Of a DNA stretch of 64,000 nt, positions 1 through 64,000 are shown piece after piece. The translations under genes were made by a program, and so were the position numbers. The number at the start of each line of letters is the position of its first letter. Position 1 is the stretch's first letter. Source of the DNA: a bacterium (GTDB taxonomy: Bacteria > Cyanobacteriota > Vampirovibrionia > Gastranaerophilales > Gastranaerophilaceae). The notes under the pieces were generated by a model, which saw only the letters and a program-made list of their open reading frames with translations, made no database searches and was not told the DNA's origin. The stretch is taken from NCBI GenBank assembly GCA_017396695.1, contig JAFQLC010000016.1, positions 1 to 64,000 of the forward strand. Reading direction: 5' to 3'.

Positions 1-3000
1 AAAGGCTTGGAAGTTTCTCAACGTGGTTTGAGCACTGCAAATAACAACATTCAAATGGGAATGTCTTTGCTTGGAATTGCAGAAGGCTCAATTCAAACAA
101 TGCTTTCTCCACTTTATAGAATACGTGATTTAGCACTTCAATCAAGCAACGGCGTATATTCAGACACTGAGAGAAAAGCAATGCAGATGGAAGTTGATTC
201 TTTATTTGAAGAAATCACAAGAATTAAAAACACAACAGAATTTAACGGAGTTAACCTCTTTGGTCAGCAAATATATAAAGATAAATCTGAAACATTTGTA
301 GATAATGAAACAGCGGCAGCAATTTCGCTTTTAAGCTACACTCCTGCCCCTATGATGATGTCAGCATCACCTGCAAATCAAACAACCGAACCTGAAGCAC
401 AAAGTGCAACAGCAACAAACACAGAAGGAAGTGAAGAAACAAATGAAATTTCACTTATGAGTGCAGAAGTTCCTATGATGATGTCTATGGCAAGAAGTGG
501 GTCGAATGTTATCGAGGGCACGGTAACTCTTGCAAGCGGAAAATCTAAAACAATTTCAATCGGAGATAAGGTCTATACATTTAAAGATTACAATAGTGGG
601 CTTACTGAAAACACTTGCAACTATTCTTATGACACAACAACAGGCAGATTGACTCTCTCAAATATTACTTATATGACAATAACTGCAGCAAGCGGGCAAG
701 TTGATAACATTTTTGTTGATAATGCAGGAACCCGGACATATATCTACGCAGGCGATATGAATGATACAATCGAGATCACTGGCACTGCAACAGGCATAAT
801 GGCTTATGGCGAAAGTGGCGATGATATATTAATTGACAAAACAACAGGAAATCGCCAGAGTTATGCTTCAGGTGGTGAAGGCAATGACACAATCTATACT
901 ACTGGAGACAACGGCAAAGCCGTAGGTGGTAATGGAAATGACACTTTCTATATAAATGGTAACAACAATTCAATTTTTGGCGAAGCTGGCGATGATGATT
1001 TTATAGTTGAATCTGGCTCTGGCAATTTTCTTATTGGGAAAGAAGGTACAAACACAATAACTGATAATGGCACAAACACGGGCTGGAATGATATCACAGG
1101 TGTTGAAAATTATAACCCTAATTCAGGGCAAGTTCACATGGCGAGTGCTCAAGTGAGACTTGAATTTGGTGGGAAATACTACACAGTTAATAACCCAAGC
1201 AATTCACTAATTCAATATTCATATGACGAAGCAACTGATACTATAACATTTAGTGGCTCTTACGCACAAATTGTGGCAGACGGTAACCAAATAAATAATA
1301 TTATTCTTGCTTCTGGCTATATGACATACACAGGAGGTACTGGCGGGCAAGATAATATTACGTCAAATGGTTCATATCAAACAATAAATCTTGGTTCAGG
1401 AACAAACACTGTCACGACAAACAGTGCTTATGTGTCAATCTATACAAATGGCGGTAATGACACAATTAATCTTGATTCAAGCAACAATTATATCAGCGTT
1501 GCAAATTCAGGAAGTGTGGATGTTGTGGTTGGCAGCGGGAAAGCATACAACATTATAAATGGCGGCAACAATGCAAATTTAACAATAACAAACAATGGCA
1601 CAGGAACTGGTTATATTAATTGTGTTGGTTATGAAAATTCACTTCCAAAACAAGGTATAATTTACCTCCAAGTAAATGAAGAATTTGATATCACACTTAT
1701 GAAAGGCACGGTATATGAGGCGAGTTATACTGTAAAAAATAAGAATTCAAGCGGGGTTAGTCGTCTAAATTATTCTTGCAACACGACTACTGGAGAAATA
1801 ACTTTTAATACAAATAGTTTGCCAAATGCCGTGCAAGTAACAGCCCATAGTGGCCAAAATGATAAAATTATAACAAATGGAAATGGTCTGTATCTATACA
1901 CAGGTGATGGCAATGATATAGTAACATCAAAATCGGCTTATAATTCAATTGTTGATACTGGTGAAGGTGATGATATTCTAAATATCACAAGTGCGCCTGG
2001 TACCTTATCAATTGACTACCCTGAATATTACACAGGTGCAGGTGATGACACAGTCACAGTTGCAAGTGGTGTCAAAAACATCGACATTTGGACAGGTGAC
2101 GGTGCAGACACGGTTGAAATGAATGGCACAAATAACAATCTATACACTGAAGCAGGTGCAGATACAATCACAGTAAACGGAGTAAATAATTCAATTTACG
2201 CAGGTGATGATAATGACACAGTAAACCTCAACGCTTCAAATGACGGATATGTCACAGACCTTGGCGCAGGAGATGACATAGCAAATATTAATGCAAACAA
2301 TGCAGGTTCAATTGCAGGTGGAGACGGTAACGATAACTTTATTGTAGCAACAGGTGTTGCAGGCGCTTTTGTTGATGGCAATGCTGGCACAAACACTCTT
2401 ACAGGTGACACGGCTAACACTTATCGCTACAACATTGAAGGTTATGAAAACAGGCTTCCTGCAAAAGGTTCAATTGCAATTGCAGGCAATGACGAAATAA
2501 CAATTGAAATTTTAGGGCAAACTTATAGAATTTTAAATAGAGCCACAACTTCATCTATTCTAAAATTTGACTACAACCAAACAACAGGCTTGATGACATT
2601 TGAGGGTGCTAGTTTAACCATTGAATCTGCCACAGGGCAAGCAAATAATGTTGTTATAAATGGCGATTATATGAATTTCTATGGCGCAGAATTAAATGAC
2701 ATAATTGTAACAAACGGAGAAAATGCGCAAGGGCATGGCGGAGCAGGAAATGACACAATTGTGATGAACGGAGAAAATGCAAAAGCCTATGGTTACGCAG
2801 GAGACGACACAATTACAACCACGGGCGGTAAATCTTATGCATACGGCGGAGGCGGCAACGACACAATCAACACTAACGGAGCGCAAAACTATGCATACGG
2901 AGAAGCAGGCAACGACACAATTAATGTTAACGGTGGAAACACACAAGCAGAAGGCGGAAGCGATAACGACACAATTGTTTTAAATGGAATTTTAGGAAAT

Positions 3001-5061
3001 ACTTCTTCTTGGGTTAAAGGTGGAACAGGTAATGACACAATAACAGTAAATTCTGCAAATAACACAGGCGCAATTCAAGGTGATGATGGTGACGACACAA
3101 TAAATGTAAACGCAGATGGTAATACAATTTCAGGAGGTGCTGGCTCTAACACATTAGGCGTTGGAGCAGATAACATTACATATACTTCAAGAGAATTTAA
3201 CAAATATGTAGCACTAAAAAATGAGGGCGAAGTTAAATATGACCTCAGCGAAAATTTTAATCTGGAAATTGCAAGCAAAATTTATAATATCGAAGCAGGT
3301 GACCAAGGAACACTTAATTATAGTTATAACGAAACAACAGACGAAATTACGTTTGAAGGCACTGATTTAAGGATTAGTTCGGTCATGGGGCAAGAAAATA
3401 ATGTAATTATTAAAGGTGATATGGTTCGTTTCCATGGTTCGGATGCAAATGACAGAATAACAATTGAAGGCAGTAGCGCAATCGTAACCGCTGGTGATGG
3501 TGATGATACTATAACAATCAAAAGCGAAGGTGCTCGGGTTTATGGTGATGACGGAAATGATACATTTAATGCATACGCAGATGCTACAATTGATGGCGGA
3601 AGTGGCAATAACACAATGGGCTTAACTGCAAGCGCAAGTGTATCAGATTATAGCAATATTAATAAAATCAAAGCGCTTGAAAACTCTGGCACGGTTATAG
3701 TTGCGGGCGAAGGTAAAACAGAGACTCTTGAAATAGCAGGGAAAACTTATACAATTCAAAATAGAGCTACGACACCTTCGAGAATCACTTATAATTACAA
3801 CTCAGCAACAGGAGAAATAACATTTGATGGCGAAGGTTTTGTTATTAGATCTGCCACAGGACAATCAAATAATGTGGTTGTAAATAGTGATTATACAAAC
3901 TTTTATGGTGCAGAACAAAATGACAAAATTGTAATGAACGGTGAATATTCTAGCGCAGATGGTGGAGCAGGCGGTGACACAATAGCAATTTTTGGCGGTT
4001 ACTCTGGTGCGACTGGGGGAGACGGGAACGATAACATAATTCTTGAACATGAAAATGCTGAAGCACACGGCGAAGGGGGTAATGACACAATAACAATAAA
4101 CAAAGGGCATTATGCTAGCGGCGGAGATGGAGACGACACAATAATTGCAAATGACGGTAGTGGCATTTTTGGAGACAATGGAAATGACACAATCACAATA
4201 AATGGTGATAACGCGCATGTTGCGGGCGGAAATGGTGACGATTCAATAACGCTAAATGGAACAATTACAGATAGCTCATACCCTAGAGTTCTTGGCGAAA
4301 GTGGCAATGACACAATTATTGTAAATTCATCAAATAATTTGGGTGAAATTAACGGCGGAGATAATGATGACACAATTATCACAAATGGCAATAATAATAT
4401 AATCAACAGTGGAGGAGGTGTCGATACTATTAAAATACATGGTAACAGTAATTTGGTTGATAGTGGTGCAGATAGTGACACAATTCTCATTGAAGGCAAC
4501 GAAAACGATATTTCGCTTGGCGCAGGAAATGACACGGCAACAATTCTTGGTGATTTGAATACGGTTGATGGAGGCGAAGACTATGACATCATTACAAATG
4601 GTGGCACAAACACAACAATTTCAAATTGTAACGAACTTTGGAAAGAGGCAGACCCATTCTTATTCCAAGTGGGCACAGGAGTTGGTGCAAATTCAGCAAT
4701 TGAAGTTTCAACAGGTTTTGTAATTCCAATTATTGATTTAAATATTTTAGATGCAGACAGTGCCCGCAATGCGCTAGAAGATATTGATAGAGTTATTGAA
4801 ACACTTACAGTTAAACTTGGCGAAATTGGCGTTTCAAAAAATAGGCTAGAATCGGCACTAAGTGCAAACGAAGTGGCAGAAATTAACATTGCAGCAGCTC
4901 GTTCTAACATTGTTGACGCTGACATTGCCAAAGAGAGCATGGAGCTTTTAAAAGCGCAAATTCTGCAAAATGCTTCTGCAAGTTTGCTTACTGCAAGTCG
5001 TGATATAAATAGCACTTCGCTTTTAAATATTTATAATTCTTTAGGTAATTTAAGAAGATAG
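1..5061 (+). CDS. fliC: Giant flagellin with RTX-like repeat domain (5' partial)
   Basis: The frame is open at base 1, so by comparison with ordinary flagellins roughly the first 45 residues are missing. 1,686 residues are visible. Residues 1-95 are flagellin D0/D1 N-terminal sequence (RGLSTANNN, IAEGSIQ, RIRDLALQSSNG, NTTEFNGVNLF). Residues about 1550-1686 are the matching C-terminal part (FLFQVGTGVGAN hairpin, ARNALEDIDRVIETL, RLESAL, AARSNIVDADIAKESMELLK, ending SLGNLRR). Between them lie a Met- and Glu-rich linker (about 96-170) and about 1,380 residues of glycine/aspartate repeats resembling RTX nonapeptides (GGxGNDTIx). Ordinary flagellins are 270-600 residues, so this is a giant flagellin. 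The conserved ends imply export through the flagellar channel and polymerisation into the filament, with the repeats in the outer domain. No terminator is evident before rpsT. Confidence 0.93.
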   Translation, partial: KGLEVSQRGLSTANNNIQMGMSLLGIAEGSIQTMLSPLYRIRDLALQSSNGVYSDTERKAMQMEVDSLFEEITRIKNTTEFNGVNLFGQQIYKDKSETFVDNETAAAISLLSYTPAPMMMSASPANQTTEPEAQSATATNTEGSEETNEISLMSAEVPMMMSMARSGSNVIEGTVTLASGKSKTISIGDKVYTFKDYNSGLTENTCNYSYDTTTGRLTLSNITYMTITAASGQVDNIFVDNAGTRTYIYAGDMNDTIEITGTATGIMAYGESGDDILIDKTTGNRQSYASGGEGNDTIYTTGDNGKAVGGNGNDTFYINGNNNSIFGEAGDDDFIVESGSGNFLIGKEGTNTITDNGTNTGWNDITGVENYNPNSGQVHMASAQVRLEFGGKYYTVNNPSNSLIQYSYDEATDTITFSGSYAQIVADGNQINNIILASGYMTYTGGTGGQDNITSNGSYQTINLGSGTNTVTTNSAYVSIYTNGGNDTINLDSSNNYISVANSGSVDVVVGSGKAYNIINGGNNANLTITNNGTGTGYINCVGYENSLPKQGIIYLQVNEEFDITLMKGTVYEASYTVKNKNSSGVSRLNYSCNTTTGEITFNTNSLPNAVQVTAHSGQNDKIITNGNGLYLYTGDGNDIVTSKSAYNSIVDTGEGDDILNITSAPGTLSIDYPEYYTGAGDDTVTVASGVKNIDIWTGDGADTVEMNGTNNNLYTEAGADTITVNGVNNSIYAGDDNDTVNLNASNDGYVTDLGAGDDIANINANNAGSIAGGDGNDNFIVATGVAGAFVDGNAGTNTLTGDTANTYRYNIEGYENRLPAKGSIAIAGNDEITIEILGQTYRILNRATTSSILKFDYNQTTGLMTFEGASLTIESATGQANNVVINGDYMNFYGAELNDIIVTNGENAQGHGGAGNDTIVMNGENAKAYGYAGDDTITTTGGKSYAYGGGGNDTINTNGAQNYAYGEAGNDTINVNGGNTQAEGGSDNDTIVLNGILGNTSSWVKGGTGNDTITVNSANNTGAIQGDDGDDTINVNADGNTISGGAGSNTLGVGADNITYTSREFNKYVALKNEGEVKYDLSENFNLEIASKIYNIEAGDQGTLNYSYNETTDEITFEGTDLRISSVMGQENNVIIKGDMVRFHGSDANDRITIEGSSAIVTAGDGDDTITIKSEGARVYGDDGNDTFNAYADATIDGGSGNNTMGLTASASVSDYSNINKIKALENSGTVIVAGEGKTETLEIAGKTYTIQNRATTPSRITYNYNSATGEITFDGEGFVIRSATGQSNNVVVNSDYTNFYGAEQNDKIVMNGEYSSADGGAGGDTIAIFGGYSGATGGDGNDNIILEHENAEAHGEGGNDTITINKGHYASGGDGDDTIIANDGSGIFGDNGNDTITINGDNAHVAGGNGDDSITLNGTITDSSYPRVLGESGNDTIIVNSSNNLGEINGGDNDDTIITNGNNNIINSGGGVDTIKIHGNSNLVDSGADSDTILIEGNENDISLGAGNDTATILGDLNTVDGGEDYDIITNGGTNTTISNCNELWKEADPFLFQVGTGVGANSAIEVSTGFVIPIIDLNILDADSARNALEDIDRVIETLTVKLGEIGVSKNRLESALSANEVAEINIAAARSNIVDADIAKESMELLKAQILQNASASLLTASRDINSTSLLNIYNSLGNLRR
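286..510 (+). other. Met-rich acidic linker inside flagellin
   Basis: This segment joins the flagellin N-terminal core to the repeat domain. It holds two similar Met triplets, APMMMSASP and VPMMMSMARSG, separated by a Thr/Glu/Ser-rich stretch. It looks flexible and unfolded. I recognise no domain. Confidence 0.6.
2683..3006 (+). repeat. 54-bp in-frame tandem repeats, array 1
   Basis: Six consecutive units begin at 2683, 2737, 2791, 2845, 2899 and 2953, an exact 54-bp (18-residue) period. A typical unit is GGAGNDTIVMNGENAKAY. The first nine residues match the RTX nonapeptide GGxGxDxUx. The second nine are Asn/Gly/Ala-rich and lack the Asp. An 18-residue period equals one full turn of an RTX beta-roll. 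Confidence 0.9.
3907..4263 (+). repeat. 17-18-residue in-frame tandem repeats, array 2
   Basis: About seven units follow module 6, with 17- or 18-residue spacing. They carry nonapeptides such as GGDGNDNII, GEGGNDTIT, GGDGDDTII, GDNGNDTIT and GGNGDDSIT. The two 17-residue units break the perfect period seen in array 1. Confidence 0.8.
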
Positions 5062-5131
5062 TTTAAGTATTTTATACAAAAACATTTTACTTTTATTTTT
5101 TTGTTTGTTATTATTTATGTACTCACTCAAA

Positions 5132-5164
5132 CCTCTGCAGAAAACTTAGTTTAGTGCAGAAAGG
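5132..5164 (+). promoter_or_regulatory. Hairpin covering the rpsT ribosome-binding site
   Basis: TCTGCA (5134-5139) pairs with TGCAGA (5155-5160), and CC (5132-5133) can extend to GG (5163-5164) across an AA bulge. The 3' side runs into the AAGGAAAG Shine-Dalgarno of rpsT. S20 is known to autoregulate translation in E. coli. Whether this hairpin does so here is inference. Confidence 0.35.
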
Positions 5165-5175
5165 AAAGAAAAATC

Positions 5176-5442
5176 ATGGCAAACATTAAATCCGCAAAAA
5201 AAAGAGTAGACATCGCAGCTAGAAACACTGCAAGAAATGTTGCATTTAAATCTTCAATTAAAACAGCAATCAAAAAAGCATTAGCTCTTGTTGAAGGCGA
5301 CAAAAAAGAATTAGATGCAGCATTAGCTAAAGTTTACCAACTTTGCGACAAAGCCGTTAGCAAAGGTATTTTGCACAAAAATACTGCAGCTAGAAAAAAA
5401 TCTCGCTTAACTGTTGCAATTAATAAATTAACTGCAAAATAA
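5176..5442 (+). CDS. rpsT: 30S ribosomal protein S20
   Basis: This 88-residue basic protein matches the S20 family from end to end: start MANIKSAKKR, central RNxARN, and a C-terminal GILHKNTAARKKSRL segment that binds 16S rRNA. S20 is a primary binder of the 5' domain and assembles early into the 30S body. The ATG is preceded by a good AAGGAAAG site. The gene stands alone, with a hairpin over its ribosome-binding site and a rho-independent terminator directly downstream. Confidence 0.98.
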   Translation: MANIKSAKKRVDIAARNTARNVAFKSSIKTAIKKALALVEGDKKELDAALAKVYQLCDKAVSKGILHKNTAARKKSRLTVAINKLTAK

Positions 5443-5480
5443 GCGAAAATTTAAGTGTCATTAGCTTAAATTAAAATTTC

Positions 5481-5515
5481 AAAACAACCTTCATTCTTGA
5501 GGGTTGTTTTTGTAT
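5481..5515. terminator. Bidirectional rho-independent terminator
   Basis: AAAACAACC (5481-5489) pairs perfectly with GGTTGTTTT (5502-5510) around a 12-base loop, with T-rich sequence on both sides. It ends rpsT and, on the other strand, the histidine kinase, whose TGA stop (5491-5493) lies in the loop. Confidence 0.8.
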
Positions 5516-6474
5516 TTAGGTAAGATTATGCTAAAAACTGTGTTTTTGCCCATATCTGATTTAACTTTAATTTTTCCGCCACAAGCTTTAACTATTTTAT
5601 TTGAAAGATACAACCCGAGCCCAACACCTGAGCGAGTTAGCCCGTTTGAACCTGAGTAATATTTATCAAAAATTTTCTTTATTTCTTCTTCGTCAATTCC
5701 TGAACCACTATCTTTTATATCTATTTGGAAATTTTCACCTTTAGCCTTGAGTGTAACTTCGATAAAGTCTGAATTAACAGAGTGATTAAGTCCATTTAAA
5801 ATTAAATTCTGAAGTACTCTTTTAATCAAAAATTTGTCAATATCGGCAGTGAAATCGTCTGTTGTTGAAACAATCAAATCTATTTTTTTATTATGAGCAA
5901 TAGCAATTGGTTCAATCATAGAAATTACTTCGTGTATAAAAAGTGGCACATTAACCCCGTATGTCACATCTTCAACAAGTTTTGTTTGTTCTAGTTTGTA
6001 AGTTTCAAGCAAAGCTTCAATTAAATATTTCAAATCCATATTTGAAGTTTTTAGGTTTTTAATTGCTTCATTTTGCTCTGGTGTTAATTCACCAAATTTA
6101 TTATCCAAAAGTAAATCAAAAGTTTTATCATGTGCAATAACTGGAACTTTGAGGTCGTGCGTGAGCGCTGCAATAAAATCAGATTTCAGAACTGCCATTT
6201 CACGTTCTCTTTCAATGTGTTCTTGAATCATATTGTCTCTATCTGAAATACTTTCAATTGAAGAATTTATGACATTTTCAAGCTCTTGCTCTAGTTTCGT
6301 TTTGGCGCCAGTTAGACTTGTGTTTAAGTTACCGTATCTAATTTGGTAAAAAACATTTGTAATTTTTTTCAAGTAATTGTTATGTTTTTGGTTTTTTTTA
6401 ACCACAACAAAAGTAAACCCAATCAAGATTAAAATAATAAGAAACAAAAGAATAAAATTAACTAAAGCAAACAT
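5491..6474 (-). CDS. Membrane sensor histidine kinase
   Basis: This 327-residue kinase has one N-terminal membrane span (residues 4-27) and a short linker, then HisKA with the phospho-acceptor in AALTHDLKVP. The ATPase domain follows with an N-box (LILNGLNHS), G1 box (DSGSGID) and G2 box (SGVGLGLYLS). There is no large sensing domain, so it may sense the membrane or a partner, perhaps the two-span protein encoded just upstream. No response regulator is adjacent, so its partner is unknown. It is last in a six-gene operon, with AGAGG before the ATG and 9 bases after the preceding stop. Confidence 0.9.
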   Translation of the reverse strand: MFALVNFILLFLIILILIGFTFVVVKKNQKHNNYLKKITNVFYQIRYGNLNTSLTGAKTKLEQELENVINSSIESISDRDNMIQEHIEREREMAVLKSDFIAALTHDLKVPVIAHDKTFDLLLDNKFGELTPEQNEAIKNLKTSNMDLKYLIEALLETYKLEQTKLVEDVTYGVNVPLFIHEVISMIEPIAIAHNKKIDLIVSTTDDFTADIDKFLIKRVLQNLILNGLNHSVNSDFIEVTLKAKGENFQIDIKDSGSGIDEEEIKKIFDKYYSGSNGLTRSGVGLGLYLSNKIVKACGGKIKVKSDMGKNTVFSIILPKYKNNPQE

Positions 6475-6483
6475 TAGTGCCTC

Positions 6484-7461
6484 TTAGGAAGCTTTGCGTT
6501 TTTTGCGGGCAAGAGTGTAAAGCTCAACATCGACATAAGATTGCATATAGTCATCATCAACATCTTCGAAGAAATCGACATCTGAGGCTGATTGAGTGTA
6601 TGCTTGGTCGAAAAATCTAACATTGCCCATTGTAACAACTTTGAATTTTGTATCTTCCAATAAGTTATATCTATGAGCAAAAAGTTGCGTTGTAACAACT
6701 TTGTTTTTATATGTGCAAGCGAGGATTCTATCAATTAATTTAATTTGCTCGCTAGATAAAGTATCTTCTTCAAATGCATCAACCGCAAAACAAGGAATTG
6801 TATTTACAGAAGATGCTGAGTTGCTTTGTACAACAGACACAAGCAATTTAGAAATATTCATAAAAAGAGTGTCAAAATTTTTGATATCATGGCAAATAAA
6901 ATATAATTTTCCATCTTTAAGTTCTAATTTTGCAAGCGGGTTTTCGCCAAAAGATTTTAAAATAAAATTATTATTATTTTTCTTTATCGCCTCGACATCA
7001 ATTTTATTACCCCCAGATATTGAAGGTGCAACAGAAAGTTTGAAATTAATCACTAAAACGCATTTATTAATTTCTTCTAAAATATCTTTGAAATTATTTT
7101 CAAGTGCAGCGTTTGCCCTGATATCACTTTTAATTCTTTGACGAGTTGTGTTGTATTCAAGGCTATCTAAATAATCAACAATCCTATATGTGTTTGTATT
7201 CATCAAATATGCAACTAAAAAGAAAAATATTGAAGAAACCAAATACATACTATCGTATGGTTTCCCAGCATACATTACGGAATGTTTGAAAAACAAAGTC
7301 GTAAATTCTGCAAAAGGTTTAAAGAGAGGAACAATAAAATCTAAGAAATTGAGCTCAAGTACGTGGCATACGTAAAGCATCATATAAATGAACGCAAGAA
7401 ATGCCATTACAACTTTTATAAAACCGTATGCATCAATTACAACTCTAGAGCTTTTTCTCAT
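6484..7461 (-). CDS. Two-span membrane protein, possibly cyclase-derived
   Basis: 325 residues with two hydrophobic spans (about 13-35 and 70-87) and a cytoplasmic domain of about 220 residues. The ATGA overlap with panC (7458-7461) implies translational coupling. I recognise no family firmly. The order of elements in the cytoplasmic part (CVLVINFKLSV near its start, FKVVTMGNVRFF then VELYTL at the end) loosely resembles a class III nucleotide cyclase fold, but the catalytic Asp pair is not evident. It could be a degenerate sensory domain that works with the histidine kinase encoded next. Confidence refers to its being a real gene. Confidence 0.75.
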   Translation of the reverse strand: MRKSSRVVIDAYGFIKVVMAFLAFIYMMLYVCHVLELNFLDFIVPLFKPFAEFTTLFFKHSVMYAGKPYDSMYLVSSIFFFLVAYLMNTNTYRIVDYLDSLEYNTTRQRIKSDIRANAALENNFKDILEEINKCVLVINFKLSVAPSISGGNKIDVEAIKKNNNNFILKSFGENPLAKLELKDGKLYFICHDIKNFDTLFMNISKLLVSVVQSNSASSVNTIPCFAVDAFEEDTLSSEQIKLIDRILACTYKNKVVTTQLFAHRYNLLEDTKFKVVTMGNVRFFDQAYTQSASDVDFFEDVDDDYMQSYVDVELYTLARKKRKAS

Positions 7462-8297
7462 AATTCTATATTATCAATAAGTCTTGTAGTGTTAACCTTA
7501 ACTGCAATTAAAGCTGTTGAATTAGCCTTAATTATATCAGTTTTTTCATAAATTTCAAACGTCTCAGAATTGACAATTTCAAAATATTCAATATCTAATC
7601 CATCCAAAATTGCAAAAACCATATCGGTAAGCGGCATAATGTTATTTATACCGTTATTGAACATTTCTTTAACTTTGCGAAGAGCTAAGGAAATTTTTTC
7701 AGCTTCTTTGTGTTCATCATCAGTTAAATATGAATTTCTGCTTGATAGTGCAAGCCCAGACTCTTCACGCACAATTGGGCAAGCAACAATTTCAATATCA
7801 AAGTTTAAATCTTGGACCATTTTTTTAATTATAAAAAGCTGCTGAGCATCTTTTTGTCCGAAATAAGCTTTATTTGGTTGAACAATATTAAATAATTTAG
7901 CAACAACTGTTGCAACGCCGTCAAAATGCCCAATTCTACTTTTTCCGCAAAGTTTATCTACATCTTCAAAAGAGGGGCAAACCATAGTCAAATTCTTTTG
8001 ATTTTTATACATCTCAGAAGGGTTTGGTGCAAAAATGAAATCAACCCCGCAAGTTTTGCACATAAGAGAATCCGCCTCTAGTGTTCTTGGATATTTATCT
8101 AAATCTTCGCCAGCACAAAATTGAACAGGATTTACAAACACAGAAACAACCGTGTATTTATTTTCTTCAACTGATTTTTGGATTAAGCTTTTATGCCCAT
8201 CGTGAAGCGCGCCCATTGTTGGAACAAGCCCAACTGAGCCTTCTTTGCAATTTTTTAGCTCTTCTCGGAGTTCTTTAATTGTTTTTATAATTTTCAA
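7458..8297 (-). CDS. panC: Pantothenate synthetase
   Basis: PanC condenses pantoate with beta-alanine using ATP, giving pantothenate for CoA. The family signatures are present: VPTMGALHDGHKSLI (ATP-binding HxGH), VSVFVNPVQF, FAPNPSEMY, KLFNIVQP-x-x-AYFGQKDAQQL and SSRNSYL. I chose the TTG at 8297 (279 residues) because AAAGG lies 7 bases upstream and the product then begins KIIKTIKELR, like other PanC proteins. An ATG at 8315 would add six residues and has a weaker site. It overlaps panB by 23 bases and is translationally coupled to the gene below. Confidence 0.95.
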   Translation of the reverse strand: MKIIKTIKELREELKNCKEGSVGLVPTMGALHDGHKSLIQKSVEENKYTVVSVFVNPVQFCAGEDLDKYPRTLEADSLMCKTCGVDFIFAPNPSEMYKNQKNLTMVCPSFEDVDKLCGKSRIGHFDGVATVVAKLFNIVQPNKAYFGQKDAQQLFIIKKMVQDLNFDIEIVACPIVREESGLALSSRNSYLTDDEHKEAEKISLALRKVKEMFNNGINNIMPLTDMVFAILDGLDIEYFEIVNSETFEIYEKTDIIKANSTALIAVKVNTTRLIDNIEL

Positions 8298-9120
8298 GTT
8301 TTTGCCTTTCTTCATCTTTTAAAAGAAAACTTTCGCTATCTGTTGGGAATTTTCTATCCTTAACATCTTCAACATATTTAGCAACTGCTTCTGTCATTAT
8401 TTCTTTTAAATTTGCATATCTTTTTGAAAATTTTGGGCTGAACCCATCAAACTTGCCAAGAACGTCATCCGATACAAGAATTTGCCCGTCGCAACCAGCT
8501 CCTGCCCCAATTCCTATTGTTGGAATTTGAAGTGCTGATGTAATATATTCGGCGCTTTCTTTTGGCACCATCTCTAAAACTAGTGCAAATGCGCCAGCAG
8601 CTTCAACCGCAAGGGAATCGTGTAAAATTTTCAAAGTTGTTTCAAAGCTTTTTCCTGCAACAAAATTGCCACCAATTGTGTTTACGAATTGAGGAGTGAA
8701 ACCAAGGTGGGCAACAACAGGAATGCCTGATTCCACAAGACGTAAAATAATTTCAAGAGTATGTTTTGACGCACCTTCAATTTTTACAGCCCCTGCGCCT
8801 GCACGAATTAAATCGCCAGCATTTTTAAGTGCTTCAGAAACAGATGTTTGATAACTTAAAAAAGGCATATCTGCAACAACTAAGGCATTTTTTGCGCCTC
8901 GTGCTACGGCAGATGTAAACACAAGCATTTCGTTCATTGTGATTTTTGTGGTTGAATCAAGCCCGAGCATAACATGCGCTGCGGAATCTCCAACAAGAAG
9001 GAAGTCTGCTCCTGCTTCATCAAAATATTTCGCACTTGAATAGTCGTATGCCGTGATTGAGGCAATTTTTTCGCCCTTTTTTTTCATATCAAAAATTGTT
9101 TTTGAAGTGATTTTTGGCAT
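8275..9120 (-). CDS. panB: 3-methyl-2-oxobutanoate hydroxymethyltransferase
   Basis: PanB makes ketopantoate from 2-oxoisovalerate and methylene-tetrahydrofolate, the first committed step to pantothenate. Visible family elements are SITAYDYSSAKYFDEAG, the Mg-binding Asp of LLVGDS and VVADMPF, KIEGA, AHLGFTPQ, the catalytic Glu in LEMVP, and TIGIGAGAGCDGQILV. The start is set at 9120 because it forms a TAATG stop-start overlap with yvcK and has AGGAG nine bases upstream. A longer frame from 9144 has no such support. Length 281 residues is slightly above the usual 265, owing to a charged tail. Confidence 0.96.
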   Translation of the reverse strand: MPKITSKTIFDMKKKGEKIASITAYDYSSAKYFDEAGADFLLVGDSAAHVMLGLDSTTKITMNEMLVFTSAVARGAKNALVVADMPFLSYQTSVSEALKNAGDLIRAGAGAVKIEGASKHTLEIILRLVESGIPVVAHLGFTPQFVNTIGGNFVAGKSFETTLKILHDSLAVEAAGAFALVLEMVPKESAEYITSALQIPTIGIGAGAGCDGQILVSDDVLGKFDGFSPKFSKRYANLKEIMTEAVAKYVEDVKDRKFPTDSESFLLKDEERQKLENYKNN

Positions 9121-10436
9121 TATTTCTTTCTCCTGTACCACCAATAAATAGCACGAGCTAATCTATCGGGAGAGTGGCGAACATAGCCTTCTTTATCATC
9201 ATGAATTAATTTATGACAAACAACCTCTAGTCCCAAAGATTTTACTTCATTAATATCAAATTCAACAGGGTAAGAGTTTGCTTCTTCATATTTTTCAGAC
9301 AAGTTTCTTGGAATAAAGTCGTTTATAAGAACTGTATCAAATAAATTGCCTTTAACGCCATTTAATTTTGCATGTTTGAATAATGCCTCGATATGGTCAG
9401 AAGCCGTGTAGTTATCGGTTTCCCCTGGTTGAGTCATAATGTTGCATACGTATATTTTCTTTGCTTTTGATTTTTCAATTGCAAGGGCAACGTTACCTAC
9501 CAAAAGGTTCGGTGTAATTGATGTGTAAAGGCTTCCTGGGCCAAGAATAATAATATCGGCATCCAAAATTGCCTCAATTACATCTTGTGCTGGCATGCAA
9601 GTCTTTGGTTCGGTTGACAGTTGAACAATTTTTTTACCAGCTTCAGGAATGTTGCTTTCACCTTTGATTATTGAGCCGTCTTCCATTCTTGCAACAAGGC
9701 GCATATCATCGAGTGTTGCAGGCAAAACTCTTCCTCTAATTCTTAATACTTTAGAAGACTCACGAATTGCAGTTAACATATCTCCGCATATTGCAGATAA
9801 TGCAGTGATAAATAAATTGCCAAAGCTATGCCCTTCAAGTCCTTCGCCAGATTTAAATCTATATTTGAAAAGTTTAGTTACAATATCGTCATCATCTGCA
9901 AGAGCACTAATGCAGTTTCTGATATCGCCTGGAGGCAAAATCCCCATTTCTTCACGAAGTCTGCCAGATGAACCGCCATCATCACCCACGGTTACAACTG
10001 CAGTTACGTTGTTTGTTAGCTTTTTCAGGCCACGAAGAATTGTTGAAAGCCCAGTACCACCGCCAATTGCAACAATTTTTGGACCATGATTAAGCTTCAT
10101 TCTTCTGTATAATGATTCAGAAAGTGTTTTTTGTTCACGTTTTTGGGTTGCATCCATCATCGAAAAATTGGTTCTCTTCCAACCTTGGATAAAAATTATT
10201 GCGCCTAAAATGATGAATGCTAAACCAAGAAGTTCAGCAGGAACAAAATCTATAACTTTTTTTGCCCATTGAACAATAAAATAAATTGGTTCTAATTTGA
10301 ATAAGAATATAGCACCAAGAGCTGCAACGAGTGTGCCTGTAATAATTAAGGCAAACCATCTTTTAATTCTAAGCCCTGGTAAAAGCCAAATTGCGTCTTT
10401 TGGTATTTTGATTTTATTTATTATTTTTTTCATCAT
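9120..10436 (-). CDS. yvcK: YvcK/CofD-family gluconeogenesis factor, membrane-anchored
   Basis: The family motifs are intact: VAIGGGTGLSTILRGL, VVTVGDDGGSSGRLR, LPPGDIRNCI, GNLFI and ILGPGSLYTSITPNLLV. Unlike the Bacillus protein (about 320 residues), this 438-residue form has two N-terminal membrane spans (about 26-46 and 70-87), which would hold the domain at the inner face of the membrane. YvcK is known to affect growth on gluconeogenic carbon and cell-wall synthesis, and it binds UDP-sugars. The ATGA overlap with the upstream gene and TAATG overlap with panB place it mid-operon. Confidence 0.93.
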   Translation of the reverse strand: MMKKIINKIKIPKDAIWLLPGLRIKRWFALIITGTLVAALGAIFLFKLEPIYFIVQWAKKVIDFVPAELLGLAFIILGAIIFIQGWKRTNFSMMDATQKREQKTLSESLYRRMKLNHGPKIVAIGGGTGLSTILRGLKKLTNNVTAVVTVGDDGGSSGRLREEMGILPPGDIRNCISALADDDDIVTKLFKYRFKSGEGLEGHSFGNLFITALSAICGDMLTAIRESSKVLRIRGRVLPATLDDMRLVARMEDGSIIKGESNIPEAGKKIVQLSTEPKTCMPAQDVIEAILDADIIILGPGSLYTSITPNLLVGNVALAIEKSKAKKIYVCNIMTQPGETDNYTASDHIEALFKHAKLNGVKGNLFDTVLINDFIPRNLSEKYEEANSYPVEFDINEVKSLGLEVVCHKLIHDDKEGYVRHSPDRLARAIYWWYRRKK

Positions 10437-11074
10437 ATTTGTGCTCCAACTTTATTGTAGTTTAACGGTGTAGGTTTTTTTGCTTGATGTGCTCTTTTTG
10501 CACATTCTAAAGATGTGAAGTGCAAAGTGTCTGGTTTGTGGCTTCCCTCTCGAAACTCTCTAATTGATGATTTTTCGCTAAATGTTTCTTCGTAAGCGCA
10601 ATTTATTTGTGTAACATTTTCTAAAGTTTCTTTTGTTTCAAAATTACCAACAATTAAGACTAGCCATGGGTTTATCTTTTTTATGGCAAATGCTACTTTT
10701 TTTGCAAATTCTATATCGGAATTTAACATTTCATACATTGCACCGTGGCATCTTACATGTTCTATTTCAAGCCCCATAGATTGGGCATAGCTTGAAATTG
10801 CCCCAATTTGATAAAGCACAATTGCTTCAAGCTCTTCATCTGTAAGCTCCATTTTTCTATTGCCAAAACCAGCAATATCAGGAAAACCAATGTGTGCCCC
10901 AATTGCAAGTGAATTATCACGAGCAAATTCTAATGCTTTTTTAATGCTTAAAGCATCACCAGCATGGAAACCAGCAGAAATATTAACAGAGCTCATATAA
11001 GAAGCAATGCTTAGCCCTTCTTCGTTTTTATAAACCCCATACTCCTGCGCTAAATCGCAATTATAATCAAACAT
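10433..11074 (-). CDS. LamB/YcsF (PxpA-like) family protein
   Basis: Residues DYNCDLAQEYG, NISAGFHAGD, GAHIGFPD-x-x-GFGNRKM and YQIGAISSYA match the LamB/YcsF family, whose best-known member PxpA is part of 5-oxoprolinase. This copy is short (213 residues against about 250), and the usual HVKPHGALYN is HVRCHGAMYE, so the substrate may differ. PxpB and PxpC are not nearby. The start at 11074 has GAGG upstream; a longer frame from 11119 adds a non-conserved leader. It heads the operon yvcK-panB-panC. Confidence 0.8.
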   Translation of the reverse strand: MFDYNCDLAQEYGVYKNEEGLSIASYMSSVNISAGFHAGDALSIKKALEFARDNSLAIGAHIGFPDIAGFGNRKMELTDEELEAIVLYQIGAISSYAQSMGLEIEHVRCHGAMYEMLNSDIEFAKKVAFAIKKINPWLVLIVGNFETKETLENVTQINCAYEETFSEKSSIREFREGSHKPDTLHFTSLECAKRAHQAKKPTPLNYNKVGAQI

Positions 11075-11101
11075 GAATACCTCATTATAAATTATGAGTA
11101 A

Positions 11102-11132
11102 ATTATACACCAAAGGCAATTTTTTGTGTCTA
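11102..11132 (-). promoter_or_regulatory. Candidate promoter of the pxpA-like/yvcK/pan operon
   Basis: On the minus strand an extended -10, GTGTATAAT (core 11102-11107), lies 19 bases after TAGACA (11127-11132, five of six matches to TTGACA). It gives a leader of about 20 bases with a Shine-Dalgarno before the ATG at 11074. Confidence 0.45.
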
Positions 11133-11170
11133 ATTGTTTTTAAATATTTAAGAGATATTTTTTAAAAAGC

Positions 11171-12553
11171 ATGCAAAACCTCACTGTAAATCAAATTCAA
11201 AAGAAACCTGTATTTTCTGGCAACAATAATGCTGATGCCAGAAATTTAAGCATTTTTACAGAAACTGGGGTTAAAACACAGGAAGAGAAAAAAAGAAACA
11301 GTACCATCAAAAAGGCATTTGGGATTGCTGGTGGCGTTGTGCTTTTGGGGCTTTTGCTATCTCCAAAATTCATTCCTCAAAGTACTAAAAGTAAAATTAT
11401 GAAAAAAATCAGAGGGCTTGAGAATGAAAAGCTCAAAGACGGTATTACAAAGGGTCTTAGTTATACTAAAAATGTGGGTATAAATTTCACAGGTGTCAAA
11501 GATAATTTCTGTGCTTGGCTTGGAGAACGCAAAATTATCGGTGCGCCATATAGATGGTTAAGTAATGCCTCTTCTAAGCTCTATTCAACAACAGGTATCA
11601 AGACTGCAAAAAGAATTGGTGCAAAACCTGAAAAACATTTCAAACTTTTAACAAAAAACATAAGTAAAATTAAAGAAAGCCTAGATGTTAGCAAACTTAC
11701 AAAAGAAATTGAAATTAATGGCACTAAAAAAACTCTCGGCGCTTGGCTTGATGAAGTTGCAAAATTGAGCAAGCAAAATGCAGATGATTTCGCAAAAAAT
11801 TTCAATCCAGAAAAAGTAGATGAAATTGCGAAAGGCTTGAATGAATCATTTGAAGGCATTTCGCCAAAATATAGAGAAAATGTGCTTTCAAGATTGAAAA
11901 AAGGAAACTGGAAAGATTTATTTAAAACTTCAATTTATGATGAAATGTATAGTAACAGTGAGCATTTCAAGAAAATTGAAAATCTTACACAAAGCTCTTT
12001 AGATAATAATACTCAAATAAAAACAATTATTGATGCAATTAAAGATTCTGGTGAGCTTAGTAAGAAAAATATATATTTTGACCTAGAGCATGCCTTCAGA
12101 AGTGCTGATAAAAATGCAAAAAAATGCAAAGACTTTTTTGGTACAGATTTGTTTGAAAAACTAAGAGAAATAAAAGGTGGAAACGCAGCAACCGATGTTA
12201 TTTTCACGGGTGGCGTGCCACTTGTTGCATATTTATATGCAAATAGTAAAGCGAAAACAAAAGAAGATAAAACTTCTCTTGCGCTTACAACTGGAATTCC
12301 ATTAGGGCTTGGCATTGCAGGCACAATATATTCAACTTGTAAAGTAATTGCTGGTTGGAAAGCGCTTCTTGTTGGTGGCGTAATAACAGTTGTGTCAAGC
12401 ATTGCGGGTAAAACTGCTGATAGAATTTACCGTAAGAAAAATAACCTTAAAGAATCAACATTACCTACATTTAATCTGCCTAATCAACTTGAAAATAGTG
12501 GTCTTGCAAAAACTATTGAAGCTGGTGTTGAAACAGTTTTGGACCCTAAATAG
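11171..12553 (+). CDS. Hypothetical membrane protein with N-terminal F-x-G tag
   Basis: 460 residues with no family I recognise. The N-terminus carries KKPVFSGNNN (residues 11-20), one of the recurring short tags in this window. A hydrophobic span follows (about 51-66). The middle is a charged, helical region of about 250 residues. The C-terminal third has several glycine-rich hydrophobic segments (VIFTGGVPLVAYLY, TTGIPLGLGIAGTIY, ALLVGGVITVVSSIAG). The C-terminal pattern resembles the proteins at 32178 and 53720. No clear Shine-Dalgarno precedes the ATG. Function unknown; likely a lineage-specific envelope protein. Confidence 0.8.
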   Translation: MQNLTVNQIQKKPVFSGNNNADARNLSIFTETGVKTQEEKKRNSTIKKAFGIAGGVVLLGLLLSPKFIPQSTKSKIMKKIRGLENEKLKDGITKGLSYTKNVGINFTGVKDNFCAWLGERKIIGAPYRWLSNASSKLYSTTGIKTAKRIGAKPEKHFKLLTKNISKIKESLDVSKLTKEIEINGTKKTLGAWLDEVAKLSKQNADDFAKNFNPEKVDEIAKGLNESFEGISPKYRENVLSRLKKGNWKDLFKTSIYDEMYSNSEHFKKIENLTQSSLDNNTQIKTIIDAIKDSGELSKKNIYFDLEHAFRSADKNAKKCKDFFGTDLFEKLREIKGGNAATDVIFTGGVPLVAYLYANSKAKTKEDKTSLALTTGIPLGLGIAGTIYSTCKVIAGWKALLVGGVITVVSSIAGKTADRIYRKKNNLKESTLPTFNLPNQLENSGLAKTIEAGVETVLDPK

Positions 12554-12581
12554 TGTTATAGGCAAAAATAGAAATGCTTAA

Positions 12582-13406
12582 TTAAACAATAGATTTAGAA
12601 AGCCTTTCGCTTCTTTTTGCGCTCAAGATATTTCTAAGTTTCATAATTGCTTGGGAATGCAGTTGGCAAACCCTTGATTCTGAAACGTTTATAATTTCGC
12701 CAATTTCTTTAAGTGTCATGTTTTGTTGATAGTAAAGAACAAGAAGCATCTTTTCACGTTCAGGAAGACGTTTAAGTGCGTTTTCTAGCTCGTTTTTGCT
12801 ATCTTTTTTCTCCATAAGTTCATCTGGAGTTTGATTTTTTTCATCAGCAATAGAATCAATAATTTCAACACTATCTTCTGCTGTACCTTTTTTATCGTAA
12901 ATTGAGCTAATATTTACATCTTGAGCTAGAATTTTTTCGATTTTTTCTGGTTCTGTGTCAAAAAACTCTGCAATTTCAGCGGTTGTTGGTGTTCTGCCTA
13001 ATTGTTGGCGCAATTTTTCAGTCACCGCATGAATTTGTTTGATTTTTCTTCTGACCGAACGTGGAAGAAAATCTTGCGAACGAACTTTGTCTATAATTGA
13101 GCCTTTAATTCTAACTAACGCATAAGTTTCAAACTTAGCACCCTTATTTGGTGCATATCTTTCAATTGCATCAATTAGGCCTTCAACCCCATAAGACACA
13201 ACATCTTCATAAGAAAAACTTTGAGGAATATTAACCTTAATACGTCCTACAACATATCTTGTGAGATAAATATATTGAACAATTAGCTTGTCACGAATAG
13301 CCTTATTGGACCTGTCAGCAAAATAGGTTTCCCATAGCTGTGCAAGTTCATTATCCGAGAGCCTTACGATTTTTTTATACGAATCTTCTACGACTTCGTA
13401 TGACAT
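12582..13406 (-). CDS. fliA: FliA/WhiG-type RNA polymerase sigma factor
   Basis: This 274-residue sigma-70 family factor has region 2 (DKLIVQYIYLTRYVVGRI, QSFSYEDVVSYGVEGLIDAI, FETYALVRIKGSIID), region 3 (LPRSVRRK, LGRTPTTAEIAEF) and region 4 (ALKRLPEREKMLLVLYYQ with the helix-turn-helix MTLKEIGEIINVSESRVCQL). FETYA-x-x-RIKG-x-IID and LPRS are typical of the FliA/WhiG/SigD group. In flagellated bacteria this factor transcribes flagellin and other late genes, which fits the flagellin at the start of the window. GGGG precedes the ATG. Confidence 0.93.
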   Translation of the reverse strand: MSYEVVEDSYKKIVRLSDNELAQLWETYFADRSNKAIRDKLIVQYIYLTRYVVGRIKVNIPQSFSYEDVVSYGVEGLIDAIERYAPNKGAKFETYALVRIKGSIIDKVRSQDFLPRSVRRKIKQIHAVTEKLRQQLGRTPTTAEIAEFFDTEPEKIEKILAQDVNISSIYDKKGTAEDSVEIIDSIADEKNQTPDELMEKKDSKNELENALKRLPEREKMLLVLYYQQNMTLKEIGEIINVSESRVCQLHSQAIMKLRNILSAKRSERLSKSIV

Positions 13407-13433
13407 TACTTATCCCCAAGTGTAATACCAATA

Positions 13434-13451
13434 TTCTTAAATAATTAAGAA
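13434..13451. promoter_or_regulatory. Palindrome between fliA and the 5'-nucleotidase gene
   Basis: TTCTTAA and TTAAGAA form a perfect 7-bp inverted repeat around ATAA, in the 129-base divergent region. It could be an operator for either gene, but the composition is very AT-rich, so chance is possible. Confidence 0.3.
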
Positions 13452-13535
13452 ATAAAGACATCATTTATTTAGAGGAAAAGTTCACAAAAAGTTTACATTA
13501 TGGCAACTTTTTGTATTTAGGTGTTTTAATGGGGT

Positions 13536-15014
13536 ATGATTAGTCCGATTTCTTTTAAAGCAAACAGCAAACTTTCTATTTTCCATATTAATGACTTGCA
13601 CGGTCAAACAGATAATATAGGTTCAATTTTAAACGCAAGTAAAAAGTTTGATTCTGAAGATAGTGTTGGCGTTGATAGGCTTAAGCTTTCTGCTGGAGAT
13701 AACATTTGCGGGGGTGACCTCAAGAAAAATGCTGCAATTGCAGGACTTTTCAATTGCATCAAATTAGATGCTTCTGCTGTTGGAAATCATGAATTTGACC
13801 CAACCGCAACTGGATTTGAAGATTTTATAAATAGAACAACAACAGAATTTGTGTCATCAAATTTGGATGTTCCAGATGATAAAACGCTTGATAAAAAAAT
13901 AAAAAATTCAATTATAAAAGAAGTAAATGGGACTAAATATGGAATTGTGGGGCTTACAACAACCGAGCTTAATACAACAATTAAAGACCCAAAAATGCTT
14001 GAAGGTGTTGAAGTTGATGATAATGATGAAACAATAGAAAGTCTTCAAGAAGAAATTGACGAGCTAAAAGAGCAAGGAATAAATAAAATCATTCTTCTTT
14101 CTCATTCTGGGTATGAAGTTGATAAAAATATTGCAAAAAATGTTTCAGGCATTGATGTTATTGTTTCTGGACATTCGCACGATATCATTGAAGGCGTTAA
14201 GGAAGGCGAAAACTTAATTCGCTCAAAAACTGGAGAGCCTGTTTTAATAATTCAAGCTGGCGACAATGGAAGATTTTACGGTACAAGCGACATTGAGTTT
14301 GACGAAAACGGAATAATTTTAAAGGCGAATAATAAAATTTATAAAACTGAAAACAAAAAAAATATTTTAATTCAACAAGTTGAAGATTCGATTTTAGGGA
14401 AATCTGAAGTTGTTGCGCAAGTTTCAAAAACAATCGAAAACCCGCTAAACAGAAGAATTACACCAAATGCTTGGTCTAATTTAATTGCAGACAGTATGAT
14501 ACATGAACTGGGTGCTGAAATTTCACTTATAAATGCTGCAAATATTAGAAAAGTTCCAACGCTTGGAAAATTAACAGCACGAGCAGTAACAGAAACAACG
14601 CCTTATGCGAACGAACTTGTAAAAACAAAAATCACAGAAAAAGAACTTGTAAAAGCTTTAAAATTTGCTTGTAATTCTCTAAGTGACCCAAGCGGAAGCC
14701 CAGGGCTTTTAATGCCTGCAGGTTTAAGATATGAAACAACACAAACTGGCGAACTTAAAAAATTAGAGTTTGTTTCAAAAAATGGTGAAGTTCAAGAAAT
14801 TGATATAAACAACCCAAGCGATAGAGAATATTCAATCATTCTTGATATTTTCCTTTTTGAAAACCAAGAATATAAAGATTTAAATTTAAATAGAGAACAC
14901 ATCAAGTATAATTTCGATAAAGATAAAACCGCAATCGATTACATCAAGAAATTAACAAACAATGGTGAAAAACCTCTTGAGATTATAGACGACCAGAGAG
15001 TGAAAATAGTGTAA
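13536..15014 (+). CDS. 5'-nucleotidase/cyclic phosphodiesterase family, without signal peptide
   Basis: 492 residues. The metallophosphatase domain has its metal-binding motifs in order: FHINDLHG, LSAGDN, VGNHEFD, LLSHSG and VSGHSHD. It is followed by a 5'-nucleotidase C-terminal domain (about 295-480) with ETTPYANELV and LLMPAGLRYE. UshA-type enzymes remove phosphate from nucleotides, usually outside the cytoplasm after a signal peptide. Here there is none: the protein opens MISPISFKANSK, one of the recurring SF-x-A/G tags, and goes straight into the enzyme. The 3' end overlaps the convergent uppP by 32 bases. Confidence 0.9.
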   Translation: MISPISFKANSKLSIFHINDLHGQTDNIGSILNASKKFDSEDSVGVDRLKLSAGDNICGGDLKKNAAIAGLFNCIKLDASAVGNHEFDPTATGFEDFINRTTTEFVSSNLDVPDDKTLDKKIKNSIIKEVNGTKYGIVGLTTTELNTTIKDPKMLEGVEVDDNDETIESLQEEIDELKEQGINKIILLSHSGYEVDKNIAKNVSGIDVIVSGHSHDIIEGVKEGENLIRSKTGEPVLIIQAGDNGRFYGTSDIEFDENGIILKANNKIYKTENKKNILIQQVEDSILGKSEVVAQVSKTIENPLNRRITPNAWSNLIADSMIHELGAEISLINAANIRKVPTLGKLTARAVTETTPYANELVKTKITEKELVKALKFACNSLSDPSGSPGLLMPAGLRYETTQTGELKKLEFVSKNGEVQEIDINNPSDREYSIILDIFLFENQEYKDLNLNREHIKYNFDKDKTAIDYIKKLTNNGEKPLEIIDDQRVKIV

Positions 15015-15828
15015 ACATTGCAATGCCAGCTATAAAGCAGTAATAGCTAAAGCCAGCAAGGGAATATTTTTCAACGAATTTCATAAAGTATTTGATACAT
15101 AAATAACCACTCACAAAAGCAACAATAAAACCAACAATTATTGCTTTAAAGTTGAAGTTTGCAACTTGATTCATATCAAATTCTAGAAATGGATAGACCA
15201 TTGACGCAAGAATTATAACTGGTGCTGACATCAAAAATGAAAATCTTGCAGCTTTTGCTCTTTCAATTCCTTGGAAAACAGCGGTTGCAATTGTAAGCCC
15301 TGAGCGAGAAAGCCCTGGAAAAACCGCAAGCCCTTGAGCGATACCTATAAAAATAACTGATTTTAAACTTAAATCTAATGAATTGTTTTTCTTGAATTTT
15401 TCACTCGCAAGAAGCACGCAACCAGTGACTAAAAGCAAAAGTGAAACAATTTTAGGGCTTGCAACAAGTTTATCGGCAAAATCTTTGATTAAAAGCCCAA
15501 TGACACCTGTAATAAAGGTTGTGATTATAATATAAATTGAAATTTTAAAATCAGGGTTTTTAAAATCTTTTGTTTTGAGCCCCACAAAAAATGCTTTTAT
15601 AATATCAATGATTTCTTTTCTAAAGAAAATAAATACCGCAACAAGAGTTGCCAAATGAACTGCAATGTCGAAGAAAATTTCTTCACTGCTTGCAACATCG
15701 GGAAGTGGCATACCTGTTGCAAGTTTGTATAGGGCGGATGTAAACACAATGTGTGCTGAGCTTGAAATTGGCAAAAATTCGCTAATCCCTTGAATAAAAC
15801 CTACTAACCCTGCTTGTAATGTATCCAT
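14983..15828 (-). CDS. uppP: Undecaprenyl-diphosphatase
   Basis: UppP (BacA) dephosphorylates undecaprenyl pyrophosphate so the lipid carrier can be reused in peptidoglycan and glycan synthesis. The 281-residue protein is strongly hydrophobic. It has both signature regions: FIQGISEFLPISSSAH near the N-terminus (catalytic Glu and Ser) and FPGLSRSGLTIATA (catalytic Arg). It is the last gene of cysS-rsmI-queD-uppP, 3 bases after queD. Confidence 0.97.
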   Translation of the reverse strand: MDTLQAGLVGFIQGISEFLPISSSAHIVFTSALYKLATGMPLPDVASSEEIFFDIAVHLATLVAVFIFFRKEIIDIIKAFFVGLKTKDFKNPDFKISIYIIITTFITGVIGLLIKDFADKLVASPKIVSLLLLVTGCVLLASEKFKKNNSLDLSLKSVIFIGIAQGLAVFPGLSRSGLTIATAVFQGIERAKAARFSFLMSAPVIILASMVYPFLEFDMNQVANFNFKAIIVGFIVAFVSGYLCIKYFMKFVEKYSLAGFSYYCFIAGIAMFTLFSLSGRL

Positions 15829-15831
15829 AAA

Positions 15832-16188
15832 TTACTCCCAATATGAAGCGCGGGAAGTTGTCGTTTCCCAAACATTCACTTTGTAAACATTTGAAATTTC
15901 TTCTTTAATTTTTTTGTATAAAAATTTTGCAATGTGTTCAGAACTTGGTGAAATTCCCTTAAATTCAGGAAGTTCATTGATATCTTTGTGGTCAAGATAA
16001 TCAACAATTTCATTCACTTTTTTCTTTAAAATTTTAAAATCGAGCAAAATACCTGATTTATCAAGTTCTTCGCCACGAACATAAACTTCAACTTTCCAAT
16101 TATGCCCATGTTGATTTTCGCAAGCACCTTTGTAGTTTAAAAGGTGGTGTGCAGATGAAAAATGTGTTTCTACCTTAACTTCAAACAT
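15832..16188 (-). CDS. queD: 6-carboxytetrahydropterin synthase (QueD family)
   Basis: 118 residues of the PTPS/QueD fold. The likely zinc ligands are His14/15 (SSAHHL) and His27 and His29 (HGHNW), with the catalytic Cys23 in GACENQHGHNW. The later LDHKDIN and PSSEHIAKFL with a closing WETTTSRASY are also typical. QueD makes the queuosine/deazapurine precursor from dihydroneopterin triphosphate. QueC, QueE and QueF are not in the window. It sits 1 base after rsmI. Confidence 0.93.
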   Translation of the reverse strand: MFEVKVETHFSSAHHLLNYKGACENQHGHNWKVEVYVRGEELDKSGILLDFKILKKKVNEIVDYLDHKDINELPEFKGISPSSEHIAKFLYKKIKEEISNVYKVNVWETTTSRASYWE

Positions 16189-16189
16189 A

Positions 16190-16990
16190 CTAAATTCCTA
16201 AACAAATTTTGTAAACTCTGTTTTTATTATATCCAAAAAGTTTATTTAAAACGCCTGAAATTTCTTTTGCGCCCAAGTTTAATTCTTTAAGTTTTTGGAT
16301 TTTTTCAATAATTTCTTCTTCGTCACTTTCTGTTTTTTGCGGGTAAATCATACCTACAATTTCGCCTTTGAGAGTGTTTTCGGTGAAATATTTAATAAGT
16401 TCTGATGGTGTATCAATAATTATTTCTTCAAATTTTTTCGTGAGTTCTCGCCCTATGACAATTTTAACTTCAGGGTTAACTTCGTTTATAATCTCTAAAG
16501 TTGTCAAAAGCCTTTTTGGGCTTTCATAAAAAACAGTGTTAACTTTAATTGATTTAATTAACTCTTCAATTTGGGATTTTACTCTTGGTAAAAAACCAAT
16601 AAATTTGAACTCTTCTTCTTCTCTTGGAACAGCGCAAAGGAGGGCAAGGCAAGCGCTTGCGCCAATAATTGGAACAACTTTATAGTTATTTTCTCTTGCA
16701 TATTCAACAAGTTTTGAGCCTGGGTCTGAAATTGTAGGTGTACCTGCGTCTGAAACAAGTGCGATATCGAGCCCTTGTTCAAAATATTTTGCAAAAAAAT
16801 CAATTTTGGAGCTTTCGCTAAATTTATGGTAGCTTACAAGTTTCGTTGTAATGCCATATTTTTCACACAAAATGCTTGTTGTTCTTGTGTCTTCGCAGGC
16901 AATAACATCAACCGATTTTAAAACTTCAACCGCTCTGAATGTTATATCTGATAAATTCCCAATTGGGGTTGAAACTATATATAAAGTCAT
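16190..16990 (-). CDS. rsmI: 16S rRNA (cytidine-1402-2'-O) methyltransferase
   Basis: RsmI 2'-O-methylates C1402 in the decoding centre of 16S rRNA. The 266-residue tetrapyrrole-methylase-fold protein has YIVSTPIGNL-x-DIT-x-RA, IACEDTRTT, ALVSDAGTPTISDPG and the GASA and FIGFLPR segments. The gene lies between cysS and queD with 1-base gaps, indicating one transcript. Confidence 0.96.
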   Translation of the reverse strand: MTLYIVSTPIGNLSDITFRAVEVLKSVDVIACEDTRTTSILCEKYGITTKLVSYHKFSESSKIDFFAKYFEQGLDIALVSDAGTPTISDPGSKLVEYARENNYKVVPIIGASACLALLCAVPREEEEFKFIGFLPRVKSQIEELIKSIKVNTVFYESPKRLLTTLEIINEVNPEVKIVIGRELTKKFEEIIIDTPSELIKYFTENTLKGEIVGMIYPQKTESDEEEIIEKIQKLKELNLGAKEISGVLNKLFGYNKNRVYKICLGI

Positions 16991-16991
16991 T

Positions 16992-18383
16992 TTAATTTAT
17001 TTCCCAAGTTGTGCCTTCTTTTGAATCTTTAAGAGATATTCCAAATCCTGCAAGCTCATCTCTAATTTCATCGGATTTTGCCCAATCTTTATTAGCACGA
17101 GCCTCGGTTCTAATTTTTATAATATCTTCCAAAAGATTTTTTGGAGAAACACTTTTTTCTACATTGTATTTTTCGTATAAAGGAGCAACGATTTCGCTTA
17201 AGGCTTCGTCAGTAATTTCTTCTTTTTCTCTTAATTCAAAATTAAAACCAAGAACAGATGCAAGATAGAAAAGAGTGTTTTCGTATAATGCTTTGTTTTC
17301 AGCTTGTTTGATTTTATCAGTTAGCGAGAATAAAACTGCAAGCGCACGAGATGTATTTAGGTCATCATTCATAGCCTCTGTAAATTCTTTAATTGAAGCC
17401 TCGTCTCGAAGTTCGCCTTTGCGTCCCATTTTAATTATTCTTTTAACACCAGCTTGAGCGCTCTCTAGAGCGCTTTCAGAAAATTCAACAGGCATTCTGT
17501 AATGGTTTGTGATGATGAAAAATCTGATTGTGTTTGAATCAAATTTTTGAAGTAAGTTATCTGCAGTTAAGAAGTTGCCTAAAGATTTTGACATTTTTTC
17601 TTTGTTTATGGTCACAAAACCATTGTGCAAAAAGTAATTTACAAAATTACAACCATTAGCACATTCTGATTGGGCAATTTCATTTTCATGATGCGGGAAG
17701 ATTAAATCTGCGCCACCTGCGTGAATATCAATTTGTTCGCCTAAATATTTTCTGCTCATTGCAGAACATTCAATGTGCCACCCTGGGCGACCTTTGCTCC
17801 AAGGCGAATTATAGCCGTGTTTTTGGTCTTCTTTCCAAAGTGCAAAATCGAGAGGTGATTTTTTCTTGTCCCCTGCTTCGACTCTGGCGCCTGCCATAAG
17901 GTCATCTATCGGCTGATGAGAAAGTTTGCCGTAATCTTTAAAACTTTTCACATCAAAATAAACATCGCCACCAGATATATAAGCATGACCTTTTTCAATT
18001 AATTTTTTGTTAATTGAAATCATCTCGCCTATGGTTTTTGTGGCACGTGGCTCAACATCAGGCTTTAAACAGTTTAGGGCTGTCATTGAATCTGTAAAAG
18101 ATTTATAATAAGTTTCTGCAATTTCAGAGGGTTCAACCCCTGCTTCATCTGCCTTTTTCAAAATTTTATCGTCAACATCGGTTACATTTCTGCAATATGT
18201 TGTTTTGTAGCCTAAAAATTTTAGGTAACGATACAAAATATCCCAAGTAATGTAACATCTTGCGTGCCCTAAATGTGCTTTGTCGTACACTGTTGGGCCG
18301 CAAACATACATTTTGACTTCGCCTTCTTTAATTGGCGTAAACTCTTCAACTTTTTTTGATAACGAATTATATAATTTCAACAT
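16992..18383 (-). CDS. cysS: Cysteinyl-tRNA synthetase
   Basis: 463 residues of class I synthetase. Visible are the zinc Cys of MYVCGPTVYD, the HIGH-like AHLGHAR, WHIECSAMSRKYLGEQIDIHAGG-type zinc-site sequence (Cys, then His of FPHHENE), and KMSKSLGNF. The zinc gives discrimination for cysteine. The C-terminal tRNA-binding part ends in the usual G-x-x-LKDSKEGTTWE. It heads the operon with rsmI, queD and uppP and is divergent from purA across 63 bases. Confidence 0.98.
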   Translation of the reverse strand: MLKLYNSLSKKVEEFTPIKEGEVKMYVCGPTVYDKAHLGHARCYITWDILYRYLKFLGYKTTYCRNVTDVDDKILKKADEAGVEPSEIAETYYKSFTDSMTALNCLKPDVEPRATKTIGEMISINKKLIEKGHAYISGGDVYFDVKSFKDYGKLSHQPIDDLMAGARVEAGDKKKSPLDFALWKEDQKHGYNSPWSKGRPGWHIECSAMSRKYLGEQIDIHAGGADLIFPHHENEIAQSECANGCNFVNYFLHNGFVTINKEKMSKSLGNFLTADNLLQKFDSNTIRFFIITNHYRMPVEFSESALESAQAGVKRIIKMGRKGELRDEASIKEFTEAMNDDLNTSRALAVLFSLTDKIKQAENKALYENTLFYLASVLGFNFELREKEEITDEALSEIVAPLYEKYNVEKSVSPKNLLEDIIKIRTEARANKDWAKSDEIRDELAGFGISLKDSKEGTTWEIN

Positions 18384-18446
18384 AAAATCATTTTACTAAA
18401 AAAATTTTTATTTTAAAATAGTTTAGTAATAAGGGAGTTATGAATT

Positions 18447-19736
18447 ATGAAAAATACTGTTGTAGTTGGAGCGCAATTCGGAGACGAAGGAAAAGCTAAA
18501 ATTACAGATATTCTTGCGTCTCAAGCTGATTTGATTGTTAGATTTCAAGGTGGTTGTAACGCAGGACATACAGTTGTGGCAGATGGTGTTAAATATAAAT
18601 TCCATGTTATTCCATCTGGTATTTTATATGAAGGGAAAACTTGCTTCGTTGGCGCAGGCGTTGTTTTGTATCCTAAAAGCTTTAAAGCTGAATTAGAAGA
18701 TATGATAGCAAATGGTTTATCTAGAGAAAAAATTGAAAAATCTTTAAAAATAAGCCCACTAGCGCATATCACTATGCCATATCATATTGACCTCGATGGC
18801 ATACAAGAAGAAAAATTTGGAAAAAATAAAATTGGCACAACAAAAAAAGGAATTGGTCCAACATACACAGATAAATATGCCCGCCAAGGTATCAGAATTG
18901 AAGACTTATTTGACGAAGAACTTTTGAGCAAAAAAGTTGATATTATTTTGGAGAGAAAAAATCTTGAACTTAAAAACCTTTGGGGTCTAAAAACATATAC
19001 AAAAGAAGAAATTATGGCAGAGCTTGCAAGCTATAAAGAGCTTTTTGAGCCTTTTGTTTGTCATAATTGGCAAGAACTTTTGCTTGATTTCAAAAAAAAT
19101 AAAACTATTCTTTTTGAAGGTGCTCAAGGAGTTCTGTTAGATGTTGACTATGGTACATACCCATATGTGACAAGCTCTAACCCAATTGCAGGTGGCGCAG
19201 GCATTGGTGCAGGCGTTGGACCTCTTGCAATCGAAGAAGCAATCGGCATATTTAAAGCCTACATCACTCGTGTTGGAGAAGGGCCTTTTGTTACAGAGCT
19301 TACAGATGAAATTGGTGAAAATATCAGAATTATTGGTGGTGAATTTGGAACAACAACAGGCAGACCTAGAAGATGCGGTTGGTTTGATGGTGTTATCGCA
19401 AGGTATAGTGCGCTTGTTGGTGGCCTCTCAACTGTAGCACTTACAAAGCTTGATGTTTTTGATAGCTTTGAAGAAATTAAAGTCTGCACTGCATACAAAA
19501 ACAAAAAAACAGGTGAAATTACAAAATATTACCCAACAAATGTTCAAACACACGGCGACTATGAGCCTGTTTATAAAACATATAAAGGTTGGCTTACAGA
19601 CACTACAAAATGCAAATCATTTGATGAACTTCCAACTCTTGCAAAAGAATATATTGCAGAGCTTGAAAATATCATTGGGCTTCCAATTAGCATTGTCTCT
19701 GTTGGGCCAGATAGATGTCAAACATTCTTTAGATAA
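18447..19736 (+). CDS. purA: Adenylosuccinate synthetase
   Basis: PurA joins IMP and aspartate using GTP, the first step to AMP. The motifs are intact: VVGAQFGDEGKAK (P-loop-like with catalytic Asp), FQGGCNAGHTVV (catalytic His), GTTKKGIGPTYTDKY, FEGAQGVLLDVDYGTYPYVTSSN, GEFGTTTGRPRRCGWFD and KLDV. Its 429 residues match the family. An AGGGAG site sits 9 bases before the chosen ATG; an earlier ATG at 18440 is out of frame. The 3' end overlaps the convergent ABC gene by 8 bases. Confidence 0.98.
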   Translation: MKNTVVVGAQFGDEGKAKITDILASQADLIVRFQGGCNAGHTVVADGVKYKFHVIPSGILYEGKTCFVGAGVVLYPKSFKAELEDMIANGLSREKIEKSLKISPLAHITMPYHIDLDGIQEEKFGKNKIGTTKKGIGPTYTDKYARQGIRIEDLFDEELLSKKVDIILERKNLELKNLWGLKTYTKEEIMAELASYKELFEPFVCHNWQELLLDFKKNKTILFEGAQGVLLDVDYGTYPYVTSSNPIAGGAGIGAGVGPLAIEEAIGIFKAYITRVGEGPFVTELTDEIGENIRIIGGEFGTTTGRPRRCGWFDGVIARYSALVGGLSTVALTKLDVFDSFEEIKVCTAYKNKKTGEITKYYPTNVQTHGDYEPVYKTYKGWLTDTTKCKSFDELPTLAKEYIAELENIIGLPISIVSVGPDRCQTFFR

Positions 19737-20517
19737 TATTTAAAACATTCGAGAGAAGTTTTTTTGTGTATTCGGTTTTTGGATTTTCAAAAATCTCTTC
19801 TCGTGTGCCAAGTTCAACCAACTCACCATTTTTTAGGATTGCAATTCTATCTGAAATATGACGGATTAAATTTAAGTCGTGAGATATAAAAAGATAAGTC
19901 ATATTAAAACTTTCTTTAAACTCAAGAAGAAGATTAATAATTTGTGCTTGAATGCTGACATCGAGTGCACTTGTTGGTTCGTCTAAAATTAAGAACTCTG
20001 GTTTTAAAATTAAAGCTCTTGCAATGGCAATTCTTTGCCTTTGCCCGCCAGAAAACTCAAATGGATATTTTTTAAGGTCAGAACTTGAAAGCGAAACAGA
20101 TTCAATCACTTCAAATATTTTTTCTTCGATTACTTTTTTAGATTTTTCTCCAAAAATTATAAGTGGTTCAGCTAAAATATCATAAACTTTCATTTTGGGG
20201 TTCAAACTTGAATATGGGTTTTGAAAAACAAGCTGACAAGAGGCTCTGTATTTTTTTAAATCATTTTTTGAAAAATCAAAAATATCTTGCCCTTTAAATA
20301 AAATGCTACCTGAAGTTGGTTTAATAATTTGCAAAATGCAGTTTGCAAGAGTTGATTTCCCACTTCCAGATTCGCCTGCGAGTGCTAAAATCTCATTTTT
20401 TTTAATACTCAAAGAAACATTTTTTAGTGCAAAAAAATCTTTCTTTTCTTCAGAAAATGCCGAAGTAGAATATGCAAAAGATTTAGAAATATTATCTATT
20501 ACAAACAAATTATCCAT
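19729..20517 (-). CDS. Orphan ABC transporter ATPase, Dpp/Opp-like
   Basis: 262 residues with Walker A (GESGSGKST), Q-loop (VFQNPYSSLNP), signature (FSGGQRQRIAIARAL), Walker B (FLILDEPTSALDVS) and H-loop (FISHD). The QNPYSSLNP and TSALDVSIQAQI sequences place it with the oligopeptide/dipeptide/nickel group (DppF/OppF). It lacks the C-terminal oligopeptide extension of full-length members (about 320 residues). No permease or binding protein is nearby, so its partners are unknown. It follows the zinc-ribbon gene by 3 bases. Confidence 0.9.
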   Translation of the reverse strand: MDNLFVIDNISKSFAYSTSAFSEEKKDFFALKNVSLSIKKNEILALAGESGSGKSTLANCILQIIKPTSGSILFKGQDIFDFSKNDLKKYRASCQLVFQNPYSSLNPKMKVYDILAEPLIIFGEKSKKVIEEKIFEVIESVSLSSSDLKKYPFEFSGGQRQRIAIARALILKPEFLILDEPTSALDVSIQAQIINLLLEFKESFNMTYLFISHDLNLIRHISDRIAILKNGELVELGTREEIFENPKTEYTKKLLSNVLNII

Positions 20518-20520
20518 AAA

Positions 20521-20847
20521 TTAATTCTTTTGGGCTTGTTCGTCTGCTTTAATGTAATCGCAAAGTTCTTCAAGGCGCTTATCTTCCATTGCTTTAATCA
20601 TATCTGCAATGTTTTCTAATTTTTTTAATTTGAAGCCCACTTCGGCATATAAAACGCAAGAATTGCAAAGTCTATATTCGCCATATTGAATAGAGCCAGC
20701 GTAAGGTGCAGATTTTCCGCAAGCAGAGCAAGTGAACATTTCGCTTTGTGAATCAGGGTTTTCCTCGATGTCATCAAGGCGCATTTGCTCAACAACTTCT
20801 TGCATATCTTGAACAATTTTTAAAACATCTTCATTCGTATTAGTCAT
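20521..20847 (-). CDS. Small zinc-ribbon-like protein
   Basis: 108 residues with Cys40-x2-Cys43 (CSAC) and Cys61-x2-Cys64 (CNSC), a likely zinc ribbon. It is flanked by acidic N-terminal and charged C-terminal helices. No family recognised. The start overlaps the end of the upstream gene by 8 bases and the ABC ATPase follows by 3 bases, so the three are probably co-transcribed. It could be a regulator or adaptor; nothing in the sequence decides this. Confidence 0.75.
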   Translation of the reverse strand: MTNTNEDVLKIVQDMQEVVEQMRLDDIEENPDSQSEMFTCSACGKSAPYAGSIQYGEYRLCNSCVLYAEVGFKLKKLENIADMIKAMEDKRLEELCDYIKADEQAQKN

Positions 20848-21262
20848 CTAACTCATCGCCTTTTAAGCTAATGCAAACACCTTGCATAATATTTTGAAAA
20901 TCTTCTTCTTGAAGAGTTGAAGTTGTTTTAAAACATCTGGAAAGTGGAAGTGAATTATCATACCATCTTCTTTTGTGTTGTTCTTGGAATAATCCTAAAA
21001 CTCTATCAACGCCAATTGATAACGGAATTTCATCAAGCTCTCTGTTGTGAATTTTAATTGATTCAACAACTCTAATTACTTCACGAGCAATTTCATAATG
21101 CGAACGCATACTTAAATTTTTTAATATGCCAAGCACATTTGAAGTGTATTTTTTCTTGTCATACCAACGGCGGTTATATTCAACCTTCTCGTTTGATACA
21201 ACTTCTTTTTTTGCTTCTTCAACAGAAGCAACTACATTATTTGTTTCCACCAAGTTTTCCAT
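20840..21262 (-). CDS. Hypothetical protein with duplicated RRWYD motif
   Basis: 140 residues of unknown family. RRWYD occurs twice: YNRRWYDKKKYTSN near residue 32 and HKRRWYDNSLPLS near residue 98. A conserved-looking helical stretch (VLGILKNLSMRSHYEIAREV) lies between. I chose ATG 21262; the TTG at 21268 would add two residues. No Shine-Dalgarno is seen, but a TGCTAAAAT box (core 21269-21274) lies 6 bases before the ATG, so the mRNA may be leaderless. Confidence 0.7.
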   Translation of the reverse strand: MENLVETNNVVASVEEAKKEVVSNEKVEYNRRWYDKKKYTSNVLGILKNLSMRSHYEIAREVIRVVESIKIHNRELDEIPLSIGVDRVLGLFQEQHKRRWYDNSLPLSRCFKTTSTLQEEDFQNIMQGVCISLKGDELDD

Positions 21263-21312
21263 AATCAAATTTTAGCACTTAACCCAATATTTTGGCAACG
21301 TAATTTTAGATA

Positions 21313-22293
21313 TTAAACAAGTTGATTTTGATTTTTCTTTTGAATGATAAAGTTTTCTAGTTTATCAACAATAATTTTATGAAGTTCAATGTTGTAAAAA
21401 TTGTTAATTTCTTTTATGAAAAAACATGGGCTTGTAACATTTATTTCAATTATCTTGGCTGAAATTGTATCTAGGCCTGCAATATAAATTCCGTCATCCA
21501 TCAACTTTTTGCCAATAATATTTTCAAGTGCTTTTTCTTCTTTTGTAACGGGCGCTTTTTTAAAATTACTGTCTGTGTGTTGATTAAATTTAAAATCATC
21601 TGTTCCAAGCTTTTGCACGGTATATTCTAAAATTTCGCCACAGATGAAAATAAGTCTTTTATCACCATATTTAATATCTGGCAAAAATTCTTGAACCATA
21701 ACTTGTGTTTTGAAGTTTTCTGTTGCAGTTGCAAGAATTGCATTAATATTTTTATCTTGTGTGTTTAAGTAAAACACGCCACTTGAAAAACACCTGTTTA
21801 AAGGTTTAATTATTATTTCGCCTTTTTTCTTTAAAAAGTTTTTTATAACATTTTCATCAGCGCTTACTATGTTTTCAGGAACAACACTTGGAAACTCATT
21901 TACATACAATTTTTCATTTTTTAAAAGTACTGATGAAGGCTTGTTTATAACCAAAGTTTTTTTATCATCAACTAAATCTAAAATGTGACAAGCGTTAACA
22001 TAATCCACATCAACAGGCGGGTCTGGCCTGAAGAAAACAACATCAAACTCTTCAACTTCAAGTTCTTTGCTTTCATTAGTTTTTAAAATGTCACCATTTT
22101 CTATATAAGATTTCCAACAAATAGCGCAAGCTTTAGCATTTCTTATAAATAATTTATTTTTTGTTGTTATTGAAACACTGTAGCCTCTATTTAAAAATTC
22201 ATAAATTAACCAAAAATTTGTAACAAGTTTGTTTAGTTCAAAATATTTGAACTCAATTTCATCAATAATAAATAGGATATTTTTAAATTTCAT
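21313..22293 (-). CDS. Glutathione synthetase-like ATP-grasp protein
   Basis: 326 residues aligning with GshB along its length: N-terminal pre-ATP-grasp domain, VVFFRPDPPVDVDYVNACHIL, VINKPSSVLLKNEKLY, IIIKPLNRC, KYGDKRLIFICGE and a closing IAGLDTIS-x-x-x-IEINVTSP. GshB adds glycine to gamma-glutamylcysteine. The glycine-rich ATP loop (normally GMGGAGIF) reads NRCFSSGVF here, and the GNLAAGG-type segment is replaced by DFKFNQHTDSNF, so substrate or activity may have changed. No gshA is in the window. The gene is divergent from the operon at 22340. Confidence 0.75.
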   Translation of the reverse strand: MKFKNILFIIDEIEFKYFELNKLVTNFWLIYEFLNRGYSVSITTKNKLFIRNAKACAICWKSYIENGDILKTNESKELEVEEFDVVFFRPDPPVDVDYVNACHILDLVDDKKTLVINKPSSVLLKNEKLYVNEFPSVVPENIVSADENVIKNFLKKKGEIIIKPLNRCFSSGVFYLNTQDKNINAILATATENFKTQVMVQEFLPDIKYGDKRLIFICGEILEYTVQKLGTDDFKFNQHTDSNFKKAPVTKEEKALENIIGKKLMDDGIYIAGLDTISAKIIEINVTSPCFFIKEINNFYNIELHKIIVDKLENFIIQKKNQNQLV

Positions 22294-22326
22294 AAGATAA
22301 TTCTAACTCCAAAATGAAATTTAGTG

Positions 22327-22332
22327 TATAAT
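22327..22332 (+). promoter_or_regulatory. Extended -10 box 7 bases before the ATG at 22340
   Basis: GTGTATAAT (core TATAAT 22327-22332) lies 7 bases before the ATG. The expected transcription start falls at or next to the ATG, and no Shine-Dalgarno is present. A -35 match is weak, as is common with an extended -10. Confidence 0.5.
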
Positions 22333-22339
22333 AAGTAGT

Positions 22340-22546
22340 ATGAAAAAATGTCCATTTAGAGAACAAGAATGCAATAGTGAATGCGGGCTTTTTATAGCAG
22401 CTGACGATTTAAACGAATTTATGCTCGGGAGACTCAGGGCACTAGGAATTGTTGAAACTAAAGACGGCGGGATGTGTTCACTTAAAAACATAGCTCTTGC
22501 ATCAAGCAGATATATGTTTGAAAATTCTGAAGTTTACAGGAAATAA
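22340..22546 (+). CDS. Small cysteine-containing protein heading a ten-gene cluster
   Basis: 68 residues with Cys4, Cys11, Cys15 and Cys46. The N-terminal CPFREQECNSECGLF has a C-x6-C-x3-C pattern that could bind zinc or an Fe-S cluster. No family recognised with confidence. The likely leaderless start and 5-base gap to the TPR gene make it the first gene of the plus-strand cluster that runs to hpt. Confidence 0.7.
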   Translation: MKKCPFREQECNSECGLFIAADDLNEFMLGRLRALGIVETKDGGMCSLKNIALASSRYMFENSEVYRK

Positions 22547-22551
22547 TTCAA

Positions 22552-23592
22552 ATGAAAAATTTAACAATCGGGGAATTAGAAGAGAGATACTCAAAAGAAA
22601 AATGCGCAGAAATTGCGCTTAGCCTTGCAGGCGCATATGCTCAAGAGAATAATTTTGAAAAATCTTTAGAGTTATATGAAACAGTTTTATCGGATGACGC
22701 TAAAAATATTGAGGCGCTTGTTAATTCTGCAAGCATTAATTTCTATAACAAAGATTATGAAACTGCGCTAAGGAAATATTTAACTGCTCTTAGTGTGGAA
22801 AATTCAGCGGTTGTGTGCTTTAACTTGGGCAATATTTATGCAGAGCTACAAGAGTATCAAGAAGCTGAAAAATATTATAACGAAGCACTTAAACTCGAGC
22901 CTGAAAATGCTGATATTTATACAGCGCTTGGCATTTTGAGTCAGGATTTAAATGAACATTATAAAGCTTTTGGATATTACCAAAAAGCATACGATATGGA
23001 TTCGGAAAACGTTGAATATATATTAAATCTTGCTTGCATTTCACAAAGACTAGGCAACACTAAAAAAGCGCTTGAATTATATCAAAGCGCTTATAAGAAA
23101 AATCCAGATAATAATGAAATCAAACTTGCTCTTGCAAATTTAAACACAAGTTTTGATGATTATGAATTTGCTTTTTCTTTGTATGAAGAAATTTTAAAAA
23201 CAGAACCAGAACACTATGGCGCACTTGTTTGTGCAGCAATCGCATACAACACCCAAGATAATAGCGACAAAGCGGTTGAATATCTAAAACGTGCTATTGC
23301 AATTAAACCATTAAAGCAAAATGCATACGCAATTTTAGGAAATATTTTAATTGCTCAAAAGAAAATAAACGAAGCAATTGAATTATATAAATATGCAATT
23401 AAAGCAAATGGTGAAAAACCGCAATTAAGTATGTTTATAGCAAACGCATATACATTCTCGGGCGATATTTCAACTGCCCTTGAATATTACAGAAAGGCGG
23501 TTGCGCAAGATATTGGCAACAAGGAAAACCTGCTTGTTTATTTGGAAATTGCAAATGAATATATAGAAAGAAAACAAAATGGCGAATTATAG
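22552..23592 (+). CDS. TPR-repeat protein
   Basis: 346 residues made almost entirely of about nine tetratricopeptide repeats (for example EALVNSASINFYNKDYETA and AYAILGNILIAQKKINEAI). TPR solenoids bind other proteins. There is no signal peptide or membrane span, so it is probably cytoplasmic. AGGAA precedes the ATG. It overlaps the next gene by 14 bases. Its position two genes before a FliO-like protein makes a role in envelope or flagellar assembly possible, but this is only context. Confidence 0.88.
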   Translation: MKNLTIGELEERYSKEKCAEIALSLAGAYAQENNFEKSLELYETVLSDDAKNIEALVNSASINFYNKDYETALRKYLTALSVENSAVVCFNLGNIYAELQEYQEAEKYYNEALKLEPENADIYTALGILSQDLNEHYKAFGYYQKAYDMDSENVEYILNLACISQRLGNTKKALELYQSAYKKNPDNNEIKLALANLNTSFDDYEFAFSLYEEILKTEPEHYGALVCAAIAYNTQDNSDKAVEYLKRAIAIKPLKQNAYAILGNILIAQKKINEAIELYKYAIKANGEKPQLSMFIANAYTFSGDISTALEYYRKAVAQDIGNKENLLVYLEIANEYIERKQNGEL

Positions 23593-24007
23593 CGCAAATA
23601 AAAATTCAATAACTGTTATCGAAAGATTAGTTTGTGCGCTAACTTATTTTTCATTTATGTTTGTTGGGCTTGTTTGGCTTGTTATTTGCAAATTAACAAA
23701 AAAAAGAATTCCATCAGTTGTTAATTTTCATATTTACCAATCTTGCTTAATTTCAATCATTTTATATCTCATAACTTTAGTTTGCGAAATATCTTTCGGT
23801 TTTATGATAAATCTGCCATACATTGGCGAATTTATTAAAAAATTCTTAATTTTTGTTGCAGGCACTCCAATTTACCTCAGTTTTAGTTTGGTTCATTTTG
23901 TTGTGTTTGTTATACTTTCATATTTGGCGATTTTTGCCTTTCTTGGCAAATATTCATATTTTCCGTATGTTTCAGATATGGTAAAATCAAATTTGGGGAT
24001 AGAATGA
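23579..24007 (+). CDS. Small multi-span membrane protein
   Basis: 142 residues with about four hydrophobic spans (about 15-37, 50-77, 86-105, 105-122). The opening VERLVCALTYFSF-like segment and the FHIYQS motif before span 2 weakly recall Tic20/DUF4870-type small membrane proteins, but this is not firm. It overlaps the TPR gene upstream and shares ATGA with the FliO-like gene downstream, so the three are translated together. Confidence 0.8.
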   Translation: MANYSANKNSITVIERLVCALTYFSFMFVGLVWLVICKLTKKRIPSVVNFHIYQSCLISIILYLITLVCEISFGFMINLPYIGEFIKKFLIFVAGTPIYLSFSLVHFVVFVILSYLAIFAFLGKYSYFPYVSDMVKSNLGIE

Positions 24008-24555
24008 AAAAGAATTTATTGATTATTATTTTAGCTTTATTTATGTTTGCACCTTGTGCTACTTTGGCACAAGGTGGTGAAGGTAAAGCTGTTGCAGGCG
24101 CAAAAATTCAGCAACCACAAAAAGTGCAGAAGGCGCAAACCAACCAAACAATTCAGAAAAATCAAACTCCTGAAAACCCAGCGCTCGATGCAACTTATAC
24201 AAATAACGCGCAAGAGGGTGAAGGCGAATATCTCTCGCCCGAGATTAAAAAATCACTAAGCAGTGACAATCATAAACCAGATTTTATACACGCATTATTT
24301 TCGCTGATTATTGTAATAGGACTTATTTACTTAACAGGTTTCATTTATCAAAAACTTGTTAAATTTAACGCAAAATTTGTTAAAAAAGAAGGCGATAAAG
24401 AAAATCCGCTTGAAATTAAAGTTGTTAACTGTATTGGGCTTGGGCAAAATAAATATCTTCACACAATTGAGCACAACAATAAATATTTGTTAATTGCTTC
24501 AACACCACAAAATATTACCTTGCTTAAAGAGTATTCAAAAGAAGATGAAAATTAA
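24004..24555 (+). CDS. fliO: FliO-like flagellar biosynthesis protein
   Basis: 183 residues: an N-terminal signal-type segment (ending ATLAQGG), a Gln/Lys/Asn-rich linker, one membrane span (about 97-115, ALFSLIIVIGLIYLTGFIY), and a small beta domain (IKVVNCIGLGQNKYLHTIE then KYLLIASTPQNITLLKEY). The order span, then a domain of this pattern, fits FliO, which helps assemble the FliPQR export gate. The usual neighbours fliP, fliQ and fliR are absent, so the call rests on protein pattern plus the presence of flagellin and FliA elsewhere in the window. Confidence 0.55.
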   Translation: MKKNLLIIILALFMFAPCATLAQGGEGKAVAGAKIQQPQKVQKAQTNQTIQKNQTPENPALDATYTNNAQEGEGEYLSPEIKKSLSSDNHKPDFIHALFSLIIVIGLIYLTGFIYQKLVKFNAKFVKKEGDKENPLEIKVVNCIGLGQNKYLHTIEHNNKYLLIASTPQNITLLKEYSKEDEN

Positions 24556-25411
24556 AATTGGCAAAAAAACAATAGCAAATGGAAAACAACCATATATCGT
24601 GGGAGAAATTGGAATTAACCACAATGGGGATATAGAACTTGCAAAAAAATTGATGCAAGTTGCGAAAGAATGCGGTTGCGATGCGGTTAAATTTCAAAAA
24701 AGAACTGTTGAAGAAGTTTATACTCCAGAAGAACTTGCAAGAGAAAGGCATTCGCCATTTGGAAAAACAAATGGCGACCTAAAACGTGGTTTAGAATTTG
24801 GGCTTGAAGAATATAAAATTATAGACAAACACGCAAAAAAACTTGGACTTGACTGGTTTGCAAGTTGCTGGGATAAAAAAAGTGTTGATTTTATAGAGCA
24901 ATTTAATCCGCCTGCTTATAAAATTGCATCTGCTTGCCTAACGGATGATGAGCTTTTGAAATATACAAAATCAAAGGGTAAGCCAGTTATTTTATCTACT
25001 GGTATGAGCACAATCGCAGAAATAGAACATGCAATTGATATTTTAGGCAAAGATAATTTAATTTTATGTCAATGCACCGCAACTTATCCAACGGAGCTTG
25101 CAGAAGTTAATTTAAAAGTTATAGAAACATTTAAAAACAAATTCTCTTGCCTTGTGGGTTATTCTGGGCATGAAAAAGGTTATATTCCTTCTGTTTTATC
25201 TGTTGTATATGGCGCTGTTTTTGTTGAAAGACATATTACCCTAGACAGAACTCTTTGGGGAACAGACCAAGCTGCAAGCCTTGAACCTGAAGGCTTAAGA
25301 CGTATGATAAGAGATATTAAAAACATTGCAATTGCAAGCGGAGATGGCAAGAAAATAGTTTATGAAAGTGAAAAACCAATCATTAAAAAATTAAGAAAGG
25401 TGAAATCTTAA
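24545..25411 (+). CDS. NeuB-family nonulosonic acid synthase without SAF domain
   Basis: 288 residues of the NeuB TIM barrel: VGEIGINHNGD, CDAVKFQKR, PPAYKIASACLTD, PVILSTGMST, CTATYPT, GYSGHEKGY and ERHITLDRTLWGTDQAASLEP. NeuB enzymes condense phosphoenolpyruvate with a hexosamine or hexose to give sialic, legionaminic, pseudaminic or KDN-type sugars. The C-terminal SAF (antifreeze-like) domain of typical 345-residue NeuB is missing. The start at 24545 is set by homology; the frame extends upstream to 24494 inside the FliO-like gene. A KdsC-like phosphatase follows at once, suggesting a 9-phosphate route. Confidence 0.85.
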   Translation: MKIKIGKKTIANGKQPYIVGEIGINHNGDIELAKKLMQVAKECGCDAVKFQKRTVEEVYTPEELARERHSPFGKTNGDLKRGLEFGLEEYKIIDKHAKKLGLDWFASCWDKKSVDFIEQFNPPAYKIASACLTDDELLKYTKSKGKPVILSTGMSTIAEIEHAIDILGKDNLILCQCTATYPTELAEVNLKVIETFKNKFSCLVGYSGHEKGYIPSVLSVVYGAVFVERHITLDRTLWGTDQAASLEPEGLRRMIRDIKNIAIASGDGKKIVYESEKPIIKKLRKVKS

Positions 25412-25939
25412 ATGAAAAAAATTGAAATCACAGATAAAATAAAGCTTATAGCAAGTGATTTTGATGGCGTTTTCACAGATGGCACAGTGTTTATTGATGA
25501 AAACCTTAACTTTCAAAAAAAAGTAAGCTTTAAAGATATTATGGGTGTTTCAATGGCGCTTAAGGCAGGAATTGATTTTGCAATAATATCTGGTGAAAAT
25601 TCAAATATATTGGATTATTTTAAAAACAAATTCAATGTGAAAGAAATTCATAAAGGAATAAGGGAAAAGGGCAAGGTTTTAAAAGATATTATGGAAAGAT
25701 ATAACCTCAAAGAAAATGAGGTGATTTATCTTGGAGATGATATAAATGATATAAGTGCATTCGAGCTTGTGAAGTATAAAATCGCACCGCCAAATGCAAA
25801 TCCATATGTCAAAGGGCTTGATGGTATTCAAATCACAAATGCCACAGGAGGAGACGGAGTATTCAGAGAAGTGGTTGACACAGTTCTTGGTAAATGTGAA
25901 CCACCAAAAGAAAACTCTATAATTAAACTAGATTTATGA
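25412..25939 (+). CDS. KdsC-like HAD phosphatase
   Basis: 175 residues of the HAD-IIIC/KdsC type. Motif I is ASDFDGVFTDG with both nucleophile and acid Asp, motif II is AIISGENS, the KGIREKGKVL region carries the motif III Lys, and motif IV is YLGDDINDISAF. Relatives remove phosphate from KDO-8-P, KDN-9-P or the equivalent. Its position after the NeuB-like gene, rather than a KDO synthase, makes a nonulosonate phosphate the likelier substrate. AGAAAGGTG precedes the ATG; ATGA overlap follows. Confidence 0.88.
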   Translation: MKKIEITDKIKLIASDFDGVFTDGTVFIDENLNFQKKVSFKDIMGVSMALKAGIDFAIISGENSNILDYFKNKFNVKEIHKGIREKGKVLKDIMERYNLKENEVIYLGDDINDISAFELVKYKIAPPNANPYVKGLDGIQITNATGGDGVFREVVDTVLGKCEPPKENSIIKLDL

Positions 25940-27678
25940 AAGAGAAAAAATTCCTAAAAAAAATTAATATTTTGCTCAAAAGGCATTGTCCTCAAGTGCT
26001 CAATATTTTCAATAAAATTAAATTTTTAGATAATTTAGTTGAAAACTATAAGAGTGAAGCACGGGATATCGCAATGCCATCTCAAGCATATCTCAACTGG
26101 GGAAATCATTTCTTTGCACTTGGGCTTGATGATATTGCAATTGAAAAATTCAAACAATCAGCAGCTATGGCAAACACAAACCCAGAACCATACACAAATA
26201 TCGGAATAATTGAATCTAAAAAAGGTAACTTTGAAAAAGCGCAAGAAGCATTTAAAAAAGCAATTCGTCTAGATTGCAAAAATTCTCGTGCTTATGCTTT
26301 TCTTGCGTGCAGTTATTGTGAAAACGGGAGATTTGATTATGCTGAAAAAATGTTCAAAAAAGCAGCGAAGCTTGAACCGCATAATCCTCAAATATTCACA
26401 AATTACGCAGTTTCTCTTACTAGAATGGGGAAAAAAGAAGAGGCAATTCAATATTTTGAAAAAGGCTATATGTTAAATCCAGCAAATTTAAAAGTTTTAT
26501 ATTTGTTATCGGTTGCCCTAATCGACCTTAAAATGTTTGCCGAAGCTCTTATAAGATTAAATATCATCGAAAAATTGGATCCATTCCACCAAAACTTAAG
26601 CTGGCTTCTTGCAATTTGCCATAATAATTTAGGCAACACAGAGCAAGCAATTGAATATTCAAGAAAAGCACTTGGCGCAAATCCTGATAATGTTGAATGC
26701 AACATAATTCTTGCGCAAAGCTATTGCAAACTTGATAAAAAGGAGCTTTCGCTTGCACAATATGAAAAAGCGGAACAAATTAAAAGCACAAACGGAATGT
26801 TTTATTTTTCTTGGGGTAAAAGCTTGCAAAGTTTTGATATGTGGGAAGAAGCAATTCCAAAAATTTTAAAAGCTATTGAGCTTGATGGAGAAAACCCACA
26901 ATACTGGCAAACCTTATCTTTTTCATATCTAAAAACTGAAAACCTTGAAAAAGCAAAAGAGGCAATTGAAAAAAACCTTGAACTTGACCCAAATGACTAC
27001 AATTCATTATTCAACTTGGGGCAAGTTTATGCAAACCAAGAAAACTACGAAGAAGCAATTAATCAGCTTAAAAAGGCAAGCAAAATATATCCTGAAAGAA
27101 TTGATGCTTATAAAGAAATTGCCAAAAATTACATTTCGTTAAATGATGAAAAAAATGCAATAAAAATTTATGAAAAGGCTCTTGAATATGTGCCAAATGA
27201 AAAAGAAGTAAGAATTTCTCTTGCAAAATTGTACATAAACACGGGCGACACCCAAAACGGGCTTAGAAAAATAAGAACGCTATATGCAGAAGATAAAGAA
27301 AATGCCGAAGTTTCATTCTTGTATGGAGTATTACTTGCGAAGCAAAAAGAATTTTATAAAGCAAGTGAAGTTTTAGAAAAAACATATAAAAATAATCCAG
27401 ATATGCATATTGCGCTTTTTATGCAGGCAGAATGTTTATGTGCCACAGGCAAAGCTCGTGAAGCTCTTGCACTCATTGCGCCTCTTGAAGAAGCTGATGG
27501 TGAAAAATATGAATTTTTATCTGTGAAGTTTGCGTGTTATCAAAAATTAATAGCAAACGAAGAAAATAATCACTTAATTGACACATTAAGAGATATTTGT
27601 GATAAAATTATCTCGTTATATCCAAACGAGACTTGGGTATTAGAAGAAAAAAGTAAGCTTGACAACAATAGGAATTAG
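25936..27678 (+). CDS. Long TPR-repeat protein
   Basis: 580 residues with about 13 tetratricopeptide repeats running from about residue 50 to the C-terminus (for example PEPYTNIGIIESKKGNFEKA and YNSLFNLGQVYANQENYEEA). A short basic N-terminal region precedes them. No enzyme domain or signal peptide. ATGA overlap with the phosphatase gene and a 3-base gap to lysC place it in the middle of the cluster. TPR proteins next to glycan genes sometimes act in glycosylation, but nothing here shows a transferase. Confidence 0.88.
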   Translation: MKEKKFLKKINILLKRHCPQVLNIFNKIKFLDNLVENYKSEARDIAMPSQAYLNWGNHFFALGLDDIAIEKFKQSAAMANTNPEPYTNIGIIESKKGNFEKAQEAFKKAIRLDCKNSRAYAFLACSYCENGRFDYAEKMFKKAAKLEPHNPQIFTNYAVSLTRMGKKEEAIQYFEKGYMLNPANLKVLYLLSVALIDLKMFAEALIRLNIIEKLDPFHQNLSWLLAICHNNLGNTEQAIEYSRKALGANPDNVECNIILAQSYCKLDKKELSLAQYEKAEQIKSTNGMFYFSWGKSLQSFDMWEEAIPKILKAIELDGENPQYWQTLSFSYLKTENLEKAKEAIEKNLELDPNDYNSLFNLGQVYANQENYEEAINQLKKASKIYPERIDAYKEIAKNYISLNDEKNAIKIYEKALEYVPNEKEVRISLAKLYINTGDTQNGLRKIRTLYAEDKENAEVSFLYGVLLAKQKEFYKASEVLEKTYKNNPDMHIALFMQAECLCATGKAREALALIAPLEEADGEKYEFLSVKFACYQKLIANEENNHLIDTLRDICDKIISLYPNETWVLEEKSKLDNNRN

Positions 27679-27681
27679 AAA

Positions 27682-28947
27682 ATGGGAATCGTAGTACAGA
27701 AATTTGGCGGAACATCTCTTGCTGATAGCGAAAAAATTAAAAACGTGGCAAGAGCCGTAATCAAAGAAAAAGAAAATGGAAACAATGTAATCACAATTGT
27801 TTCAGCTATGGGGCACACAACAGATTTTCTCATTAAATTATCAGAAGAAGTGTCTTCCGTGCCTTCAGCACGTGAAATGGATATGTTGCTTTCAACTGGC
27901 GAACAAGTGTCTGCATCGCTACTCGCTATGGCAATTGAAGAGATGGGGCATAGCGCAATAAGCTTGAATGCTTGGCAAGTTGGAATTGAAACAGAACCAG
28001 AATATTCCAATGCAAGAATTATAGATATAAAAACAGAAAGATTAAATAAGCATTTAGAAGAAGGCAAAATCATTATCATTACAGGCTTCCAAGGAATTGC
28101 AAATGGCGACATTACAACCCTTGGAAGAGGTGGTTCAGATACATCTGCTGTTGCAGTTGCTGTTGCAGTGAAAGCTGACCGTTGCGATATTTACACAGAC
28201 GTTGAAGGTGTTTACACATCTGACCCAAGAATTGTGCCAAACGCACTACCTCTCAAGGAAATTTCATACGAAGAAATGTTTGAACTAGCGCATGTTGGTG
28301 CAAATGTTTTACACCCACGTTCAGTTGAAACTGCAAGAGAATTTGAAATGCCAATGAGAGTTAGAAGCAGTTTTAAACTAGATAACTTAGGAACATTAAT
28401 TATAGGAGTAGATAAAATGGAAGTAACAAAACCCGTAACAGGTGTTGCAAGAGATAATTCACAAGTAAGAATCGTTATATGCGATGTTGAAGATAAGCCT
28501 GGTAATGCTTCAAAATTGTTTAATCTACTCGCTTCAAACAACTTAAGCGTAGATATGATTATTCAATCTTATGCAAGAAGCTCAAACAACACAAACGATA
28601 TAGCATTTACTATTGCTTCTGAAAACTTAAATAGATTTAAAGTTCTTGAAGAAGAAATTAAAAGCATTTTAAATTTAAGCAATATCTTTATTGACGAAAA
28701 TATCTCTAAAATTTCAATTGTAGGCTCTGGTATGATTGATAGGCCTGGTATTGCGGCAGGGATGTTCCAAAGCCTTGCAAAAGCAGGTATCAACATCAAA
28801 ATGATTGCAACAAGTGAGATTAAAATTTCTTGCCTTGTTGATAGAGAAGATTCAGAAAAGGCTGTAGTTGAGCTTTGCAGACATTTTGAGCTTGATGGTC
28901 TTGAAGTTGCTGAAGTTAGAGGCAACTTGCCATCAGATGTACTTTAA
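27682..28947 (+). CDS. lysC: Aspartate kinase
   Basis: LysC phosphorylates aspartate, the first step to lysine, threonine and methionine. The kinase domain has VVQKFGGTSLAD, GFQGIANGDITTLGRGGSD, YTDVEGVYTSDPRIV and ISYEEMFELAHVGANVLHPRSVE. Two C-terminal ACT domains (from about residue 260) carry DVEDKPGNAS and GSGMIDRPGIAAGMF, typical of feedback control by lysine or threonine. Its 421 residues match the monofunctional family. A strong internal start probably also gives a separate regulatory subunit. Confidence 0.97.
   Translation: MGIVVQKFGGTSLADSEKIKNVARAVIKEKENGNNVITIVSAMGHTTDFLIKLSEEVSSVPSAREMDMLLSTGEQVSASLLAMAIEEMGHSAISLNAWQVGIETEPEYSNARIIDIKTERLNKHLEEGKIIIITGFQGIANGDITTLGRGGSDTSAVAVAVAVKADRCDIYTDVEGVYTSDPRIVPNALPLKEISYEEMFELAHVGANVLHPRSVETAREFEMPMRVRSSFKLDNLGTLIIGVDKMEVTKPVTGVARDNSQVRIVICDVEDKPGNASKLFNLLASNNLSVDMIIQSYARSSNNTNDIAFTIASENLNRFKVLEEEIKSILNLSNIFIDENISKISIVGSGMIDRPGIAAGMFQSLAKAGINIKMIATSEIKISCLVDREDSEKAVVELCRHFELDGLEVAEVRGNLPSDVL
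28417..28947 (+). CDS. Aspartate kinase beta subunit from an internal start
   Basis: Inside lysC, TAGGAG (28403-28408) sits 8 bases before an in-frame ATG at 28417. Translation from there gives 176 residues that hold only the two ACT domains. Aspartate kinases of the Bacillus/Corynebacterium type are known to make such a beta subunit from an internal start and assemble as alpha2beta2. The placement at the domain border is what that model predicts. Confidence 0.6.
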   Translation: MEVTKPVTGVARDNSQVRIVICDVEDKPGNASKLFNLLASNNLSVDMIIQSYARSSNNTNDIAFTIASENLNRFKVLEEEIKSILNLSNIFIDENISKISIVGSGMIDRPGIAAGMFQSLAKAGINIKMIATSEIKISCLVDREDSEKAVVELCRHFELDGLEVAEVRGNLPSDVL

Positions 28948-28964
28948 TTAAGCATAAAACTTGT

Positions 28965-29918
28965 ATGAAAAACGCTATCAAAAGCTTTATTTCGAATTAT
29001 AAACTCGAAAATTCAAAAATAATTGTCGGGTTTTCGGGTGGAGCAGATAGCGTTTGTCTTGCGCATATTTTATGTGTATTTCAAAATGAATTAAATTTAA
29101 AAGTTATTTTAGCCCATCTAAATCATAATTGGCGAGGAGAGCATTCCAAGGCGGATGAAAACTTTTCTCGTAATTTTGCAGAAAAATTCGGGCTAGAATT
29201 TTATACTGAAACACTAGATGATACTGTGCAAAAAACAGAAACAGTGGCAAGAGATGCTAGATATAATTTCTTTGAAAGAGTAAAAGTAAAATATAATGCT
29301 GATGCTATTATGCTTGCGCATAATAAAGATGACAACATCGAAACTGCAATTTACAGAATAATTAAAGGCACAGGGTTAGAGGGTCTAAAATCAATTCCTG
29401 AAGTTCGAGATGATATTTTCCGCCCGCTTTTAAATTTTGAAAAAGCAGAAATTTTAGAATATTTGAAAAACAATAACCTTGAGCACACAGAAGACAACTC
29501 GAATCAAGATACAACATACGCAAGAAACTATATAAGACACGAAATTTTACCAAATTTTGAAAAAATTAACCCAACATATAAAAATAGCATTTCAAATCTT
29601 ATTGAAGTTGCAAAAGGGGAATGTGAAATTTTAGATTTTGTGCTTGAAGAAACAAAAAAAGATATTTTTGAAAACGAAAAAATTAATACTCAAAAATTTT
29701 TAAAATTAATTTATCCGCTTCAATTGAAATTGATGTATAATTATCTCAAAAATGATTTAAAATTTTTCGATTACAAAAGATTTCAAAGGATAGTTGATTT
29801 TATTATAGAACATGCAAATAAAGAAGATAATTTTCACTCAAGAAAATATGTAAAATTTTCAATAAATGCAAAACTTTTTTTATACGTGAATACAAAAGAA
29901 ATATTTAAAGGTGAATAA
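28965..29918 (+). CDS. tilS: tRNA(Ile)-lysidine synthase
   Basis: TilS converts C34 of the CAU-anticodon tRNA(Ile) to lysidine so that it reads AUA. The 317-residue protein has the PP-loop VGFSGGADSVCLAH, AHLNHNWRGEHSKADE, ARDARYNFFE and AHNKDDNIETAIYRIIKGTGLEGLKSI. The C-terminal domain of longer TilS proteins is short or absent, as in many small-genome forms. It lies 17 bases after lysC. Confidence 0.95.
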   Translation: MKNAIKSFISNYKLENSKIIVGFSGGADSVCLAHILCVFQNELNLKVILAHLNHNWRGEHSKADENFSRNFAEKFGLEFYTETLDDTVQKTETVARDARYNFFERVKVKYNADAIMLAHNKDDNIETAIYRIIKGTGLEGLKSIPEVRDDIFRPLLNFEKAEILEYLKNNNLEHTEDNSNQDTTYARNYIRHEILPNFEKINPTYKNSISNLIEVAKGECEILDFVLEETKKDIFENEKINTQKFLKLIYPLQLKLMYNYLKNDLKFFDYKRFQRIVDFIIEHANKEDNFHSRKYVKFSINAKLFLYVNTKEIFKGE

Positions 29919-29921
29919 ATT

Positions 29922-30452
29922 ATGACTAAAATGGAAAATTTAAAAGTATTAATCCCTGAAGAAAAGCTTATGGCAAGAATAAAAGAGGTTGCAGAAGAAA
30001 TTAACGCAACATATAAAGAAGATGAAGAATTAACACTTATCTGCGTTTTGAAAGGCGCTTTGATGTTTTACACAGAACTTGCAAAACACTTAAAAATGCA
30101 AGTTAGAATGGAATTTGTGTCGCTTTCAAGTTATGGAGACTCTGAAAAATCTTCAGGAAAAGTAAACGCTCTAAACTTACACCTACCCAACCTTGAAGGT
30201 AAAAAAGTTATGGTCGTGGAAGATATTGTGGATACTGGCCTTACATTAGATTTTCTTATGAATTTCTTGAGAACAAAATGCAATGCAAAAGAAGTTAGGC
30301 TTTGCGCTTTGCTTGATAAAAAATGCGCTAGAAAATTCCCTGTTCACCCAGATTTTTGTGCATTTGACATTGATGATAAATTCATTGTTGGTTTTGGCTT
30401 AGATTATAAAGAATTATATAGAAACATAAGCTTTATTGGTTATTTAGAATAA
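29922..30452 (+). CDS. hpt: Hypoxanthine phosphoribosyltransferase
   Basis: This salvage enzyme adds hypoxanthine or guanine to PRPP. In its 176 residues are LICVLKGALMFYTEL, FVSLSSYG, the PRPP-binding loop VMVVEDIVDTGLTLDFL and FIVGFGLDYKE. AAAGGTG lies 8 bases before the ATG, within the end of tilS. The tilS-hpt pairing is common in bacteria. The 3' end overlaps the convergent exchanger gene by 9 bases. Confidence 0.96.
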   Translation: MTKMENLKVLIPEEKLMARIKEVAEEINATYKEDEELTLICVLKGALMFYTELAKHLKMQVRMEFVSLSSYGDSEKSSGKVNALNLHLPNLEGKKVMVVEDIVDTGLTLDFLMNFLRTKCNAKEVRLCALLDKKCARKFPVHPDFCAFDIDDKFIVGFGLDYKELYRNISFIGYLE

Positions 30453-31472
30453 ATTTCTTAAAACAAAAAGGATAAATGCAAGGTAAAATAGCCCGCCAAA
30501 GAGGAAAACTTTGGCTGAGATTTGTTTTTTGCAAATAAAGGCAAAATATAAAATTGCAGACGATAAAATAACGCAAATAATGTTAGCAAGCCCATTTGTG
30601 TCAAACACCCAAGGAGTAAATAATATTCCAATCGACATTGGAATTGCGCTTTGGAAAACCATAGCGCCTGTAATGTTAGAAAGTGCAAAAGTATCTTTTT
30701 CGTGTTTTAGCCAAAGCAAACTATTTACATTTTCAGGCAATTCTGTTGCAATCGGCATAATTATAAGGCTTAAAATTAGCGGTTGGATGTGTAAGAAATT
30801 GGCAAAAAATTTGATTTTCAAAACAAATAAATGCGCACACAAAATAAGGAAAATAAGCGAAAAAGTAACTTGGATAAACATTATAAATCGCTTGTTAAAT
30901 TTGAAAATCTTAGCAAAGGCAAGCTCTTCAATTTCAGAATCCACATCGTCTGAATTTTTTGCTGCCTTTAGTGTTTGAACAAAATAATAAATATATGAAA
31001 TAATTAAAAACAAAAGTGCTAATAATTTAATAAGCGGAAATTTTGCAAAACTTGCGCCAATTGCCACAAAATAATTAACAAAAAAGAATTTGAAATCTCT
31101 TATTATGTAGTGGTTATTAATTTCTAAATTTAAACTTTTTCTTGTTTTTGCCCACTTAAAAATATAAATTCCAACACCCATAAAGAAAAAAGTGATGGTT
31201 GAGAGTAAAAACGGTGAACCAAGAATTGCGCCAATTCCAATTTCAGATGCGACAGTCTCGTTCCCTGCGATAATTCCACCTATTATTGCAACAAGCGGAA
31301 CAATGGTTTCAGGCGCTGTTGTACCTAGTGCTGCAAAAATTGAGCCGACTGCATTTTTCCCGAATTTAAATTCTAGCCCAAAATGCTCGATGGCATTTGT
31401 AAAAAGCGAGCAAGAAAAAACTATGAAGATAAGCAAAAATAATGCACCAAAAAATTCCAAACAAACCTGCAT
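30444..31472 (-). CDS. CaCA-family cation antiporter
   Basis: 342 residues with about ten membrane spans in two halves. The alpha-repeats of the cation/Ca2+ exchanger superfamily are visible: SIFAALGTTAPETIVPLVA in half one and MPIATELPENVNSLLW in half two, each with the acidic residue that binds the ion. A charged loop (about 172-190) separates the halves. The ion (Ca2+/Na+ or H+) cannot be told from sequence. TAATG overlap couples it to the hydrolase upstream. Confidence 0.88.
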   Translation of the reverse strand: MQVCLEFFGALFLLIFIVFSCSLFTNAIEHFGLEFKFGKNAVGSIFAALGTTAPETIVPLVAIIGGIIAGNETVASEIGIGAILGSPFLLSTITFFFMGVGIYIFKWAKTRKSLNLEINNHYIIRDFKFFFVNYFVAIGASFAKFPLIKLLALLFLIISYIYYFVQTLKAAKNSDDVDSEIEELAFAKIFKFNKRFIMFIQVTFSLIFLILCAHLFVLKIKFFANFLHIQPLILSLIIMPIATELPENVNSLLWLKHEKDTFALSNITGAMVFQSAIPMSIGILFTPWVFDTNGLANIICVILSSAILYFAFICKKQISAKVFLFGGLFYLAFILFVLRNLF

Positions 31473-32140
31473 TAAATTTCAATCTCCTCGTTATAGGCTA
31501 ATATGCGAGGGGTTGCACCTTCTTTTTTAAGGCCTTCTTCAAAAGTTTTAGTGTCTGCTTTTATTAAATCGAATGTATTGTAGTGCATTGGAATAACTTG
31601 CTTTGCACAAAGCCAGCGAGTAGCAACAATAGCATCTAGTGCGCCCATTGTGTAAAACCCACCGATAGGTAGCATTGCAAGCTCAATTTCATTTAATTCC
31701 CCAAGTGTTTTATATTCTTGGGTAAGTGCACTATCACCTGCGTGGAATATTTTTTTTCCTTCAATTTCCATCAAAATTCCTGCTGGGCAACCTGCGTATG
31801 TGCCATCTGCAAAAGAGCTTGAGTGAAACGCAGGTGCAAAATAAACACGGCCAAAAGGAAAATTTATCCACCCGCCAAGATTTGCACCAATTGCTTTTGC
31901 GCCAAGTTGAGTGCAATAATTTGCAAGCTCAAACACACCGATAATTGGCGCACTCTTAATTTTTGAGATGTCTATAGAAGAACCTAGGTGGTCAGAATGT
32001 CCATGTGTTACAAAAACATAAGAAATGTTATCGTTTTGGAAATTATATTCTTTATTTGGTGCAAGAAACGGGTCAATTAAAATTACATTGCCGCCTGTTT
32101 CAATCCTAAATGCGCTATGCCCTAAATATCTAACCTTCAC
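31472..32140 (-). CDS. UPF0173 metal-dependent hydrolase
   Basis: 222-residue metallo-beta-lactamase-fold protein of the UPF0173/YtkL group. It starts MKVRYLGHSAFRIE and has LIDPFLAPN, the metal motif THGHSDHLG, FHAGDSAL and VIPMHYNTF. The substrate is unknown. A GTG start at 32140 is supported by GGAGG seven bases upstream. The next gene starts on its stop codon. Confidence 0.93.
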   Translation of the reverse strand: MKVRYLGHSAFRIETGGNVILIDPFLAPNKEYNFQNDNISYVFVTHGHSDHLGSSIDISKIKSAPIIGVFELANYCTQLGAKAIGANLGGWINFPFGRVYFAPAFHSSSFADGTYAGCPAGILMEIEGKKIFHAGDSALTQEYKTLGELNEIELAMLPIGGFYTMGALDAIVATRWLCAKQVIPMHYNTFDLIKADTKTFEEGLKKEGATPRILAYNEEIEI

Positions 32141-32177
32141 CTAAAATCCTCCATCTATTAAAATGAGCATATATCTT

Positions 32178-32903
32178 TTATTTTAAAAGGTCAAGAGTTT
32201 TGCACTCCTTCTTTGTTGCAACTTCATAACCCAACATTCCATATATTATTGGGAGTAATCTGCCTGCTTGAATTTTTTTTGCAAAAGGTACTTTTGCAAG
32301 AATTAAAACCGCAATAATATCATCAATATGAATAAAATAATCTTTCAGTTTCATTTCTCTATGTTCAGAGTTTTTATCTATTTTTTCGTTCAACCAATTA
32401 GAGCTTTCATGCGCTAGTGGCATACCTGCACCAACCCCCACGGCAATTGGGATTATCTGTCCTAATGTTTTGTTTGCAATTTTTGTTTTGCCCAACAACC
32501 CTAAAGTTGCAGCAGTCAAAGCTGTTGGAACACCAAAAGTTGCGTATGCGTGCACTGTTTCTTTGAGTTTTTCTTTATTTCCTGCAAGTGATTTATCTTT
32601 ATTTTTTGCAAAACCATAAATTAAACCTGCACCAATTGCGCTTGTTGCCATGGTGAACAAATCTTTAACATTGTAATCAATATCAAAGCTTTTCCAAACT
32701 TTGCCAATTTTTTTATGTAATGCCTCTCCCTTTAAATTGCCAATTTTAATTCCTTTATTTTTTTGGATTAAAGCTAAAGAAAGCGCAACGCCACTAGCCA
32801 CGGCAAGTGCCCCTATTGGTTCAAACTCTTTTTTTTCTTTATGTTTTGCTTGTGTATTTTTCTTTGGAATAAAATGCCCAAAAGATTGAATCTTCATGTT
32901 CAT
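32178..32903 (-). CDS. Tagged hypothetical membrane protein
   Basis: About 241 residues. The N-terminus has KIQSFGHFIPKKN, a form of the recurring SF-x tag, then a charged linker. Several glycine/alanine-rich hydrophobic segments follow (PIGALAVASGVALSLALI, LFTMATSAIGAGLIYGF, FGVPTALTAATLGLLG, IIPIAVGVGAGMPLA). The GVPTALTAATLG part resembles GIPLGLGIAGT in the protein at 11171. The start is unsure: ATG 32903 or 32897, neither with a Shine-Dalgarno. Function unknown. Confidence 0.7.
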   Translation of the reverse strand: MNMKIQSFGHFIPKKNTQAKHKEKKEFEPIGALAVASGVALSLALIQKNKGIKIGNLKGEALHKKIGKVWKSFDIDYNVKDLFTMATSAIGAGLIYGFAKNKDKSLAGNKEKLKETVHAYATFGVPTALTAATLGLLGKTKIANKTLGQIIPIAVGVGAGMPLAHESSNWLNEKIDKNSEHREMKLKDYFIHIDDIIAVLILAKVPFAKKIQAGRLLPIIYGMLGYEVATKKECKTLDLLK

Positions 32904-32961
32904 ATCAATATAAAACACTAAAAAAATTTTTGTGACCACTGGGTTTGTATGAAATTTTTAT

Positions 32962-33103
32962 ATTTTAGGGTTTTTTCTACACCTCTGGAACGGCTTCAAG
33001 TCGAATTATGTGCTATCCCGCGCATAATTCGACTCTCGCACACCTTGGGTCGAGTGTAGAAAATTCTCCTAAAATTGTCATTTTAGGGTTTTTTCTACAC
33101 TCT
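32962..33103. repeat. Nested inverted and direct repeat element upstream of serS
   Basis: A perfect 21-base direct repeat (32962-32982 and 33080-33100, core TTTTAGGG then CTACAC) brackets the element. An imperfect inverted copy lies at 33054-33075. It can pair with either repeat; with the second copy GAGTGTAGAAAA pairs with TTTTCTACACTC over 12 bp. In the centre AGTCGAATTATG (32999-33010) pairs with CATAATTCGACT (33022-33033), a 12-bp perfect stem extended to 15 bp around a 6-base loop. The centre is richer in GC than its surroundings. No reading frame. MITE-like or a structured RNA; I do not recognise it. Confidence 0.75.
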
Positions 33104-33107
33104 CCAT

Positions 33108-33135
33108 TTGCGAAAAAATATTATAGTCGTATAAT
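33108..33135 (+). promoter_or_regulatory. Candidate serS promoter
   Basis: TTGCGA (33108-33113) and TATAAT (33130-33135) are 16 bases apart. The start would give a leader of about 27 bases with AAGGT before the serS ATG. The promoter abuts the repeat element, whose hairpin ends 5 bases before the -35. Confidence 0.5.
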
Positions 33136-33168
33136 TGAAGAATATAGCGGAAAATTAAGGTAGAATTT

Positions 33169-34434
33169 ATGTTAGACATCAAATTGATAAGAGAAAATCC
33201 TGAAAAAATCAACGAACTTTTAAAAAGAAGAAACCCAGAACTTTCAATAGATAATGTTTTGAAGCTTGATGAAGAAAGAAGAAAAATCCAATTTGAAGCG
33301 GATCAATGCCGTGCTGAGAGAAAAAACATTTCTCAAAAAATTGGGATGATGAAAAAAAATGGCGAAAATACGGATGAAATTCAAGCCCAAACTCGTGCAC
33401 TAGGTGATAAAATTAAAGAGTTAGAAGAGCAAGAAATTGAACTAAATGAAAAACAAAAAGAAGCTCTTTTGTATATTCCAAACACACCAGATGAAACAAC
33501 ACCTGTTGGTTCAGATGAAAATTCTAACCCTGTAATTAAGGTTGTAGGAGAAGTTGTAAAACCAAACTTTGAACAAAAAGCGCACTGGGATATTGCCGCT
33601 GCAAAAGATATTGTGGATTTTGAAAGAGGAGTTAAACTTGCTCAATCAAGATTTTCACTATATAGAGGAAAAGGTGCAGCGCTAGAACGTGCTATTATTA
33701 ATTTCTACCTAGATTTACACACTCAAGAGCACGGCTATGAAGAAATTCTTCCTCCTGTTCTTGTAAATTCCGCTGCAATGCAAGGCACAGGGCAACTTCC
33801 AAAATTTAAAGAAGATATGTATAAATGCGTTGATGAAGATTTGTTCTTGATTCCAACTGCTGAAGTGCCTGTTACAAACATTTATGCAAATGAAATTCTA
33901 TCAGAAGATGAACTTCCAAAATATATGTGTGCATACACTCCTTGTTTTAGACGTGAAGCAGGAAGCGCTGGTAAAGACACAAGGGGCTTAATTCGCCAAC
34001 ATCAATTCAACAAGGTTGAAATGGTTAAATTAACTCATCCTGAAAAAAGTGCTGAAGAACACGAAAAACTTACTCAAAACGCAGAGAGAGCACTTGAGCT
34101 TTTGGGCTTGCCTTTCAGAAGAGTTGAGCTTTGCACAGGTGACATTGGTTTCAGCGCTAAAAAATGTTACGACATTGAAGTTTGGCTTCCTTCATATGAT
34201 AGCTATAAAGAAATTTCAAGTTGCTCGAATTTTGGCGACTACCAAGCAAGAAGAGCGAACATTAAATTCCGCTCAAAAGAAACAGGAAAACCTGAATTTG
34301 TGCACACTTTAAATGGTTCAGGGCTTGCTGTTGGAAGAACTTTTGCTGCTATTCTTGAAAACTTCCAAACAGAAAGTGGCGATGTTATAATTCCTGAAGT
34401 ACTTAGAAAATACACAGGCTTTGATAAAATTTAA
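33169..34434 (+). CDS. serS: Seryl-tRNA synthetase
   Basis: 421 residues of class II synthetase. An N-terminal coiled-coil arm (about 27-105) binds the long variable arm of tRNA(Ser). The catalytic domain follows with [38 protein letters not shown] (motif 2, shown here in part of its span), [17 protein letters not shown] and [11 protein letters not shown] (motif 3). Length and order are normal. It is followed 8 bases later by tmk. Confidence 0.98.
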
Positions 34435-34442
34435 GGAGAAAT

Positions 34443-35102
34443 ATGGCGCTTAGAGCTCACGGCTATGAAGGCTTATTAATTGTTGTTGAAGGAACAGACG
34501 GTGCAGGAAAAAGCACCCAAGTTAAAATGCTTGATAAATTTGTTCAAAACCAAGGCTTTGGCTGTATGATATCCGAATGGAAAACATCTCGTTTGATTTC
34601 AGAAGTAATTAATAATGCAAAAGAGCGCAATCTCTTAAATGCAACAACATATAGTCTCCTCTATGCTGCAGATTATGCAGATAGGCTTGAAAATGTTATT
34701 ATTCCAGCCCTCAAAGCAGGCTTTGTTGTAATTCTTGATAGATACACTTACACTGCTTACGTGCGAGATAGTGTCCGAGGTCATGACATAAATTGGGTTA
34801 AAAATCTTTATGATTATGCACCAAAACCTGACCTTGTTTTCTACCTTAAAATGCCCGTTGATAAACTTTTGAAAAGAATGATTGGAGCAGATGGGCTTGA
34901 TTATTTTGAATCAGGGAGAGATATCGGTCTTTCAAGCGACATCTACAATAGCTTTGAAATATACCAAACAAAGTGCCTTGCAGAATATGAAAAACTTGAA
35001 AAAGAATATGATTTTATAACTTTAGATGGCACACTTCCAAAAGAAGAAATTCATAAATCAATTAAAAGCGAAGTTAAAAAAGCCTTAAAAGAAATTAAAT
35101 AA
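34443..35102 (+). CDS. tmk: Thymidylate kinase-like protein
   Basis: 219 residues with the P-loop VVEGTDGAGKSTQ, a DRY motif (LDRYTYTAYVRDSVRG) and LVFYLKMPVDKLLKRM. Tmk phosphorylates dTMP to dTDP. The DRY region differs from the usual DRY-x-x-S-x-x-AYQG, and the protein has a long C-terminal region, so it belongs to a divergent branch. AAGGAG precedes the ATG. A strong terminator follows. Confidence 0.85.
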   Translation: MALRAHGYEGLLIVVEGTDGAGKSTQVKMLDKFVQNQGFGCMISEWKTSRLISEVINNAKERNLLNATTYSLLYAADYADRLENVIIPALKAGFVVILDRYTYTAYVRDSVRGHDINWVKNLYDYAPKPDLVFYLKMPVDKLLKRMIGADGLDYFESGRDIGLSSDIYNSFEIYQTKCLAEYEKLEKEYDFITLDGTLPKEEIHKSIKSEVKKALKEIK

Positions 35103-35111
35103 TTATTAAAC

Positions 35112-35143
35112 AACCCACACAAAACAAGTCGTGTGGGTTTTAT
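35112..35143 (+). terminator. Rho-independent terminator of serS-tmk
   Basis: AACCCACAC (35112-35120) pairs with GTGTGGGTT (35131-35139) around a 10-base loop, followed by TTAT. Confidence 0.85.
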
Positions 35144-35262
35144 ACGTCAAAAATAATTCAAACAATTACCAAAAAGTATAAAGCACAAATTAACAAAAAG
35201 AGCATTTTATTTGCAAGTCAAATTATTTAAAATTTTGACAAGGACAACTTTTGGAGTATAAA

Positions 35263-35571
35263 ATGCTTTCTCAAAAATATGATATTAAAAACAAAAATTA
35301 TTCATATCTTGAAATAAAAAATGTTCAAAAAAATCTTGTTGAATGGCTTGAAGATTTAACCTACGAGCACAAGTGCAGAGTTGAAAAAAAAGAGTGGCGA
35401 AGCAAATATAATCATTATGTTTCATATGACTATGAACCTTTTTGCTCGGATGGTTTTGAAATTAATCTAACTCTTAAAGGGCGCTCTGTTCATTTTTTAA
35501 ATTTTGTAAGATTTTTATATGAAACAAGAGTGCAGGCTGTGAATTATCTTGAATGTTGTTTTATGATATAG
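35263..35571 (+). CDS. Hypothetical protein
   Basis: 102 residues, start ATG at 35263 with GGAG six bases upstream; a TTG at 35251 is in frame but lies before that site. No membrane span or signal peptide. Aromatic and charged (KYNHYVSYDYEPF). No family recognised. The 3' end overlaps the convergent ribF by 28 bases. A TTGACA/TATAAA pair upstream overlaps its own start and is probably chance. Confidence 0.6.
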   Translation: MLSQKYDIKNKNYSYLEIKNVQKNLVEWLEDLTYEHKCRVEKKEWRSKYNHYVSYDYEPFCSDGFEINLTLKGRSVHFLNFVRFLYETRVQAVNYLECCFMI

Positions 35572-36449
35572 TCTTTATCTTTTGTAATTTGCGCTTTGAG
35601 CTCATCAAGTGAATTGAATTTTTCAGCTTTACGCACATAATCTAAAAATTCAATTTCAATTTTTTTGTCGTAAATATCAGAATTAAAACCTAAAATATGC
35701 GCTTCTAAAACTTCTTCAGCATCAATAGTTGGGCGCATTCCCCAGTTTATAATAGATAAATATTTTTGCCCTTCAAAGATTGTATATCCTGAATACACCC
35801 CAAAAGGAAGCTTTGCAATGTTGTTTTCCCAATTAATGTTAGCGGTTGGATAAGAGATTTTTCTTCCAATTTTGTTTCCAGTTACAACCTTGCCTGAAAT
35901 TTTAAAATTTCTACCTAAAAGCTCGTTTGCAGTTTTGATTTTGCCTTCTTCTAAATATTTTTTAATCAGAGTTGAAGATATAGTTTCGCCTTCTTTTTTA
36001 ATTTCTTCCATCTCAAAATATTCATAATTAAACTTTTCAGCACATTCACGCAATAGCGCAGGGCTCCCTTTCCCACCTACTCCAAAATGGTTATTAAACC
36101 CAGTCACAATACATCTTGGTGTAAAATATTTAACTAAAATATCTTGAATAAAATCATCCGCTTTAATATGTTTGATTTTTTCAAAATCTAAATAAAAAAG
36201 ATAATCAACTCCAAGCGCTTCAATCAATTTCGCTTTTTCTTCTCTTGTTGTAAGGTAACTATATTTTTTACCTGTCAAAATTTCTAATGGGTTTTTTAAA
36301 AATGTAAAAATTACGGATTTCCCGCCATTTTTTCTTGCGTATTCAACTGTTTTTTCGATAACTTCTCTGTGTGCTAAATGTACACCATCAAAAAAACCAA
36401 GCCCAACTGACGCCCCGTGTAATTCCTCTAAGTCATACAAAATTTGCAC
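35544..36449 (-). CDS. ribF: Bifunctional riboflavin kinase/FAD synthetase
   Basis: 301 residues. The N-terminal FMN adenylyltransferase domain has VGLGFFDGVHLAHREVI and VTGFNNHFGVGGKG. The C-terminal riboflavin kinase domain (from about 180) has GRNFKISGKVVTGNKIGRKI followed by the metal-binding PTANI. It makes FMN then FAD. The start is GTG, with AAGGAG six bases upstream inside the end of rel; the two genes are adjacent with no gap. Confidence 0.95.
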   Translation of the reverse strand: MQILYDLEELHGASVGLGFFDGVHLAHREVIEKTVEYARKNGGKSVIFTFLKNPLEILTGKKYSYLTTREEKAKLIEALGVDYLFYLDFEKIKHIKADDFIQDILVKYFTPRCIVTGFNNHFGVGGKGSPALLRECAEKFNYEYFEMEEIKKEGETISSTLIKKYLEEGKIKTANELLGRNFKISGKVVTGNKIGRKISYPTANINWENNIAKLPFGVYSGYTIFEGQKYLSIINWGMRPTIDAEEVLEAHILGFNSDIYDKKIEIEFLDYVRKAEKFNSLDELKAQITKDKDYIIKQHSR

Positions 36450-38660
36450 TTAGTTCTCCTTGGGTTTCGGTTTTTTGGTTGGTTTTTTCTTTTTAGAGGG
36501 CTTAGAATAACCATTGTCTAATTTTTGTTCTAGCCTTTTCACGCTAAACACATCTTGCATAGATTGCAAATTAGCGATAACTCTGTTTAATTTCACAATA
36601 GACTCAAGTTCAACGCCAATATCAATAATCCCGAATTTGCCTGATTTAAGATAACTGTTAGCATAAATTATGTTTGTGTCTGTGTCTGAAACTTTTGAGA
36701 TAATATCTTTTAAAACACCAATTCTATCTTGAACTTCAATTCTAAGGTGCGCATTGTAGTTAGAAAATCCAACGTCATCTGCCCAAGAAATATCCATAAT
36801 TCGCTCAGGTTCTACGTTGTATAGACACTTGCAATCAAGCCTGTGGACTGTAACACCTTTGTTTCTTGTTACAACTCCTGCAATGGGCTCTCCTGGGATT
36901 GGTGAGCAACACTTAGCAAGCGACCACAATAATCCCTCCAAACCCACAATGTCATCTTTTTTGGAACGTTTTTTGTATTTTCTTTCTCTTTGATCGATTT
37001 TTGTTAAATCTTCCTCTTGTGGTTTTTTGAGTTTGTTTACAACTTTGTTTATTGTTGTTTCGCCATAACCAATTGATGCGAACAAATCATCCGCTGATTT
37101 GTAATTCATTTCATGTGCGCATCGTTCAAATTCGCCCGTTTTAATATATTCGTCAAAAACGGCTTTGGTTAAGGTAATTTCCATATTTTGACGACCAATG
37201 TTGATATTGTCTTCTTTATTATTTTTCTTAAACCATTGACGAACTTTTGAACTTGCAGATTTTGTTACAACGAAATTCAACCAATCAAGCTTTGGTGCAT
37301 ATTGTTTTGAAGTTAAAATTTCAACAATATCGCCGTTTACAAGTTTTGTGCTAAGTGGCACAATTCTGCCGTTTACAAGTGCGCCAACTGTTCTGTGCCC
37401 AATTTCTGTGTGGATTCTATAAGCAAAATCAACAGGGGTTGAATTAAGTGGTAAATCTACAACATCTCCCATTGGAGTAAATGCAAAAACTTGGTCAGAG
37501 AATAAATCAAGCTTAACGCTTTCAAGGAATTCTTTTGAGTTTTTTGCATCTTTATCAAGCTCAACAAGCTTTCTCATCCAAGCAAATTGCAAATCACTAG
37601 GATTTGTTGCCTTAACCGAGCCAGATTCTTTATATTTCCAGTGTGCTGCAACCCCGTACTCTGCAACTTCATGCATTTGGTGTGTTCTGATTTGAATTTC
37701 CACAGGTTTAGATTTTGGACCAATAACAGATGTGTGCAAAGACCTATAACCATTGCCTTTTGGCATTGCGATATAATCTTTAAAACGTCCTGGAATTGGT
37801 TTAAACTTAGAGTGAATTAAACCAAGCACGTTATAGCAATCTTTTTCTGTGTCAACAATAACTCTAACTGCTGATATATCATAAAGCTCTTCAAATGGCA
37901 CTTTCAGACGTTCAAGCTTCATATAAATACTATAATAATGCTTTGCTCTGCCATAAACAGAAGCTTCAATATTTACTTGATTCAAGCTTTCTTTAACGCT
38001 TTGCACGAGAGAGGCAATTGTTCTATCTCGCTCTGCCTTTGATTGTGCCACCGCCTTTGCAATTTCATAATATTTTTCGGGGTTGATATAGCGCAAAGAT
38101 AAATCTTCAAGCTCCGCTTTAATTTTCCCAATACCTAATCTGTTTGCAAGAGGTGAGAAAATGTCTAAAGTTTCTTGCGCAATTCTTTTTTGTTTATTTT
38201 GCGCCATATAATTCAATGTGCGCATATTATGAAGTCTATCTGCAAGCTTTAAGAAAATAACACGGACATCTTTCGCCATTGCAAGAAGCATTTTTCTAAA
38301 GTTTTCTGCTTGCCTGTCTTGCGTGCTTTCAAATTGGTATTTTCCAAGTTTTGTAACCCCTTGAACAAGAGTTAGCACGTCTTCTCCGAATAATTCTTGA
38401 ATTTCTTCAGGTTTTGTTTCTGTATCTTCTAAAATATCGTGCAAAAAAGCAGCAATAATTGTGCTTTTATCAAGTTTTAGTTCTGCAAGAATTTTTGCAA
38501 CTTCAATCGGGTGAACGATGTAAGGTTCTTCAGATACACGATATTGTCCGCTATGCAACTTTTGAGCGAACTCAAAAGCTCTATCTATATCATCAATTTC
38601 TTCGTTTGGTCTTTTCTGGGATATTAACAGTTCTTTTAATTCTTCGTATAATACAATCAA
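36450..38660 (-). CDS. rel: Bifunctional (p)ppGpp synthetase/hydrolase (Rel/SpoT)
   Basis: 736 residues in normal Rel order. The HD hydrolase domain has YIVHPIEVAKIL and FLHDILEDTE. The synthetase has YGRAKHYYSIYMK, YDISAVRVIV, GRFKDYIAMPKGNGYRSLHT and EIQIRTHQMHEVAEYG. TGS (about 385-445) has VDLPLNSTPVDFAYRIH, followed by a zinc/RIS-type region with CCSPIPGEPIAG and a C-terminal ACT domain. Both catalytic sites look intact, so it should both make and degrade the stringent alarmone. A Lys/Pro-rich tail ends the protein. The start appears to be TTG with a modest GAGAT site. Confidence 0.96.
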   Translation of the reverse strand: MIVLYEELKELLISQKRPNEEIDDIDRAFEFAQKLHSGQYRVSEEPYIVHPIEVAKILAELKLDKSTIIAAFLHDILEDTETKPEEIQELFGEDVLTLVQGVTKLGKYQFESTQDRQAENFRKMLLAMAKDVRVIFLKLADRLHNMRTLNYMAQNKQKRIAQETLDIFSPLANRLGIGKIKAELEDLSLRYINPEKYYEIAKAVAQSKAERDRTIASLVQSVKESLNQVNIEASVYGRAKHYYSIYMKLERLKVPFEELYDISAVRVIVDTEKDCYNVLGLIHSKFKPIPGRFKDYIAMPKGNGYRSLHTSVIGPKSKPVEIQIRTHQMHEVAEYGVAAHWKYKESGSVKATNPSDLQFAWMRKLVELDKDAKNSKEFLESVKLDLFSDQVFAFTPMGDVVDLPLNSTPVDFAYRIHTEIGHRTVGALVNGRIVPLSTKLVNGDIVEILTSKQYAPKLDWLNFVVTKSASSKVRQWFKKNNKEDNINIGRQNMEITLTKAVFDEYIKTGEFERCAHEMNYKSADDLFASIGYGETTINKVVNKLKKPQEEDLTKIDQRERKYKKRSKKDDIVGLEGLLWSLAKCCSPIPGEPIAGVVTRNKGVTVHRLDCKCLYNVEPERIMDISWADDVGFSNYNAHLRIEVQDRIGVLKDIISKVSDTDTNIIYANSYLKSGKFGIIDIGVELESIVKLNRVIANLQSMQDVFSVKRLEQKLDNGYSKPSKKKKPTKKPKPKEN

Positions 38661-38724
38661 TGTCTATCTCGATAATATCTGCTATAATTTAATATATTAC
38701 TACTTTTTGCGAGTTTTTTCTAGT

Positions 38725-38997
38725 ATGCTAAATGAAATTATAAAAAATTCCATAAAAAAAGATGAAGGCTATCTTATTAAAGTCAAAATTGTTGCAAATT
38801 CTAAAAAAAATTCTTATGAATTTGTAGAAACTGATGAATACAAACTTAAATTAAAAATTTCAAAACCTGCAGTTGATGGCAAGGCGAACGATGAAATTGT
38901 TAAATTTTTAGCTGAGCTTTTGCATCTTCCTAAATCAAATATAAAGATTGTTAAGGGTGAAAAGTCAAGCATAAAGAGCATTTACGTAAAAGTGTAG
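38725..38997 (+). CDS. UPF0235/DUF167 (YggU) family protein
   Basis: 90 residues from ATG 38725. Matches the YggU fold: VKIVANSKKN, YKLKLKISKPAVDGKAND-type sequence (shown in part), IVKFLAELLHLPKSNI and VKGEKSS. Function unknown in the family. A TATAAT at 38693-38698 could be its -10. It lies between divergent rel and the GGDEF/HD-GYP gene. Confidence 0.9.
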   Translation: MLNEIIKNSIKKDEGYLIKVKIVANSKKNSYEFVETDEYKLKLKISKPAVDGKANDEIVKFLAELLHLPKSNIKIVKGEKSSIKSIYVKV

Positions 38998-39113
38998 TTT
39001 TTAAACTTTAATAATTGTAAACAATATGTTATAATTCGAGTGGTTGGTAGCAATTTTTTCTCCAGACTAAACTTATACATGATATACAAACAAATTTGTG
39101 ATTAGGGAAAAGT

Positions 39114-40952
39114 GTGAAGTCTAATTATACAAGAAATGGCAATGCGGTAGATATTGATGCATTTGATAAAAATATATCGAATGGACTAATTTCGAATCCA
39201 ATAGCAGGAAAACAGAATACAAGAACAACTGCAAACAGGCTTTATAGCGGATATACGCAAAATAACCTACGCAGACTTTCAGTTTTGAATTATCAAGACA
39301 TCATCAAAAGTGTCAATAATTGCTTTAAAACTGCTGAAAGTTATCTTCAATTAGCACACGATTTGTATGATATTTTGTATAAAACTATGCAAATTTCTTC
39401 TGTTGGCATAGGTTTTGTTAACAGTAAAAACGAATACATAAACCTCAAAATGCTAGACGAAAATGATTCAGCATATTCAGCAAAAGTTATGTTGAATGAT
39501 GAGCATAACCCGATTGCAAGATGTTTTAATGAAAACTCGCCACAATACACTTCAAACACAGAGTTTTTAAAATCATCTTACTTGAAGGACACTAAATTTT
39601 CTATTTTACCTATTGGGCACGGCAGAACACCACTTGGTGTGTTTATTATTGGCGATTCTAACCCTGGCATGCACGAAGATTTTTATCAATTAATTGCTAA
39701 TTATCTTTGTTTGTATTTTGAGTGCGAAAAATTAATGGGAATGCTTAAAAATAACCAAGATATTGACCCTCTTACAGGGCTTAGAAACCATAAATCATTC
39801 CAAGAAGAATTGCATAGGCAAATTGACCTTGCGAAGAAAGAAAATGAAAAATTATCTGTTTGTATTTTTGACGTTGAAAATATTACTCAAATAAACAGAG
39901 AGCAAGGACACGCAAAAGGCGATGAAATAATTAAATCTGTTGCGGAAAAAATCAACGAAAGCATGAGAAATACCGACTTTGCTGCTCGTTATGGCGGAGA
40001 CGAAATTGCAATCATAATGCCAAAAACAGGTGTTCAAGAAGCGAAGTATTTGGCAGAATACATCTGCTATGTTATCTCTTGTATTTATATGGACAACGTT
40101 GGTCCAATTAAGGTTAGTGCGGGTATTGCAGACTATCCAAACATTACTCGTGACCAAGAAAAATTACTTATTCTTGCAGAACAAGCAATGTGTCTTTCAA
40201 AAAGTAAAACTTGTGAAACTGGTCAAAGCTCTATCGTTGCAGCTGATGACTATAATTTCTGGGACGACGAGGCGCTTAAATCGTTTGCTGATATCCTAAT
40301 CAAAAGGCACGCTCAAATTGGTATCGATTTTGAAGATGAGCTCGTTAAAAGATTCCACAATGAAGAAATTGTTTCAAACAAACACTTGCTCGAAGTTGTT
40401 ACAAGCCTTGCAGGAACAATTGACGCAAAAGATACATATACAAAAGGTCATTCGACATTTGTTTCTAAATATGCAGAAGCCCTTGCAAAAGAACTTAATC
40501 TTCCAGCAGGTCAAGTTGAACGCATTAAACTTGGTGCGATGCTACACGACATTGGAAAAATTGGTATTCCAGAATCAGTGTTACGCAAGCCAGATAAATT
40601 GAACGACGAAGAGTGGGAAATTATGAAGCAACACCCTGTAATTGGCGCCGAAAAAGTTCTTGCTCCAAATGAATCGTTACATGATTTAATTCCAATGGTT
40701 AAATATCACCACGAACATATTGATGGTTCAGGTTATCCTTGTGGTTTAAAAGGCGATGAAATTCCGCTCGAGGCAAGAATTGTAGCAGTTGCAGATGCGT
40801 ATCATGCGTTGGTTTCAGACCGCCCATATCGCAAAGGAATGTCTTGCGAGAAGGCTTGTGAAATTTTAAAACTTGGTGCAGGCATTCAATGGGACGCAGA
40901 ACTCGTAAGACACTTTGTTGTGATTGCCCCATCAATGACTACAGTACAATAA
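39114..40952 (+). CDS. GAF-GGDEF-HD-GYP cyclic-di-GMP protein
   Basis: 612 residues. A GAF-like sensor domain (about 60-210) is followed by GGDEF (about 218-370), with DPLTGLRNH, RYGGDEIAI in place of GGDEF, and an I-site RNTD five residues before it. An HD-GYP phosphodiesterase domain follows (about 420-600) with KGHSTFVSKYA, MLHDIGKIGIP, YHHEHIDGSGYP and ADAYHAL. It could make or break cyclic di-GMP, the signal that commonly sets motility against attachment. The start is GTG with AGGG six bases upstream. A terminator follows. Confidence 0.95.
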   Translation: MKSNYTRNGNAVDIDAFDKNISNGLISNPIAGKQNTRTTANRLYSGYTQNNLRRLSVLNYQDIIKSVNNCFKTAESYLQLAHDLYDILYKTMQISSVGIGFVNSKNEYINLKMLDENDSAYSAKVMLNDEHNPIARCFNENSPQYTSNTEFLKSSYLKDTKFSILPIGHGRTPLGVFIIGDSNPGMHEDFYQLIANYLCLYFECEKLMGMLKNNQDIDPLTGLRNHKSFQEELHRQIDLAKKENEKLSVCIFDVENITQINREQGHAKGDEIIKSVAEKINESMRNTDFAARYGGDEIAIIMPKTGVQEAKYLAEYICYVISCIYMDNVGPIKVSAGIADYPNITRDQEKLLILAEQAMCLSKSKTCETGQSSIVAADDYNFWDDEALKSFADILIKRHAQIGIDFEDELVKRFHNEEIVSNKHLLEVVTSLAGTIDAKDTYTKGHSTFVSKYAEALAKELNLPAGQVERIKLGAMLHDIGKIGIPESVLRKPDKLNDEEWEIMKQHPVIGAEKVLAPNESLHDLIPMVKYHHEHIDGSGYPCGLKGDEIPLEARIVAVADAYHALVSDRPYRKGMSCEKACEILKLGAGIQWDAELVRHFVVIAPSMTTVQ

Positions 40953-40968
40953 GATTGTTTAAATATAT

Positions 40969-40999
40969 AAAATGCGCTTCTTATAGAGGCGCATTTTGT
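40969..40999 (+). terminator. Rho-independent terminator
   Basis: AAAATGCGC (40969-40977) pairs with GCGCATTTT (40989-40997) around an 11-base loop, 16 bases after the GGDEF/HD-GYP stop. Confidence 0.85.
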
Positions 41000-41142
41000 G
41001 TTTAAAGGGCTGGCTGCGTTTTGTTTAATAAAACTTATTGTAAAGAAATGTAACAAAAAGTATATATTTTTGATTTAAAAAGGCAATATTTTAAAAACAA
41101 ATAACTTTATATAAGAGTAAGAGAGATTTAAGAGAGTTTAAA

Positions 41143-41355
41143 ATGACAATCACAGCAACTAGACCAATATTCAATACAAACGCAGATAACTTTTTCATTA
41201 AATGTGCAGCACCAAGCGCATACCAAGAATCAAAAGTTAGAACAAGCGAAGCAATGACTCCTCCAAAGAAAAAAGTTTACAACAATCTTACAAAAATGCT
41301 TCAAGAAGGCTATCTAGTTGGTTCACTTAAATATGGTAACAACTTTATCGTTTAA
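41143..41355 (+). CDS. Small tagged hypothetical protein
   Basis: 70 residues, no family recognised. It opens MTITATRPIFNTNADNFF, similar in position and shape to the recurring N-terminal tags. It then has a Pro/Lys-rich centre and YLVGSLKYGNNFIV. AAGAGAG precedes the ATG. It has its own strong terminator and about 140 bases of AT-rich leader, so it is a single-gene transcript. Confidence 0.6.
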   Translation: MTITATRPIFNTNADNFFIKCAAPSAYQESKVRTSEAMTPPKKKVYNNLTKMLQEGYLVGSLKYGNNFIV

Positions 41356-41387
41356 TAAATCTGATTTCTGAGTTCTAAGTTCAATAT

Positions 41388-41418
41388 AAAAAAGCGAGGT
41401 TTTTAACCTCGCTTTTTT
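41388..41418. terminator. Strong bidirectional terminator
   Basis: A perfect 14-bp stem (41388-41401 with 41405-41418, core AAGCGAGGTT) has a 3-base loop and A- and T-tracts on both sides. It ends the small gene at 41143 and the minus-strand gene whose stop is at 41422. Confidence 0.92.
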
Positions 41419-41421
41419 AAT

Positions 41422-42159
41422 TTATTCTTCTTTTTGTTTGTTTTTAAATTCTTCAGGAGCATCTGGCCTATCTGGGTTCCATCTTTCAAGCCCCATTTGT
41501 TTTCTAACCAAACCAATTCCCACATGCACTCTCCATTCATCAAGTCTTAATTGAACAGAGATAATTTTGTGGCAACCAATTGGCGGAGTTGGCAATAATG
41601 GTTCATATAAATTTTTAATTGCCATAAGTTGGTCTGGTGTAAGCGCAAGTTTTCTTTTTGGATATTGAACTTTTGGAAGCATTAATTTTTGTCTAACTAA
41701 ATTGATTGCAAAAAATGCTTTTTTAGGTTCTAGCTCAAGCGCTTGTGCAATTACCTCGTGCGCATCTGGGTTTGGCAGAGGCAACATTTTTTTATACATT
41801 TCTTCAATTTTTTCTAAAGTTAGTTTATCAACAAGAGGAGCTTTGGCTTTTTGTGGTCTTCTTTGCGTTGGTTTTTTGAAACCACCTTGTCTTTGTGGTT
41901 TGTTAAACCCGCCACGATTTCCGCCATGGTTTCCGCCGCCATAGCTATTTCTTCTTGAAGGGTCGTATGGTTTTCTTGAATAACTATTCCCTGAAGCCGG
42001 TGCTCCAACTCCTGCACTATAACTTCTTTGAAATTCTGCTTGCGGAGCGTTTGGGTCAATAGTTGTTCTTTCAGGGTACAAACAATCTGGACAAATCATT
42101 CTTTTTGGGTTTTTTGTCTCAAATTCCTTGCCGCACTTTGTGCATTTGTTTGTGTACAT
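41422..42159 (-). CDS. Zinc-ribbon protein with RGG-type region
   Basis: 245 residues. An N-terminal zinc ribbon (CTKCGKEF then CPDC) is followed by a low-complexity Gly/Arg/Asn/Ser region (about 55-105: GGGNHGGNRGGFNKPQ, then basic KKPTQRRPQKAK). The C-terminal half has two similar parts (LEKIEEMYKKMLPLPNPDAHEVIAQAL and DQLMAIKNLYEPLLPTPPIGCHKIIS, given here by their ends), each followed by a helical stretch with VRK/VRQ. RGG regions usually bind RNA. The start is ATG 42159 with AGAGAG upstream; the frame runs further back but is hydrophobic there and unlikely. Family not recognised; nucleic-acid binding is inferred. Confidence 0.75.
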   Translation of the reverse strand: MYTNKCTKCGKEFETKNPKRMICPDCLYPERTTIDPNAPQAEFQRSYSAGVGAPASGNSYSRKPYDPSRRNSYGGGNHGGNRGGFNKPQRQGGFKKPTQRRPQKAKAPLVDKLTLEKIEEMYKKMLPLPNPDAHEVIAQALELEPKKAFFAINLVRQKLMLPKVQYPKRKLALTPDQLMAIKNLYEPLLPTPPIGCHKIISVQLRLDEWRVHVGIGLVRKQMGLERWNPDRPDAPEEFKNKQKEE

Positions 42160-42334
42160 AATCTCTCTATCCCTCGATAGCGTAGTTAATATTGACAATA
42201 CAAAAATAAAAATAAATAAATTAAATCTGTATGTAATTATTTTATACTCAAAAACAAAATAAGACAAGTTTTTTGTATCAAATTCGTATATTCCGTTGTT
42301 TTTGAAATGAATATGTAAACATTTATTTAGTAAT

Positions 42335-42363
42335 TTGAATTTATGTTAATTTTGCGTGATAAT
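42335..42363 (+). promoter_or_regulatory. Candidate ftsZ promoter
   Basis: TTGAAT (42335-42340) and GATAAT (42358-42363) are 17 bases apart, with TG just before the -10. It predicts a leader of about 77 bases. The 287-base gap 42160-42446 holds nothing else I can name; it is very AT-rich. Confidence 0.4.
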
Positions 42364-42446
42364 AGTAAAAAATATATTTACATTGAATTGTTTTTAAAAT
42401 ATTATTTTATTAAAAAGGACGACTTACTTAAGGAGCTCGACAAAAA

Positions 42447-43643
42447 GTGGAAAAATTTAGATTAGACAGTTTTGACAATAAGTTAGGTGCTGCACCACAA
42501 GAACCAAGATTTTCTAATAATGCAAGCATTAAAGTAGTAGGTGTTGGTGGCGGTGGCGGAAACGCTGTCAATAGAATGATAAAAGCTGGTTTGAACGGCG
42601 TTGAATTTTGGGCAATAAACACAGATGCTCAAGTTCTTGCAATGTCTCAAGCCCAAAAAACTTTGCAAATCGGCACAAAATTAACAAATGGTCTTGGTGC
42701 TGGTGGAGATCCTTCAATCGGTGAAAAAGCTGCTGAAGAAAACAGAGAAGATATCGTTGTTGCATTAGATGGCGCAGATATGGTTTTCGTTACAGCTGGT
42801 ATGGGTGGCGGAACTGGTACAGGTGCTGCTCCTGTTGTTGCAAGAATTGCTAAAGAACTTGGCGCATTAACAATTGCCGTTGTTACAAAACCATTTGGTT
42901 TTGAAGGCAAAAAGCGTTTAGCTCAAGCAAATGCAGGTCTTGAAAAATTAAAAGAAAATGTTGACGCTCTAATTGTTATTCCTAACGACAAATTGATGGA
43001 AGTTGTTGAACGCAGAACAACAATGCGTGATGCATTCTTGATTGTTGACGAAGTTCTTTTAAGAGGTGTTCAAGGTATTTCCGATATCATCGTTGTTCCT
43101 GGTATCATCAACGTTGACTTTGCCGATGTTAAAACAGTTATGCAATCATCTGGTTCAGCTCTTATGGGTATTGGTAAAGCATCTGGTGAAGGAAGAGCAA
43201 TCGAAGCTGCGAAATCTGCAATTAGTTCTAAACTTCTCGAAGCTTCAATCAATGGTGCAACTGGCATCATTATGAATGTTACTGGTGGTTCTGATATGAC
43301 ACTTCACGAAGTAAATGAAGCTGCAAGTGTTATTCACGATGCAATTAGCGAAGATGCGGTTGTTATCTTTGGTTCCGTAATTGATGATAGAATCCAAGGT
43401 GAAATCCAAATCACAGTTATTGCAACAGGCTTCTCGCTTCAAAACGGTGAAGTAAAAATTAAGGATTCAAATAAAATTTCAATAGGAACCATATTTGATA
43501 CTCCTCAATTTAATCCAAATTCAGGTTCATCTTCACTTTCAGGACAATTTGATTTTCCAAATGTTCCAAAAACTGATTTTGAATCTACATCAACTAGAAG
43601 TGGTTTTCTAGATATTCCGGATTTTTTAAATCCTAAAAAATAA
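42447..43643 (+). CDS. ftsZ: Cell division protein FtsZ
   Basis: FtsZ is the tubulin-like GTPase that forms the division ring. The 398-residue protein has [15 protein letters not shown], the tubulin signature [22 protein letters not shown] and the T7 loop ([11 protein letters not shown]) with its catalytic Asp. A variable linker leads to the C-terminal peptide [11 protein letters not shown] that binds FtsA/SepF-type anchors; this form of the tail resembles cyanobacterial FtsZ. The start is GTG with AGGAG 11 bases upstream. A GNRA-looped terminator follows. Confidence 0.98.
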
Positions 43644-43645
43644 TT

Positions 43646-43669
43646 AAAAGCCGCGAAAGCGGCTTTTTT
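43646..43669 (+). terminator. ftsZ rho-independent terminator
   Basis: AAAAGCCGC (43646-43654) and GCGGCTTTT (43659-43667) close a GAAA tetraloop, followed by a T-run. Confidence 0.93.
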
Positions 43670-43692
43670 AAAATGTGGCAAACGAGGATAAA

Positions 43693-44457
43693 ATGTTACT
43701 AACAATTGATATTGGAAACACTAATATAAGTTTCAGAGTGTTTGACGGAGATAATATTGTTCGAGCTTTTAGTATTTCATCTGACGCTAAAAAAACAAAA
43801 GATGAATACGGCTCGTTGATATCTGATTTAATAAAAAAATCCGATATTCCCTTGAATATCACTGCTTGCGCTATATCAAATGTTGTTCTTGCGCTTGATG
43901 AAACAATAAAAACTGCAATTTCAGAATATTTAAAAGTTGAAGTTTTTAATATTACCCACAAAATTAAACTTCCATTTGGAATCAAAATTGATGTTCCAGC
44001 TGAGCTTGGCGCAGATAGAATTGCAAACGCAGCATATGCTGTAAAACACTGTAAATTACCTGTTATTGTTGCTGATTTTGGAACAGCCACCACATTTGAT
44101 ATTATTGATAGCAACAATAATTTTGTTGGCGGAATGATTGCCCCTGGGGTTAATATTCAGGCTCAATCCCTTACGAAATTTACGTCAAAGCTTCCAAAAC
44201 TTAGAATCGAAACAGCAAAAAATGTGATAGCGAAAAATACTGTTGATGCTATGCTTGCAGGAATTGTTCGTGGGCATAGTTGTATGATTGATGGAATGGT
44301 GTCGCTTTCTGAAAAAGAGCTTGGCGAGCCTGCAACGTTTATTGCTTGTGGCGGATATAGTGAAATTTTATACGACAAGGTAGAGCGCAAATTTGATTTA
44401 ATAGATAAAGACTTGACTCATAAGGGAATTAAAATTTTATGGGAGTTGAACTTGTGA
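43693..44457 (+). CDS. coaX: Type III pantothenate kinase
   Basis: CoaX phosphorylates pantothenate, the first step from pantothenate to CoA, and is not inhibited by CoA in known members. The 254-residue ASKHA-fold protein has [45 protein letters not shown] and [18 protein letters not shown] 43693 has GAGG upstream; the frame extends to a GTG at 43675 inside the ftsZ terminator region. With panB, panC and coaBC it makes most of a CoA route. Confidence 0.95.
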
Positions 44458-44903
44458 AAAAAATTGAGATGAAAATTGAAAAACTCGAGCATTGTGTTTG
44501 TTTGCCTGAGTATAAAACAAGTGGCGCTGCTGGTATGGATTTGGTGGCATCAATTGCAGAACCAATAACCCTAAAGCCACTTGAGCGTAAATTAATTCCA
44601 ACAGGCATCAAAATTGAAATTCCAATGGGATATGAAGCGCAAGTTCGCCCAAGAAGCGGGCTTTCAATAAAACACGGAATAACATTAATCAACTGCACAG
44701 GAACAATTGATTCAGATTATAGGGGCGAAGTTTGCGTTCCGCTTGTTAACCTTTCAAATGAGGCTTTTACAATAAACCCTGCGGACAGGATTGCACAAAT
44801 GGTAATAGCAGAAGTTGTTAAGGCTGAAATTGAAGTAACCACCAATTTATCAGAGACAAAAAGGGGTGAAGGTGGTTTTGGTTCAACCGGAATTAAATCT
44901 TGA
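44454..44903 (+). CDS. dut: dUTP diphosphatase
   Basis: Dut hydrolyses dUTP to dUMP, keeping uracil out of DNA and feeding dTMP synthesis. All five trimeric dUTPase motifs are present: [34 protein letters not shown] and [11 protein letters not shown] set the start at GTG 44454, which overlaps the coaX stop as GTGA and has GGGAG eight bases upstream. An ATG at 44439 would add five residues and is the alternative. Confidence 0.95.
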
Positions 44904-44929
44904 TAAAATACCTAAATTGCGTGTATAAT
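44900..44929 (+). promoter_or_regulatory. gmk promoter with leaderless geometry
   Basis: TTGATA (44900-44905, five of six matches) and an extended -10 GTGTATAAT (core 44924-44929) are 18 bases apart. The -10 ends 8 bases before the gmk ATG and no Shine-Dalgarno lies between, so the transcript probably begins at or next to the start codon. Confidence 0.6.
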
Positions 44930-44937
44930 ATATCCAA

Positions 44938-45504
44938 ATGAATGGAAAAACAGGAAAATTATTCATAGTCGCAGGGCCATCAGGAGTTGGCAAAGGCACT
45001 GTTTTGAAAAAATTTCTTGCGCATAATGATAATCTCATTTATTCAATTTCAACAACAACGAGAAAACCTCGTGAAGGTGAAGCTGAAGGGGTGAATTATT
45101 TTTATGTTTCAAGGGAAAAATTTGAGCAGATGATAGAAGAAGATGCTTTCCTTGAATGGGCGGAATATTCTGGAAACCTTTATGGCACAAGCAAAAATTA
45201 TGTAACCAAAAAATTAAATGAAGGATATGACATTATCCTTGAAATCGAAGTTCAGGGTGTTAAAAAAATAATGAAACAAAATCTTGATGCGGTTTCAATT
45301 TTTATTATGCCACCTTCTCAAGAAGAACTTGAAGAGCGCTTAAGAGGCAGGAATACGGAATCTGAAGAGGCGGTGCAAAAAAGGCTCAGTGCAGCTAAAG
45401 AAGAAATGAAAAATGCTCATCTTTTTAAATATCAAATAAAAAATATAACAGTTGAACAAGCATTCGGTGAACTTCAATCCGTGTATGAAAGCGAGAAAAA
45501 TTGA
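44938..45504 (+). CDS. gmk: Guanylate kinase
   Basis: Gmk phosphorylates GMP to GDP. The 188 residues have the P-loop FIVAGPSGVGKGTVLK, the GMP-binding STTTRKPREGE and NYFYVS, WAEYSGNLYGTS and VQGVKKI. It probably starts a new transcript (own promoter, apparently leaderless) that continues into coaBC through a TTGA overlap. Confidence 0.97.
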   Translation: MNGKTGKLFIVAGPSGVGKGTVLKKFLAHNDNLIYSISTTTRKPREGEAEGVNYFYVSREKFEQMIEEDAFLEWAEYSGNLYGTSKNYVTKKLNEGYDIILEIEVQGVKKIMKQNLDAVSIFIMPPSQEELEERLRGRNTESEEAVQKRLSAAKEEMKNAHLFKYQIKNITVEQAFGELQSVYESEKN

Positions 45505-46667
45505 GAAATGTATTAATTGGCATAACTGGGGCAATTGCTGCTTATAAGACTTGTGAGCTTATAAGGCAATTCAAGCACACAGGAGACCAAGTGAAAGTTG
45601 TTATTACAGAAAACACCCTTCAATTTTTAGGCAAAAAAACACTTGAAACACTTTCTGGCAATATTGTTTACCTTGACCAATTTAGAGAAAAAGGTTCAAC
45701 CGAGCATATTTCACTTGTTGATTGGGCAGATGTTTTTGTAGTGGCGCCTGCTAGTGCCAACACAATTTCAAAAATCGCAGACGGCATTGCTGATAATCTC
45801 ATGACAAGTGTTGCGTGCGCTTATCTTGGGCACAAGAAACCTTTTGTTGTTGTTCCTTCTATGAACACCGGAATGTGGGAAAATGATATTGTGCAAGAAA
45901 ATTTGAAAAAACTCGAAAATGCAGGGGTTTATATAATCGAGCCTGAATACGGTTTTCTTGCATGTGGAGTTGAGGGAAAAGGAAAAATGCCTGAGCCTTC
46001 AAAAATATACAAAGAAACACTTGAATTTCTTGCGAAGAAGTTACCACTTACGGGTAAAAAAATTGTAATAACCGCAGGTGGTACAAAAGAATATATTGAC
46101 CCTGTTCGATATATAACAAACGCATCAAGTGGAAAAATGGGGTTAGCACTTGCGGAATCTGCCCATAAACTTGGAGCGGATGTAACGCTTGTTTCGACAT
46201 TTTCACATAATGCGCCATACAAAGTTCTTGAAGTTGCAAGTGCTTGCGATATGTTGGATGTAGTAAAAGCAGAGTTTGAAAATTCTGATTATTTAATTAT
46301 GGCAGCAGCTGTTGCGGATTATAGAATCGAAAACCCCAAAACGCAAAAAATAACAAAAGAAAATAACGAAACTTTAAGGCTTGAGTTAGTTAAAAATCCT
46401 GATATACTTAAAAGTATCGCAGAGAATAAAAAACTTAATCAAAAGGTTATTGGTTTTTGTCTTGCAACTGAAAATTTGCTAGAGTGTGCTAAATCAAAAT
46501 TAGAAGCTAAAAAATGCGATTTTATAGTTGCAAATGAAGCGGAAAAATCCCTCGGAAAAGACGACACGGAAATATATATAATTTCAAAATCTGATGAAAC
46601 TAAGCATTTTGAAAATATTTCCAAAAAACAGGCGGCAGTTAAAATTTTGGAGCTTTTGTATGATTAA
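45501..46667 (+). CDS. coaBC: Phosphopantothenoylcysteine synthetase/decarboxylase
   Basis: This 388-residue fusion adds cysteine to phosphopantothenate and decarboxylates the product, steps 2 and 3 of CoA synthesis. The N-terminal flavin decarboxylase has IGITGAIAAYKTCELI, PASANTISKIADGIADNL and PSMNTGMWEN with its active-site Asn. The C-terminal synthetase has VITAGGTKEYIDPVRYITNASSGKMG and AAAVADYR. The start is TTG, overlapping the gmk stop as TTGA. Confidence 0.96.
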   Translation: MRNVLIGITGAIAAYKTCELIRQFKHTGDQVKVVITENTLQFLGKKTLETLSGNIVYLDQFREKGSTEHISLVDWADVFVVAPASANTISKIADGIADNLMTSVACAYLGHKKPFVVVPSMNTGMWENDIVQENLKKLENAGVYIIEPEYGFLACGVEGKGKMPEPSKIYKETLEFLAKKLPLTGKKIVITAGGTKEYIDPVRYITNASSGKMGLALAESAHKLGADVTLVSTFSHNAPYKVLEVASACDMLDVVKAEFENSDYLIMAAAVADYRIENPKTQKITKENNETLRLELVKNPDILKSIAENKKLNQKVIGFCLATENLLECAKSKLEAKKCDFIVANEAEKSLGKDDTEIYIISKSDETKHFENISKKQAAVKILELLYD

Positions 46668-47397
46668 AACAGAAAAAATTATTTCAGTAATTGAAGGCTA
46701 TGCTTCTCTTGATCTTGCAGAAGATTGGGATAATTCTGGTTGGCAAATTAACCTGCACCACGATTACACAAACAAAGTTCTTGTTGCTTTGTCGCTTACA
46801 AAAGATGTGCTTGAACAAGCAATCACAAATGATTGTGATTTAATTGTTACTCATCACCCTTTTATATTTGATAAGCTAAGTAAAATTGATAACCCTATTA
46901 TTGTGCAAGCAATTAAACATAATATTTGTGTTTATAGTGCGCATACGAATATGGATAAAACTTATGGTTCTACAACAGATACGCTTGCTGGTGTTTTAGG
47001 TTTGAAAAACCTTGTGCCTGCTGATGATTACATTAAAATTGCGCACATTAAAGATGAAATTGCGCTTGATGACTTTTTGGAATCGGCCAAAACTGCGCTT
47101 GGCTCTGAAAGAATTAAGCTTGTGAACCCTGACAATATTGAAACAGTTAGAAACGTGGCAATCTGTGCTGGCGCTGGTGCTGGCAATATCAAAAAACTTG
47201 CAAATTATGACATAGATTTATATATCACAGGAGATGTGAAATTCCATAATGCCCTCGAGGTGCGTGGTTTTGCAGTTGCAGATGTTGGGCATTTTGAATC
47301 AGAAATTCCATTTTTGCCACAAATGCAAGCAATCATTGCAAAAACTGGTGTTGAAGTTATGATTGCAGAAGAACATGTGCCTTGGACTTATGTATAG
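46660..47397 (+). CDS. Nif3-like dinuclear metal-centre protein
   Basis: 245 residues of the Nif3/DUF34 family: AEDWDNSGWQI, LIVTHHPFIF, YSAHTNMDKTYGS, AICAGAGAGN and VGHFESE near the C-terminus. The His and Asp/Glu residues that hold two metals in this family are present. The family is annotated as GTP cyclohydrolase I type 2, but its true substrate is unsettled. ATG 46660 has GGAG eight bases upstream and overlaps the end of coaBC by 8 bases. Confidence 0.92.
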   Translation: MIKTEKIISVIEGYASLDLAEDWDNSGWQINLHHDYTNKVLVALSLTKDVLEQAITNDCDLIVTHHPFIFDKLSKIDNPIIVQAIKHNICVYSAHTNMDKTYGSTTDTLAGVLGLKNLVPADDYIKIAHIKDEIALDDFLESAKTALGSERIKLVNPDNIETVRNVAICAGAGAGNIKKLANYDIDLYITGDVKFHNALEVRGFAVADVGHFESEIPFLPQMQAIIAKTGVEVMIAEEHVPWTYV

Positions 47398-47405
47398 AGG
47401 AAAAA

Positions 47406-48482
47406 ATGGGAATTAGATTTTTAACATCTGGAGAATCGCACGGCAAGTGCTTGAACGCAATAATCGAGGGGTTGCCTGCGGGTTTTAATATCGATTTTGA
47501 ATTTGTAAATGCTGAACTCGCTTCTCGCCAAAAAGGTTATGGCAGAGGCGGAAGAATGGCGATTGAAACAGATAAAATAGAAGTTTTATCTGGCATTCGT
47601 CATGGAAAAACGATAGGTTCGCCTGTTTGCATTCAAATTAACAATAAAGATTTTGAGAATTGGAAAATTCCAATGAGCGCAGATGTTGTTGATACAGAGC
47701 TTTATTCTGAAGTTTTAAGCGCAAAAGAAATTACAATTCCTCGCCCAGGGCATGCAGATTTTGCAGGTGCGCATAAATACAACACAGATGATATTAGAAA
47801 TATTTTAGAGCGTTCAAGTGCTCGTGAAACCGCAACAAGGGTGGCAGTTGGCGCAATTGCAAGGTGTGTTTTATCTGAATTTAATATAGTTGGTGAGTTT
47901 GAAATTTTATCAATTGGCGGAGAATCTGACCCTCACAAATTTAATTCAAAAATAGATGAAGCAAAAAATGCTGGTGTAACGTTAGGTGGCGAAATAAAAG
48001 TTGTTTATAAAAATTTGCCAATTGGTTTAGGTTCTCACGTGCACTGGGATAGAAGGCTTGATGGACTAATTGCACAGGCTATTATGAGTATTCCTGCAAT
48101 TAAATCTGTTGAAATTGGCATGGGACGTGATGTTGCCAATTTCTCGGGTGATAAAGTTCATGATGAAATGTATTACAATGAAAAATGCACAAGAAAAACA
48201 AATAATGCAGGCGGGCTTGAAGGCGGAATGACAAATGGTGAAGATTTGGTTGTTAAATGTGCAATGAAGCCTATTCCAACTATGATTTCACCCCTTAATT
48301 CTTTTGATATTAAAACAAAAGAACCCAAAAAAGCCCACTTTGAAAGGTCTGACACCTGTGCTGTAGAAGCATGTGGCGCAGTTGCCGTTAATATGGTGGG
48401 GATTGTTCTTCTGAATGCATTTTTAGAGCGTTTTGGGTCTGATAATATGGAGCAGATAAAAATAAACTATGAGAAGAAATAA
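47406..48482 (+). CDS. aroC: Chorismate synthase
   Basis: AroC makes chorismate from EPSP using reduced flavin. The 358-residue protein has GIRFLTSGESHGKCL, RQKGYGRGGRM, RPGHADFAGAHKYN, RSSARETATRVAVGA, NNAGGLEGGMTNGED and RSDTCAVEACGAV. Start ATG 47406 with AGAGG five bases upstream. It overlaps aroK by 14 bases. Confidence 0.98.
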   Translation: MGIRFLTSGESHGKCLNAIIEGLPAGFNIDFEFVNAELASRQKGYGRGGRMAIETDKIEVLSGIRHGKTIGSPVCIQINNKDFENWKIPMSADVVDTELYSEVLSAKEITIPRPGHADFAGAHKYNTDDIRNILERSSARETATRVAVGAIARCVLSEFNIVGEFEILSIGGESDPHKFNSKIDEAKNAGVTLGGEIKVVYKNLPIGLGSHVHWDRRLDGLIAQAIMSIPAIKSVEIGMGRDVANFSGDKVHDEMYYNEKCTRKTNNAGGLEGGMTNGEDLVVKCAMKPIPTMISPLNSFDIKTKEPKKAHFERSDTCAVEACGAVAVNMVGIVLLNAFLERFGSDNMEQIKINYEKK

Positions 48483-48963
48483 TATTTTTTTAATTGGTAT
48501 GATGGGTTCTGGAAAAAGCACAATAGGTAGGCTTCTTGCTGATGAATTGGGCTATGAATTTGTTGATATGGATAGCATTATCGAAGAACAAGAAGGCAGG
48601 TTAATTGCTGAAATTTTTGCCCATGAAGGAGAGGAGCACTTTAGGCGAATTGAATCGCACGTTTTGGCCGAACTTTTTGAAAAGGAAAATTGCGTGATAG
48701 CTTGTGGCGGTGGGGTTGTGCAACAGGCCAGAAACCACATGTTTTTAAGGGGCTCTCGAAACGTTTTTTATTTAGATGCAAAACCACAGATTTTATATGA
48801 TAGAATTTCTGGCGATGAATCCCGTCCTAAATTATCGACTTTTGAAGAATTTGAAAAACTTTATCTTGAGAGAAGAAAGAACTATCTTCGTTGTTCAAGG
48901 CGAATAATTAGGGCAGATAGAAACCCGATTGAAGTTGTGCATGATATTATGAGGCACTTATGA
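48469..48963 (+). CDS. aroK: Shikimate kinase
   Basis: Phosphorylates shikimate with ATP. The 164 residues have the P-loop LIGMMGSGKSTIGR, FVDMDSIIEEQEGRLIAEIF (shikimate-binding Asp and Arg region), ACGGGVV and the lid SGDESRPKLS. The gene overlaps aroC at its start and aroB at its end (ATGA), so the three are translated together. Confidence 0.96.
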   Translation: MRRNNIFLIGMMGSGKSTIGRLLADELGYEFVDMDSIIEEQEGRLIAEIFAHEGEEHFRRIESHVLAELFEKENCVIACGGGVVQQARNHMFLRGSRNVFYLDAKPQILYDRISGDESRPKLSTFEEFEKLYLERRKNYLRCSRRIIRADRNPIEVVHDIMRHL

Positions 48964-50006
48964 AAATTGATGTAAATTTGGGAGATAGGTCCTATCCTAT
49001 AATTATTCAAAATAATCTTCTTCAAAATCTCGATGAATATTTAAGAGGCAATGTTTTTGTTGTCACAAATACAACTGTAAATAAGCTTTACGGGAAATAT
49101 TTAAAAAAACATGCAAAGAAAATAATTGTTATAAAAGATGGCGAAAAATATAAAAACCTCGCCACTTTTGAATATATCTCAAACCAACTTTTGGCATCAA
49201 AAATTGAACGTAAAGATACTATTGTGGCGCTTGGTGGCGGAGTTGTGGGAGATATCACAGGATATGTGGCATCAAGCGTTTTGCGTGGTGTAAATTTTAT
49301 TCAAATTCCGACAACACTTCTTGCGCAAGTTGATTCTTCAGTTGGCGGAAAAGTTGCAGTAAATACTAAATATGGAAAAAATTTACTCGGTGCTTTCTAT
49401 CAACCAAAATGCGTTTTGATTGACCCAAATGTTCTTAAAACACTTCCAGAAAGGCAGATTAAAACAGGGCTTGCTGAAGTTGTAAAATATGCATTCATTG
49501 AAAAAACTGCCTGCAATACTTTTGATGAAAGTTTTACTTTTTTTGATTTTTTATCAACAAAAGACTACAAGCAGAATTATGAAAATATTATTGCTCGCTC
49601 TTGTCAAATTAAAGCCGATGTTGTCTCTGCTGATGAACACGAAAGCAATTTGCGCGCCATTTTGAATTTAGGGCACACATTATGCCACGCACTTGAAAAG
49701 CTTACAAACTTTAAAATTACGCACGGTGAAGGTGTTTCGATTGGTTTAAAATTTATTTTTGATTTGTCATTGAAGCTCGGTTTGATTGAAAAAGAATATT
49801 ATGAAAATGCAATTCAACTTTTAAATTCACTTGGTCTTAAAACGGATATCCCTCGTGCTTTTAAGGCTGATAAAATTATAGAATTGATGAAATCTGATAA
49901 AAAGGTTGTAGCAGGTGAAATTAATTTTGTTGTTCCTTGCGGAAAATATGATGTTATGCGGAAAGTTTTGCAAGACGAGCTTTTAATAAAAGAGATTTTG
50001 CCTTAG
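48960..50006 (+). CDS. aroB: 3-dehydroquinate synthase
   Basis: AroB converts DAHP to 3-dehydroquinate using NAD and a metal. In its 348 residues are VALGGGVVGDITGYVASSVLRG, QIPTTLLAQVDSSVGGKVAVN, GAFYQPKCVLID, GLAEVVKYAFI, NLGHTLCHALE and THGEGVSIGL, which cover the metal-binding Glu and His. The last 53 bases overlap a convergent TPR gene, which is long for such an overlap. Confidence 0.97.
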   Translation: MKIDVNLGDRSYPIIIQNNLLQNLDEYLRGNVFVVTNTTVNKLYGKYLKKHAKKIIVIKDGEKYKNLATFEYISNQLLASKIERKDTIVALGGGVVGDITGYVASSVLRGVNFIQIPTTLLAQVDSSVGGKVAVNTKYGKNLLGAFYQPKCVLIDPNVLKTLPERQIKTGLAEVVKYAFIEKTACNTFDESFTFFDFLSTKDYKQNYENIIARSCQIKADVVSADEHESNLRAILNLGHTLCHALEKLTNFKITHGEGVSIGLKFIFDLSLKLGLIEKEYYENAIQLLNSLGLKTDIPRAFKADKIIELMKSDKKVVAGEINFVVPCGKYDVMRKVLQDELLIKEILP

Positions 50007-51267
50007 AGTCGTTTCCAAGTTTTCCCATTAAATCAGATGCCATTGTGTAATTTTTTTCTAAATTTTCAGCCCTTAAAGCTTTGTTTTCTTGGTTGTTGAA
50101 AATCTCGGTTGAGAGTTTCAAATAATTCAATGCTTTTTTGTTTTCGCCAAGATAACTGTAATCATCTGCAATTCTTTTATATGTTCTTGCTTTAATATTT
50201 TCGTTTTGTACATCTTCCATACTTATGAGTGCCAAATCATTGAACATTTGTGTGTTTTGCATATCAAATTTGTTTGCATAAAGTGTGCCAAGCCCTTTGA
50301 GCGCAAGGGTTTGTCCTGTCATATTATTTCCTTCGCCACTTTGTGCTACTGCCTCGTGATAATTTTCTTTAGCGCCTTCAAATTCGCCGTAATCGTCGTA
50401 AATTTGAGCAAGTCCAAGGTGCGCATGGGTTTTGATATTGTGGTCGTTGCAATTTGTTGCACGAGCAAATTCACTCACCGCAAGGCGAGGGTAGTCGCAT
50501 TTGTCTAAAATTTTTGCTCTTTCAAGATGTGCTGCTGCAATGTATTCAGGGTTTCCCATTTTTTTTGCAAGATTAAGTGCCTCTGTACATTTGCTAAATG
50601 CTACCTTAAGGTCACTTTTTTCGGCTTTGGCTTCTTTTAAGATTGAGATAAAGCTAGTTTTGTCTTGTTCTTTTTGCTCTTTTGCCTCTATTCCTCGTTG
50701 TTTTGCATCTTCAATTTTTGCACTTTTTTCAATTTTTATTTTGTATGCTTCGTTAACATCTTCTGGGTTTGCCTTATATACTATTCTTTGCAAAAATAAA
50801 GCGTCAATCCAGTTTTCAACAACTTTTGACTCTTTTTCAAGGGTTTCTGAAATATAATTATCCGTAATTTGGGAAGCATATTTTAAGTTTGTTCTGATTA
50901 TGTCTTTATTCGGGGTTTCTTTGGCGCTTTCTGTGTCAATGATTTTTAAATATCCTTCAATTTCCTCCATAATCTTTGGTGGGGTGGCAATTGCGGATAT
51001 TGTGCTTCTAAAATCGGTTAATATTTGTGAGATGTTTATTTTGTTTTTTGCATAGTCAATTGCAACTGCGTTTCCGTTTGGAAACTCTCTTCTTTTTTGT
51101 TTTTCATCAAGCACATCAGGGGTTTGAGGCAGATTAGAATTGACACCTTCTTGTGCCTTTTCTTCAGTTGCTTTTGCCTCTTCTTTTTTAGGTTTAATCG
51201 TAGGCAAATTTCTGTATGTAATATTTACAGGATTGATGATGTTATACAAAACTACCCCAAATTGCAA
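49954..51267 (-). CDS. TPR-repeat protein, tag-like N-terminus
   Basis: 437 residues. The N-terminus (NPVNITYRNLP) loosely resembles the tags seen on other hypothetical proteins. A Glu/Lys/Gln-rich linker and a helical region precede about six TPRs (about 215-430; for example THAHLGLAQIYDDYGEFEGA and YKRIADDYSYLGENKKA). The start is uncertain: TTG 51267, or TTG 51249 which has GGGG nearby. It overlaps aroB by 53 bases at its 3' end. Function unknown; protein binding is likely. Confidence 0.8.
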   Translation of the reverse strand: MQFGVVLYNIINPVNITYRNLPTIKPKKEEAKATEEKAQEGVNSNLPQTPDVLDEKQKRREFPNGNAVAIDYAKNKINISQILTDFRSTISAIATPPKIMEEIEGYLKIIDTESAKETPNKDIIRTNLKYASQITDNYISETLEKESKVVENWIDALFLQRIVYKANPEDVNEAYKIKIEKSAKIEDAKQRGIEAKEQKEQDKTSFISILKEAKAEKSDLKVAFSKCTEALNLAKKMGNPEYIAAAHLERAKILDKCDYPRLAVSEFARATNCNDHNIKTHAHLGLAQIYDDYGEFEGAKENYHEAVAQSGEGNNMTGQTLALKGLGTLYANKFDMQNTQMFNDLALISMEDVQNENIKARTYKRIADDYSYLGENKKALNYLKLSTEIFNNQENKALRAENLEKNYTMASDLMGKLGNDSKAKSLLLKARLAKLSA

Positions 51268-51359
51268 TTAACCATATTCATTTTACCCTCTATTGCTTAT
51301 TTTTCGCTCATATAAAAGGTTTAAATATTATTTAATGATTGAGGTAATTTTTTCAAGTT

Positions 51360-52043
51360 TTATACAAGACCTTCTTGCACTGCAAAAACTGCAGCTTTTG
51401 CTCTTCCTTGAATGTATAATTTTTGCAAAATGCTATGAACATGTGCTTTTGTTGTTGCAAGTGAAACAACAAGTCTTTCTGAAATTTCAGGGTTAGAAAG
51501 ACCTTCGACAATTAAAGACAAAACTTCAAGTTCACGGCGAGTAAGCCCATATTTATTGTTTTCTTTTTTGTCTTGAGGCTTTGCAAGCTCTTCTTGAGTT
51601 TCTTGTTTTTCTTCATCTTCTTGAATAGAAGATAGTACAAGCCTTGCAATTTGTGGATCAAGCCAACTTGCGCCACTTCCAATTGCATTAATTGCATTGA
51701 TTAAAGTTTCAGGGCTTGAGCCTTTCATAATATAACCATCAGCTCCTGCTTTAAGCGCAGAAAATACATCATCTCTATTATCACGAGATGTAAACATCAA
51801 AATTCCTGAGCCAATATTTAATTCTTGTTTAAGTTTTTTGGTTGCTTCAATGCCATCAAGTTTTGGAAGCCCAATATCCATCAAAATCACATCAGGTAAA
51901 AATTTTCTTGCAAGATTAATGCCAGATTCTCCATCTCCTGCTTCTGCCACAAGTTCAAAATTTTCAACTTGTTTGATGACCATTGCAGTTCCAAGTCTTG
52001 TCATAACATGATCTTCGATTAATAAAATTTTCACCTTTTCCAT
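51360..52043 (-). CDS. NarL/FixJ-family response regulator
   Basis: 227 residues. The receiver domain has IEDH near the start, phospho-acceptor VILMDIGLPKLDG, MFTSRD and a Lys/Gly switch (ADGYIMKGSS). An acidic linker leads to a LuxR-type helix-turn-helix (YGLTRRELEVLSLIVEGLSN then ISERLVVSLATTKAHVHSIL). It should bind DNA when phosphorylated. TAATG overlap with the hybrid kinase upstream marks the pair as one two-component system. Confidence 0.94.
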   Translation of the reverse strand: MEKVKILLIEDHVMTRLGTAMVIKQVENFELVAEAGDGESGINLARKFLPDVILMDIGLPKLDGIEATKKLKQELNIGSGILMFTSRDNRDDVFSALKAGADGYIMKGSSPETLINAINAIGSGASWLDPQIARLVLSSIQEDEEKQETQEELAKPQDKKENNKYGLTRRELEVLSLIVEGLSNPEISERLVVSLATTKAHVHSILQKLYIQGRAKAAVFAVQEGLV

Positions 52044-53587
52044 TATATTAAAGTCCTATTTTCTACTATTGTACCCTTTAGTTCAAAAATAAATTCTGAA
52101 CCTTTTCCTTCTTCTGAGTTAACCCAGATTTTGCCATTGTGCGCTTCGATAATTTGTCTTGAAAGATACAAACCAAGTCCTGTTGAACAGCTTTTTTTGC
52201 GAGCAGTGCCTTGTGAAAATCTTTTGAATAAATTATCTGCATCTTGCTTGCTTAAGCCAATTCCATTATCTTTCACATTCACAAATGCACTTTTATCTTT
52301 TTTATATGTCGAGATAACAATTTCATCTGCGCATTCGCTATGCTTTAGGGCATTTGAAATTAAATTAGTGAGCACTCTTCTGATTTCATTGATATCAGCA
52401 TTTATAATAAATTCTTCGTCTTCAAAATTGAAAATAACTTTTCTTCCTTCAAAAAGAATTTCAAGTTCTTTTGCGCATTTTTTAATTAAAGTGTTTATGC
52501 AGAATTGAGTTTTGCACAAGAAAAGTTTCCCGCTTTCATATCTGTAAACTTCAAGAAGAGCGTTTACAAGCCCAAGCATATCTTCGTTACTTTCTTTCAT
52601 TGTTTTAAGAAACAAATTTTGTTCTTCGGTGGTTTCACCTAGGCTTTTGTTTAAAATGAACTCTAACCCACTAATTGCAGCTTGAAGCGGGGTTCTTAAG
52701 TCGTGTGTAAGTGTTGCCATAAAATCATCTCTTAGACGTTCGTTTTCTTTTTGAAGTGTAACGTTATGAATGACTGCAATATAGAAATTATGTGTTTCGT
52801 TAAATACGGGCGAAAGACTTAATTCTATTGGGATTTTTTTCTCGTCTTTGTAATTTATAAGGCTAAAATTTCTAAGGTATGGGTATTTATTTTCTTTTAA
52901 AATATCAAAAACTTTTTGATTTTTTTCATTAATTACAAGCTCAAAAAAGTTTTTGCCCAAAATTAAATCTTCTCCAAGCCCAAAAAGTTCTGTTGTCATT
53001 GGGTTTATGGTTAAAATTTTGTAGTTTTTATCAAAAATTACAATGCCATCTGCGCAATTATCAAAAATTGTTTTTAGTTTTGTGGTTGTTTCAATTATTT
53101 CTTTTGTTTTTTCTTCAACCATGCTTTCTAAATTTTTTGAATATTTTTCAAGTTCAGCATTTGCTGCTTCAAGTTCAGTAATTTTTTCTTTTAGCTGTTT
53201 TTTTAGCTTTGTGCGCTCAACCCCATTTTTGATGTTTAAAGTCAAATCTTTGTTTTGCCAAGGCTTTTCAATATATTTAAAAATGCCTGTTTCATTAATT
53301 GCACGAATGGCATTTTCTTTATCTGCATAGCCTGTGAGCAATATTTGAGTGCATTCTGGTTGGATATTTTGCGCTTCTTTTAAAAATTCAATCCCGTTCA
53401 TATCGGGCATAATGAAATCTGAAATAATTAAATCTTGTTCCTCGAGTTTTAAATATTCTAAAGCTTCTTGGGGGTGGTTAAATGCTTCAACATGCTCGTA
53501 CCCTTCGAGCATGAGTAAATTTTTCAATGTTTTTGTTACCAAAACATCGTCATCAACTACTGTAATCTTTACATTTTTTTCAACCAT
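52043..53587 (-). CDS. REC-PAS hybrid histidine kinase
   Basis: 514 residues. An N-terminal receiver domain has VVDDDVLVTKTL and phospho-acceptor LIISDFIMPDMNG. A coiled coil (about 125-170) follows, then PAS (about 175-285, FDNCADGIVIFDKNYKILTI at its start). HisKA has FMATLTHDLRTPLQAA, and the ATPase domain has NLISNALKHS, DNGIGLS and STGLGLYLS. No membrane span, so it is a cytoplasmic sensor. The start is ATG 53587; the frame runs back to 53656 but the extra part is not domain-like. Its likely partner is the NarL-type regulator next to it. Confidence 0.93.
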   Translation of the reverse strand: MVEKNVKITVVDDDVLVTKTLKNLLMLEGYEHVEAFNHPQEALEYLKLEEQDLIISDFIMPDMNGIEFLKEAQNIQPECTQILLTGYADKENAIRAINETGIFKYIEKPWQNKDLTLNIKNGVERTKLKKQLKEKITELEAANAELEKYSKNLESMVEEKTKEIIETTTKLKTIFDNCADGIVIFDKNYKILTINPMTTELFGLGEDLILGKNFFELVINEKNQKVFDILKENKYPYLRNFSLINYKDEKKIPIELSLSPVFNETHNFYIAVIHNVTLQKENERLRDDFMATLTHDLRTPLQAAISGLEFILNKSLGETTEEQNLFLKTMKESNEDMLGLVNALLEVYRYESGKLFLCKTQFCINTLIKKCAKELEILFEGRKVIFNFEDEEFIINADINEIRRVLTNLISNALKHSECADEIVISTYKKDKSAFVNVKDNGIGLSKQDADNLFKRFSQGTARKKSCSTGLGLYLSRQIIEAHNGKIWVNSEEGKGSEFIFELKGTIVENRTLI

Positions 53588-53719
53588 ACTTACAGAATAC
53601 CTTATTTTACGGGTATTTACAAAAACATTAAGAAAGATAAAGATTTCCTGTTTCAAGGCAATTATTTTCGTGCTTGTGTTTTAAAATATATAGGAAGGCT
53701 AATTATTTAGTTTGAAGAA

Positions 53720-55822
53720 GTGGTAAAAGTAAATTCAAAGTTTTATAGTGCAAAGCCAGAAGCTCCTGCAACAACAACTGTAAGGTCGTATATTTCATCC
53801 CCTAAATATAATCAAAGCTTTAACGGACGCTTTGATAAGATTATTAGCGGGGCGAAAGATGTTTTTGAAAAGGCCTTTGCAAAAGATGTGCACAAGCTTG
53901 ATTTCAGCCCTGCAAAAATCAAAAATGCAGACAAAATTTTTGATGGCAGGGTGTCCGAAGTTATTGATGCTGCTAAAAAACTTGGGAAAAATATAAAATT
54001 AGATTCCACTTTTAAAATAAATGGCGATGAAATTACTTTCACTGATTCGCCAGTTATTGTTAAATTATTCAAAAAAGTAGCCTATCCTATATATCCTGGT
54101 CTTGTTAAAGATTTACCAAATGCAATCATCGACTCTCTTCAAAAAACAAATGCCTTCAAAAATTCATCTTGGTTAAATTCAATTAAAGACACGAAATTTT
54201 TATTCAATAGACGAGAACAAGTGAGAGCGGAGAAAGTTATTTCTTCGCTTCATGGTATCGGGGATAAAATTTCAACTGCAACAAATTCTGGTAAAGCCCA
54301 AGATGTTTTAAGAGATTTTTATATCAAGCTTTCAGGCGGAAGCCATGGTAGTTATTCAACTCAATCTGAAAGAGCACTAAACGCACTCGCCACTTCTTTT
54401 GTTTCTGGCGCTTTTTCAGCTAGAGATTTTTACAATATTAGCCGTTTCCACGATGATGACCACCAAAAAGCTCAAAAATCTGAAAAAGATAGATTTAAGT
54501 ATGAAGCAATTAGAGGAATTACAAAAGCACTTGCTTCATTTGCAACAATGGGTGCTCTTTCAAGATTTACAAACTCAAGTAAAACTGCTGCCATTGCAAA
54601 CTTGATGATTACAACTTTGTTTATTGAAGTTGCGTCAAGATTATTCTCTGGCAAGGCATTGAGACCACTCACAAAAGAAGAAGCTCTTGCAAAATACAAC
54701 GAACTTCACAAAAATGAACCTGAAAAAATTGCTGTTCAGGAAGAAAAACAAAAAGAAGCAGAAGTTAGCTCGTCTAAAATAGGCGAAAGCGCAAACAAAG
54801 AAGGCGCAAACCCAGTAAAAGTTGTGTTTGGTGCAATTGCTGCATTGTTTGCAGTTGGACTTGGCAAAGGGTTACTTACAAAATATTCAAAACCTGCAGC
54901 AAAATTCTTTGGCAATATTTCTGATACATTTGCAAAGAATATGGACAAATTAAAAATCCGTGATGTTAAAATTGCAAAAGGTGATTTTGATAAAGTTCTA
55001 AAAGAATTGCGCCACGCAGATAAAGGAAAATTTGCTGATATTTTAGCGGATGTGACAAAAGACAATCTTGCGTCGGATGGTGCAACATATATCCTAAAAT
55101 CTTCCGACACTCCACTTGGTAAATTTGCAAATATTTTAAGTGGTCTTGGTGCAATTGTTGTCAAACCATTTAAAACAGGCGAAAATCTTGCTGCTAAAAT
55201 TGGTAAAAAGACTGCCTCATTTGCCACATATCAATCTCCTGAAGACCAAAAAGCAATTGTTGAAATTATCAATAAATTAGGCAAGAAAATCTCTAAACTT
55301 GAAAAAAGTGGTGCAGATGTTTCTGGCGAGCTCAAAAAATATATCAATGGAATGGTTGATAATGGTTTTGATATTAACACTTCAATGCTAGACAATAGAG
55401 AATTAATCAAAAAATTCGTGTTCTTTAATACTCTAATCCCAAGTTATTTCTCGGTTGTGGATTATAGAAATGAAGAGCTTATTCAATCAAAAGGTGAAGT
55501 TACTCCTCGTGTTAAAGAAGTTACAAACCAAAGAATTTTACACAGAATCATTAACTACTTCTCAAATAGAGTATTTATTGACGCTTATATGGGAATATTT
55601 GGTTCTGCATTCAACTCGAATCTCCTTGCAGCAACTGGAATTACCGCCCTTACTGAATTTACAAATGAATCTACAATTAGGCTCTTAACAGGTACTCCTA
55701 TTAAGAAAATGAACAAAAAAGAACTTGATGATTATTACTCAAAAGAAACTAAGGCTTCAGGCGCAATAAGAAAACTTATGGGTAAAAAATCAATCAAAGA
55801 AAAAGCTGAATGCAAAAAATAG
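53720..55822 (+). CDS. Large tagged hypothetical membrane protein
   Basis: 700 residues, no family recognised. The N-terminus has KYNQSFNGRFDKI (residues 29-41), a clear form of the recurring SF-x-G tag, after a Ser/Thr/Pro-rich start. The middle has a long soluble region with a Gly/Ser/His patch (LSGGSHGSYSTQSERA), hydrophobic segments near 275-300 and 360-380, and a Glu/Lys-rich linker between them. A last hydrophobic region near 640-670 precedes a basic tail. The start is GTG with no strong Shine-Dalgarno. Similar in style to the proteins at 11171 and 32178. Confidence 0.8.
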   Translation: MVKVNSKFYSAKPEAPATTTVRSYISSPKYNQSFNGRFDKIISGAKDVFEKAFAKDVHKLDFSPAKIKNADKIFDGRVSEVIDAAKKLGKNIKLDSTFKINGDEITFTDSPVIVKLFKKVAYPIYPGLVKDLPNAIIDSLQKTNAFKNSSWLNSIKDTKFLFNRREQVRAEKVISSLHGIGDKISTATNSGKAQDVLRDFYIKLSGGSHGSYSTQSERALNALATSFVSGAFSARDFYNISRFHDDDHQKAQKSEKDRFKYEAIRGITKALASFATMGALSRFTNSSKTAAIANLMITTLFIEVASRLFSGKALRPLTKEEALAKYNELHKNEPEKIAVQEEKQKEAEVSSSKIGESANKEGANPVKVVFGAIAALFAVGLGKGLLTKYSKPAAKFFGNISDTFAKNMDKLKIRDVKIAKGDFDKVLKELRHADKGKFADILADVTKDNLASDGATYILKSSDTPLGKFANILSGLGAIVVKPFKTGENLAAKIGKKTASFATYQSPEDQKAIVEIINKLGKKISKLEKSGADVSGELKKYINGMVDNGFDINTSMLDNRELIKKFVFFNTLIPSYFSVVDYRNEELIQSKGEVTPRVKEVTNQRILHRIINYFSNRVFIDAYMGIFGSAFNSNLLAATGITALTEFTNESTIRLLTGTPIKKMNKKELDDYYSKETKASGAIRKLMGKKSIKEKAECKK

Positions 55823-56782
55823 TTAATATTGCTTGATTTTCACATTGTGTTTTATGCGTTTTATGAATTTTAGATACCACATTCCAAGCCTTAGACTTAA
55901 AGTGCAAACAGGGCACGGAGAAAGCACATAATCTACGTCTAAATCAATAAATTTTTGTGCGTTTTTAAGGCATAATTCAAGTGCAACTAGTGGGTGTTTC
56001 ATAAAGAAGGTGCCCCCAAGCCCGCAACATCTAAAATGCTTGTCGTTATATGCGCTTATATAATTCCCTCTTTTTTTAAGGATTTCTTCAAGTGCTAAAA
56101 ATTCCTTTTGTGCCATATGACAAGGTTTATGAATTGAGAATTTTTTGCTTTCTGAAAAATGGAGAGGCTCTAAAAGCACAAGTTTTTCAAGAGTTTCTGG
56201 GTTTTTGAATGGATAAGTAGAAACAGTTTGCATGCAGCTTGCGCAATCAAAATATACTTTTTTGATTTTTGGGTTTTCGATAATTTTTATATTTTTTTCT
56301 ATCATCGCATTTGCTGCTTCAATATTCCCTGAAGCTTTGTATGGCAAACCGCAACAAACATTATCTCCAGAATTTGAGTAACTTGGAACGCAACCTTTGA
56401 AATATATTTCACCTTTTTTAAGGGAGAGCTTTCTGCTTGGCGGGAAAATGAATTTAATTGGCAAAAGTTTTAATTTAAACGCAAATCTGCTGTTTAATAT
56501 TTTTTCTGCGAGAGTTAAATTTTTATGTTTGATGCTCGCAAAAAGTTCAAGAGTGTTAATTTCAGATGGGCAGTTTTGCGTGCACTTTGAGCAATTGAGG
56601 CAGAAATTTATATTTTCTCTAATTTTTTTATTTAAAATTAAATCACCTTTTAAAACGCCCAAAAGTTGAAGAAATTTTCCTCTTGCGATTGTTTTTTCGT
56701 TTGGCTTTACCTCATATAAAGGGCATACTGAAGCGCAAAGTCCACATCTTGTACATTTTTTTATTTGCTTATCTTCCTGCAT
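55823..56782 (-). CDS. GlcF/LutA-like Fe-S oxidoreductase subunit
   Basis: 319 residues. Two 4Fe-4S ferredoxin motifs (CTRCGLCASVCP and CLNCSKCTQNCP) are followed by two cysteine-rich CCG domains (NVCCGLPYKASG with DCASC; HKPCHMAQ with RCCGLGG and SPCPVC). This order fits GlcF, LutA and heterodisulfide-reductase-like subunits, which pass electrons between a flavoprotein and a quinone or thiol acceptor. No GlcD-type flavoprotein is nearby. I use ATG 56782; a TTG at 56800 is in frame without support. It is divergent from two dehydrogenase genes. Confidence 0.87.
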   Translation of the reverse strand: MQEDKQIKKCTRCGLCASVCPLYEVKPNEKTIARGKFLQLLGVLKGDLILNKKIRENINFCLNCSKCTQNCPSEINTLELFASIKHKNLTLAEKILNSRFAFKLKLLPIKFIFPPSRKLSLKKGEIYFKGCVPSYSNSGDNVCCGLPYKASGNIEAANAMIEKNIKIIENPKIKKVYFDCASCMQTVSTYPFKNPETLEKLVLLEPLHFSESKKFSIHKPCHMAQKEFLALEEILKKRGNYISAYNDKHFRCCGLGGTFFMKHPLVALELCLKNAQKFIDLDVDYVLSPCPVCTLSLRLGMWYLKFIKRIKHNVKIKQY

Positions 56783-56790
56783 TCTTGTAG

Positions 56791-56796
56791 TATAAT
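56791..56796 (+). promoter_or_regulatory. -10 box 6 bases before the ATG at 56803
   Basis: TATAAT (56791-56796) lies 6 bases before the start codon, with no Shine-Dalgarno. It sits in the 20 bases between two divergent start codons. A -35 is weak (TTGCTT at 56765-56770, 20-base gap). Confidence 0.4.
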
Positions 56797-56802
56797 CCAA
56801 TT

Positions 56803-57753
56803 ATGAAAAGTTTGAAACTAATAAATGGAAATTTAGAAATTATAAATGCACAAAAACCTGTTTTAGAAGGCTTTGGGGCGATAATTAAAGTTATTGGTTG
56901 CGGGCTTTGTGGTTCTGATATTGTAAAAATCAGAGAAAAAGATGATAGCGCAATTTTGGGGCACGAAGTTGTTGGTGAAATTGTTGAAATTAACACTAAA
57001 ACTGATTTTAAAAAAGGTGATATTGTTGTAATTTCTCATCATTATCCTTGTGGTACTTGCGAATATTGCACAAGGAAAAGCTATTCTATGTGCAGATTTT
57101 TTAAATCTACAAACCTTTTCCCATGTGGATTTTCTGAGTATTTATACGCAAGCGAAGGTCATCTTGAACACACAACATTTAGGGTTCCTTCTGGTTTTAA
57201 ATATGACCATATAGCGTTCCTTGAACCTCTTGCGTGTTGTATTCGAGCAGTTGAAAGAGCTGATTTAATTAAAGGCGCAAATACTTTAACCTTGGGGCTT
57301 GGCTCAATTGGGCTTTTAATGGCACAAGCTTCAAAAAACTTTGGCTACAATTCTTATGGTTTTGATATAGATAGTTCAAGACAAGAGCAGGCGCTAAATT
57401 ATGATATTAAATTTGATGAAAATATTAAATACGATGCAATTTTTATGACATCTGGTTCGCACCATGCGATACCAACTGCACTTAAATATGTTCGAGATGG
57501 CGGGAAAATTATTGTGTTTTCATCTGTTAAAGGTGATTTTGGTTACACGAATAACGACATTTATTATCGTGAATTATCAGTGATTGCTAGCTATTCGCCT
57601 TCTGTTGACAATTTAAAAACTTCTTATAAAATGATAACGCAGGGCAAAATCAATCTTGATAATATCTCAACAACATATAACTTTGAAGATATTAAAAAAG
57701 CACTTGAGGACACAACTAGTGGCAAAATTTATAAGGCATATATTGAATTATGA
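56803..57753 (+). CDS. Zinc-dependent medium-chain dehydrogenase (first of pair)
   Basis: 316 residues of the MDR family. It has the catalytic zinc site GCGLCGSDI and GHEVVGE, the four-Cys structural zinc loop (CGTCEYCTRKSYSMC), EPLACCIRAVE and the NAD-binding TLGLGSIGLLMAQ. It is about 30 residues shorter than typical members. The substrate is probably a polyol or sugar alcohol but cannot be read from sequence. The start lies 6 bases after a TATAAT. ATGA overlap couples it to the next dehydrogenase. Confidence 0.88.
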   Translation: MKSLKLINGNLEIINAQKPVLEGFGAIIKVIGCGLCGSDIVKIREKDDSAILGHEVVGEIVEINTKTDFKKGDIVVISHHYPCGTCEYCTRKSYSMCRFFKSTNLFPCGFSEYLYASEGHLEHTTFRVPSGFKYDHIAFLEPLACCIRAVERADLIKGANTLTLGLGSIGLLMAQASKNFGYNSYGFDIDSSRQEQALNYDIKFDENIKYDAIFMTSGSHHAIPTALKYVRDGGKIIVFSSVKGDFGYTNNDIYYRELSVIASYSPSVDNLKTSYKMITQGKINLDNISTTYNFEDIKKALEDTTSGKIYKAYIEL

Positions 57754-58790
57754 ATAAAATGAAAGCAATAAGATATTATAAACCTCAAGATATTAGGTGG
57801 GAAGAAATTTCCATCCCAACACTTGCTGAAGGTGAAGTGTTAGTGAAAGTTGAGGCAGCGCTTACTTGCGGGACGGATGTTAAAACCCTCCGTCGTGGTC
57901 ATCCTGTTTTAATTAAAAAAACCCCTTCGGGTTTTGGGCACGAATTTGCGGGCGTTGTTGTTGAAAAAGATGAATCTGTCCAGAATTTTGAGATAGGCGA
58001 TAGGGTTGTTGCAGCTAATTCTGCGCCATGTGGCGAGTGTTTTTATTGCAGGCACGGTGAAGAAAATCTTTGCGAAAATCTTGATTTATTAAATGGTGCT
58101 TATGCGCAATATATCGTTGTTCCTGCTCGAATTGTTGAAAAAAATATGATTAAAATTCCTTCCAGCCTGTCTTTTGAAAAAGCAGCATTTTCAGAACCAT
58201 TGGCAAATGTTGTTCATGGGTATCATAAAACTGGAATTAAAAAAGGGCAAACAGTTGGTGTTATTGGAATTGGGCCAATTGGGCTTATGTTTTGCGCGCT
58301 TGCAAAATTAAACGGCGCAAGGGTAATTGCCATGGGGAGAAACCCGCTGAAACTTAAAATGGCACGAGAATTTGCACATGTTGATGAAGTAATTGACCTT
58401 AAAAAATATCCAGACCCAAAAGAGATGATACTTTCTATGACAGAAGAGAGAATGGGGCTTGATGTAATAATTGAATGCGTTGGGCTTCCTGAAATTTGGG
58501 AGCAGGTTTTCTCGCTTGTGCGCAGAGGTGGCACCGTGCATCTTTTTGGCGGCTGTTCAAAAGGTTCAAGCGTGAACCTTGATACTGGAAGAATACATTA
58601 CGACCAAGTAAACATTGTAAGCGTTTTCCATCATACGCCAAAATATTTTAGAGAAGCGCTTGACTTAATTGCAGATGGCAAAATCGAAGTTGAAAAATTA
58701 ATAACTAAAAAAATGCAGATGAAATATGCAAAGAAAGCACTCGAAGAGCATTCTTCAGGCGAAGCTATTAAAGTGCTTCTTGAAAATTAG
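57750..58790 (+). CDS. Zinc-dependent medium-chain dehydrogenase (second of pair)
   Basis: 346 residues of the MDR family, threonine/sorbitol dehydrogenase-like. It has the catalytic zinc site ALTCGTDVKT and GHEFAGVV, the structural zinc loop (CGECFYCRHGEENLC), EPLANVVHG and GVIGIGPIGLMFC. It is not a close copy of its neighbour, so the pair may take two steps of one pathway or act on related substrates. The start ATG overlaps the previous stop. An adjacent, divergent Fe-S subunit may accept the electrons. Confidence 0.9.
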   Translation: MNKMKAIRYYKPQDIRWEEISIPTLAEGEVLVKVEAALTCGTDVKTLRRGHPVLIKKTPSGFGHEFAGVVVEKDESVQNFEIGDRVVAANSAPCGECFYCRHGEENLCENLDLLNGAYAQYIVVPARIVEKNMIKIPSSLSFEKAAFSEPLANVVHGYHKTGIKKGQTVGVIGIGPIGLMFCALAKLNGARVIAMGRNPLKLKMAREFAHVDEVIDLKKYPDPKEMILSMTEERMGLDVIIECVGLPEIWEQVFSLVRRGGTVHLFGGCSKGSSVNLDTGRIHYDQVNIVSVFHHTPKYFREALDLIADGKIEVEKLITKKMQMKYAKKALEEHSSGEAIKVLLEN

Positions 58791-58798
58791 TTAACAAT

Positions 58799-58827
58799 TT
58801 GAATAAATATAATGTGTGGTGTATAAT
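58799..58827 (+). promoter_or_regulatory. Promoter with leaderless geometry for the CNNM gene
   Basis: TTGAAT (58799-58804) and GTGTATAAT (core 58822-58827) are 17 bases apart. The -10 ends 9 bases before the ATG at 58837, with no Shine-Dalgarno between. Confidence 0.6.
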
Positions 58828-58836
58828 TTTAGTAAT

Positions 58837-60171
58837 ATGTTTACAAAATTTTTGATATTTACGGCGTTATTATTCGCAAATGCATTTTTTGTAGCAAGTG
58901 AGTTTGCAATTGTATCAATTAGAAAGACAAGACTTTCTCAACTAGCTCATGAAGGGAATAAAGAAGCAAAAGTTGCCCTTGATTCAATTGAACACCTTGA
59001 TAAATCAATTGCAGCAACTCAATTAGGTATCACAATTTCATCAATCGGTCTTGGTTGGGTTGGTGAAAGCACTCTTGCAACTTTAATTGAACCATTGTTT
59101 TCTTTCTTGCCTGAAGTTTCAAAACAATTCACGGCTCATTCAATTTCAGTAACAATTGCTTTTGCGCTCATAACATTATTCCATGTGGTTCTTGGCGAAT
59201 TGATGCCAAAATCTGTGGCGCTTCAATATACGGAAAAAACAGTTTTAATTATTGCTCGTCCACTCGCTTGGATGACAAAACTCTTTACCCCATTCATTTG
59301 GCTTTTAAATGGTTGCGGTAATTTAATGCTTTCGTTGTTTAAAATTCCACCTGCACATGCTGAGCATATGGTATGTTCTGTTGAAGAAATAGATATGATA
59401 ATTGATGCTTCGCATAAAGAAGGCGTTTTGAATGACACGGAAAAAGAAGTTTTGCAAAATGTGTTTAAATTTTCTGACATTCAAGCAAAACAAGTTATGG
59501 TCCCAAGACCTGATGTTGTTGCAATTCCTGTTGATATTGAATTTGATGAATTAAATAAAATTATTCTTGAAAGTCAATATACAAGATACCCTGTTTATGA
59601 AGAAGATTTGGATCATGTTTTAGGCATTTTGCATGTTAAAGATGTTTATCCACTTGTTTTAAATGGAGCGCAAATAAAGCTTAGAGAAATTATAAGAAAG
59701 TCTATGCTTGTTCCAGAAACAGTCACAATGGATAATTTGCTTATTGAATTTAAAGAAAAGAAATCTCAAATGGCGATTATTTTTGATGAATTTGGTGGCA
59801 CAAGCGGAATCATCACATTAGAAGATGTCTTTGAAGAAGTGTTTGGCGAAGTTCAAGACGAATTTGATGAAGAAGAGTCTGAAATTAAACAAATCAAAGA
59901 AAATGAGTATGTTGCAAATGCAATGTTTAGGCTAGATGAATTTAACGAATTTTTTGAAACAGAAGAATTTGCAGATATATTAGAAGATGACGACGTTGAA
60001 ACCCTTGGCGGTGTTGTAATGAAGCATTTAGGAAGGGTTGCAGAAGTTGGCGACGAAGTGACTGTTGGTGATTTTACCTTCAAAGTTTTAGAAGTTGACG
60101 GTGCTCGTGTTATCAAAGTTCAAATTATCAAAAAAGTAACTGATAAAGTCGATTCTCATCAGGAAATTTAG
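58837..60171 (+). CDS. CNNM/CBS-domain (CorC/HlyC-like) membrane protein
   Basis: 444 residues. The N-terminal CNNM transmembrane domain (about 1-190) has FFVASEFAIVSIRKTRLSQL, TQLGITISSIGLGWVGE and VVLGELMPKSVAL. Then come two CBS domains (about 205-330; VMVPRPDVVAIP, YPVYEEDLDHVLGILHVKD) and a C-terminal CorC/HlyC domain (about 355-435). Relatives handle Mg2+ or other divalent cations. ATG 58837 is used because the promoter -10 overlaps the in-frame codons before it. Confidence 0.93.
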   Translation: MFTKFLIFTALLFANAFFVASEFAIVSIRKTRLSQLAHEGNKEAKVALDSIEHLDKSIAATQLGITISSIGLGWVGESTLATLIEPLFSFLPEVSKQFTAHSISVTIAFALITLFHVVLGELMPKSVALQYTEKTVLIIARPLAWMTKLFTPFIWLLNGCGNLMLSLFKIPPAHAEHMVCSVEEIDMIIDASHKEGVLNDTEKEVLQNVFKFSDIQAKQVMVPRPDVVAIPVDIEFDELNKIILESQYTRYPVYEEDLDHVLGILHVKDVYPLVLNGAQIKLREIIRKSMLVPETVTMDNLLIEFKEKKSQMAIIFDEFGGTSGIITLEDVFEEVFGEVQDEFDEEESEIKQIKENEYVANAMFRLDEFNEFFETEEFADILEDDDVETLGGVVMKHLGRVAEVGDEVTVGDFTFKVLEVDGARVIKVQIIKKVTDKVDSHQEI

Positions 60172-60252
60172 CACATTTTATACATCAAAAGTACGATGTC
60201 TTGATTTTTTATGTGTGATACTTTACATAGAGTAGAGAATAGAGGTTGTGCT

Positions 60253-60714
60253 ATGGAAAGAATTTCCCCGTTGAGAGCAAGTTTAGACGCTTTTAACAAG
60301 TTTAAAAATCTAAGAAAAGAAACAAAAATTGGCACTTGTGCTGATAAAGTTAATACAAATCCTTTTGGCATTACATTTAAAGGCACTATTTTGCAAATGG
60401 ATGTTTTTGAATCAGCTAAGAAAATTGCGCCAAAAACTAATATTTTTCAAGATAAAATCAAAGATATTTCAAAATTAACTGCAAGTGCTTGGACTGCAAC
60501 TTTGAACAAAGTTGATAATTTTAAAACAACTGTAAGAGAGTTTGCGTTAAATATTAAAGATGGTGCAACAACTTTCTTTACAAAAGTTTCAGACACTTTG
60601 AATCAAGATATTAATTTTGATTATTTAACATATAATGTTTCAAGACTTCGCAAGAAACCAATTGGTGAACTTGAAAACATGTTCAGAACAGAGTTGAAAG
60701 TGATGGGAGCATAA
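60253..60714 (+). CDS. Tagged hypothetical protein
   Basis: 153 residues from ATG 60253, which has AGAGG seven bases upstream; a start at 60211 lacks this. NPFGITFKGTILQ (about residues 36-48) is the fullest example of the recurring tag. The rest is helical and charged, with repeated ISKLTASAW and FKTTVREF-like amphipathic segments. No family recognised. It lies 3 bases before the next gene, so the two are co-transcribed. Confidence 0.75.
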   Translation: MERISPLRASLDAFNKFKNLRKETKIGTCADKVNTNPFGITFKGTILQMDVFESAKKIAPKTNIFQDKIKDISKLTASAWTATLNKVDNFKTTVREFALNIKDGATTFFTKVSDTLNQDINFDYLTYNVSRLRKKPIGELENMFRTELKVMGA

Positions 60715-60717
60715 ACT

Positions 60718-61077
60718 ATGAGAAGAATTACAAATGTTATTGAAGCCATCTCAAAACACGAAGATGAACGTGAAGCTCTTAGAATTTTAGAAGAATTAGG
60801 AACAAATTCTCCTTCAGATGATGTTAGAGAAATTGTAAGCAGATTTCTTGTTAGAAAAAATACAACAGATTTTCTCAAACTTGCAATTGTAAATAAAGGA
60901 AAAGGCATCAACGATATGAGCGCTCGTGTTGCAATGTCAACCATTAACGAGCTATTAACTTTGACTGATAAAACTGAAGCTATGAGAATTTTAGACGAAA
61001 CAATTGCTGAACATTCTGAAAAAGAAGTTCAAGATACTGCAAGAAGCGTTAAAGCTCTTATGTGTTTTGGTGCTTAG
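60718..61077 (+). CDS. Small helical hypothetical protein
   Basis: 119 residues of predicted helices in a HEAT/ARM-like pattern (REALRILEELGTN, DDVREIVSRFLVRKN, DKTEAMRILDETIAE). No family recognised and no signal or membrane span. It forms a two-gene unit with the tagged protein upstream and ends at a terminator. Confidence 0.7.
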   Translation: MRRITNVIEAISKHEDEREALRILEELGTNSPSDDVREIVSRFLVRKNTTDFLKLAIVNKGKGINDMSARVAMSTINELLTLTDKTEAMRILDETIAEHSEKEVQDTARSVKALMCFGA

Positions 61078-61095
61078 TTGAGTTTATATATTTTT

Positions 61096-61127
61096 AAAAA
61101 GGCCTCATTGCTGAGGTCTTTTTTTAT
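61096..61127. terminator. Bidirectional rho-independent terminator
   Basis: AAAAAGGCCTCA (61096-61107) pairs with TGAGGTCTTTTT (61112-61123) with one G-T pair and a 4-base loop, followed by T. It also ends the minus-strand diguanylate cyclase gene, whose stop is at 61124. Confidence 0.85.
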
Positions 61128-62239
61128 GCGTTATATATTACAACTTTGTTTCTGCCTGTTTCTTTAGCGGTGTAGAGTGCCTTATCTGCATTTTTATATA
61201 AAACAGACGGGTCTTCTTCAGCTCTATCAAATTCATTCACGCCAAGTGAAATTGTGACTGAAATTTCATCCATGCCTTCGATGTTGAAGTCTGAAATATC
61301 AATTTTTTTCTTTTCAACCGCTGCACGCAACCTTTGCGCCACTTTTGCCGCCTCTTCCTTTCCTGTATAAGGAAGAATTATGCTAAATTCTTCACCACCA
61401 TATCTTGATGCGATATCGTATTCACGAATTTCTTTTTGTATAATTTTTGATACATTTTTAAGAACTAAATCGCCCACTGCGTGTCCGTATGTGTCATTTA
61501 CACTTTTAAAGTGGTCAATATCCATCATAATTGCGCAAAGTGAAGAATTTTGCCTTTTCGCAGTTGCAATCTCTTGTTTCAAGCGAATTTCAAATTGCCT
61601 GCGGTTGTTAATTCCTGTTAGAGCATCAAGAGTTGCGTCTTTTAGGATTTTTCCGTTTTTCATAGCGGTTGAAATTGTAAGGCTCACTTGTTTTGAAATT
61701 TCAAGAAGCATAAGCTCTTCTTGTTTGTTTAATTTTTCAAAATGGTTATGTGCAACAATAGCACCTAGCACCTTTTCATCACACATAAGCGGAAAAACGC
61801 CAGTTTTATCATCAATTACAGGTTTCCCTTTGGAGGTTATTTTGAGTAAATTATTTTGAATTTCACCTGAGATGCATCTTGTTGGCCAAGCAAGCTTATA
61901 TTCTTTCTTGTGTGCGTTTTTTAAGAAAATATAAACTAGGTGGTCTTCAATTAAACTGTCAATCATTTCGCCAATAATTGGAAGAATATATTTTAGCTCA
62001 TATTGAGTTTCAACAATTTTAGCTATGTTTTTCATTGTTTGGTAATATTTTATGCTTTTGAGCAAAGATTTTCTTTCTTTTAGGTTGCTTATTGCCATAT
62101 TAACAATTTTTTGTGCAACCTCTAATGTGCTTTTATCTTTGCAAGTTTTTTCTAAGTTCAAAAACTTATCAAACAGCACATTTTCGTCTTTTGATTGTTT
62201 TATTAATTCAAATAAATTTCCTAAAAATTCGGTATTCAT
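61124..62239 (-). CDS. GAF-type sensor diguanylate cyclase
   Basis: 371 residues. An N-terminal helical region and a GAF-like domain (about 65-195, with CDEKVLGAIVAHNHF) precede a full GGDEF domain (about 205-370): DALTGINNRRQFE, MDIDHFKSVNDTYGHAVGD and RYGGEEFSIIL. It has an intact GGEEF and an I-site REYD five residues before it, so it should be active and product-inhibited. No membrane span. It follows the TPR gene by 2 bases. Confidence 0.94.
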   Translation of the reverse strand: MNTEFLGNLFELIKQSKDENVLFDKFLNLEKTCKDKSTLEVAQKIVNMAISNLKERKSLLKSIKYYQTMKNIAKIVETQYELKYILPIIGEMIDSLIEDHLVYIFLKNAHKKEYKLAWPTRCISGEIQNNLLKITSKGKPVIDDKTGVFPLMCDEKVLGAIVAHNHFEKLNKQEELMLLEISKQVSLTISTAMKNGKILKDATLDALTGINNRRQFEIRLKQEIATAKRQNSSLCAIMMDIDHFKSVNDTYGHAVGDLVLKNVSKIIQKEIREYDIASRYGGEEFSIILPYTGKEEAAKVAQRLRAAVEKKKIDISDFNIEGMDEISVTISLGVNEFDRAEEDPSVLYKNADKALYTAKETGRNKVVIYNA

Positions 62240-62241
62240 TT

Positions 62242-63315
62242 TTATTTCTTTTGCTTTCCTTTTTTCTTATTTTTATGATACTCCTTGAGAGCGCATTTTC
62301 TGAAGTTTTCAATCATTGCTTTATCCAATTCATCAGAAACAACAAGAACACCATTTATATAAGTTACTTCGCTCGTAAGAGCATCCGATTCTTCTTGAAT
62401 GTGCTGAACGAGGTAGTTATAGTCGTTTTTGGCAACCATTTTAACCATTGTGTTATTCAACATATCGTAAATATATCTGGTTCTGTTTCCTTCACCATTG
62501 GCATCAAGAATTAAGCCTGCTTTTCTAAATTCATCGTAAGATTCTGTATATTTTTTCACAGTTCTTAGCATAAGAGCAAGGTTGTAGTGAGCTTCATAGT
62601 TCAGTGGTTTAAGCTCAATTGCTTTGCAATAGTTTTCCCCAGCATTTATATAATTGCCAAGTAAGTGCTCAACCAGCGCTAAATTGTAATACGTTTCATA
62701 GTCTTTTTTAATTTCAAGCGCTTTGTTATATGCTTCAACCGAGTTTTCAAGACATTCCCTAACTTCAATTGGGCTACGTGTTGCAAGCAGAGACTTTTTG
62801 CGCCATGCGATTCCAAGATTATAGTAAGCAACACCTTTGTTGTGTTTAAATGTGGATCTGTTATCTACAATGAAAGGAATATAAGACCACTTTTTAGGTT
62901 GCTTTTCAATTGCAATTGTATATTCTTCAATTGCCTTGTCGTAATCTAAAAGCGCATTTGCAAGAACTATTGCATAATTTATTCTTGCAACTTGATAATA
63001 AGGGTTAATTTCAAGTGCGGATTTGTATTGTTCTGTTGCAGATAGATAATCTTCATACATTACATAAATATTTGCAAGGTTATATTTCGCTCTGTAATGC
63101 GTTGGGTGAAGCCTGATGCCATATCTATAAGAAACAATTGCTTTATGGATTTCTCTATTTTTATAGTGCTTGTCGCCTTGCCAAATCCAATAGTAGCCTT
63201 GCGCCCTATCTAGCATCGTTTTATAAAAATCTTTGCAAAAATAAATACTTAGTGCAAAAGCGCATACTAAGAATAAAAGCAAAAAATTAAAATATCTTTT
63301 TCGAAAAAGCTTCAT
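62242..63315 (-). CDS. Membrane-anchored TPR protein
   Basis: 357 residues. One N-terminal membrane span (about 9-27, FNFLLLFLVCAFALSIYF) is followed by about six TPRs (for example RAKYNLANIYVMYEDYLSAT and YEAHYNLALMLRTVKKYTES) and a Lys-rich tail. A strong AGGGGAG site precedes the ATG. It is co-transcribed with the diguanylate cyclase, so it may tie that enzyme to the membrane, but this is only inferred from context. Confidence 0.88.
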   Translation of the reverse strand: MKLFRKRYFNFLLLFLVCAFALSIYFCKDFYKTMLDRAQGYYWIWQGDKHYKNREIHKAIVSYRYGIRLHPTHYRAKYNLANIYVMYEDYLSATEQYKSALEINPYYQVARINYAIVLANALLDYDKAIEEYTIAIEKQPKKWSYIPFIVDNRSTFKHNKGVAYYNLGIAWRKKSLLATRSPIEVRECLENSVEAYNKALEIKKDYETYYNLALVEHLLGNYINAGENYCKAIELKPLNYEAHYNLALMLRTVKKYTESYDEFRKAGLILDANGEGNRTRYIYDMLNNTMVKMVAKNDYNYLVQHIQEESDALTSEVTYINGVLVVSDELDKAMIENFRKCALKEYHKNKKKGKQKK

Positions 63316-63334
63316 TCGCTCCCCTTCTCTAATT

Positions 63335-63363
63335 ATTATAACCTTAAAGTGCGATTTAGTGAA
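63335..63363 (-). promoter_or_regulatory. Candidate promoter of the TPR-diguanylate cyclase operon
   Basis: On the minus strand TTCACT (63358-63363) and TATAAT (63335-63340) are 17 bases apart, 19 bases before the ATG at 63315, which has a strong Shine-Dalgarno. Confidence 0.5.
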
Positions 63364-63392
63364 GGACTAATTAGTCTTTAAATGAACATTTT

Positions 63393-63420
63393 TTGCTTTT
63401 TTATTATAAAATAGTGTTTA
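63393..63420 (+). promoter_or_regulatory. Candidate ychF promoter
   Basis: TTGCTT (63393-63398) and TATAAA (63415-63420) are 16 bases apart, 31 bases before the TTG start of ychF. Confidence 0.4.
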
Positions 63421-63451
63421 AGAAATATTTTAAAAAGAAAAGAGGAAAATT

Positions 63452-64000
63452 TTGTTAAAATGTGGAATTGTAGGGCTTCCAAATGTTGGAAAATCAACCC
63501 TTTTTAATGCGCTCACATCTTCAAAAAATGCTCAAAGCGCAAATTACCCGTTCTGTACAATTGACCCAAATGTCGGTGTCGTGACTGTTCCTGATGAAAG
63601 ATTAGAAACCATAGCGCCCATAGTTAAGACATCTGTAATTATTCCTACAAGCATTGAATTTGTGGATATTGCAGGTCTTGTTAAAGGTGCAAGCAAAGGC
63701 GAAGGGCTTGGCAACCAATTTTTAGCAAACATTAGGGAGTGTGATGCAATAATTCAAGTTGTAAGATGTTTTGAAGATGAAAACACAATCCATGTTGAAG
63801 GGAAAATCGACCCGCTTGATGATATTGAAGTAATTAACACAGAGCTTGCTCTTGCGGATATGGCATCTCTTGAAAACAGGCAAAAAAGAGTTTTGAAACA
63901 ATATAAAGCAGGCGAAAAAGACGCAGTTATTGAATATGAAGCTATTGAAAAAGTCTTAAAACTTCTTCAAGACGTTTCGTTTATTTCGCTTGATGACTTT
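63452..64000 (+). CDS. ychF: Ribosome-binding ATPase YchF (3' partial)
   Basis: The frame is open to the end of the window; 183 residues are visible. It is a TRAFAC-class P-loop protein of the YchF/OLA1 group: [20 protein letters not shown] (G1), [31 protein letters not shown] (G3 region) and [15 protein letters not shown]. YchF prefers ATP over GTP and binds ribosomes. The start is TTG with AGAGG six bases upstream, and the product then begins at the family's usual place. Confidence 0.95.

Follow-up and report, generated by a model that had tools for sequence, protein, structure and literature searches.

The window, a 64,000-nucleotide stretch of a Gastranaerophilaceae genome (GenBank assembly GCA_017396695.1, contig JAFQLC010000016.1), contains a cluster of repeats before the gene serS. 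On the other side of the cluster lies a gene of 253 amino acids that is divergent from serS (32178-32939, minus strand) and has no Pfam or NCBIfam match; by eye, a 319-aa open reading frame adjoining a copy of the same element in L004 (G008) resembles it. The original prediction described here a perfect 21-base direct repeat, an inverted copy that can pair with it and a central hairpin, all within a 142-base stretch richer in GC than its surroundings. We confirmed each of these features (Table 1), including the enrichment in GC, with a value of 0.41 in the repeat cluster and of 0.32 and 0.28 in the flanks of 200 bases. The true unit extends somewhat beyond the 142 bases, and erosion has affected the left outer arm and the two terminal motifs of the window copy. 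Judged from the alignment of copies, each 21-base direct repeat is the 3' arm of one of the two terminal hairpins. These arms are already alike across the family; the two homologous arms would have been made identical here by template switching or drift.

Table 1. Features of the repeat element beside serS (window positions) and of other loci mentioned in the text
Feature	Position	Strand	Remarks
Whole element, degenerate full-length copy of the ~157-bp unit	32941-33104	+	Matches positions 1-157 of a profile of intact copies; same locus in G001
Left target-site duplication remnant, CACT	32937-32940	.	3 of 4 bases as in 33105-33108, in the window and G001; weak taken alone
Left terminal hairpin, eroded 5' arm	32941-32961	+	Aligned to intact copies, which read GAGTTTGCGG...
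First 21-base direct repeat, 3' arm of left terminal hairpin	32962-32982	+	Perfect match to 33080-33100
Central hairpin, 15-bp stem	32999-33034	+	Arms 32999-33013 and 33020-33034, 93% complementary; conserved loop TATCCC at 33014-33019
Conserved single-stranded motif, CTCACACACCTnAGGTCGG in intact copies	33035-33051	+	From the alignment; also the search pattern for named contigs
Right terminal hairpin	33052-33102	+	5' arm is the inverted copy, 3' arm (33080-33100) the second direct repeat; 33052-33063 pairs with 33091-33102, extended inward by 33064-33075/33080-33090
Right target-site duplication remnant, CATT	33105-33108	.	3 of 4 bases as in 32937-32940, in the window and G001; weak taken alone
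serS promoter-like site TTGCGA-16-TATAAT, outside the element	33108-33135	+	10 of 12 consensus matches; 33105-33168 identical in G001
Gastranaerophilales RAYT loci	L293-L308, e.g. L306:1444-1986, L299:1453-1992, L296:1414-1986		
XerC/D-like recombinase and HipB/HipA locus	L007:840-2106, L008:844-2068		Also in G060, G280, G067 and G177

Comparison of copies at unrelated loci in relatives defined a three-hairpin unit of about 157 bp with the ends GAGnnTGCGGAAAAA...TTTTTCCGCAnnCTC. From left to right, the hairpin GAGTTTGCGGAAAAATTGACATTTTTCTCGCAAACTC comes first, followed by a central hairpin whose loop reads TATCCC, then by the motif CACACACCTnAGGTCGG and lastly by the right hairpin, which ends in TTTTTCCGCATCCTC. 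Intact copies carry GAGnnTGCGGAAAAA at both ends; these terminal inverted repeats are built into the self-complementary terminal hairpins and have been eroded in the window copy. The element is short, has no transposase gene and occurs in many dispersed copies, the complete ones ranging from 35 to 319 bp. Some of these are solo palindromes, some the standard unit, and others carry additional hairpins within their stems.

Searching 383 genomes of the same family (order Ca. Gastranaerophilales) turned up the unit in 84, patchily distributed over unrelated intergenic sites, and some copies in different genera were 97-99% identical. In a class-wide sample it was present in 40 of 289 genomes, where the two matches outside the order were short and weak. 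The pattern of the conserved motif matched at least 80 named contigs, mostly labelled Gastranaerophilales, Melainabacteria or uncultured bacterium, as well as one viral contig. Exact end motifs numbered up to 45 per genome (85 with a wider pattern), compared to 0-1 for a reversed-pattern control. The search for further copies had a divided outcome, in that no second copy occurs in the genome's own assembly (1.36 Mb, about 80% complete) but many occur in relatives. In G001, the one congener, an orthologous degenerate copy lies at the same place before serS, so the insertion predates the split of these two genomes. We found no description of the family in open-access papers, and it is apparently undescribed. 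An IMG/VR viral contig (L192:11239-11470) carries a 233-bp copy and is a possible vehicle for transfer. Direct pairs of copies in G153, G334 and G235 were considered as the boundaries of a composite element and rejected, their spacing and flanks being different; the G153 pair is set in near-identical host sequence on both sides, which points to a duplicated host segment.

Exact 4-bp target-site duplications flanked 42 of 93 independent insertions, while shuffles gave a mean of 2.0 and a maximum of 6, and in the same insertions duplications of 5-9 bp were in no excess beyond 3 cases. Inspection by eye showed a 3-bp rather than a 4-bp duplication at many G016-type copies. The duplicated sequence differs from site to site, and only 2 of 92 insertions were located inside long open reading frames, in sequence that is 78% coding. 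A clean empty site was seen neither at the serS locus nor among the other loci compared; the insertion locus of G025 aligns across the junction to G343, at a 71% identity with gaps that is too loose to prove an empty site. Target duplication, proposed as a check on mobility, was clear in the family and partial in the window copy, where three of the four bases agree. Terminal inverted repeats, 4-bp duplications at independent sites and a patchy multi-copy distribution bear out the earlier suggestion of a MITE-like mobile repeat.

We suggest, with a probability of about 0.9, that this region holds a decaying copy, passed on by vertical descent, of a MITE-type element that is non-autonomous and belongs to Ca. 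Gastranaerophilales. Such an element would have been moved in trans by a DDE-type transposase making a 3-4-bp staggered cut. The single copy in the source genome and the imperfect duplication of the window copy count against this account, as do the lack of a clean empty site, the 3-bp duplications of the G016 type and the failure to find an autonomous copy. The window copy is probably without present function. The result adds an apparently undescribed MITE family to the Gastranaerophilales, gut-dwelling non-photosynthetic relatives of cyanobacteria that are known mainly from metagenomes.

A covariance check showed that the stems covary strongly across homologues. Across 81 copies the sequence of the central stem varies freely; one position shows all four Watson-Crick pairs and others show three. 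The loop TATCCC is kept in 71 of the 81. Mispairs in this stem were G.T in 13 cases and A.C in 21 when one clade-specific position was set aside, and the lack of a G.T excess argues against selection on a one-strand RNA. It looks as if pairing has been maintained at the DNA level, by template switching or by a function of the DNA hairpin. The compensated changes would fit template switching and DNA-hairpin selection alike. We assume that the stems are held in register mainly by replication template switching, by recognition of the DNA hairpin or by both.

The window and G001 bear directly on an improbable variant of this account, in which the element has a MITE origin but the copy or the family has been retained as a regulatory or insulating DNA hairpin between divergent promoters, with selection on its stems. 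Four of the 27 stem pairs changed between the two orthologues, all of them on both sides, and none was broken. The window copy also lies between two promoter-like sequences, a few bases from the -35 hexamers on both sides, and insertions elsewhere keep a fixed spacing from boxes resembling HLR1. However, the element has diverged slightly more (18%) than the 3.2-kb alignment as a whole (14%), whereas the 64 bases on the serS side are identical, and its left arm is degenerate. Moreover, replication template switching, documented (PMC8794818) as a source of compensated hairpin changes, would yield the same compensations without selection. The window/G001 pair is a compact case for telling selection from template switching in hairpin covariation.

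As to the mobiliser of the MITE-type element, no transposase gene bounded by element ends was found with PF01609, PF00665 or PF13751 in assemblies that, as MAGs, collapse multi-copy elements. DDE_Tnp_1, rve and DDE_Tnp_1_6 were missing from most of the copy-rich genomes tested. Because no autonomous copy was found, the mobiliser and its DDE type are deduced solely from the duplications; beyond movement in trans with a short staggered cut, the mechanism is what we infer. A 1.7-kb candidate for an autonomous copy in G385 was rejected, as it holds ordinary open reading frames and no transposase. In G379 (L267:1668-2016 and L271:1369-1716) there is a decayed element of about 349 bp with the ends GAGGGTGTCCAAAAA/GAGGATGACTAAAAA and a remnant of DDE_Tnp_1_6. 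Its end GAGGATGACTAAAAA has 12 of 15 bases as in the MITE, a resemblance that makes the decayed element a possible remote relative of the parent that was not found. A similar end, GAGGGTGACCAAAAA, adjoins a transposase fragment in G295 (L268:1418-1677).

The palindromic ends in inverted orientation also recall REPINs, in which two inverted REP palindromes are mobilised by a REP-associated tyrosine transposase (RAYT). Of 16 element-bearing relatives tested, 10 have single-copy RAYT-like Y1 transposase genes, and three that were checked scored as RAYTs above the NCBIfam cut-off. The 2010 paper placed RAYTs in gammaproteobacteria (PMC2817692), a group outside of which the Gastranaerophilales loci lie. 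RAYTs have been reported to be flanked by their own REP palindromes (PMC2817692), and several of the RAYT genes here have their own REP-like palindromes (e.g. GTAGGTCGGGCTT..AGCCCGAC and TAGGGTGCAATTTATTGCACC). However, none of the 16 Y1 loci is flanked by the element, which occurs near just one of them, at a distance of 0.6 kb, leaving 15 of 16 without it. The copy-rich genome G074, which is 99% complete, has no Y1 match. The element further differs in its 4-bp target duplications and in having no GTAG-type head, its ends being GAGnn where the REP definition has GT(A/G)G (PMC2817692). A REPIN-type origin is very unlikely in our opinion, in spite of the mosaic structure and the intergenic location that the two kinds of element share. 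Elements of the IS200/IS605 type have hairpin ends as well, but that family is without terminal inverted repeats and makes no larger target duplications (PMC2817692).

It was also proposed that the repeats form a structured regulatory RNA with alternative pairings, that is, a serS leader, attenuator or riboswitch toggling between two folds. The fold is strong, as the 142-base stretch has a minimum free energy of -56.5 kcal/mol against a mean of -26.1 for dinucleotide shuffles (z -8.5), with no shuffle as good, and its location upstream of serS is conserved in G001. Both pairings can indeed be drawn, but the switch is lopsided: pairing of the inverted copy with the upstream repeat gives -46.7 kcal/mol, about 10 worse than with the downstream repeat, which makes a balanced switch unlikely. 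The sole sigma-70-like promoter facing serS begins four bases beyond the end of the element, which by this prediction sits outside the serS transcript, and the segment shared without change with G001 is likely the serS promoter and leader. No terminator-like site was detected. Conservation before serS, the other check that had been suggested, extended to the congener and no further, since serS in the other genera examined has unrelated upstream sequence. Homologues of the element, in turn, stand beside many unrelated genes in both orientations. The T-box covariance model had no match at E<=1 across 32400-33700, in agreement with the earlier remark that this is not a T-box, and known RNAs in general were rejected because Rfam returned no credible family match for the window copy or for one intact copy. 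Taken with the missing G.U excess in the stem, these results render the RNA reading highly improbable and remove a false lead for serS regulation.

Hardly credible is a site for a tyrosine recombinase (an attachment site, an invertible switch or a cassette boundary), for although in G002 and G046 the element has a short XerC/D-like recombinase gene on one side and hipBA (HipB/HipA toxin-antitoxin) on the other, no such gene is among the open reading frames listed beside the copies in the window, G001, G008, G030 and G025, the duplications vary by site, and the flanks that G002 and G046 share indicate one insertion spread by transfer. That this locus occurs in two different families suggests that it was transferred horizontally as a whole. 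An integron-like cassette was rejected along with the recombinase site; the MITE merely sits within the XerC/D-hipBA locus.

Correia elements of Neisseria and RUP of pneumococcus have TA targets. The MITE-type element of the Gastranaerophilales, in contrast, has 3-4-bp duplications of varied sequence, three hairpins and a conserved TATCCC loop. Correia elements and RUP, both named in PMC2817692, are likewise short and non-coding, with terminal inverted repeats, target duplication, many intergenic copies and strong secondary structure. They are related to IS630 (PMC2817692), whereas the parent of the element described here is not known.

The insertions have a preferred neighbourhood. TGTAAA, with one mismatch at most, stands directly after the 4-bp duplication at 28 of 92 insertions (about 30%), compared to about 3 at most other offsets, and a second peak occurs 10 bases further. 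The combined motif TGTAAMnnWWTGTAAM (up to two mismatches) peaks at one offset, with 18 cases against at most 3 elsewhere. This motif is the reverse complement of the HLR1 consensus, the box of the cyanobacterial response regulator RpaB (PMC11633204); it belongs to the target environment and not to the element, and is a putative regulator site only. It was enriched over the control in all five genomes checked (19/4, 48/4, 51/3, 15/1 and 9/2), including the element-free G007. The counts of 19 and 4 come from the source genome, where one site is at window positions 41039-41054. A good box is lacking at the window copy, whose CATT is followed by TGCGAA. We considered the boxes as promoter -35 elements beside the insertions and rejected this, because no TATAAT peak was seen at the right distance.

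We tentatively propose, as a rather doubtful extension of the MITE account, that a regulator bound at HLR1-like boxes is recognised by the transposase or recruits it, and that insertion needs the folded DNA hairpin with its TATCCC loop. The targeting is likely the sole part of this work to surprise specialists. If true, regulator-guided targeting would place the element in a class of MITEs beyond plain deletion derivatives of insertion sequences. The fixed 4-bp spacing makes two questions testable, namely whether an RpaB-type regulon has been kept in the non-photosynthetic Melainabacteria and whether bacterial MITEs can be steered to regulator-bound sites. In relatives, several of the HLR1-like boxes precede putative sigma-28 sites with sequences like TAAAGTTT-N-GCCGATAA, the flagellar consensus. 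A tandem array of gcacccatcctarccttccctcacaagggaaggaacgattaa adjoins a solo element end in G130 (L108:2080-2680).
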